From assembly GCA_014730235.1 (NCBI GenBank), contig WJIO01000335.1, positions 1 through 32,953 of the forward strand: DNA of 32,953 nt, given 5' to 3'. The notes under the pieces are model-generated. The model did no database searches and was not told the origin of the DNA. It worked only from the letters and a program-made list of their open reading frames with translations. Position numbers and translations under genes: made by a program. The DNA is from Candidatus Poribacteria bacterium (lineage in GTDB: Bacteria; Poribacteria; DTPJ01; WJIO01). Shown piece after piece: positions 1 through 32,953 of the stretch (its first letter is position 1; every line of letters begins with the position of its first letter).

Positions 1-177
1 CCACTTACACCCAAAAATATAACCCAGGGAATAGTAATATCCCAGATACTCAAAAGACCTGATTTTAAATAACTGAGGAATTAGCCTTATTATACTCACC
101 AATAACAACTCCAAAGAAGGACTCTATGCAAAATCATGTTCTAATTATAACAATGATTATATAAGGAGTATATAACT

Positions 178-1671
178 TTGAGTAATTCCAGAAAAATAGT
201 TTTTATCATGACAGACACCCAGGGAACCAACGTCGTCGGTTGTTATGGCAGACCTGAGCTAAATACGCCAAATATAGATAATTTAGCCGAACAAGGTATA
301 CGCTTTGACAGGGCCTATACTGCGTGTCCTGTCTGTGGGCCTGCCCGTTCTGCCATATTTACCGGCACATATCCTCACACCAACGGCAGTTGGGGTAATG
401 ATATGGATTTAGGGGCTAACATTAAAACAGTAGGTCAGCGGCTTCGGGATAATGGATTACAGACGGCTTACATTGGCAAATGGCATCTGGACGGAACGGA
501 CTACTTCGGCAGTGGTATTTGTCCTGACGGTTGGAAAGACGAATACTGGTTTGATATGCGCCGCTATCTTGAGGAGATGCCACCGGAAGATCGCAAACTG
601 TCCCGGGAACTTAACACACCGGAGAAGATACATAAACATAATATCGCAGAGGATTTTACCTACGGTCATAAATGTTCCAACAGGGCTATAGATTTTCTTT
701 CAAAATACGGCGACGATGACTTTATTCTGGTGGTTTCATACGATGAACCTCACGGGCCTTTTACATGTCCGCCTCCCTACTGCGATATGTTTCTGGACTA
801 CGAATACCCATTGGGCAAAAATGTAGCTGATACTATGGAAGATAAGCCTGCACACCAGCAGGAATGGGCCAGAGCCGCCAATCTACCCAAAGACAAAAAG
901 ACATTGAAAAGGGCCATGTATTTCGGCTGCAACAGCTTTGTTGACTACCAGATAGGCCGGGTGTTGAAAGCCGTTGATGAATACGCTTCCGATGCCCTGG
1001 TTATTTACACTTCTGATCATGGCACTCCCCTGTTATCTCATGGCTTGAACTCCAAGGGCCCGGCCATGTATGACGAGACCACTCGTGTTCCTTTTATTGT
1101 CCGCTGGCCTGGTTCATCACCGGAGAAGGCAGTTTGTTCCCACCCTGTATCCCATATAGACGTGGTGCCAACTATTCTTGATTTCATGGGCATGGATAGT
1201 GTGGACTATCTGGAAGGTAAAAGCATGCTGGAAACATTCCGCGATCCCGATAAACAGCCCAATGATAATATATTCATAGAATTCAACCGATACGAGATCG
1301 ATCACGATGGTTGGGGAGGATTTCAGCCTATACGCTGCGCCTTTGACGGCCGTCACAAGCTGGTGATCAACCTGCATTACACCGATGAGCTTTACGATCT
1401 GCAAAACGATCCGGAAGAGATGAAAAACCTCATCAATTCTCCGGAATATGCAGAGGTACGCGATAATTTACACCAGCAATTGCTGGAATGGATAAACCGC
1501 ACCAGGGATCCCTTCCGGGCGCCTGTTTGGGAACGTCGGCAGTGGAAAACAAATCCCAAACAACGCTGGGGTGGCCCAACAAGACCGAGACCCGATGATG
1601 GTTATTTACCGCGAGTTCTCCTTTATGAGACAGGTCTGGAAATAGAAAAATATACCTATGACAAAAATTAA
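178..1671 (+). CDS. Sulfatase, canonical formylglycine type
   Basis: A 497-aa enzyme of the alkaline-phosphatase superfamily that would hydrolyse sulfate esters, probably on sulfated glycans. The signature Cys-Gly-Pro-Ala-Arg is at residues 53-57, so Cys53 is the residue oxidised to formylglycine. Other active-site positions are in place: Asp13, Lys101 and His103 (GKWH), His192 (DEPHGP), Asp280-His281 (SDHG) and Lys293. The C-terminal region carries the usual YDLQNDPEEMKNL element. I see no signal peptide, so this copy looks cytoplasmic. The start is TTG, chosen because AGGAG lies 9 nt upstream (164-168). Its end overlaps the next gene by 14 nt, making it the first gene of a five-gene operon. 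The exact substrate cannot be read from sequence, and no sulfatase-maturing enzyme is encoded in the window. Confidence 0.93.
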   Translation: MSNSRKIVFIMTDTQGTNVVGCYGRPELNTPNIDNLAEQGIRFDRAYTACPVCGPARSAIFTGTYPHTNGSWGNDMDLGANIKTVGQRLRDNGLQTAYIGKWHLDGTDYFGSGICPDGWKDEYWFDMRRYLEEMPPEDRKLSRELNTPEKIHKHNIAEDFTYGHKCSNRAIDFLSKYGDDDFILVVSYDEPHGPFTCPPPYCDMFLDYEYPLGKNVADTMEDKPAHQQEWARAANLPKDKKTLKRAMYFGCNSFVDYQIGRVLKAVDEYASDALVIYTSDHGTPLLSHGLNSKGPAMYDETTRVPFIVRWPGSSPEKAVCSHPVSHIDVVPTILDFMGMDSVDYLEGKSMLETFRDPDKQPNDNIFIEFNRYEIDHDGWGGFQPIRCAFDGRHKLVINLHYTDELYDLQNDPEEMKNLINSPEYAEVRDNLHQQLLEWINRTRDPFRAPVWERRQWKTNPKQRWGGPTRPRPDDGYLPRVLLYETGLEIEKYTYDKN

Positions 1672-2359
1672 TAGAGAATTGGCTATAGTCCTGGTAAGCG
1701 GTGGCATGGATAGCTGTGTAACGGCTGCCATTGCCCATCAGTACTACGATCTGGCCTTTCTGCATGTAAGCTATGGCCAGAGAACCCAACAACGGGAGCT
1801 TAAAGCCTTTGACGATATAGCCGATTACTACAGCGTGGAAAAACGCCTGACAGCCAGCATAACATATTTAAAGGAAATTGGTGGATCAAGCCTGACAGAT
1901 GGACGAATAGCTGTATCTGAGTCATCCCCGGATGAAATCAATCCGGCTCAGGGAATTCCCACATCCTATGTACCTTTCAGAAATACCCATCTGTTGTCTA
2001 TTGCTGTTTCATGGGCAGAGATATCAGGAGCGGGAAAAATATTCATCGGCGCAGTAGAGGAAGATAGTTCCGGATATCCCGACTGTCGGGAGGAATATTA
2101 CCAGGCCTTTAACAACCTGGTGGAAATGGGAACAAAGCCGGAGACGAAAATCCAGATAATTACGCCGCTGATCCACATGAAAAAAAGCGAAATTGTGTTA
2201 AAGGGCATTGATTTAAAAGCCCCGCTTCATTTAACATGGTCGTGTTATAAAAATGCCAACAAAGCCTGTGGTGTATGTGATAGCTGTTTACTGCGCTTAA
2301 GAGGTTTTCGCGAAGCCGGCGTTGACGATCCCATTGAATACACAAGGTACAATTCATGA
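1658..2359 (+). CDS. queC: 7-cyano-7-deazaguanine synthase QueC
   Basis: A 233-aa enzyme converting 7-carboxy-7-deazaguanine to preQ0 with ATP and ammonia, the step supplying 7-deazaguanines for tRNA queuosine or for DNA modification. The PP-loop SGGMDS is at residues 14-19. The zinc site is four cysteines near the C terminus, Cys196, Cys204, Cys207 and Cys210, in the order expected for QueC. Length is normal for the family. There is no clear Shine-Dalgarno sequence, but the gene starts inside the upstream sulfatase, so it is probably translated by coupling. Its stop overlaps the start of the DNA methyltransferase gene (ATGA). No queD, queE, queF or tgt lies in the window, so the pathway it serves is not settled by context. 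Confidence 0.9.
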   Translation: MTKINRELAIVLVSGGMDSCVTAAIAHQYYDLAFLHVSYGQRTQQRELKAFDDIADYYSVEKRLTASITYLKEIGGSSLTDGRIAVSESSPDEINPAQGIPTSYVPFRNTHLLSIAVSWAEISGAGKIFIGAVEEDSSGYPDCREEYYQAFNNLVEMGTKPETKIQIITPLIHMKKSEIVLKGIDLKAPLHLTWSCYKNANKACGVCDSCLLRLRGFREAGVDDPIEYTRYNS

Positions 2360-3282
2360 GAGCCAAGAGAAATAGAACACTGACACTATCAGAGGATGAC
2401 AAAAAATATAAAGAGCGTTTATTGAAGTTAAACAAACCTGTATCAGTTGATTATATAACAAACAAGATTATAAATCAGGATGTTTTTAAAGCCCTTCAAC
2501 TTCTGCCCTCGAACTTTGTTGACCTGCTTTTTGTGGATCCACCCTATAACCTCACCAAAGTCTTTAACACCAGATCCTTCAGAGAAATGCCCGTTGATAA
2601 ATACATGGATTGGCTGGATTCATGGATTTCTCAAACAGTTCGTCTTTTAAAACCGACGGCATCGATCTATATCTGCGGAGATTGGCGATCGTCTTCCGCT
2701 ATACATCTTGTCTGTGAAAAGTACTTTAAAATAAAAAACCGGATCACCTTTGAGAGGGAAAAGGGCCGAGGTGCAAAGGCCAACTGGAAAAACAACTCAG
2801 AAGATATATGGTTCTGCACCATGTCCGACGATTATGTCTTTAACGTGGAATCGGTAAAGCTAAAAAAGAAGGTAATAGCACCTTACAGGAAAAAAGGAAA
2901 ACCCAAGGATTGGGTCGAGTCGCAAAAGGGGAATTTCAGGCTTACTCATCCATCCAACATCTGGACGGATATAACTATACCCTTCTGGTCCATGCCTGAA
3001 AACACACCACATCCCACCCAAAAACCAGAAAAACTACTGGCTAAAATTATCCTTGCCAGCAGTAATGAAAAAAATATTGTATTTGATCCCTTTGCCGGTG
3101 CCGGAACAACGGGGGTTGTAGCTAAAAAGCTTAACCGAAAATTTGTTATGATAGAAATTGACGAAGAATATTGCCTTTATGCAGTTAAAAGACTGCGTTT
3201 GGCAGATGATGAAACGGCCATCCAGGGATATGTTGATGGCGTTTTTTGGGAACGAAATATGCTAAAATCAATCAGGAGGTAA
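2356..3282 (+). CDS. Site-specific DNA methyltransferase, beta-class (N6-adenine or N4-cytosine)
   Basis: A 308-aa amino-methyltransferase acting on DNA. Catalytic motif IV, DPPY, is at residues 61-64 and precedes the SAM-binding motif, DPFAGAG at 244-250. That motif order, with the HPTQKPEKL segment before it (about 219-227), places it in the beta class. The stretch between is the probable target-recognition region. The gene overlaps queC by four bases (ATGA). No restriction endonuclease or specificity subunit is visible nearby, so it looks like a solitary methyltransferase, either regulatory or left over from a restriction system. The target sequence and the methylated base (adenine or cytosine) cannot be decided from sequence alone. 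Confidence 0.88.
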   Translation: MRAKRNRTLTLSEDDKKYKERLLKLNKPVSVDYITNKIINQDVFKALQLLPSNFVDLLFVDPPYNLTKVFNTRSFREMPVDKYMDWLDSWISQTVRLLKPTASIYICGDWRSSSAIHLVCEKYFKIKNRITFEREKGRGAKANWKNNSEDIWFCTMSDDYVFNVESVKLKKKVIAPYRKKGKPKDWVESQKGNFRLTHPSNIWTDITIPFWSMPENTPHPTQKPEKLLAKIILASSNEKNIVFDPFAGAGTTGVVAKKLNRKFVMIEIDEEYCLYAVKRLRLADDETAIQGYVDGVFWERNMLKSIRR

Positions 3283-3285
3283 ATA

Positions 3286-4284
3286 ATGTCTGATTTAGTA
3301 AGATTTGGAATTGTAGGTCTTGGTATGGGGGCGAATAGAGCCAATATCGCCGCAAATACAGAGGGCGCGAAGCTGGTCTGTGTGTGCGATATCCTTGAGG
3401 ATAAGGCCAAAAAGGTGTCAGAACAGCTTAAATGCGAATGGACTACCAATTATGAGGACATGCTGGACAGGGATGACATAGACGTGGTGGGCGTTATGAC
3501 ACCAAGTGGGATGCACGCTGACTTTGCCATGATGGCAGCGAAAGCCGGTAAGCATGTGTATACTACAAAACCTATGGACATACTGGTGGAAAAATGCGAT
3601 GAGCTAATAAAGACAGCCGAAGAAGCGGGAGTTATCCTGGCTGTAGACTTTGGCGAAAGATACGGCGTAGCAAACAAACGGGTCCGAAAAGCCATCCAAT
3701 CCGGTGCAATGGGGCGAATGATCCTGGCCGACCTGCGGATGAAATGGTTCAGGGATCAGGGATACTATGACGGCGGTTCACCGGTAGCATGGCGAAGCAA
3801 GCGCAGGTATGAAGGTGGTTCAGCCGCTAATCAGGGTGTGCATTTCCTGGACTTACTCCAATGGTTCATGGGCCCTGTAAAGACAGTATACGGCAAAAGC
3901 GGCACTTTCGCCCATGACATAGAGACAGAGGATTGCAGTATAGCCCTGGTGGAGTTCGCCAGCGGAACATGGGGGGTTATCCAGACAACCACATGCAGTA
4001 ACCCTAACCTGGGTAGCGCGCTGGAATTTACCGGAACAAAGGGGACATTGTCTTGGAAGGATTCAAAAGTGGTGCTATACAGCGTAGCCGATAACCCTGA
4101 TGCGTCCCTTGATGATATAGAAGTTGAACCAGGCCCGGCTAATATAATCGAGGACATGGTTTCAGCCGTCACCAAAGGCACTCCTGTTATAGTGGACGGA
4201 TATGAAGGCAAAAAATCTGTGGAAATCTTCTGCGCAATATACAAATCATCCAGAACAGGTAAACCAGTGGAACTGAACCAGTGA
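3286..4284 (+). CDS. Gfo/Idh/MocA family NAD(P)-dependent oxidoreductase
   Basis: A 332-aa two-domain dehydrogenase. The N-terminal Rossmann fold has the dinucleotide loop GLGMG (11-15) and an acidic residue ending beta-2 (VCDI). The catalytic domain has the NQGVHFLDLL helix with His186, the expected active-site histidine. The usual Glu-Lys-Pro motif is Thr-Lys-Pro here (94-96), keeping the lysine but losing the glutamate. Such enzymes oxidise or epimerise sugars, inositols and related polyols. An AGGAGGT ribosome site (3273-3279) sits within the end of the methyltransferase gene, 6 nt before the ATG. Placement between two sulfatase-type genes suggests a role in processing a desulfated sugar, which is inference. 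The substrate is unknown. Confidence 0.9.
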   Translation: MSDLVRFGIVGLGMGANRANIAANTEGAKLVCVCDILEDKAKKVSEQLKCEWTTNYEDMLDRDDIDVVGVMTPSGMHADFAMMAAKAGKHVYTTKPMDILVEKCDELIKTAEEAGVILAVDFGERYGVANKRVRKAIQSGAMGRMILADLRMKWFRDQGYYDGGSPVAWRSKRRYEGGSAANQGVHFLDLLQWFMGPVKTVYGKSGTFAHDIETEDCSIALVEFASGTWGVIQTTTCSNPNLGSALEFTGTKGTLSWKDSKVVLYSVADNPDASLDDIEVEPGPANIIEDMVSAVTKGTPVIVDGYEGKKSVEIFCAIYKSSRTGKPVELNQ

Positions 4285-4294
4285 GAGAAATACC

Positions 4295-5725
4295 ATGAAT
4301 TTAATATGTATATGTCTTGATACCTTTCGAGCCGATATTGTGGGCAATAATGGCAAAATGAGCTTTGTGAAAACGCCAAACCTTGACGCCCTGGCCAGAG
4401 ACAGCGTTTGCTTTGATCGAGCTTTTGGCGAAGGCCAGCCAACCCTTCAAATTCGCAGAGCCATGTTTACCGGGAGACGATCCTTCCCCTGGCGATATAA
4501 CTTCGACAGGCGCGGACACTGGCACCACGCTTCCGGCTGGCACAAAATACCACCGGAGCAAGATACAATTGCTGAAATGTTGTTGAGTCGTGGATACATG
4601 ACCTGCCTTGTGGCCGACACATACCATATGTTCAAGTCCACCATGAATTATGTCCGGGGATTTGCAGCTTATGATTTTATACGGGGGCAGGAGTCGGATA
4701 ACCTTCGTGCTGGGAATGGTAAACAGATAGAGGAAAATTTGAAACAGCATGTCCGGGAACCGGTAAACTGGCGTAGACATGGAACGCTTATCCAGTATTT
4801 GCTAAACATGCAGGATCGCAAATCGGAGGACGATTATCTATGCGCCAGGGTTTTCCAGAGTGCTTCCAGATACCTGGAGGATATGAAGGATTGCCAACCC
4901 TTTTTCATGTGGGTAGACAGCTTCGATCCTCATGAACCTTGGGATCCTCCCAAAGCCTATGCGGATAAATACTGCCCGGATTACTCAGGCAAGGATTTCA
5001 TAATGCCCGGTGCAGCCTATGAAGACGGTCAACCCGCTGATGAAGAAAAAGAGCGCATTAAAGCCTTGTATTTCGGTGAAGCAACCTTTGTGGACAAATG
5101 GGTTGGTCATCTACTCAACAAGATTGATGAACTTAAGTTATGGGATGACACTATTGTCATGCTGACATGCGATCACGGCACGCAGATCATGGATCATGGC
5201 AGTTTTGGCAAAGGAGCGAATAAACTGCATCCGTTTAACACCCGGATAATGTGGTATGTAAAGCATCCTGATGGGCCTAAGGATAAACACATAAATGGTT
5301 TTGTCCAGAGCCATGACATAGTTCCTACCATGATGTATCTGCTGGGACACGATTATATCTGCGACGGTATGAACGTATGGCCCCTGGTGACTGGTGAGAC
5401 TGATACTTTGCGGGATCACGTTGTCACAGGATGGGCTGGATGGAGTAACGGCCCGGCCCTGGGAAGAGCTTCTGTCCGGGACGATGAGTGGAATTACACC
5501 GTTGAGGTGGGCCAACCGGAGAAGAACCCTGAGTTATTTCATCTGCCTTCTGATCCAGATGAAAGGAACAACGTGATTAATCATCATCCTGATGTGGTTA
5601 CCAGGCAAAAAGATCGTCTGGAAGCTGTTTTAGGACATCCGCTTCCGGCTGTCCAGAACGAAGTTTGCGACAGCAATGCTCCACCTCCGGGTGTAAAATA
5701 TAGAGCCATGAAATATGATGTTTGA
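4295..5725 (+). CDS. Sulfatase-like hydrolase lacking the formylglycine Cys/Ser
   Basis: A 476-aa member of the sulfatase/alkaline-phosphatase superfamily. Metal-ligand positions are kept: Asp9 (LDTFRAD), His213 (DPHEPW), Asp293-His294 (CDHG) and Lys306. The active-site stretch PTLQIRRAMFTGR aligns with CGPARSAIFTG of the sulfatase at 178-1671. This puts Thr50 at the formylglycine position and Gln52 at the proline position, with Arg54 retained. The GKWH lysine is also missing (ADTYH around 107-111). It may therefore not be a true sulfatase. A Thr nucleophile is known in phosphate-handling members of this superfamily, so a phosphomono- or diesterase is possible. It starts 10 bases after the oxidoreductase gene with only a weak ribosome site and ends the operon. 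Confidence 0.85.
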   Translation: MNLICICLDTFRADIVGNNGKMSFVKTPNLDALARDSVCFDRAFGEGQPTLQIRRAMFTGRRSFPWRYNFDRRGHWHHASGWHKIPPEQDTIAEMLLSRGYMTCLVADTYHMFKSTMNYVRGFAAYDFIRGQESDNLRAGNGKQIEENLKQHVREPVNWRRHGTLIQYLLNMQDRKSEDDYLCARVFQSASRYLEDMKDCQPFFMWVDSFDPHEPWDPPKAYADKYCPDYSGKDFIMPGAAYEDGQPADEEKERIKALYFGEATFVDKWVGHLLNKIDELKLWDDTIVMLTCDHGTQIMDHGSFGKGANKLHPFNTRIMWYVKHPDGPKDKHINGFVQSHDIVPTMMYLLGHDYICDGMNVWPLVTGETDTLRDHVVTGWAGWSNGPALGRASVRDDEWNYTVEVGQPEKNPELFHLPSDPDERNNVINHHPDVVTRQKDRLEAVLGHPLPAVQNEVCDSNAPPPGVKYRAMKYDV

Positions 5726-5735
5726 AAAAGGTCAG

Positions 5736-5766
5736 GTCAAAGGGATGAGTCTTTCTTCCCTTTGAC
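5736..5766 (+). terminator. Intrinsic terminator after the sulfatase operon
   Basis: Perfect 10-bp inverted repeat GTCAAAGGGA (5736-5745) and TCCCTTTGAC (5757-5766) with an 11-nt loop, followed by TTTATC. It begins 10 bases after the stop of the second sulfatase-like gene. The stem is strong and the T-run short, so termination is likely but may be incomplete. Confidence 0.7.
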
Positions 5767-5816
5767 TTTATCCTCTAATCGCTAATTGCCAAAAAAATTC
5801 AGCAAGGGAAAATATA

Positions 5817-7334
5817 TTGAACAACGCCGTTTATGATGCTCTAATAGAATTCCTGTATTCCGGTAAAATTCCCCGGGAATCTATTGAAGAATACGTTTTT
5901 ACGATACCCAATGATACATATCAACAGATTAAGCTTTTGAAGCAGTTGCAGCGGCGTCATGCCAGGTTGCAGGTGGCTAATTCTGCATACCGGGAGTCGC
6001 CAGGGATGCAGATGATAAGCCATATCAGGCGTATAATGTTGAGAAAACCCGATCCTGTTGATGAAATTCGGAAGCTAAGCGAACGAATTAATCAGCAACA
6101 AGCAGAACTTCGCAAAGTAATTTCAATGTCGGAGATGTCTGATAATGCCTTTTTTGAATACAGACCCTGTGGTGATGAATATATCCGTATACGTCCAGAT
6201 GCTCAAAAAGACATTATGGACTATTTCTTTCAGAAAGAACCAGAGACCAATCCAAAAGAAGCTGTAAACCGTTTTAATTCCATCATTAAGTTATTTCAGG
6301 ATTTTCCACCTGATATCCGGGTGCTGGGTTTTGCGGCTCTTCTCTGTTCCGCTGTAAAGGATTTTGACAACACAGAATTTCTGAAATGGGATAAACGCCT
6401 TCTTAACCTGATTTATGGGCCAAATATAGAAGCTACTCACCCGTTATCCCTTGACAGGTTTCTGGTGCATGCGGTTATATATGGAGCTCTTGATGGCGAA
6501 ATTGAGGACAGATACATTGCTTTTCGCATAGGATGGGATATGTTCCGGGATCAGTGGTCAAGGCATTTCAGCCATCCGGTAAGGGCTTTGTCCAGCGCGG
6601 CTTATTTGCTTCGTAGCGTGGAGCATTTTCCCAAAAGCGAAGGGGATTTCAGAGAGTTTTACCAGAGTAAAATGGAACGCTATGGCATGTTAATGCGAAG
6701 TATACACAACCGGGCTACTGCACCGGATGAGCAGTTGGGTCGAGGGATGAAAATCGGCGGTTCCGACTCATCTTCTGAATCTACCGAGATAAGCGGTGGC
6801 GGCGCTCCGGGGATGTTTGGCGGCGGCGGTATGGGCAAAAACGCCCGTATCGGTATCCCTGATCCTGTATTTGTTAGCGCAGCCCGACTTGTGGGTCTGC
6901 CAGCTACTATTGGTAATATATTCCAGCGTTTTGACGATCTGAGTATGGCAATGAAAAAACTCAACGATCCGTCCCAGGCGGCAGCTATTCTGGCCGATAC
7001 CCCGATTTTTCCCGTAGATCGTCGGGATAGCAGAGATTCTTTCAGAGCCGAAGAACCCAGCGATTTTGCCATGAAACTCCAGGAGAGAACCCGATTGGCA
7101 TCTCAGATGGGAGCACATCTAACATTAAAGACGGTTCACGGAGCAGTTATAGCACTTCATCCCGGCCCTGTGGAAAATTCTATACAGATATTTGAAGAAC
7201 TCTGGACTCAATTGCCGGAAATTCCTGAGACATCCCGCAGGCTTGCGACTTTTCTGCTTATGGATGCATCTATGCCATTTGTAAGGGATCAGCGTTTTGC
7301 TTATGATTTGTGGTTTTCTGAGGGTGTGGGATAA
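5817..7334 (+). CDS. Protein of unknown function, 505 aa
   Basis: I do not recognise this protein. It has no signal peptide or membrane segment and is probably cytoplasmic. Residues 35-105 are helical and charged, with a Gln/Arg/Glu-rich stretch that could form a coiled coil. Residues 145-300 look all-helical. A Gly/Ser-rich linker (about 314-340, with runs such as GGGAPGMFGGGGMGK) separates them from a C-terminal helical domain of about 165 residues. The start is TTG, chosen because AAGG (5804-5807) lies at suitable spacing; no in-frame ATG offers a better site. It follows the terminator of the sulfatase operon and is convergent with the next gene, with only 9 bases between stops. It appears to be a single-gene unit. 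Confidence 0.75.
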   Translation: MNNAVYDALIEFLYSGKIPRESIEEYVFTIPNDTYQQIKLLKQLQRRHARLQVANSAYRESPGMQMISHIRRIMLRKPDPVDEIRKLSERINQQQAELRKVISMSEMSDNAFFEYRPCGDEYIRIRPDAQKDIMDYFFQKEPETNPKEAVNRFNSIIKLFQDFPPDIRVLGFAALLCSAVKDFDNTEFLKWDKRLLNLIYGPNIEATHPLSLDRFLVHAVIYGALDGEIEDRYIAFRIGWDMFRDQWSRHFSHPVRALSSAAYLLRSVEHFPKSEGDFREFYQSKMERYGMLMRSIHNRATAPDEQLGRGMKIGGSDSSSESTEISGGGAPGMFGGGGMGKNARIGIPDPVFVSAARLVGLPATIGNIFQRFDDLSMAMKKLNDPSQAAAILADTPIFPVDRRDSRDSFRAEEPSDFAMKLQERTRLASQMGAHLTLKTVHGAVIALHPGPVENSIQIFEELWTQLPEIPETSRRLATFLLMDASMPFVRDQRFAYDLWFSEGVG

Positions 7335-7343
7335 ATATCATAA

Positions 7344-8600
7344 TCAAAAAGCAAAATTAAGGCAAAAGGCGTGCCAGTCAGTTCGCTCATCACCGTAAAA
7401 GGCATAATCGAAGTCAAGGAAAAATAGTTTCAGACCAGCACCCATAGTCATGAATCCGTGATAGCTACCAATTCTACCGGAAAGCTCAAGAATGGGAAAA
7501 TCCCAGCATACCTCCACACCCAGACGGGACATTTCTATAAAGTCGCTCTCTTCCCACATGTCCTCCTCCACGTCCAGTCCTCCGGCCAGAATTATATCCA
7601 GCATGGGAATATCAGGGGTTGTGAGTTTGGCTATGTTGGTTGACGCTGAAACTTCCAGGCTTCGCTTGAGCTCATCGTCTCCGATTTTACTTGCGGCGTT
7701 ATGAATTGTGACTCCCAGGTTCATGACATCAGCCAGATTTACAATGGCTCCCAGGTCTAAATCATATCCTTTTGATTCTATAAGGCTTTCCAGAGGATCG
7801 TTGGGATCAAAATATTTTTCCTCAAAATCATCATCGGTTCCCGGTATTCCGTCTTTACCATCGGGATTTATTATCTCTTCGATGCCCATAGGATCATTCT
7901 TGTCAGTCATCTGCCATCGGTGTATGCGTCTTGCCGCTGCGCCTAACGACAATTCCAGGGGAAGAGGATAAAGGGGGATTTCAAGGGCCAATGCGCCACC
8001 ATAAGAGGCTTCCCCCACAATGTCATAATAAATTTCATCATCCATCAGGTCTTTAACAAAGTCATCCCAATCCAGTCCTCGCCGGATTACGTGAAAGTCG
8101 GCCTGAGACCAGGCATGGGACATTCCGCCTAAAGCCAGACTGTAATTACCCACATGAAAAGGTATTATAAAGCGGAAAGGAACGGCTGCTTCAAGACCTA
8201 ATTCATCATCGGTAAGGTCTTCTATGTTACGGGAAACCCGAATTCGCTCATCTTCCAGTGCGGGATCTTCCAGGGGATTGTCGCTTTCATTTAGCTTTTC
8301 TATATCATCAATGAACTGCTCCAGATCATTGTATTTATTAAAAAGATCCCGGGTGGGAATAACCCTAATTGGCTGAAAGTCAATTTTTATGTCCCTTATG
8401 TTCGCCATACCTGCTGGGTTGTAGTAAAAGGCATCACCGTCGTCAGATACTGCACCGAAGGCATTACCCATACCCATAGCCCTTACGCTTCTGTATTCGA
8501 TACTCACAGAATCATAGTAATTATATTCACTTAAAGCTTGATTTTCTAAGAAAACAATCAAAAATAGGCAGAACAATAAAGATGATTTTTTTAAAGTCAA
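7344..8600 (-). CDS. PorV/UPF0164-like outer-membrane beta-barrel protein
   Basis: A 418-aa exported protein. A hydrophobic signal peptide covers about residues 5-24. The mature N terminus has the family hallmark RAMGMGNAFGAVSDDGDAFYYNPAGM split over residues 40-65, as in PorV/PorQ and FadL-like barrels. The remainder alternates strands and turns and ends in an aromatic residue (LNFAF), typical of outer-membrane barrels. An acidic insert with DGKDGIPGTDDD, followed by FDPNDP, lies roughly in the middle and resembles calcium-binding loops. PorV-type proteins act as shuttles or channels, for instance in type IX secretion. The start is TTG, 9 bases after the upstream lipoprotein gene, with AGGGGTG just before it. 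It is the last gene of the minus-strand operon. Confidence 0.78.
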   Translation of the reverse strand: MTLKKSSLLFCLFLIVFLENQALSEYNYYDSVSIEYRSVRAMGMGNAFGAVSDDGDAFYYNPAGMANIRDIKIDFQPIRVIPTRDLFNKYNDLEQFIDDIEKLNESDNPLEDPALEDERIRVSRNIEDLTDDELGLEAAVPFRFIIPFHVGNYSLALGGMSHAWSQADFHVIRRGLDWDDFVKDLMDDEIYYDIVGEASYGGALALEIPLYPLPLELSLGAAARRIHRWQMTDKNDPMGIEEIINPDGKDGIPGTDDDFEEKYFDPNDPLESLIESKGYDLDLGAIVNLADVMNLGVTIHNAASKIGDDELKRSLEVSASTNIAKLTTPDIPMLDIILAGGLDVEEDMWEESDFIEMSRLGVEVCWDFPILELSGRIGSYHGFMTMGAGLKLFFLDFDYAFYGDERTDWHAFCLNFAF

Positions 8601-8609
8601 ATTTCACCC

Positions 8610-9434
8610 CTATCTCCATGGTGGGAGGTTATAGGTAAAACCCCACATCTCGGATTTATCTTGGAATATTCTCCTGAATTTATCCAGTTCCCGGTTGAAT
8701 TCGTCCATTGCGTCCATAATCTCAGGTTTGTATTGACCAAATAAAGCCGCCGCTTTGTTGAAGTGCCACAGAGCATATCTGTAATAAGGAGGCCGGTCAA
8801 CAGATGAGAACTGGGGCAGTATATCAGGCGATAAAGGCTTTACAATGGCATCGTCAATCAGGTCCATTGCATCAATAATAGCTTGTCGCTCTTTCACAGT
8901 AAAGGCCAGGGGATACTCAATAGGATCTGCCATTGACGCCAGATCGTTCTGCACCTTCTGAGAAATTTCAAAGCTATACCAGGGCTCCTGAGTTTCTCCC
9001 GGTTCAAATTCCAGAATAAAGGTTTCCGCTGGATCATCGGAGATAAGAAGCCTGGACATGGCATCGAACATATACAAAAAACCCAGATAGAGATGAAGCA
9101 GGGCTTGATCGCTGATAGAAGCATCACGTTCTGCATCCAGTTCATTGAGGGCTGTGTTAAGCAAACCTATGGCTTCTTCTATCTTTTCCTTTTTTTCCGG
9201 GTCTTCCAGATCTTTCAGATCTGGAATCATGTCCTCTGGTTCTAACAGTTCACCAGGCTCTTCAAAGGAAATATCAAGTCCGGCTTCCTTTAGCATTAAT
9301 TCTGCTTCTTTCAAAGCCTTATCAGCTTCGGATGTTGAACCGGGGCCGGTGGGAGATTCTTCTCTTTCCCGACAACCGTAAGATGAGAAAATACAGATTA
9401 TGACAACCAAAAAAATAACTTTGTTTTTTATCAT
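8610..9434 (-). CDS. Lipoprotein of unknown function
   Basis: A 274-aa protein with a lipoprotein signal: basic start MIKNK, a hydrophobic core and lipobox SSYGC with the acylated Cys at residue 21. A Ser/Pro/Gly linker follows, then a very acidic alpha-helical body with regular A/L spacing (ADKALKEAELMLKEAGL) that may be a TPR-like or coiled-coil scaffold. It has no recognisable enzyme motif. The ATG has an AGGAG site five bases upstream, inside the end of the TPR gene, and only 3 bases separate the two genes. Position between a TPR protein and an outer-membrane barrel suggests it anchors or assembles an envelope complex. That role is inference. Confidence 0.75.
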   Translation of the reverse strand: MIKNKVIFLVVIICIFSSYGCREREESPTGPGSTSEADKALKEAELMLKEAGLDISFEEPGELLEPEDMIPDLKDLEDPEKKEKIEEAIGLLNTALNELDAERDASISDQALLHLYLGFLYMFDAMSRLLISDDPAETFILEFEPGETQEPWYSFEISQKVQNDLASMADPIEYPLAFTVKERQAIIDAMDLIDDAIVKPLSPDILPQFSSVDRPPYYRYALWHFNKAAALFGQYKPEIMDAMDEFNRELDKFRRIFQDKSEMWGFTYNLPPWR

Positions 9435-9437
9435 TAA

Positions 9438-11519
9438 CTACTCCTGAAGATGGGAGATCTTGCGTCTGAGGTGTTTTATCATGTCCAGTTGCAAATCTAC
9501 GACATTTGAACCGGGGGAGGAATTCACCTCATATATGGCTTCTCTAACAAAAAATGAATTTTGAACATCGCTTTCTACGATCATGTCCAGAATCTGTTCC
9601 AGGGAATTTACAGCCGCTGCTCGGTCTTTTTTCTTTTCTTGTATAGAAGCTACAAAGGAATAAGCAGCCGCTCGTCTGCATGAATTTGGAAAATCCCTTA
9701 GAAAACTTTTGAATGTGTCCAGGGCTTTGTCATATTCATTTAGATTTTCATAGTATAGTTTACCTATCCTGAAATGGGCTTCATCAGCAAGACTGTCTTT
9801 GTAACCCTCTCCTACATACATACTGCGTCTGGGATAATTATTTAATACAGCCTTATAAAATTTTAGGGCATGGTTGTAATCTTTAAAACGAAGTCTGTAT
9901 AACTCACCCGCATGAAAAGATGCCTTAGCTGCTGCATAGGTATATGAATATTCCTGTATCAGACGATTAAAGCTTTCTAAAGCTTTGCGATAGTTAGGTC
10001 TTATTTTTCTTACTTTTGCATTTGCTGTGGAATTAGTTTCTGTAACACTTAAGCCGGAGTATATAACACCTGTTCTATAAAGTGCATCGGCTGCCCAGTA
10101 AGTATCGGGATAATCAGAAGCAACTTTATTATATTCTTTGAGTGCTGTTACCTGATCTCCCAGTTCCATTTCGTATATCTCGCCGATCCTGAATTGAGAT
10201 GCAGGAGCTTCGATCCCACCGTTTTTAACTTTTTCCCGGTAAGTCTGAATTTCCGCCAGATATACAAGATTTTCCATCATATCTTTTGCTTTAACAGCAA
10301 ATTCACTCTCAGGATAATCCCATATCAATTTCTGCAATTCTACCAGGGCCTGGTTATAGTCTCCATTTTTCTGGAAATCCTCTGCCCTCTTCCATAACAT
10401 TCTAGGTGCAGATTCTTCCATTTCGGCTATTTTCTCTATAATCCTGTCTTTTACATTTCTTTCCCCAAGCCGGCCAATATCTGCCAACCATTCAGGTTCT
10501 ATATCGGGATAAATAGCAACAAACATGCGCAGGGCTTTTACCGATTCATTATAATCCCCCATTTGTTCGTAACACATACCTGTCCAGTATACCGCAGCCG
10601 GATATTTCCAGTATGTCCTGTATTCATTAAGAAATTTACTAAAGGCTTCCTGAGATTTTTTATATTCCTGGAGTTCGCTGTAGTAAGTTCTGCCGATTCT
10701 AAACAAGGCTTCGGCTTCAAGGTTTCCTGATGAAGCTTTTGTATTAAGAAGATGTTGATAAGAATTTATAGCTTTCTGGGGTTCATGGAGAATCATGCGA
10801 TAAATGTTACCAATTTTCAGCAGGGATTCAGAAGCTCTTCGGCTGTTGGAATACATCTCCACCACTTTTTGATATTCCTGTATAGCTCTTTGGGGGTTGT
10901 TAAGACTTTGGGCTGAAAGATAAAGTTCAGCTATCTCAAACTGAGCTTCTACCGCAAATTCAGTCGCAGGATATCTTTTAATAATTTCGCGTTTGGCTTT
11001 AATCTCGTCCTGAGCGTCCTCAATTCCCTTTATATTTCTTGATGCTACCCTGGCATATTCGGTATCGGGGTAATCGGATATAATCTCACTATAAATATCT
11101 ATGGAATCCTGGTATTCACCTGTACGGCGATGTATACCAGCAATGGACATACGGCTCAGAGCCAGATAAGGCTCTAATGATGCTGTAGTCCGAGATTTCT
11201 TACGGAGGGATACAACTTTTTGGTATGCAAAGAGGGCTTGTTTGTAATCATGGGTGTATTCGTGATTTATAAAGCCTATGAGGTAATAGATTTCCGCCAG
11301 ATGTTCAGTGTCCGAATCTGAATCGGCATAAGATTGTAGTTTGTCCAAAGCTTTATCATAATTTCTGGCATCTATAAGGGGGGTTATAACGGATAATGGC
11401 TCACCAAGTTCCTCTGGCTTCATAGCTGAGGAGTTCAGCGAAATAAAAATAAAGGTTATAAGGAATAAATAATTGAAGCTTTTACGAAATGTAATCATAT
11501 TATATTCACACAATTTCAT
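9438..11519 (-). CDS. Exported tetratricopeptide-repeat protein
   Basis: A 693-aa protein built almost entirely from tetratricopeptide repeats, at least a dozen, with recurring A-x-x-x-Y/F-x-x-v-x-x-x-Y-P patterns (for example ALFAYQKVV, SIDIYSEIISDYPDT, ALEYSR-like units and ALDTFKSFLRDFPNS). It resembles YbgF/CpoB and BamD-type periplasmic scaffolds in repeat style. A signal peptide (ITFRKSFNYLFLITFIFISLNSSA) ends near residue 32. The start is uncertain. GGAGG at 11525-11521 is one base from the listed ATG, but ideally spaced (7 bases) for an in-frame TTG at 11513, while the ATG at codon 8 is 21 bases from it. The gene is third in the sigma-factor operon, 46 bases after the anti-sigma gene. 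Confidence 0.83.
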   Translation of the reverse strand: MKLCEYNMITFRKSFNYLFLITFIFISLNSSAMKPEELGEPLSVITPLIDARNYDKALDKLQSYADSDSDTEHLAEIYYLIGFINHEYTHDYKQALFAYQKVVSLRKKSRTTASLEPYLALSRMSIAGIHRRTGEYQDSIDIYSEIISDYPDTEYARVASRNIKGIEDAQDEIKAKREIIKRYPATEFAVEAQFEIAELYLSAQSLNNPQRAIQEYQKVVEMYSNSRRASESLLKIGNIYRMILHEPQKAINSYQHLLNTKASSGNLEAEALFRIGRTYYSELQEYKKSQEAFSKFLNEYRTYWKYPAAVYWTGMCYEQMGDYNESVKALRMFVAIYPDIEPEWLADIGRLGERNVKDRIIEKIAEMEESAPRMLWKRAEDFQKNGDYNQALVELQKLIWDYPESEFAVKAKDMMENLVYLAEIQTYREKVKNGGIEAPASQFRIGEIYEMELGDQVTALKEYNKVASDYPDTYWAADALYRTGVIYSGLSVTETNSTANAKVRKIRPNYRKALESFNRLIQEYSYTYAAAKASFHAGELYRLRFKDYNHALKFYKAVLNNYPRRSMYVGEGYKDSLADEAHFRIGKLYYENLNEYDKALDTFKSFLRDFPNSCRRAAAYSFVASIQEKKKDRAAAVNSLEQILDMIVESDVQNSFFVREAIYEVNSSPGSNVVDLQLDMIKHLRRKISHLQE

Positions 11520-11565
11520 CCCTCCATAATGTACTTTTTAGAGGCGATGATTGAAGTTAAGGACG

Positions 11566-12348
11566 TTAAATTCCTCCATCAACATCTACTACAAGGTTTG
11601 CATTTTGAAAACGACTTTCATCCCTGTTAGACATAATAGATTTTATACGATTTCTGGCTTTTGCTGCCGCATCTGTATCGGGATAATTATCTACCAGCCA
11701 CTGGTATTTTGAGAAAGCCCGTCTTTGATCCCGTAGAGAATAATTAATAAAATCAGCCTCTTCCAGCAGTCGCTGGGAGTCGTAAAGGGTACTGGGATTT
11801 ACCATTGTTTTATAAGAAGATATTTCTTTTGATGTGCCCATGGATGCCAGAATTGTATCATCACTTATCTCAGAATCTGACAATGTTCCCTGCCTCTTAA
11901 AAAATTCCTCGACATAAAGGGATGCCCTAAGTTGTTTTTTATCTGTTTGCTCTGTTTTTGCTGTAAAAGTCTCCATTCCGTCTTCAGGTTTTTCACCAAC
12001 ATAAAATTCCCGGTATCCTATAGTCAAAGTAATAGTCAGAACAATAGCAGCTAAAGCTGGCTGCATAATAAATTTTCTTACAAAAACCTGACGGGTACGC
12101 CGTTTCATAGCATCCGAAGCTATACGTTTGTATACGTTAATTGCAAAATCAGATTTGGGGGATTGAGGTTCCTGATCAATCTCTGTATTATATCGCAGTT
12201 GATCCACAATTATTTTACGTCTTTTTAAATCTTCAGCACATTCTCCGCATTTTTTTACATGATCTTCAACAAACATACGCTCAGACGGCGTTGCTTCGTT
12301 ATGCAGATAAGCTCCGAACAGTTCTTTAATTTTATCACATTCTTTCAT
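11566..12348 (-). CDS. Anti-sigma factor with zf-HC2 domain
   Basis: A 260-aa membrane protein that would bind and hold the sigma factor encoded just upstream. The zinc anti-sigma motif is exact: Cys4, His30, Cys34, Cys37 (C-x25-H-x3-C-x2-C). One membrane span covers about residues 94-111 (MQPALAAIVLTITLTIGY), leaving about 150 residues outside the cytoplasm. That part ends in a single TPR-like unit (AFSKYQWLVDNYPDTDAAA), similar in style to the TPR protein encoded next, which hints at a direct contact. A GAGGTG site lies 8 bases before the ATG. Only 24 bases separate it from the sigma-factor gene, the usual paired arrangement. Confidence 0.87.
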   Translation of the reverse strand: MKECDKIKELFGAYLHNEATPSERMFVEDHVKKCGECAEDLKRRKIIVDQLRYNTEIDQEPQSPKSDFAINVYKRIASDAMKRRTRQVFVRKFIMQPALAAIVLTITLTIGYREFYVGEKPEDGMETFTAKTEQTDKKQLRASLYVEEFFKRQGTLSDSEISDDTILASMGTSKEISSYKTMVNPSTLYDSQRLLEEADFINYSLRDQRRAFSKYQWLVDNYPDTDAAAKARNRIKSIMSNRDESRFQNANLVVDVDGGI

Positions 12349-12372
12349 ATAAAATACACCTCGATAACATTT

Positions 12373-12969
12373 TCAATCATCCTTAACTTCGATATTCCAT
12401 TCATCAACTACATCTTTCAAGAAATCTCTCATCTTTGCGGTGGCTCTGTTGAGATGGGCTTTTATAGTACCGACAGCACAGCCCATTATTTCCGAAGCCT
12501 CTTTTAATGAAAGCCCACCGTAAGTAACCAGCATAAATGCCTCACGCTGTCGGGATGATAATTTTTCCGCAGCTTTAAGTATTTTCTGTTTTAACTCCTC
12601 TGCCTCTGTAGAACGCAGCGGACTATCAGCAGGATCCGATGTAATATCCACTACGGCTACTCCGTCTTTATTTTCAATTAGCTGGGTTTTATGCCGGACT
12701 TTCGTTCTATGATAATCTATACATAAATTTACAGCTATAGTGCGCAGCCATGTATAAAAACTGGCTCTGGGTTTCCAGGTTGGTAAGGCTTTAAATACTT
12801 TAGCAAAAACTTCCTGGGAAATATCCTCTGCATCCTCATGGCTCTTGGTCATCCTGAGAGCAAGGTAATATATGGATTTGCTGTATTTTTTCATCAAGGT
12901 GTCAAAGGCAGATAAATCTCCCTCCTTAACCCGATTTACCAGAACTTCGTCATTTTCTTCTTCAATCAT
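12373..12969 (-). CDS. ECF-family RNA polymerase sigma factor
   Basis: A 198-aa sigma-70 family protein with only regions 2 and 4, as in RpoE-like ECF factors. Region 2 spans about residues 24-90 and includes HEDAEDISQEVFAKVFKAL and the WLRTIAVNLCIDYHR segment of -10 recognition. Region 4 spans about residues 135-185 with the helix-turn-helix around SLKEASEIMGCAVGTIKAHLNRA. It would direct transcription of an envelope or stress regulon and be held inactive by the anti-sigma factor downstream. It is the first gene of a five-gene minus-strand unit ending in an outer-membrane protein. The Shine-Dalgarno sequence is weak (an AGGA about 16 bases upstream), so the start could be slightly off. Confidence 0.92.
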   Translation of the reverse strand: MIEEENDEVLVNRVKEGDLSAFDTLMKKYSKSIYYLALRMTKSHEDAEDISQEVFAKVFKALPTWKPRASFYTWLRTIAVNLCIDYHRTKVRHKTQLIENKDGVAVVDITSDPADSPLRSTEAEELKQKILKAAEKLSSRQREAFMLVTYGGLSLKEASEIMGCAVGTIKAHLNRATAKMRDFLKDVVDEWNIEVKDD

Positions 12970-13135
12970 AAACTGGCAGAAATCCTAATCTATATGTCTA
13001 ACACTGAACTCTAAACGATTATACAGCATTCGAAGTTTACAGCATAAAATTACATCAGTCCGATTTTGCAGCGTTAATGAAAACATTGGAATCAAGGTAA
13101 AGTTATCAGGTTTCCAGTCAATTGTCAAACTTAAA

Positions 13136-13362
13136 ATTTCATAACCAAGCATAAAATTTATGTCCCTGTGTTATTGCGAAGAACGGGGTAACAAATAAAG
13201 TTTGGTTCTTCCGGGTTCAGTGTGTTAAAGATAAGAAGTTCCTATATGCTGTCATTCCTGAGAAAGCAGGAATGACAGGCTGAGAGAATTTTCAAATTAT
13301 TACCATACTCAAACCGGAAAAGCTAAAGTTTTTACAGATAAATTTTATGCTTGGATTTCATA
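13136..13362. repeat. Outer palindromic element with 17-bp inverted ends and 8-bp flanking direct repeat
   Basis: Perfect 17-bp inverted ends CCAAGCATAAAATTTAT (13145-13161) and ATAAATTTTATGCTTGG (13338-13354) enclose 210 bp. They are flanked by identical octamers ATTTCATA (13136-13143 and 13355-13362), with one extra A on the left. This looks like an old short insertion and its target duplication. The repeat at 13204-13323 with its own flanking octamers lies inside it. Removing that insertion leaves a palindromic unit of about 82 bp. It contains no ORF. The whole gene-free stretch 12970-13450 holds this nest and the promoter at 13369-13397. Only weak candidate promoters for the sigma-factor gene are visible there. 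Confidence 0.65.
13204..13323. mobile_element. Short inverted-repeat element (MITE-like), copy A
   Basis: A 120-bp element without coding capacity. The left end GGTTCTTCCGGGTTCAGTGT is an imperfect inverted match to the right end (13291-13323), which reads GCTTTTCCGGTTTGAGTATG on the other strand. It is flanked by identical octamers TAAAGTTT (13196-13203 and 13324-13331), consistent with a target duplication. The centre is a perfect 10-bp stem, GTCATTCCTG (13251-13260) with CAGGAATGAC (13267-13276), around a 6-nt loop. Copies occur at 20778-20916 and, rearranged, at 30783-30943. The end sequence and the 8-bp duplication fit the ISL3 family of insertion sequences as I know it. Confidence 0.72.
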
Positions 13363-13368
13363 GCTGTG

Positions 13369-13397
13369 TTGATTTCCCGTATTTTAAGAGGTATAAT
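13369..13397 (+). promoter_or_regulatory. Promoter of the Gfo/Idh gene at 13451
   Basis: TTGATT (13369-13374) and a perfect TATAAT (13392-13397) are separated by 17 bp, a sigma-70-type promoter. Transcription would start near 13404, giving a leader of about 47 nt with GGAG at 13439-13442. It lies directly after the right flanking octamer of the outer repeat. Confidence 0.6.
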
Positions 13398-13450
13398 TAA
13401 GCCGATTGTTATTTATAAGTAATTTTTATTATTTATCTGGAGTATTTACT

Positions 13451-14455
13451 ATGTATGAAAATATGGGAGTAGCAATAATTGGCTGCGGTGGTATTGCTCA
13501 TGCTCATTGCAACACTGTATTAGCAAAAGACGATACCATTCAGCTTTATATGTATGATGTGGATTTAGAAAAAGCAGAAAGTATGTGCCAGCAGTATTCC
13601 GGTGCAGGTATCTTTGATACATATCAGGAAGTCTTATCCAGCGAAAAAGTTGATGTAGTTGACATCTGTGTTCCTCACGATTTCCATGTGCCAGTAACTA
13701 TTGCTGCCGCTCGGGCTGGGAAGCATATCCTGTTGGAAAAGCCCATAGCCAGAACATTGAGGGAGGCTGACCAAATACTTAAAGCTGTTGGTGATTCTGG
13801 TGTACGTCTATTTGTTGCGGAATGCTGGCATTTTTATCCATCTGCCGTTAAGTCCAGAGAATTAATAGATCAGGGAGTCATTGGTGTTCCATTTCTTATA
13901 CAGGCAAATTCCTTGCAATATCATACACCACCAGAGTGGAGAGCCGTAAAAGATAAAATGGGCGGCGGTGTTTTAATTGATCGGGGTATACACTTTATTA
14001 ACTACCTCAGGATGCTGGGCGGAAAGGTTGAATCCGTATCAGCTACATTTAACCACCAAACTATTCACAGTATGGAGGGCGAAGATACGGCATCGCTTCT
14101 GCTGAAATTCCAGAACGGGGTTACCGGACAATTGACGGTTAGCTGGGCTACTCGAACGGCTATGAACTGGCCCTGGTTAGCTGTATACGGTTCAGAAGGT
14201 AATATGTATGACACAGGCGATGGGTTTTATGTTCAAAGCTTTATTAACGAGCGTTATAACGATAAAGGTAAACCTGTGCGATTGTTCGATACAATGCTTG
14301 AGGATTATACGATCCCGGCAGAGATGGAACATTTTGTGGAATGTATGAGAAGCGGCGAAAAATTTAAAGTAACAGGTTTGGATGCCAGGGCTGATCTGGA
14401 AGTTGTGGAAGCCGGTCATCGTTCTGTGGAAACAGGGAAATTCATATATCTATAG
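13451..14455 (+). CDS. Gfo/Idh/MocA family oxidoreductase
   Basis: A 334-aa NAD(P)-dependent dehydrogenase. The Rossmann loop GCGGIA is at residues 11-16, the canonical Glu-Lys-Pro at 96-98, and the catalytic-domain helix GGGVLIDRGIHFINYL carries the expected histidine. The frame is open upstream to 13406, but I place the start at 13451 because GGAG lies 8 bases before this ATG and the predicted transcript begins near 13404. It shares little beyond family motifs with the oxidoreductase at 3286-4284, which has TKP instead of EKP. It is probably a single-gene unit or the first gene of the plus-strand block running to 17319. The substrate is probably a sugar or polyol and cannot be specified. 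Confidence 0.9.
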   Translation: MYENMGVAIIGCGGIAHAHCNTVLAKDDTIQLYMYDVDLEKAESMCQQYSGAGIFDTYQEVLSSEKVDVVDICVPHDFHVPVTIAAARAGKHILLEKPIARTLREADQILKAVGDSGVRLFVAECWHFYPSAVKSRELIDQGVIGVPFLIQANSLQYHTPPEWRAVKDKMGGGVLIDRGIHFINYLRMLGGKVESVSATFNHQTIHSMEGEDTASLLLKFQNGVTGQLTVSWATRTAMNWPWLAVYGSEGNMYDTGDGFYVQSFINERYNDKGKPVRLFDTMLEDYTIPAEMEHFVECMRSGEKFKVTGLDARADLEVVEAGHRSVETGKFIYL

Positions 14456-14536
14456 AACTTTCAATAAGTAGTTAAGATTTTGTAAAACCACAAGTTTTTA
14501 TTCAAGTTTCTATAGGCTAAAAAAGGAGACGAGGAA

Positions 14537-14839
14537 ATGATAAAGTATATTCTTGTGTTTATATTATGTATACTGGTATTATCCGGATGCGCCGCCAAAT
14601 CCAACCCGATGGAGGACACGCCTATGGATGATGCGGAAAAACCAGCGGGATTCTGGCTGGGTTTGTGGCATGGTATGATAGTTTTACTCACCCTCATTAT
14701 ATCTATATTCAAGTCATCTGTGGGTATATACGAAGTCCATAACTCAGGATTGTGGTATAACATCGGATTTGTATTGGGTGCTTTAATTATATACGGTGGA
14801 AGTTCGGGAACTGCTTGTAGAACCGGTAAATCATCATAA
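14537..14839 (+). CDS. Small lipoprotein with two hydrophobic segments
   Basis: A 100-aa protein. The signal ends in lipobox LSGC with the acylated Cys at residue 18. After a short acidic linker come two hydrophobic segments, GFWLGLWHGMIVLLTLIISIF and WYNIGFVLGALIIYGG, split by the conserved-looking IYEVHNSG. I recognise this layout from small uncharacterised lipoproteins in many bacteria, but know no function. A strong AAAGGAG site lies 7 bases upstream of the ATG. It ends 28 bases before the aldehyde ferredoxin oxidoreductase start, so the two are probably co-transcribed. Confidence 0.75.
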   Translation: MIKYILVFILCILVLSGCAAKSNPMEDTPMDDAEKPAGFWLGLWHGMIVLLTLIISIFKSSVGIYEVHNSGLWYNIGFVLGALIIYGGSSGTACRTGKSS

Positions 14840-14867
14840 TTATTTTCATAGACGGAGGCCCTTATTA

Positions 14868-16700
14868 ATGCTTAACTCTTATAACGGTAAGATATTAGTA
14901 ATTGATATGACCACAGGACACATAGAAAAACAGGATTTAAATGAAGACTACGCCAGGGAATATATAGGTGGTAGAGGTTTAGGAGCTAGATATCTCTACG
15001 ATCTATTGGAACCGGCAGTGGATCCCCTTTCTCCGGATAATGTAATAATTGCCATGACTGGGCCCTTTACCGGAACAGGAATTTACGCCTGCCAGAAATA
15101 CGAATGGACAAGCAAAAGCCCACTAACGGGTATATACCTTTGCAGTAACAGCGGGGGCAGATTGGGGGATAGGCTTAAGCGATTAGGATATGACGGTCTG
15201 ATAATTAAAGGCGCATCAGATGAACCAAAATATCTCATTATTGACGGTGATAATGTGGAACTCCGGGATGCTTCTTTTGTCTGGGGAAAGATGGTTTCTG
15301 AAGCTCAAAATACATTAAGACACGTTACTGGTGCAAATGCCGTAGTCTGCACCGGATCGGCGGCGGATTTGCCTGATCCGGTTAAATTTTCCGGCGTTTA
15401 TGATGGCTCAAGATGTGCAGGAAGAGGCGGTCTTGGTGCTGTTTTTGGTAGTAAAAAGCTAAAGGCCATAGCCGTTATGAATCCGCCCAAAGAAAATTCT
15501 TTTCAGGTCAAAGATGCTAATAATCTCAAGGAATTGATGAATGAACTGCTTAAAGACATGAAAGAAAATCCTGTCACAGGGGATCAGCTTCCCAGAGCCG
15601 GATCGATTATCTGGCTGGATACTTCGGCTGGGTTCGGTATTTTCCCGGCAAAAAATCACCAGGAAATTCGCACAATGGAAGATGTGGAAGGCAAGCTGGA
15701 TGCTGAAACCTATGAAAAATATGTAGAAAAAGGCAGAGAATCGGCTTTTGCCAACTGTATTTCGTGTCCTATAAAATCTGGTCATGTAGTTATACCAAAG
15801 CGAGGGAGATGGGCAGGTGAATCATCCAAAGGGCCGGAGTTTGAATCAGCCTGGTCACTGGGAACGAATGTGGGTAGTATGGAATATGAACACATACTGG
15901 CAGCCAACAAAGCATGTAATGAATACGGTATAGACACTATATCCACCGGCAGCGCTATGGCTTTTGCTATGGAATGTAATCAACGAGGTCTTCTGGATAA
16001 GAATAAGCTGGATGGCCTGCAACTTGCCTGGGGGAATTCCGAAAACATACTTAAACTTATAGATAAAATTGGCAATCGGGAAGGTTGGCTTGGTAACCTT
16101 CTGGCCGATGGTGTAAGGAATGCCTCAAAAGAGATCGGCGGCAACAGCAGTGATTTTGCCCTTCATGTTAAAGGGTTGGAACTGCCGGCTTATGATCCCA
16201 GAGGTGTCTGGGGGATGGCTTTGACCTACGCCACAGCCTGCCGCGGGGCTTGCCACCTGAAATTATGGACGGTGGGTGCAGAATTTAAGGATTACGACCC
16301 GATTTCCACCCAAGGTAAAGCCGAACTGGTGAAAGATATTCAGGATTTACGTGCAGTCCTTGATTCTCTTATAGTCTGCATATTCGCAGGTAGAGCCATT
16401 ACAAAGGAATGGGTGGTCAGGCTTGTTAATGCAACCACAGATCACGAATGGACAGAAGATGATATAGCTGAATTCGGAGCCAGAATTTACAACCTGGAAA
16501 GGGCTTTAATCACCAGGGAAGGCATAACCAGCAAAGACGATATGCTACCTAACCGTATACTGGAAGATGCCCTAACAGGTGGTCGTTCCAAGGGGGTTAA
16601 GATAGGTAAAGATAACTTCCTTAAAATGCTAAATGAATACTACAAAGCAAGGGGATGGGATAAAGACGGAATTCCATATGAAGAAAGCATAAAAACGTAG
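14868..16700 (+). CDS. Aldehyde ferredoxin oxidoreductase family protein
   Basis: A 610-aa tungsten/molybdenum-bispterin enzyme that would oxidise aldehydes to acids with ferredoxin as acceptor. N-terminal motifs are GGRGLGARYLYD (34-45), TGPFTGTG (64-71), GRLGDRLKRLGYDGLIIKG and GRGGLGAVFGSKKLKAIAV. The iron-sulfur cysteines are Cys297, Cys300 and Cys504 (DSLIVC). The third ligand of the CxxCxxxC motif is Ser304 (codon TCT), not Cys. The pterin-region motif YDPRGVWGMALTYATACRGACH is present from residue 442. The frame opens at 14796, but the ATG at 14868 has GGAGG 9 bases upstream and matches the family N terminus. A methyltransferase-like gene follows 7 bases later. It may represent an AOR-like paralogue with altered cluster binding. 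Confidence 0.9.
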   Translation: MLNSYNGKILVIDMTTGHIEKQDLNEDYAREYIGGRGLGARYLYDLLEPAVDPLSPDNVIIAMTGPFTGTGIYACQKYEWTSKSPLTGIYLCSNSGGRLGDRLKRLGYDGLIIKGASDEPKYLIIDGDNVELRDASFVWGKMVSEAQNTLRHVTGANAVVCTGSAADLPDPVKFSGVYDGSRCAGRGGLGAVFGSKKLKAIAVMNPPKENSFQVKDANNLKELMNELLKDMKENPVTGDQLPRAGSIIWLDTSAGFGIFPAKNHQEIRTMEDVEGKLDAETYEKYVEKGRESAFANCISCPIKSGHVVIPKRGRWAGESSKGPEFESAWSLGTNVGSMEYEHILAANKACNEYGIDTISTGSAMAFAMECNQRGLLDKNKLDGLQLAWGNSENILKLIDKIGNREGWLGNLLADGVRNASKEIGGNSSDFALHVKGLELPAYDPRGVWGMALTYATACRGACHLKLWTVGAEFKDYDPISTQGKAELVKDIQDLRAVLDSLIVCIFAGRAITKEWVVRLVNATTDHEWTEDDIAEFGARIYNLERALITREGITSKDDMLPNRILEDALTGGRSKGVKIGKDNFLKMLNEYYKARGWDKDGIPYEESIKT

Positions 16701-16707
16701 AGGTAAT

Positions 16708-17319
16708 ATGGAGCTTTATAAGAAATACTATATAGATAGAGACTACGAATACCTTGATTTGTTCGTCAAGCTTAATCAAGAATATGAGATAGAGAAGGTT
16801 CTATATCCAGGATCTTTTGTGCATATTACACCGTCCTTTGTGTTTCCCCATATTGTGTATGTGGATTCGTATAAGAAAGCCGATACTTTTTTTAAGGATC
16901 AGGTCGTTTACGAGTTTATAAGCAAAAAAAAGAAATATCCGCAGGAAGCGAAGGTTGTTTTTCATAATGCAGATTACACTGAAAACTTCGGTGAAAAAGA
17001 ATGCAACTTTGATCTTCTAATCTCCCTGTATGCCGGATTTATTTCTCAAGCCTGCAAAAAATATCTTAAAATTGATGGTTTACTGGTTGCCAATAACAGT
17101 CATGGAGACGCAGGTATGGCCTCGATTGATGGAGATTATGAATTCATAGCCGTTGCCAATCATCGTAATAAAAGGTTTTCAATTAGTGGGAAGAACCTGG
17201 ATAGATATTTTGTTCCCAAGAAAGACATCACCGTTACAAAAGAATATTTACAGAATATAAAACGAGGAGTTGGTTATACAAAAACTGCAACTGTTTATAT
17301 TTTCAGGAGGATAAGATAA
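16708..17319 (+). CDS. Methyltransferase-like protein of unknown function
   Basis: A 203-aa protein whose strand pattern fits a class I SAM-dependent methyltransferase fold: KVLYPGSFVHITPSF (30-44) as the first glycine loop, HIVYVDSYKKA (48-58) with an acidic end to strand 2, KVVFHNADYTE, then FDLLISLYAGF and DGLLVANNSHGDA. The nucleotide loop is shorter than usual, with PGS instead of GxGxG, so the assignment rests on pattern rather than a strict motif. It has no signal peptide. It starts 7 bases after the aldehyde ferredoxin oxidoreductase gene with GAGG just upstream, so the two are probably translated from one message. The substrate is unknown. Confidence 0.7.
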   Translation: MELYKKYYIDRDYEYLDLFVKLNQEYEIEKVLYPGSFVHITPSFVFPHIVYVDSYKKADTFFKDQVVYEFISKKKKYPQEAKVVFHNADYTENFGEKECNFDLLISLYAGFISQACKKYLKIDGLLVANNSHGDAGMASIDGDYEFIAVANHRNKRFSISGKNLDRYFVPKKDITVTKEYLQNIKRGVGYTKTATVYIFRRIR

Positions 17320-17360
17320 TTGACGTAAAATCTTATATAAAAAGAAAGACATATAAAAGG

Positions 17361-18851
17361 ATGGTGTTCCTGATGAGGCGACGAACAAAGAATAATATTA
17401 AAATATATATACCTACCACTGTATTCATTACCTTTATCTTAATTGCAATATTAACACCTTTGACTTATGCACAGCAGTTGGATAAAATACAACTACCTCC
17501 GGGATTTCAAATTCAAGTCTATACCGACAATGTTCCCAATGCCCGGTCTATGGCCCTTAGTTCCAACGGGGTTTTATTCGTAAGCACCCGAAGTCTAACC
17601 AATATTTATGCCGTTTTAGATCATGACAAAGATTATGTAGCCGATGAAGTAATAACTGTAATAAACGGTCTGGATACGCCCAATGGAATAGCTTTGCGGG
17701 ATGGTAACCTATATGTGGGACAGATAAATCGGGTACTGCGTTATGATAATATTGAGGAAAATTTACAAAATCCACCGGAACCTGTTGTAGTAAATGATGG
17801 ATTTCCCTCGGACAGAAGTCATGGCTGGAAATTCATACGGTTTGGGCCTGATGGAAAGCTGTATGTGCCGGTGGGCGCGCCGTGCAACGTTTGTAAGCGT
17901 GAGGACGAACGTTATTCCACAATAATGCGCATGAATCCTGATGGCACAGAACTGGAGATTTACGCCAGTGGTATACGCAATACTGTGGGTTTTGACTGGC
18001 ATCCGGAAACCGATGAACTTTGGTTTACAGATAACGGCCGGGACTGGCTTGGTGACGATATACCTCCCGATGAGCTTAATTACGCACCAGAACCGGATAT
18101 GAATTTTGGATTTCCTTACTGTCATGGAGGAGATATACCCGATCCGGATTTTGGTGATGAACGGAATTGCAACGAATTTACTCCGCCGGCCATGAAACTA
18201 GGACCTCATGTCGCCGCTTTGGGTATGAGATTTTACACAGGCTCTATGTTCCCGGAGGAATACCACAACCAGATATTTATCGCAGAACATGGTTCGTGGA
18301 ACCGAACAATACCTATAGGATACCGGGTATCCCTGGTACGTCTTGAGGGCAACGAGGCTGTTTCCTACGAGGTATTTGCAGAGGGTTGGCTTCAAGGTGA
18401 AAATGCCTGGGGGCGTCCTGTGGATGTGGAGGTTATGCCGGATGGATCACTTCTCGTTTCTGATGACTTATCAGGAACGATATATCGCATATCCTATACG
18501 GACACAACAGAGGCAGTAAATCCAAACGAAAAGCGGAAAGTATACTGGGGACAGGTAAAAACAAATCGGCTTTTCCCGAATTATCCAAATCCCTTTAACC
18601 CAGAAACATGGATTCCTTACAGCCTCACAAATCCTGCTTATGTAAAAATCCAGATTCACGATGTGGCTGGTCGGTTGATACGTATATTTGACTTAAAGTG
18701 GCAGGATGCAGGACTTTATACTGATAAATCTAAAGCTGTATACTGGGATGGTCGTAATAATAAAGGTGAAACTGTAGCATCGGGAACTTATTTTTATACT
18801 ATTCAGGCAGATGGATTTGCGGATACCCGTAAAATGGAGATAATTCGCTAA
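17361..18851 (+). CDS. Secreted glucose/sorbosone dehydrogenase-type protein with C-terminal sorting domain
   Basis: A 496-aa exported protein. After a basic start and a hydrophobic segment ending TYA-Q (cleavage near residue 37) comes a six-bladed propeller of the PQQ-type glucose/sorbosone dehydrogenase family, about residues 45-375 (LPPGFQIQVYTDNVPNARSM, GWKFIRFGPDGKLYVPVG, WFTDNGRDWLGDDIPPDELN, IFIAEHGSWNR). The last 100 residues form a FlgD-like or type-IX-sorting-like Ig domain beginning LFPNYPNPFNPETWIPYSL and ending ASGTYFYTIQADGF, then a basic tail. The family oxidises sugars in the periplasm or outside the cell. The listed ATG has AAAAGG directly adjacent. An ATG at 17373, 12 bases after that site, gives a cleaner signal peptide and may be the true start. 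Confidence 0.88.
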   Translation: MVFLMRRRTKNNIKIYIPTTVFITFILIAILTPLTYAQQLDKIQLPPGFQIQVYTDNVPNARSMALSSNGVLFVSTRSLTNIYAVLDHDKDYVADEVITVINGLDTPNGIALRDGNLYVGQINRVLRYDNIEENLQNPPEPVVVNDGFPSDRSHGWKFIRFGPDGKLYVPVGAPCNVCKREDERYSTIMRMNPDGTELEIYASGIRNTVGFDWHPETDELWFTDNGRDWLGDDIPPDELNYAPEPDMNFGFPYCHGGDIPDPDFGDERNCNEFTPPAMKLGPHVAALGMRFYTGSMFPEEYHNQIFIAEHGSWNRTIPIGYRVSLVRLEGNEAVSYEVFAEGWLQGENAWGRPVDVEVMPDGSLLVSDDLSGTIYRISYTDTTEAVNPNEKRKVYWGQVKTNRLFPNYPNPFNPETWIPYSLTNPAYVKIQIHDVAGRLIRIFDLKWQDAGLYTDKSKAVYWDGRNNKGETVASGTYFYTIQADGFADTRKMEIIR

Positions 18852-18960
18852 ATATTTAGTTTTTAAGGAATTATATTTGCCCAGAAGAATCAAATTAGGA
18901 TGAAAACCTATGGTTTAACTTAACTCAAAATTCAATAACTCAATTTTTCCATGATTATTG

Positions 18961-19656
18961 TTAATTTTGCTCTTCTTTTTCGCTTTTATCATCAACCAGC
19001 TTTCCTATTACTTTGAAGTCATCAAAGCTAGCTGTATCGTCAAAGGAACCGATGCCCACTTTTCCGGAAATAAAGGTTTTATCCTGCATTTGCATTATCA
19101 TTTTTCCATCAAAGTAGACTTCGGTATTTCCTGTTGACGATTTACGTTTTATCTTGACTTTATGAAAATCCCTGTCGGTAAGTGTTGGTTCTGGATTTTC
19201 TTCATTTAATTTTTTTCTGTATTCACCATTTACCAGCATAATAGCGTTATGCAAATCATCGCTTATATTGGATAGATGGACATAATAAAAATGCTTATCA
19301 TCCTGAAATCCAAATATAAACACAGCATCCCGGTATCTGAGATTTTCATGGGCGTCACACCTTACCTTGCATTCCATTGTAAAATCGTTGTATACCAGGT
19401 TTCCAACTAGAGAATACTCAGAAGGTCGACTTATGCCTTCTACAGGACCTCCTGGTTCTTTTAACTGGTAAAAAATCTTTTTACCATCTCTGGTAAGTTT
19501 CCATTTTTCAGGAGTTTTAGGCAACCAGTTTGGTTTGATGCTGTTGTTAAAGTCGTCTTTGAAGGTATGTAGACCAAACTTAGGGGTCAGCATAACGAGA
19601 AATACAACGCATATAATAAAAAACGTAATAGGAACAAGCAAACGTAAAAATCTCAT
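18961..19656 (-). CDS. Membrane-anchored jelly-roll (LamG/DUF1080-like) protein
   Basis: A 231-aa protein with an N-terminal membrane anchor or uncleaved signal at about residues 4-24. The rest is one concanavalin-like beta-sandwich: DDFNNSIKPNW opening, NLVYNDFTMECKVRC, DAVFIFGFQDDKHFYYVHLS, HKVKIKRKSSTGNTEVYFDGK and GKVGIGSFDDTASFDDFKVIG. This order is seen in LamG-like and DUF1080 domains that bind or cleave glycans. No catalytic residue can be named with confidence. The C-terminal tail is highly charged (DDKSEKEEQN). It lies 53 bases downstream of ldh on the same strand and is convergent with the sugar dehydrogenase, so it may share the ldh transcript. Confidence 0.72.
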   Translation of the reverse strand: MRFLRLLVPITFFIICVVFLVMLTPKFGLHTFKDDFNNSIKPNWLPKTPEKWKLTRDGKKIFYQLKEPGGPVEGISRPSEYSLVGNLVYNDFTMECKVRCDAHENLRYRDAVFIFGFQDDKHFYYVHLSNISDDLHNAIMLVNGEYRKKLNEENPEPTLTDRDFHKVKIKRKSSTGNTEVYFDGKMIMQMQDKTFISGKVGIGSFDDTASFDDFKVIGKLVDDKSEKEEQN

Positions 19657-19709
19657 GAATACAGCCTTATAAATAGATCCAAAGAAGAATCAATTACAGA
19701 AAATAACTT

Positions 19710-20654
19710 TCATAGATCCAGCGATCCGGCAATATCTTTTAATATATTTGCTGATTTGCGGAAGGCATCGGCTTCACTATCATCCAATATTAATCCTATC
19801 AATTCCTTGATACCATTTCTATTAACAACAGCTGGGACGCTTATACAAATGTCATCCACATCATAATAATCATTCACCAAAGTTGAAACCGTCAGTATTG
19901 CGTTTTCGTTGCGTATTATACTTTCCACAATCCTTACAGTTCCAGACGCTATAGCATAATATGTAGAACCTTTTGCATCAATTATTTTATATGCGGCGGT
20001 TTTTGTTTTTTTGAATAGTTTGTCCATTTCCTCCTGATCATATTCTATCCCACACAAAGGACAGTATTCTTTAAAACGAACACCTGCCACGTTGGCCAGA
20101 CTCCATACCGGCACTTCGCTGTCCCCATGTTCGCCGATAATATATGCATGAATATTTCGGGGATCAATGCCGAATTTATTAGCCAATTCGTAACGAAAAC
20201 GTGACGTATCAAGTATAGTACCAGAGCCTATAACTCTTTCCTTCGGTAAATCTGAAAGCTTCCAGGTTACATAGGTTAGAATATCCACAGGATTAGAAAC
20301 AACGATTATTAGGGCATTTGGAGCATTTTTATTTATTTCCGGTATCATTTTCCTGAATATATCAACATTCTTTTCAACAAGCTGTAATCTTGTTTCACCG
20401 GATTTCTGAGCAGCTCCTGCCGTTATCACAATAACATCAGAGTCCTGGCAATCTTCGTAATCTCCCGAATGTATTTCTACAGGACGGGAAAACGATAAGG
20501 CATGGTTCAAGTCCATCATCTCTCCAGCGGCTTTTTCCTTGTCAATATCAACCAGAACAATCTCTGAAGCAAGACCATTTAGCATAAGCGCATATGCGAA
20601 AGTTGAACCAACATTGCCTGCACCGATTATTGATATTTTTGTCGCACGATCCAC
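19710..20654 (-). CDS. ldh: L-lactate dehydrogenase
   Basis: A 314-aa NAD-dependent enzyme interconverting pyruvate and L-lactate. The nucleotide loop GAGNVGS is at residues 11-17 with Asp36 at the end of beta-2. The specificity loop reads GAAQKSGETRLQL. Gln83 occupies the position that is Gln in lactate and Arg in malate dehydrogenases, followed by the catalytic Arg89. The active-site histidine is His177 in IGEHGDSEVPVWS, and LDTSRFR provides the substrate arginine. The start is GTG, fixed by GGAGG 8 bases upstream (20667-20663). It is divergent from leuS and has a strong promoter of its own. A malate dehydrogenase is the alternative, but the loop argues against it. Confidence 0.9.
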   Translation of the reverse strand: MDRATKISIIGAGNVGSTFAYALMLNGLASEIVLVDIDKEKAAGEMMDLNHALSFSRPVEIHSGDYEDCQDSDVIVITAGAAQKSGETRLQLVEKNVDIFRKMIPEINKNAPNALIIVVSNPVDILTYVTWKLSDLPKERVIGSGTILDTSRFRYELANKFGIDPRNIHAYIIGEHGDSEVPVWSLANVAGVRFKEYCPLCGIEYDQEEMDKLFKKTKTAAYKIIDAKGSTYYAIASGTVRIVESIIRNENAILTVSTLVNDYYDVDDICISVPAVVNRNGIKELIGLILDDSEADAFRKSANILKDIAGSLDL

Positions 20655-20707
20655 TTCCTTTTCCTCCTTTTAATTAAAAATACTACGGGCTTTTTTATTT
20701 GTTATCT

Positions 20708-20736
20708 ATTTTAACAATCAGTAGATTTTGTGTCAA
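20708..20736 (-). promoter_or_regulatory. Promoter of ldh
   Basis: On the minus strand a perfect TTGACA (20736-20731) and TAAAAT (20713-20708) are separated by 17 bp. Transcription would start near 20702, about 48 bases before the GTG of ldh. Confidence 0.65.
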
Positions 20737-20777
20737 CAAAAATTAAGGTTTTACAAACAAATTAAAGAAAGATATTA

Positions 20778-20916
20778 GGTTCTTCCGGGTTTAGTGTGGT
20801 AATAATTTGAAAATTCCCCAGCCTGTCATTCCTGCGAAAGCAGGAATGGCAAAAAAATGAGATTTTTTCTTAATTAGAAAATGTTTTCTTATTGCCACAC
20901 TCAAATCGGAAGAACC
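20778..20916. mobile_element. Short inverted-repeat element (MITE-like), copy B
   Basis: A 139-bp element with 28-bp imperfect inverted ends: GGTTCTTCCGGGTTTAGTGT and on to 20805 at the left, and 20889-20916 at the right, which reads GGTTCTTCCGATTTGAGTGT on the other strand. The flanking octamers AGATATTA (20770-20777) and AAATATTA (20917-20924) match at 7 of 8 positions. Its central stem is CATTCCTGC (20827-20835) with GCAGGAATG (20840-20848). This is the best-preserved copy in the window. It separates the ldh and leuS promoters in the 360-bp divergent spacer. Confidence 0.72.
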
Positions 20917-20962
20917 AAATATTATCGGTCTTTTTTGATAATTTTGTTAAGCTGCTTTTATC

Positions 20963-20991
20963 TTGCATTTTGACTGTCATTTAAGTATAAT
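20963..20991 (+). promoter_or_regulatory. Promoter of leuS
   Basis: TTGCAT (20963-20968) and a perfect TATAAT (20986-20991) are separated by 17 bp. The start of transcription would be near 20998, just ahead of the AGGAGG ribosome site at 21001-21006. Confidence 0.55.
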
Positions 20992-21014
20992 ATGGCAGTA
21001 AGGAGGATTATAAT

Positions 21015-23495
21015 ATGTCAGATAATAACTATCCTTTTGGCCATATTGAATTAAAATGGCAAAAATACTGGAAAGAAACACAGCAATTCAAAGCTGTTGA
21101 AGATACAAAGAAAGATAAATGCTACTTGCTGGAAATGTTCCCATATCCTTCAGGAAATATCCACATGGGGCATGTGCGGAATTATTCCATTGGTGATGTT
21201 GTGGCAAGGTTTAAGATGATGCAGGACATGAGCGTCATACATCCTATGGGATGGGATTCCTTCGGCCTTCCGGCTGAAAATGCAGCTATTAAAAATAAAA
21301 TACATCCGGCTAAATGGACTGTCCAGAACATAGAAAATATGAAAGCCCAGTTGATGAGAATGGGTCTTGGTTATGACTGGGAACGGGAAGTCTCTGCATG
21401 TTCACCGGATTATTATAAATGGGGACAATGGCTGTTCCTGAGATTCTACGAGCGCGGGCTTGCTTATCGGAAAATGGCCACTGCTAACTGGTGCGATTCG
21501 TGTATAACCGTTTTGGCCAATGAACAGGTGGAAGGCGGCTCCTGCTGGCGATGCGGCGGCGAGGTTACTCAGAAATCCCTGGATCAGTGGTTTTTCAAAA
21601 TCACCGACTATGCTGAGGAACTGCTAGAATATCTTGACAGACTACAGGGATGGCCTGAGCATGTAGTGGCAATGCAGCGCAACTGGATCGGCAAAAGCTA
21701 CGGCGTGCAGATAGATTTCCCCATGGCGGATTCTGATGATAAAATAACCGTTTTCACCACCCGGCAGGATACTATCTTTGGAGCAACGTACATGGTTTTA
21801 GCACCTGAGCATCCTCTGGTGGATGAATTAATCGAAGGAACAGAGTATGAGTCGGATGTAAGGGAATTCGTCGCGGAGGTTTCAAAGCAGGACAAAATAA
21901 CTCGGGAAGCGTCAGACGTGGAAAAGCGAGGGATATTCACCGGAGCTTATGCCATTAATCCCATGACAGACGAAAAGATACCTATCTGGATTGCTGATTA
22001 TGTGTTAATGGAATATGGAACCGGAGCAGTTATGGCTGTTCCGGCTCACGACCAGCGAGACCTGGAATTTGCAAGAAAATACAAGCTTCCTGTAAGAATT
22101 GTTATCCAGCCCCCGGATGGTAAACTGGATTCTGAAACCATGACGGAAGCCTACATAGAACCGGGGATAATGGTAAATTCAGGACAATTTAACGGACTGG
22201 ACAGCAACGAAGGTAAAGAAAAAGTTGCCGATTACATGGAAGAAAAGAAAATCGGTAAAAGAACTGTAAACTACCGACTTCGTGACTGGTGCATATCCAG
22301 GCAGCGTTACTGGGGTAATCCTATACCTGTTGTATACTGTGATGACTGTGGCATCCAGCCTGTTCCTGATTCGGAACTGCCGGTTATTCTGCCTGAGGAT
22401 GCAGAGATTCTTGACGACAGCATATCGGCTCTGGCATCCTATGAGCAGTTTATAACAACCCAATGTCCGAAATGCGGAGGCACTGCCCGTCGGGAGACGG
22501 ATACTATGGACACCTTTGTGGATTCGTCCTGGTATTTTCTCCGCTACACCGACGCTAAGAACGATTCCCTGCCTTTTTCAAAATATAACGCCAACTACTG
22601 GATGCCGGTGGATCAATACATTGGCGGTGTGGAACATGCGGTAATGCACCTGCTTTACTCACGATTTTTCACTAAAGTTATGCGGGATATGGGATTGGTG
22701 GATATAGACGAACCTTTTTTGAATCTGCTGACCCAGGGTATGGTACTTCTTGATGGCAGCGTTATGTCTAAGTCAAAAGGTAACATCGTTGATCCCACCG
22801 AAATGATCCAGAAATACGGTGCTGACACCACAAGAGTATTCATGCTGTTTGCCGCGCCACCGGAAAAAGAGCTTGAATGGAGCGAAGAGGGCATTGACGG
22901 CGCGTTCCGATTCCTTAACCGGGTGTGGAGAATAGTGGGCAAATTTATGCCTGCAATTCAGTCAGCACCTGATTACTATGACGCTAAAAATATTTCAGAT
23001 GATGCTAAGGAACTCCGACGAATAACTCACACAACCCTGAAGCGAGTAACTGTGGATATTGGCGAAAGGATGCACTTTAATACAGCCATTAGTGCCATAA
23101 TGGAACTGGTAAACTTCCTTTACTCTATAAATGAGCCTAAGGACGACCCCTACAAGGCGGTTTTAAAGGAATGTCTTGAAATCCTCGTTATTGTCCTGTC
23201 TCCCTTTGCACCGCATATATGCGAAGAACTTTGGGAGATGACGGACCATGAAAAGGGAATTTTAAACATTAAATGGCCTGAGTGGGATGAATCAGCCCTG
23301 AAACAGGATGAAATTCTCATAGTCGTCCAGATAAACGGCAAAGTCCGAAGCAGGATCAATGTTCCAAGTGGTTCAACCAAAGAGCAGTTAGAAGAAGCTG
23401 CTCTGGCTGATGAACGTATAAAGAAATTGACATCCGACAAGGAAATAAGGCGTGTTATTGTCGTGCCTAAAAAGCTTGTTAATATTGTAGTGTAG
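21015..23495 (+). CDS. leuS: Leucine--tRNA ligase
   Basis: An 826-aa class I aminoacyl-tRNA synthetase charging tRNA-Leu. The HIGH-type motif is HMGH at residues 50-53 and the KMSKS-type motif is MSKSK at 584-588. The inserted CP1 editing domain is present. Its threonine-rich loop reads TTRQDT (248-253), where bacterial enzymes I know usually have TTRPDT. Zinc-type cysteine pairs CDSC/CWRC and CDDC/CPKC are visible. The C-terminal beta-grasp domain ends in [10 protein letters not shown] and [13 protein letters not shown]. Length is slightly shorter than the 860 aa of E. coli LeuS. A strong AGGAGG site lies 8 bases before the ATG. It leads a plus-strand housekeeping block with dut, uppP and ftsK. 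Confidence 0.97.
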
Positions 23496-23497
23496 TT

Positions 23498-23941
23498 ATG
23501 ATAGAAATTAAAATCCACCGACTTGATGACAATTATGATATCCCTCTTCCCCGATATATGAGTTCAGGCGCGTCGGGCATGGATTTGTATGCCGCTGTAA
23601 CCGAACCTGTAACCATCCAGCCAAAGAATTTTGATATTATCCCTCTGGGTATAAAGATAGCTGTGCCGGATGGTTATGAAGCCCAGATCAGGCCCAGGAG
23701 CGGTTTGGCTGCCAGAAACGGTATTGGGCTGTTGAATTCTCCCGGAACAATTGATTCGGATTACCGAGGTGAGATCAAGGTTATAATGTTTAACTTTGGT
23801 GATAAACCATTCACAATAAATCGGGGGGATCGTATCGCTCAGATGATCATTGCTCAGGTTATAAAAGTCAGACTTATGAAAACAGATGATCTGGATGATA
23901 CCCAGCGGGGTTCGGGCGGGTTTGGTCATACAGGCGTTTAA
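23498..23941 (+). CDS. dut: dUTP diphosphatase
   Basis: A 147-aa trimeric dUTPase hydrolysing dUTP to dUMP and diphosphate, keeping uracil out of DNA and supplying dTMP synthesis. All five motifs are seen: ASGMDLYA (1), RPRSGLAAR (2), GTIDSDYRGEIKV (3), RIAQMIIAQV (4) and the Gly-rich tail RGSGGFGHTG (5). It begins 2 bases after the leuS stop, so the two are likely co-translated. Length is normal for the family. Confidence 0.96.
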   Translation: MIEIKIHRLDDNYDIPLPRYMSSGASGMDLYAAVTEPVTIQPKNFDIIPLGIKIAVPDGYEAQIRPRSGLAARNGIGLLNSPGTIDSDYRGEIKVIMFNFGDKPFTINRGDRIAQMIIAQVIKVRLMKTDDLDDTQRGSGGFGHTGV

Positions 23942-23953
23942 AAGGATATATTA

Positions 23954-24787
23954 TTGACAATCTGGAAAGTTGTCCTTCTAGGTATTATACAGGGTTTAAC
24001 TGAGTTTCTTCCCATCAGCAGTTCGGGACATCTGGCCCTGGCCCAATTCTTTTTTGGTATAGAAGAACCGCAGTTGTTCTTTGACGTAATGCTGCATGTG
24101 GGAACTCTAGGGGCTATTATAGTAGTATATGCCAGAGATATTGGTCATATCATAATGGCTGTCTTTGGACGTGAACCAAAGAAGGATCCACAATCTCTAT
24201 ATGGTATAACTAAAAAAACAGGCAGAAAGCTTGCGCTGCTCATAATACTTGGGTCAATACCTACTGTAATAGTGGCATTGATCTTCAGTCTTTTTGTGGA
24301 AAAGCTTTTTGTTTCACCTTTGTTTGTTTCGTTAATGCTGGTGGTAACAGGTTTTATCCTCTGGTACTCTGGCAGATTTCGCAATATAAATGCCTCTGCG
24401 GAAAGACTGAATTTTTTATCAGCCCTAATAATTGGTGCAGTTCAGGGATTAGCTACACTTCCAGGAATATCCCGGTCTGGCTCAACTATATCTGCGGCTG
24501 TAATACGCGGGATCAATAGAGAAGAAGCGGCTCGATATTCTCTGCTACTGTCTATACCCGCCATAATAGGTGCGACTTTACTGGAACTCAGAGATATAAA
24601 CAACATACAAATATCCATCACTGCTATTATATCCGGTACTGTTGTGGCTTTTATCGTGGGGTTTGTGTCTATAAAATTACTTCTTAAGACCCTCAAAACC
24701 GGCATTTTCTCTAAATTTGCTTATTACTGCTGGATAATGGCTGTATTAAGCGCGGCCGGTTATTTAATAAAAACCGTTATTAGCTAA
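23954..24787 (+). CDS. uppP: Undecaprenyl-diphosphatase UppP/BacA
   Basis: A 277-aa integral membrane phosphatase recycling undecaprenyl diphosphate to the monophosphate carrier for peptidoglycan and other envelope polymers. The two catalytic stretches GLTEFLPISSSGHL (near the N terminus) and GLATLPGISRSGST (near residue 170) are both intact. About seven to eight membrane segments are visible. The start is TTG, with AAAGGA about 8 bases upstream. It begins 12 bases after dut. Overproduction of this family gives bacitracin resistance in other bacteria. Confidence 0.95.
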   Translation: MTIWKVVLLGIIQGLTEFLPISSSGHLALAQFFFGIEEPQLFFDVMLHVGTLGAIIVVYARDIGHIIMAVFGREPKKDPQSLYGITKKTGRKLALLIILGSIPTVIVALIFSLFVEKLFVSPLFVSLMLVVTGFILWYSGRFRNINASAERLNFLSALIIGAVQGLATLPGISRSGSTISAAVIRGINREEAARYSLLLSIPAIIGATLLELRDINNIQISITAIISGTVVAFIVGFVSIKLLLKTLKTGIFSKFAYYCWIMAVLSAAGYLIKTVIS

Positions 24788-24818
24788 AAATACAAAAACA
24801 ATACTGGGTGATCTCCAA

Positions 24819-26900
24819 ATGGGACTTTTTGGTCGTCTAAACAGAGAACACTGGCATGAATTCTTGGGGGTTTTGCTGGTCATTTTCACCCTATGGATGA
24901 TAGCAAGCCTTCTGGGATATGGCGGCAGAATAGGTGATTGGGTGTCATCCGGTTTGTATTTTTGCATAGGTCATACCTCCTTTCTGATGGCCATCATTAT
25001 AGGTTACTGGGGAGTAAGTTTTTTCCTTAACGCCAAAAGAGGGCTTCTCTCTGGAATATTAGGTTCATTTTGCCTGCTTTTAGGTGGTCTTATTTTCCTA
25101 TGGCTTTTTACTTCAGGCACTCGTAGCACTGTTGGTATAATAGGTGAAAGACTGGGTTATTCTTCTGTAAGATGGATCGGGACACCGGGACTTTGCCTTT
25201 TCGGATTCGTTTTTCTTGTGCTGGGTGTTACCCTTTCCTCAGAATTGACCTTCACCGCTCTTTTTAATGTTATTTATTCAGCCATTAAAAACCTTATAAA
25301 ACGTCCTCAAAAGGAAGTCTTTAAGCCTTCTGTATCTAAAAAACCTGTAACCAAGGAAAAAGAAAAAGAAAAATCCTCCAAACCTTCAGAAGCCCCTGTT
25401 GTTATTTTTGACGGATTCAAGGAAGAATCAAGCGAAGACGGTTATCTCAGAAAACCAAGTACAGTCAAGCCTTATGTTATTCCTCCTTTGTCGCTACTGG
25501 ATAGAATTAATTCTGAAGATGAAGAAGTAGCCAGAGATGTAATCAGGGAACGGGCAAAAATACTTGAAAGCAGTTTTGCCAGCTTTAACATAGAGGCCAG
25601 AGTTATGCGGGTAAACCGAGGGCCTGTTATCACCAGATATGAGGTAGAGCCAGGTCCCGGGGTAAAAGTAAGTAAGTTTGTCAATCTGGCTGACGATCTG
25701 GCCCTGGTGTTAAGAGCTACCCGGGTTAGAGTTGTAGCACCAGTCCCTGGTGAAGGTGTAGTGGGTATAGAAGTGCCCAACGAAGTTATTGCTCTGGTAG
25801 GTCTGCGGGAGGTGTTGGAATCCCAGGAGTTCAGAAAGAGTAAATCCAAGCTAGCCTTGCCGCTGGGAAAGGATATTTCCGGCAAACCTGTTATAGCTGA
25901 TCTCTCATCAATGCCTCATCTTCTTATTGCTGGTACAACCGGATCAGGCAAAAGCGTATTTATAAACAGCGTAATATGTAGCATGCTTTTCAGGATGACA
26001 CCGGATGAAATCAGGTTTTTAATGATTGATCCCAAAATGGTTGAGTTGAAAGCCTATGACGGTATACCCCATCTTATGGCGCCAGTTGTAACCGATAGCA
26101 CCAGAGCCCCGGCTTATCTGAAATGGGCTTTAAGAGAGGTGGAAAAACGTTATAAGAGATTGGCTGATCTGGGGGTTAGAAATATAGATGGCTATAACCG
26201 TTATATGGTGGAGCATCCGGAAGTTATAGGTACGAAAATAGAGGGACAGGATCTGGTTCATGGTAAACTGCCTTATATAGTTATAATTATAGATGAATTA
26301 GCTGATTTAATGCTGGTAGCCAGTTCAGAGATAGACACATCCATTACCCGTCTGGCCCAAATCGCCAGGGCGGCTGGTGTGCATATGCTGGTATCAACCC
26401 AAAGACCCTCTGTTAATGTGATAACAGGTTCGATAAAGGCAAATTTGCCATGTCGTATATCTTTCCGATTGGCATCCATGGCCGATTCCCGAACTATCCT
26501 TGATATGAACGGTGCTGAAAGCCTTATGGGTAAAGGCGATATGCTTTTCCTTAACATGAATGCTGCAAAACCAGTCAGAGCTCAAAGCTGTTACGTCTCC
26601 GAGGCCGAAGTGGAAAGGATTGTGGATTTTATTAAACAGCATTTTCCAGCCCGAAGAACTGAAATAGAAAACTTAGAAGAAGGGCAGGATAAAGATGATA
26701 TTGAAGAAGACGATAGCGATCTTTATGACCAGGCCGTTGAGTTGATAACAAAATACCGAATAGTTTCTGCATCCTTTTTGCAGAACAAAATGCTTATCAA
26801 GCGTGACAAAGCCGAAAGTCTGATCCAGCGCATGGAAATGGAAGGTCTTGTTGGCCCAAGCATGGGAAACCGCCCCAGAGAGATATTAATAGAAAACTGA
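24819..26900 (+). CDS. ftsK: DNA translocase FtsK/SpoIIIE
   Basis: A 693-aa septal DNA pump clearing chromosomes at division. The N terminus has about four membrane spans within residues 15-150. A charged, Lys/Glu/Pro-rich linker follows (about 160-215). The motor has Walker A GTTGSGKS at 372-379 and Walker B IIIIDELADLM near 490, then STQRPSVNVITG. The C-terminal winged-helix gamma domain (YDQAVELITKYRIVSASFLQNK to NRPREILI) would read KOPS-type sequences. It is much shorter than E. coli FtsK because the linker is short, as is common outside Proteobacteria. It starts 31 bases after uppP. Confidence 0.95.
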   Translation: MGLFGRLNREHWHEFLGVLLVIFTLWMIASLLGYGGRIGDWVSSGLYFCIGHTSFLMAIIIGYWGVSFFLNAKRGLLSGILGSFCLLLGGLIFLWLFTSGTRSTVGIIGERLGYSSVRWIGTPGLCLFGFVFLVLGVTLSSELTFTALFNVIYSAIKNLIKRPQKEVFKPSVSKKPVTKEKEKEKSSKPSEAPVVIFDGFKEESSEDGYLRKPSTVKPYVIPPLSLLDRINSEDEEVARDVIRERAKILESSFASFNIEARVMRVNRGPVITRYEVEPGPGVKVSKFVNLADDLALVLRATRVRVVAPVPGEGVVGIEVPNEVIALVGLREVLESQEFRKSKSKLALPLGKDISGKPVIADLSSMPHLLIAGTTGSGKSVFINSVICSMLFRMTPDEIRFLMIDPKMVELKAYDGIPHLMAPVVTDSTRAPAYLKWALREVEKRYKRLADLGVRNIDGYNRYMVEHPEVIGTKIEGQDLVHGKLPYIVIIIDELADLMLVASSEIDTSITRLAQIARAAGVHMLVSTQRPSVNVITGSIKANLPCRISFRLASMADSRTILDMNGAESLMGKGDMLFLNMNAAKPVRAQSCYVSEAEVERIVDFIKQHFPARRTEIENLEEGQDKDDIEEDDSDLYDQAVELITKYRIVSASFLQNKMLIKRDKAESLIQRMEMEGLVGPSMGNRPREILIEN

Positions 26901-26996
26901 CTGACAAATCGCAAATATAACCGATCCTAAAAACCAATTGCGACTATGTAATGGAAAAGAAAAATCATAAATCACAATAACTCCTGGTAAATTAAA

Positions 26997-27659
26997 ATGG
27001 CAAATCGTGAAAGCAGATCATTAGGTTCCATAAGTTCCAAAGGGCGGATTAATCATTACGAAGATGGTGAATTAATTTTCAAAGAGGAATCCGTCGGGGA
27101 TGAAATGTATATAATCGAAAATGGAAAAGTAGAAATTAGCAAGCAGATCGTTGGCAGAAAAACCATAATATCCATACTTGGCAAGGGAGATTTTTTCGGT
27201 GAAATTGAGATGTTCTCGGATAAACCCAGGGATGTCACTGCTACCGCTGTTGGAAGAACTATTCTTGTATCATTTTCTATGGAAGAGGTATTATTCAGAG
27301 TACAAAATGACCTGCAGTTTGCTATTCAGCTTCTCCAGGCCTTGATGAAACGCCTTCGAAATACCAATACAATACTGGGAACTTTAATCGCCAGGGCATA
27401 TAACTTCAGCGATGGATTTATAGAGGATTTACTACAGAAAAAAATAGCGATAAAAATTGGTGAAATACTTGTCGAAATGGGTTATTTAACCAAAAAGCAG
27501 TTAGATAGAGCAATTCAAAAGCAAAAAGAAATTCACATGAAAAACCATGAGCATAGGTTGATAGGCGAGATAATGGTAGAAAATGGCATGATAACTCACG
27601 AACAACTCCGGTCTGGATTGGCTGAGCAGCGAATCAGACTCAGGAATCGTTCAGAATAA
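26997..27659 (+). CDS. Cyclic nucleotide-binding domain protein with C-terminal MshEN-like repeats
   Basis: A 220-aa soluble protein. Residues about 20-125 form a cNMP-binding beta-roll: DGELIFKEESVGDEMYIIENGKVEI, then GKGDFFGEIEMFSDKPRDVTATA (63-85) with the Gly-Glu and Arg of the phosphate cassette. There is no DNA-binding helix-turn-helix, so it is not a plain CRP. The C-terminal 70 residues hold two copies of a motif of MshEN/GspE-N type, KIGEILVEMGYLTKKQLDRA (153-172, continuing to Gln176) and LIGEIMVENGMITHEQLRSG (188-207, continuing to Gln211). In MshE this repeat pair binds cyclic di-GMP. The spacer here is about ten residues and the second repeat has one extra residue. It follows ftsK by 96 bases. 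A dual nucleotide sensor is possible but unproven. Confidence 0.8.
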   Translation: MANRESRSLGSISSKGRINHYEDGELIFKEESVGDEMYIIENGKVEISKQIVGRKTIISILGKGDFFGEIEMFSDKPRDVTATAVGRTILVSFSMEEVLFRVQNDLQFAIQLLQALMKRLRNTNTILGTLIARAYNFSDGFIEDLLQKKIAIKIGEILVEMGYLTKKQLDRAIQKQKEIHMKNHEHRLIGEIMVENGMITHEQLRSGLAEQRIRLRNRSE

Positions 27660-27674
27660 AGATTAAAAATTTTC

Positions 27675-27979
27675 GGTTCTTCAGAGTCAAGTATGATAAT
27701 TAAGAAAAGTCAAAACTTTGTCATTTTTATCAAGCACTTCAACAATGCAACCCCCTCCAGGACATCAATATAAATATATAGATAAGTTCCGGTTAACTTC
27801 AACAATTCAGTAATTGTAGTACCTTTAGTATCTCTCTTATCAAAGTATACAGCACATATCAGGATAAAATCCAGGGGGAGTATAAACTTTCCATTGGGAT
27901 ACTCACCAACGTATTTCCAATGAGTTCGATATTTCAAAAGTAAAATCATAATTCATCATACTTACGCAAAAGTCACACC
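27675..27979. repeat. Possible degenerate inverted-repeat element
   Basis: GGTTCTTCAGAGTCAAGTAT at 27675-27694 resembles the ends of copies A and B of the dispersed repeat, with several mismatches. Near 27955-27963 the sequence ATCATACTT is the inverse of AAGTATGAT at 27689-27697. The outermost bases on the right do not pair well and there is no convincing flanking duplication. It occupies most of the gap between the cyclic-nucleotide-binding gene and the perR promoter and encloses a doubtful 79-aa ORF. It may be a decayed element or chance. Confidence 0.3.
27710..27949 (-). CDS. Doubtful small ORF, 79 aa
   Basis: An ORF of 79 codons from ATG that I do not recognise. Its composition is protein-like (YVGEYPNGKFILPLDFILIC, then TGTYLYIYIDVLEGVALLKC), with hydrophobic strands alternating with short charged turns. 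There is no Shine-Dalgarno sequence upstream and the frame is closed by stops immediately before the ATG. It sits between the imperfect inverted repeats at 27689 and 27963. It may be a remnant of a mobile-element gene, a small domain protein, or a chance ORF. Confidence 0.25.
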   Translation of the reverse strand: MILLLKYRTHWKYVGEYPNGKFILPLDFILICAVYFDKRDTKGTTITELLKLTGTYLYIYIDVLEGVALLKCLIKMTKF

Positions 27980-28010
27980 ATAAAAATAAGTCGTTCCTGT
28001 TACATTTTTC

Positions 28011-28039
28011 TTGACATTAATATTTAATTATGGTAATAT
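28011..28039 (+). promoter_or_regulatory. Promoter of perR-katG
   Basis: Perfect TTGACA (28011-28016), 17-bp spacer, TAATAT (28034-28039). Transcription would start near 28046. This rules against an in-frame ATG at 28030, which lies inside the promoter, as the start of the regulator gene. Confidence 0.7.
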
Positions 28040-28043
28040 CACT

Positions 28044-28068
28044 ATTAATAATTATTCCGATTATTAAT
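28044..28068. promoter_or_regulatory. Candidate PerR/Fur operator
   Basis: Perfect 8-bp inverted repeat ATTAATAA (28044-28051) and TTATTAAT (28061-28068) with a 9-bp spacer, covering the predicted transcription start. AT-rich palindromes of this kind, overlapping the promoter of their own gene, are typical of Fur/PerR autoregulation. The match to the Bacillus PerR box TTATAATNATTATAA is only partial. Confidence 0.5.
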
Positions 28069-28095
28069 AAATATAAACGTAAAATAAAGAATGAA

Positions 28096-28494
28096 ATGAA
28101 AAATAAAGAAAAACCAAAATACAGGCATAGCAAACAGCGACAGCGTATACTTGAATTATTGCGCTCAACCGAAACTCATCCTACAGCGAACTGGCTTTAT
28201 AACAAATTGCGAAATGATTTTCCAAATCTGAGTATGGGAAATGTATATCGCAACCTGAATATATTGGTCGAACAGGGCCTTATTGGCAAAATTGAGTTTG
28301 GAAGCACCTTTGACCGTTTTGATGCGAATATCCACCAACATTACCATTTTATATGCGAGAACTGTGGAGAAATAATCGATCTTGAATTGCCAGTTGATAA
28401 AAAACTCAATGATAAAGTTACCAAAAAAATAAACCTGAAAGTGCGGAGTCACAATATACAGTTTTATGGATTGTGTGACAAATGTACGGAGTAA
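28096..28494 (+). CDS. perR: Fur-family regulator, PerR type
   Basis: A 132-aa winged-helix metalloregulator. The DNA-binding domain covers about residues 5-80 (SKQRQRILELLRSTETHPTA, then SMGNVYRNLNILVEQGLIG). The dimer domain has RFDANIHQHYHFIC, the PerR-type metal site with the Asp and clustered His that sense peroxide by oxidation. Two zinc cysteine pairs follow, CENC and the C-terminal CDKC. The frame is open back to 28030, but I start it at the ATG at 28096 because the promoter -10 box lies at 28034-28039. The ribosome site is weak. It lies 75 bases upstream of katG, the classic target of PerR, so it probably represses its own transcript and katG until peroxide inactivates it. Confidence 0.87.
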   Translation: MKNKEKPKYRHSKQRQRILELLRSTETHPTANWLYNKLRNDFPNLSMGNVYRNLNILVEQGLIGKIEFGSTFDRFDANIHQHYHFICENCGEIIDLELPVDKKLNDKVTKKINLKVRSHNIQFYGLCDKCTE

Positions 28495-30765
<2,271 letters not shown>

Positions 30766-30782
30766 TCATAGCAAGAACTTCT

Positions 30783-30943
30783 GGTTCTTCCGGGTTTAGT
30801 GTAGTAATAATTTGAAAATTCTATTAGCCTGTCATTCCTGCGAAGATAGGAATCCAGTTCTTCATAATGATTTTTCTGGACTCCTGCTTCAAGCTTTTTG
30901 AAAAAGCTTGAGCAAAAAGAAATAAGAGTTTCCCAGGAATGAC
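30783..30943. mobile_element. Rearranged copy C of the inverted-repeat element
   Basis: Shares GGTTCTTCCGGGTTTAGTGT and the following bases to about 30844 with copy B, including AATAATTTGAAAATTC and GCCTGTCATTCCTGCGAA. Then it departs. The stem arm GTCATTCCTG (30831-30840) finds its partner CAGGAATGAC only at 30934-30943, after a 93-nt loop that holds further palindromes. No right terminal repeat and no flanking duplication are present. It fills most of the 242-bp gap between katG and the ABC ATPase gene. Confidence 0.6.
30890..30910. repeat. Strong palindrome downstream of katG
   Basis: CAAGCTTTTT (30890-30899) and AAAAAGCTTG (30901-30910) form a perfect 10-bp inverted repeat around one G. 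No T-run follows on either strand, so it is not a textbook terminator, although it is placed between two convergent genes. It lies inside the long loop of repeat copy C. Confidence 0.5.
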
Positions 30944-31007
30944 ATAGGACTATATTTTTAAGCATTTTCATCCGTTTCTTCATGCTGAAATCTTATAAAC
31001 ATTGGTT

Positions 31008-32624
31008 TTAGAGATTCTTTAGAATTCCCAGGTTAAATATTTTGCTGGATGACCCTCTTTTGACTATTTTCCCTGACTGCATAACTGCAATTCTATCGCT
31101 TATCTTCCTGGCAAGAGCTATGTTGTGAGTAATGAATAATACGCTTAAGCCCCTCTCCTCCTGTATATTGTTGAGGAGTTTCATTATCTTTGCTTGGACG
31201 CTTGCATCCAGGGATGAAGTGGGTTCATCAGCTATTATAAGCTTTGGATTAAGAATCAAAGCTCTGGCTATAACAACTCGTTGGGCTTCACCGCCGCTAA
31301 GCTCATGGGGATATCGCTCCAGGAATTCTTCATCTGTAGGAAGCTGGACTTCTGAAAGCACTTTCTTAACAGCTTTGAGCCTTTCATCCTTTGATCCTAT
31401 ATCCTGTATTTTAAGGGGTTCCTCAACAGCGTGAAATATATTCATACGGTGAGATATGGATTCTCTCGGGTTCTGGAAAATCATCTGAATCCTTCTGTGA
31501 AAACCGTTTCCTTTCATTTCCTCTCCATCCAGATATATCTGGCCGGCTGTGATTTCCAGCAAACCCATTATAGTCTTTGCCAGAGTTGTCTTCCCTGCGC
31601 CGCTTTCCCCTACTAAAGTCAGGGTTTCTCCCTCAAAGAGGGTCAGATCAACAGAATCTAAGACTTTGAAATTTCCAAAGGATTTTATTAAACCTTTTAC
31701 TTCTAAAAGCGGCACAATTCCACCCCTATGACATGCTATATATCTATCGGGCTGATTGCTAACGTTTAGCCTCGGTCTTTTGTCCCTGCATATATTTATG
31801 GATTGAGTACAGCGGGTGTGAAAAGGGCATCCGCTTTCTATGAATTCGGGTCTACCCCTGATGCCCTGTAAGTCCTTTGTTCTATACATATCAGGATAAG
31901 AACGGATCAATCCCCTTGAATAGGGATGCCTGGGTTCTGAAAGAAGAAGGGAAGTGGGAGAGAGTTCCACAATACAGCCGCCGTATAGGATGGCCATATT
32001 GTCTGAAAGGCTGGCAGCCGTTGATAGATCGTGGGTTATCAGGAGGGCCGTTTTGTCTTTGCATAAGGTTTTAAGAAGCTTTATTACACTTTCTTTTGAC
32101 ATAACGTCCATAGCGGAAGTGGGTTCATCCAGGATTATAAGTTCCGGATCACATACAAAGGCCATAGCTATCAGGGCTTTTTGCTTTTCACCCATGCTTA
32201 ACTGGTGGGGATAGGCTTTGGCGCGATGAACCGGAAATCCCACTTTTTCCAGCATATAAAGTGCTTTCTCCTCAGATTTTTTTTCCTGAAGCGGTTCTTT
32301 TACCTGATCGAGAATGGTATAAACGGGATTCAGGGCATCTTCCACGTTTTGGAAGACCAGGGAAAGCTTGCTCCACCTTATTTTTCTCAATTCCTCTTTG
32401 CCCATTTTATTTATATCTTTTCCATCCAGAAAAATCTCGCCTTGAATAGTACCATTTTCTGAACGCTCTTTTATAAGACCCATAATGCTATAAGCTAACG
32501 TAGTTTTCCCGGTGCCTGATTCACCAACAATTGAGAGAATTTTTCCTTTATCCAGCCTTAGATCAAGATCCCTGATAATCTTTCTTTTCCCATAGCTGAC
32601 ATTTAATTTTGAAATTTCAAGCAT
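31008..32624 (-). CDS. Peptide-type ABC transporter ATPase, two fused nucleotide-binding domains
   Basis: A 538-aa fusion of two OppD/OppF-like ATPases powering uptake of peptides or similar solutes. Domain 1: Walker A GESGTGKT (34-41), signature LSMGE (142-146), Walker B LIILDEP (162-168). Domain 2: Walker A GESGAGKT (340-347), signature LSGGE (442-446), Walker B LIIADEP (462-468). The first signature has Met in place of a glycine. Between the domains is the OppD/DppD-type tail with four cysteines, Cys266, Cys272, Cys279 and Cys298. The start overlaps the end of the permease gene by 8 bases, indicating a shared operon that continues beyond the right edge. Most relatives encode the two domains as separate genes. 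The solute could be peptide, nickel or oligosaccharide. Confidence 0.92.
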   Translation of the reverse strand: MLEISKLNVSYGKRKIIRDLDLRLDKGKILSIVGESGTGKTTLAYSIMGLIKERSENGTIQGEIFLDGKDINKMGKEELRKIRWSKLSLVFQNVEDALNPVYTILDQVKEPLQEKKSEEKALYMLEKVGFPVHRAKAYPHQLSMGEKQKALIAMAFVCDPELIILDEPTSAMDVMSKESVIKLLKTLCKDKTALLITHDLSTAASLSDNMAILYGGCIVELSPTSLLLSEPRHPYSRGLIRSYPDMYRTKDLQGIRGRPEFIESGCPFHTRCTQSINICRDKRPRLNVSNQPDRYIACHRGGIVPLLEVKGLIKSFGNFKVLDSVDLTLFEGETLTLVGESGAGKTTLAKTIMGLLEITAGQIYLDGEEMKGNGFHRRIQMIFQNPRESISHRMNIFHAVEEPLKIQDIGSKDERLKAVKKVLSEVQLPTDEEFLERYPHELSGGEAQRVVIARALILNPKLIIADEPTSSLDASVQAKIMKLLNNIQEERGLSVLFITHNIALARKISDRIAVMQSGKIVKRGSSSKIFNLGILKNL

Positions 32625-32953
32625 TCCGTAACCTCGGTTCTAAAACCTTCTCCAGAGAATATCCCAGAAAAGCAAAGGATATTATAAGCAGAGAAAGGGC
32701 CAACCCCGGCGGGATAAGCCACCATTTCCAGACCGGCAGGTAGTAAAATTTAAGTGCATGGTGCATCATCATTCCCCAACTGATCATAAGGGGATCGGAT
32801 ATCCCTATAAAAGCCAATCCTGCCTCCATAAAGACCGCCATCCTCGCCCTGTGGATGAAGGATACAACAAGTATGGGCCCTAGATCAGGTATTATGTGCC
32901 GAAAGATTATATACCATCTTCCTGCGCCAAAAGTCCGGGCGGCTGATATGTGC
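32617..32953 (-). CDS. Peptide-type ABC transporter permease, C-terminal part
   Basis: The reading frame stays open to the right edge of the window, so about 111 C-terminal residues are visible and the start lies outside. It begins with the ATPase-contact EAA motif AARTFGAGRWYIIFRHIIPD, then a membrane segment, then MEAGLAFIGISDP, the DppC/OppC-type EAxLSFLGxG motif. WKWWLIPPGLALSLLIISFAFLGYSLE is the last membrane span, followed by the family ending VLEPRL. It therefore belongs to the DppC-like permeases that pair with the downstream fused ATPase. The ATG at 32841 is internal to the protein and not a real start. Confidence 0.88.
   Translation of the reverse strand, partial: HISAARTFGAGRWYIIFRHIIPDLGPILVVSFIHRARMAVFMEAGLAFIGISDPLMISWGMMMHHALKFYYLPVWKWWLIPPGLALSLLIISFAFLGYSLEKVLEPRLRNA

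Follow-up and report, generated by a model that had tools for sequence, protein, structure and literature searches.

Sulfatases work because of formylglycine (FGly), and how the alkaline phosphatase superfamily has passed between FGly and plain hydroxyl nucleophiles is an open question. A gene on contig WJIO01000335.1 of Candidatus Poribacteria, analyzed here within the whole 32,953-nucleotide (nt) stretch that we call the window, brings this question down to a single protein: its product resembles a sulfatase, yet it carries threonine at the position from which FGly is made. Is this protein an active enzyme, and if so, how would it work and on which substrate?

The open reading frame (ORF) starts with ATG, and its 476-amino-acid (aa) product matches the Pfam Sulfatase profile PF00884 over residues 2 to 351 (E value 2.2e-31; 109.8 bits against a cut-off of 25). 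By BLASTP, it shares 23% identity (E value 7e-20) with the canonical sulfatase encoded further upstream, which retains C-G-P-A-R and GKWH. Since this alignment runs through the active-site segment without gaps and pairs Thr50 with Cys, Gln52 with Pro, and Arg54 with Arg, it confirms the proposal of a first-pass annotation that Thr50 stands at the Cys/Ser position and Gln52 at the Pro position. The FGly sulfatase signature, given as (C/S)-x-(P/A)-x-R in PMC5066984, is absent from the protein, which has T-L-Q-I-R instead. The Gly-Lys-x-His motif that provides Lys-A and His-A is likewise missing: GKWH has become DTYH, with His111 kept and the lysine gone. The features discussed below are collected in Table 1.

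Table 1. Features of the Thr-type gene and of genes in its directon, by position in the 32,953-nt window
Feature	Position	Strand	Evidence
Putative Thr-nucleophile sulfatase-like hydrolase, 476 aa	4295..5725	+	ORF; PF00884; model pLDDT 89.4; structural neighbors
Codon of Asp9, which by homology (D20 of EfAS) is the first metal ligand	4319..4321	+	Alignments; EfAS ligand role from PMC12421950
T50-L-Q-I-R54 in place of C-x-P-x-R; Thr50 at the nucleophile position, Arg54 kept	4442..4456	+	Alignment; homologue loci
D108-T109-Y110-H111, where the canonical motif is G-K-W-H; Cys-type sisters have His at 109	4616..4627	+	Alignments
FDPHEPW, residues 210-216, family hallmark including His213	4922..4942	+	Alignment; motif search
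D293-H294-G295, metal ligands by homology (D-H as in PMH, EfAS, and ENPP)	5171..5179	+	Alignments; roles from PMC12421950 and PMC11677397
Lys306, active-site lysine kept (K324 of EfAS)	5210..5212	+	Alignments
Canonical sulfatase with Cys (FGly type) in the same directon, used for comparison	178..1671	+	Motif; Pfam
Gfo/Idh/MocA oxidoreductase gene ending 10 nt before the Thr gene; a possible partner in the same transcript	3286..4284	+	ORF list; Pfam

The Thr-bearing protein is a member of a large and widespread family rather than a lone oddity. Its own genome holds 45 matches to it, nine of which (counting the protein itself) form one group marked by P-T-x-(P/Q)-x-R, by D-x-x-H in place of GKWH, and by FDPHEPW; the exceptions are D-T-Q-N in L008 and FAPHESW in L006. 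PF00884 has 53 matches in this genome, and among the 39 distinct sulfatase-domain proteins readable at a length of at least 350 aa, 28 carry Cys and 11 carry Thr, the latter being the nine plus L013 and L133. L013 has the active site S-T-T-G-A-R and falls among Cys sulfatases in an earlier tree built without the Cys-type sisters described below, possibly reflecting a separate loss of Cys. L133 (528-1950 in the reverse-strand coordinates of its locus) is a second, different Thr-type PF00884 protein with I-P-T-Q-P-C-Y and no Arg; it stood beside the Thr group in that earlier tree and with other rows in a later one, and L331 of another genome is similar.

Outside the genome, orthologues of at least 59% identity were found in 31 of the 38 other genomes searched. 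Thr50 is present in 29/29 orthologue loci from the phylum, in 8/8 paralogues, and in 55/55 relatives from a genome collection. The records of these 55, which are metagenome bins cited under their deposited names, read Poribacteria, Latescibacterota, Planctomycetota, Armatimonadota, Zipacnadia, Gemmatimonadota, Bacillota, Spirochaetes, Bathyarchaeota, and, once, "uncultured bacterium." Searching viral contigs with six peptide patterns taken from this one protein, a weak test, gave no match.

At the DNA level, the FDPHEPW pattern occurs in 57 of the 58 phylum genomes, usually in three to four copies, against 0 for a reversed-pattern control. It was also found at 73 places in all 15 genomes reached via orthologue loci (one of them a Poribacteria record, and all picked for holding an orthologue, so that presence was expected and copy number was not) and in 16 of 61 genomes from the phylum of the Bathyarchaeota-named bin. 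We read 133 of these loci, namely 60 places from the 58-genome search and all 73 from the orthologue genomes. Both Thr50 and Arg54 are present in 130/130 readable loci, the other three being masked, frame-broken, or at a contig edge at residue 50. D293 and H294 are found in 133/133, K306 in 130/133, and D9 in 128 of 129 readable loci; D211, H213, E214, and W216 are fixed in this set by the choice of FDPHEPW. The Thr codons of 181 distinct sequences are ACG (81), ACA (47), ACC (33), and ACT (20), a count drawn only from Thr-motif matches that shows codon turnover and not the absence of other residues. We rule out a sequencing or frame error as the origin of the Thr, since it is present in all 130 readable independent loci and all four codons are used.

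This conservation also bears on whether the protein is a pseudoenzyme that binds ligands through its old active site. The loss of both the Cys and the GKWH lysine could be taken that way. However, even at about 30% identity and across several phyla, Thr50, D293, and H294 never vary and D9 hardly does; ligand residues are usually the ones lost in pseudoenzymes, and here nine members have been retained in one genome. We regard a pseudoenzyme as decidedly improbable.

The retained residues outline an active site. A profile alignment to the Enterococcus faecium arylsulfatase EfAS pairs D9, T50, R54, H213, D293, H294, and K306 with D20, C61, R65, H220, D311, H312, and K324 (EfAS numbering mapped via a constant offset of 4 from the chain sequence), residues that were probed by mutation in EfAS (PMC12421950). 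Asp9, Asp293, and His294, named as surviving metal ligands in the first-pass annotation, are all in place. With Thr50, they correspond to the nucleophile and the D, D, and H ligands described for ENPP (PMC11677397). The same three ligands are found in phosphonate monoester hydrolases (PMHs) and "new" arylsulfatases (ArPMH, RlPMH, and EfAS), which differ in carrying the FGly Cys, so that the PMH metal set of Asp, FGly-Cys, Asp, and His is present here with Thr for the Cys. RlPMH has Tyr and Thr at the arylsulfatase Lys-A and His-A places (PMC5488252), whereas the Thr protein keeps His111.

An AlphaFold2 model built on an alignment of 25 family members (mean pLDDT 89.4, pTM 0.91) agrees with this assignment. 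A predicted helix spanning residues 50-59 starts at Thr50, and a helix end is the seat of the superfamily nucleophile (PMC11677397). Together with the gapless alignment, this start rules out another Cys or Ser in the nucleophile place. Foldseek ranked EfAS (9koq) and a phosphonate monoester hydrolase first, with ArPMH (4uph) and RlPMH (2vqr) among the top matches. VIA-align gave a Z score of 34.7 to the ulvan S1_7 sulfatase 6hhm over 407 residues (rmsd 3.2), which places the model in the sulfatase alpha/beta fold. S1 sulfatases and PMHs cover nearly its whole length at Z scores of about 30-35; YejM, PMHs, and choline sulfatase score about 31, the YejM match spanning fewer residues. Carbohydrate sulfatases are the best structural matches of the model. 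The protein shares with the FGly sulfatases of SulfAtlas S1 (FA22070 S1_7 and PsS1_NC) a fold matched over nearly the whole length (Z 32-35), the Asp/Asp metal pocket, the Arg of CxPxR, the histidine of PH, and the active-site lysine. It differs from them in having Thr for Cys/Ser, no Gly-Lys before x-His, and the FDPHEPW motif, and FGly would not be expected to form in it.

Thr nucleophiles are found elsewhere in the superfamily. ENPP enzymes use Thr, and their site-1 metal ligands are two Asp, one His, and the nucleophile (PMC11677397), while the Zn1 ligands of MCR-1 are Glu, Thr, Asp, and His (PMC5175174). The D/T/D/H set of the Thr protein is identical to the first and close to the second, which supports its assignment as a Thr metallo-hydrolase. 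ENPP differs in its two-zinc site, and no equivalents of the second metal site (Asp, His, His) were noted in the 476-aa sequence, with ENPP sequences lying outside the alignment. The ENPP profile PF01663 scores 26.8 bits against a cut-off of 23 and matches residues 251-299 only.

LtaS, EptA, MCR-1, and YejM share the superfamily fold and the Thr nucleophile, and their similar ligand set (PMC5175174, PMC7576196), along with the place of YejM among the VIA-align matches, raises the prospect of an LtaS/EptA-like transferase that would pass a phospho-group via phospho-Thr to an acceptor. These enzymes are membrane-anchored, however, and the first ligand is Glu in LtaS and MCR-1 (PMC5175174, PMC7576196). 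Our ORF begins at the first core strand (residues 2-8 of the model), leaving no room for a signal peptide, and an N-terminal membrane domain of the LtaS/EptA/YejM type is absent. Matches to the choline sulfatase, PMH (PehA), and arylsulfatase profiles are also far stronger than those to the LtaS or YejM profiles. A transferase thus seems quite unlikely.

Taken together, the alignments, the model, and the analogy to characterized enzymes favor an active, cytoplasmic metallo-hydrolase of the alkaline phosphatase superfamily that uses Thr50 as its direct nucleophile, needs no FGly, and likely acts on a phosphoester of a sugar-type small molecule, a reading to which we assign a probability of roughly 57%. 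In the proposed mechanism, one divalent metal would be held by Asp9, Asp293, His294, and Thr50, and the substrate anion by Arg54, His213, and Lys306. The Thr50 hydroxyl would attack directly, making FGly maturation unnecessary, and the covalent Thr ester would be released by water rather than by the FGly hemiacetal route of true sulfatases. The substrate would likely be a small, sugar-type molecule carrying a phosphate (di)ester or a phospho-ester of another kind. Here, we infer catalysis, the metal and the number of metals, and the phosphoester substrate. A repurposed Thr-nucleophile hydrolase of phosphoesterase type, one of the options raised in the first-pass annotation, therefore stands as the best reading, given the conserved Thr50 and the largely intact active site.

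The phosphoester is favored because known Thr enzymes of the superfamily (ENPP, LtaS, and EptA) act on phosphoesters and because a sulfo-Thr ester would lack the FGly release step. YejM has a Mg-dependent phosphatase activity that drops by about 70% in the T302A variant (PMC7576196). Replacing the FGly Cys with Ser in nine sulfatases and PMHs cost about tenfold on average over the ester types tested (PMC5488252); that these mutants keep about a tenth of their activity indicates that a hydroxyl nucleophile works in this fold, and also that the nucleophile alone leaves the substrate unsettled. Indeed, the protein retains His213 and Lys306, which belong to the sulfatase anion site, and sulfate esters could therefore still be substrates.

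Some members of the same family carry Cys. A protein search of a plasmid collection returned 502 records with a match, which led to a Thr member on a plasmid of Martelella mediterranea DSM 17316. It also led, in haloarchaea, Rhizobium, and Deinococcus, to Cys members that read P-C-M-P-A-R or P-C-A-P-A-R and in which most other family marks are kept. Further Cys members came from other phyla and plasmids. The larger family set was defined by D108, R54, E214, and H294, which are accordingly no evidence within it; 262 of 304 proteins carried these residues and, minus 25 repeats that had been reached by a second route, gave 237 distinct sequences. The 42 excluded proteins comprise 30 canonical or other proteins of the own genome and repeats, and 12 others (fragments, masked or frame-broken loci, three canonical or odd plasmid sulfatases, L331, and the Thr proteins L354, L378, L091, and L103, each one criterion short). 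Thr is found in 208 of the 237, Cys in 28, and Ser in one (L369). This only Ser member, from a bin named Armatimonadota, reads Y-P-S-L-P-H-R and is without His at 109 and 111.

The Cys-type sisters (P-C-M-P-A-R, D-H-x-H, and mostly HEPF; from Rhizobium, roseobacter, and haloarchaeal plasmids and some bins) share D108, H111, H213, E214, D293, H294, and K306 with the Thr protein and fall with it in one 100/100 clade. They differ in the Cys nucleophile, His109, Ala53, and, mostly, Phe216. More distant sisters within the family thus carry the C/S-x-P-x-R type of motif that we looked for, and did not find, in the orthologues. The sisters also lack the GKWH lysine; the loss that the first-pass annotation listed beside Thr50 is real, but it is ruled out as a sign of Thr chemistry.

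What does separate the two types most cleanly is residue 109, defined only as the residue two before His111. Aligners gap this residue and pair D108 with the GKWH lysine, while counting back from His111 pairs 109 with it instead. Residue 109 is His in 28/28 Cys members; the 208 Thr members show T, V, C, N, L, or A there, apart from one that has a gap and three that have His, each together with Gln at 111. H-x-H is consequently present in 28/28 Cys and 0/208 Thr members, and in 10/10 Cys against 0/51 Thr sequences among 61 representatives at a 50% identity cut. Sites 53, 216, and 237 also differ between Cys and Thr members, so 109 is not the sole one. Pro52 of the FGE motif is kept in 10/10 Cys and 44/51 Thr representatives, Gln52 being a mark of the orthologue group and a few others, and His111 (His-A) in 10/10 and 38/51. 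His-A of FGly enzymes has been proposed as a helper base in hemiacetal breakdown (PMC5488252), and its relaxation with that of Pro52 fits direct Thr catalysis, in which Thr would form no hemiacetal and need no FGE; the two sites could alternatively have relaxed by drift.

The family tree, built from 62 family representatives and 10 canonical Cys sulfatases of the own genome with the motif columns removed, separates the family from the canonical rows at 100/100; our protein, with D108, R54, E214, and H294, lies within it. Ten Cys rows group at 100/99 with two Thr rows, L287 and L383, and this group is nested in a larger clade (98/95) made up mostly of Thr rows. The partner of L287 is the Cys row L310 (99/95), and L383 sits among Cys rows (99/90). 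A single Thr clade is rejected (AU p 1.8e-38, with the lone Ser row counted among the others), as is a single Cys clade (AU p 0.0018), both values being optimistic since the groups were named after a first tree. The single Thr branch (100/98) of the earlier tree without Cys sisters was incomplete and is superseded. The tree needs at least five changes of nucleophile state, with the outgroup and the Ser row counted.

The catalytic residue of this family thus appears, from sequence comparison, to have switched between Thr and Cys more than once. An evenly balanced proposal goes further: the family may have switched several times between an unmodified Thr and an FGly-competent Cys, with a canonical root implying a Thr ancestor, a Cys group that would have regained FGly chemistry, and two lineages that would have returned to Thr, while residue 109, His with Cys only, toggles along. 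Across three independent Thr/Cys contrasts, H-x-H goes with Cys in 3/3 (sign test p 0.25, too few for significance). The direction of change depends on the root, and Thr may instead be an older superfamily state kept in the family; the trees cover the family and canonical sulfatases.

Genomic context was compared at 55 Thr loci. The gene closes a five-gene directon (178-5725; junctions of -14, -4, +3, and +10 nt) of mixed functions that include queC, a DNA methylase, and the Gfo/Idh gene. Only the Thr gene itself recurs at the 55 loci, and none of the other directon genes fell in any neighbor cluster (30% identity, E value 1e-15), which rules out a conserved operon with the sulfatase. The functional pairing of the two enzymes suggested in the first-pass annotation finds no support in this unconserved arrangement. 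A different Gfo/Idh gene lies just upstream of the Thr orthologue at the L087 locus. Within the directon, the stop of the sulfatase gene lies inside queC, whose end shares 4 nt with the N6/N4 DNA methylase gene that comes next (1658-3282 for the two), an odd pairing in such a setting. A 505-aa ORF (5817-7334) located 91 nt downstream of the Thr gene has no Pfam or NCBIfam match at an E value of 0.001.

Neighbors of the Thr loci say little about a sugar substrate. Glycan genes occur at single loci (heparinase II/III, fucosidase, GH31, BNR, and another sulfatase), and the largest Poribacteria neighbor clusters are housekeeping-like (OMP decarboxylase family, argininosuccinate lyase family, ThuA, PhyH, amidohydrolase, and malate synthase), offering no clue to a sugar substrate and speaking mildly against one. 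The Thr-type Martelella plasmid locus has transposases and metal genes and no sugar genes. A DUF6785 (PF20581) membrane protein, encoded directly upstream of one own paralogue (L005) and upstream of some Latescibacterota orthologues, was dropped as a candidate partner: the family has 41 matches in the own genome, so that adjacency may be chance, and none in 14 well-known control genomes.

At the annotated Cys-type plasmid loci, by comparison, sugar ABC transporter genes adjoin 8 of 18 (Haladaptatus salinisoli, two Rhizobium, two Roseibium, Paracoccus, Martelella NC18, and Roseateles). The other 10 have no sugar-annotated ABC importer within the stretch viewed; among these 10 are loci with transporters of other kinds, with a PTS gene (Serratia), or with genes for glycosidases or sugar metabolism. 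The link to sugars is therefore fair for Cys-type members and weak for Thr-type ones. At three haloarchaeal plasmid loci (L307, L347, and L396), the Cys-type sulfatase gene has its start overlapped or directly adjoined by a small ORF annotated as DUF1450, an arrangement that hints at translational coupling.

Maturation genes lie by 2 of the 18 annotated Cys-type loci, an FGE near the Streptomyces member and an anaerobic maturase near the Serratia member. Comparison with the FGE loci of the own genome found no FGE-like ORF near the 55 Thr loci, whose flanks are often cut by contig ends; its three matches all fell in flanking sequence outside the FGE part. With 10 FGE-family matches in the own genome, one might imagine that a maturase oxidizes Thr50 to a ketone-bearing residue acting as an FGly mimic. 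Oxidation of Thr would indeed yield a ketone, but according to PMC5066984, FGly from Thr has never been shown, and 7 of 51 Thr representatives, including the protein studied here, have lost the Pro of the FGE motif. We consider such a mimic very improbable indeed.

The Cys-type sisters are probably sulfatases, so the chemistry of the substrate may differ less between the two types than the nucleophile implies. Could the Thr protein then be an FGly-free sulfatase, in which Thr50 attacks sulfate esters of imported sugars and the sulfo-Thr is then hydrolyzed? The best structural matches, the retained anion residues R54, H213, and K306, the sugar transporters beside Cys-type loci, and one Cys-type locus near a sulfatase maturase and a TauE/SafE-type exporter gene would all suit it. 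Against it, a sulfo-Thr ester lacks the escape route that FGly provides, and we know of no characterized sulfatase of this family with an unmodified Thr. An FGly-free sulfatase seems unlikely to us, and the SulfAtlas authors withhold sulfatase status from the Thr proteins in their paper unless there is experiment (PMC5066984).

Thr in PF00884 proteins is in itself already known: it is reported for 30 of 59 seed sequences, with TxNxE proteins given as an example (PMC5066984). The same source records SulfAtlas S1 sulfatases with Ser for Gly112 and Asp for Lys113, 87 sequences each (PMC5066984), and these may be the Cys-type sisters. In the open-license literature searched on the topic, we met no account of a family in which T-x-P-x-R and Cys members are interleaved.

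Counts of "sulfatases" in sponge-symbiont and related genomes should accordingly be read with caution, as they include Thr proteins (11 of 39 in the genome studied here). Because Cys and Thr members have most of the active site in common, with the nucleophile and residue 109 as the cleanest difference, the change is testable by a two-residue swap in natural backgrounds, and both types are on record from cultured organisms: the Cys type in Rhizobium, Paracoccus, and haloarchaea and the Thr type in Martelella mediterranea DSM 17316. If the switching that we propose is true, this family would offer, on a single scaffold, naturally occurring conversions from Thr to FGly and from FGly to Thr.
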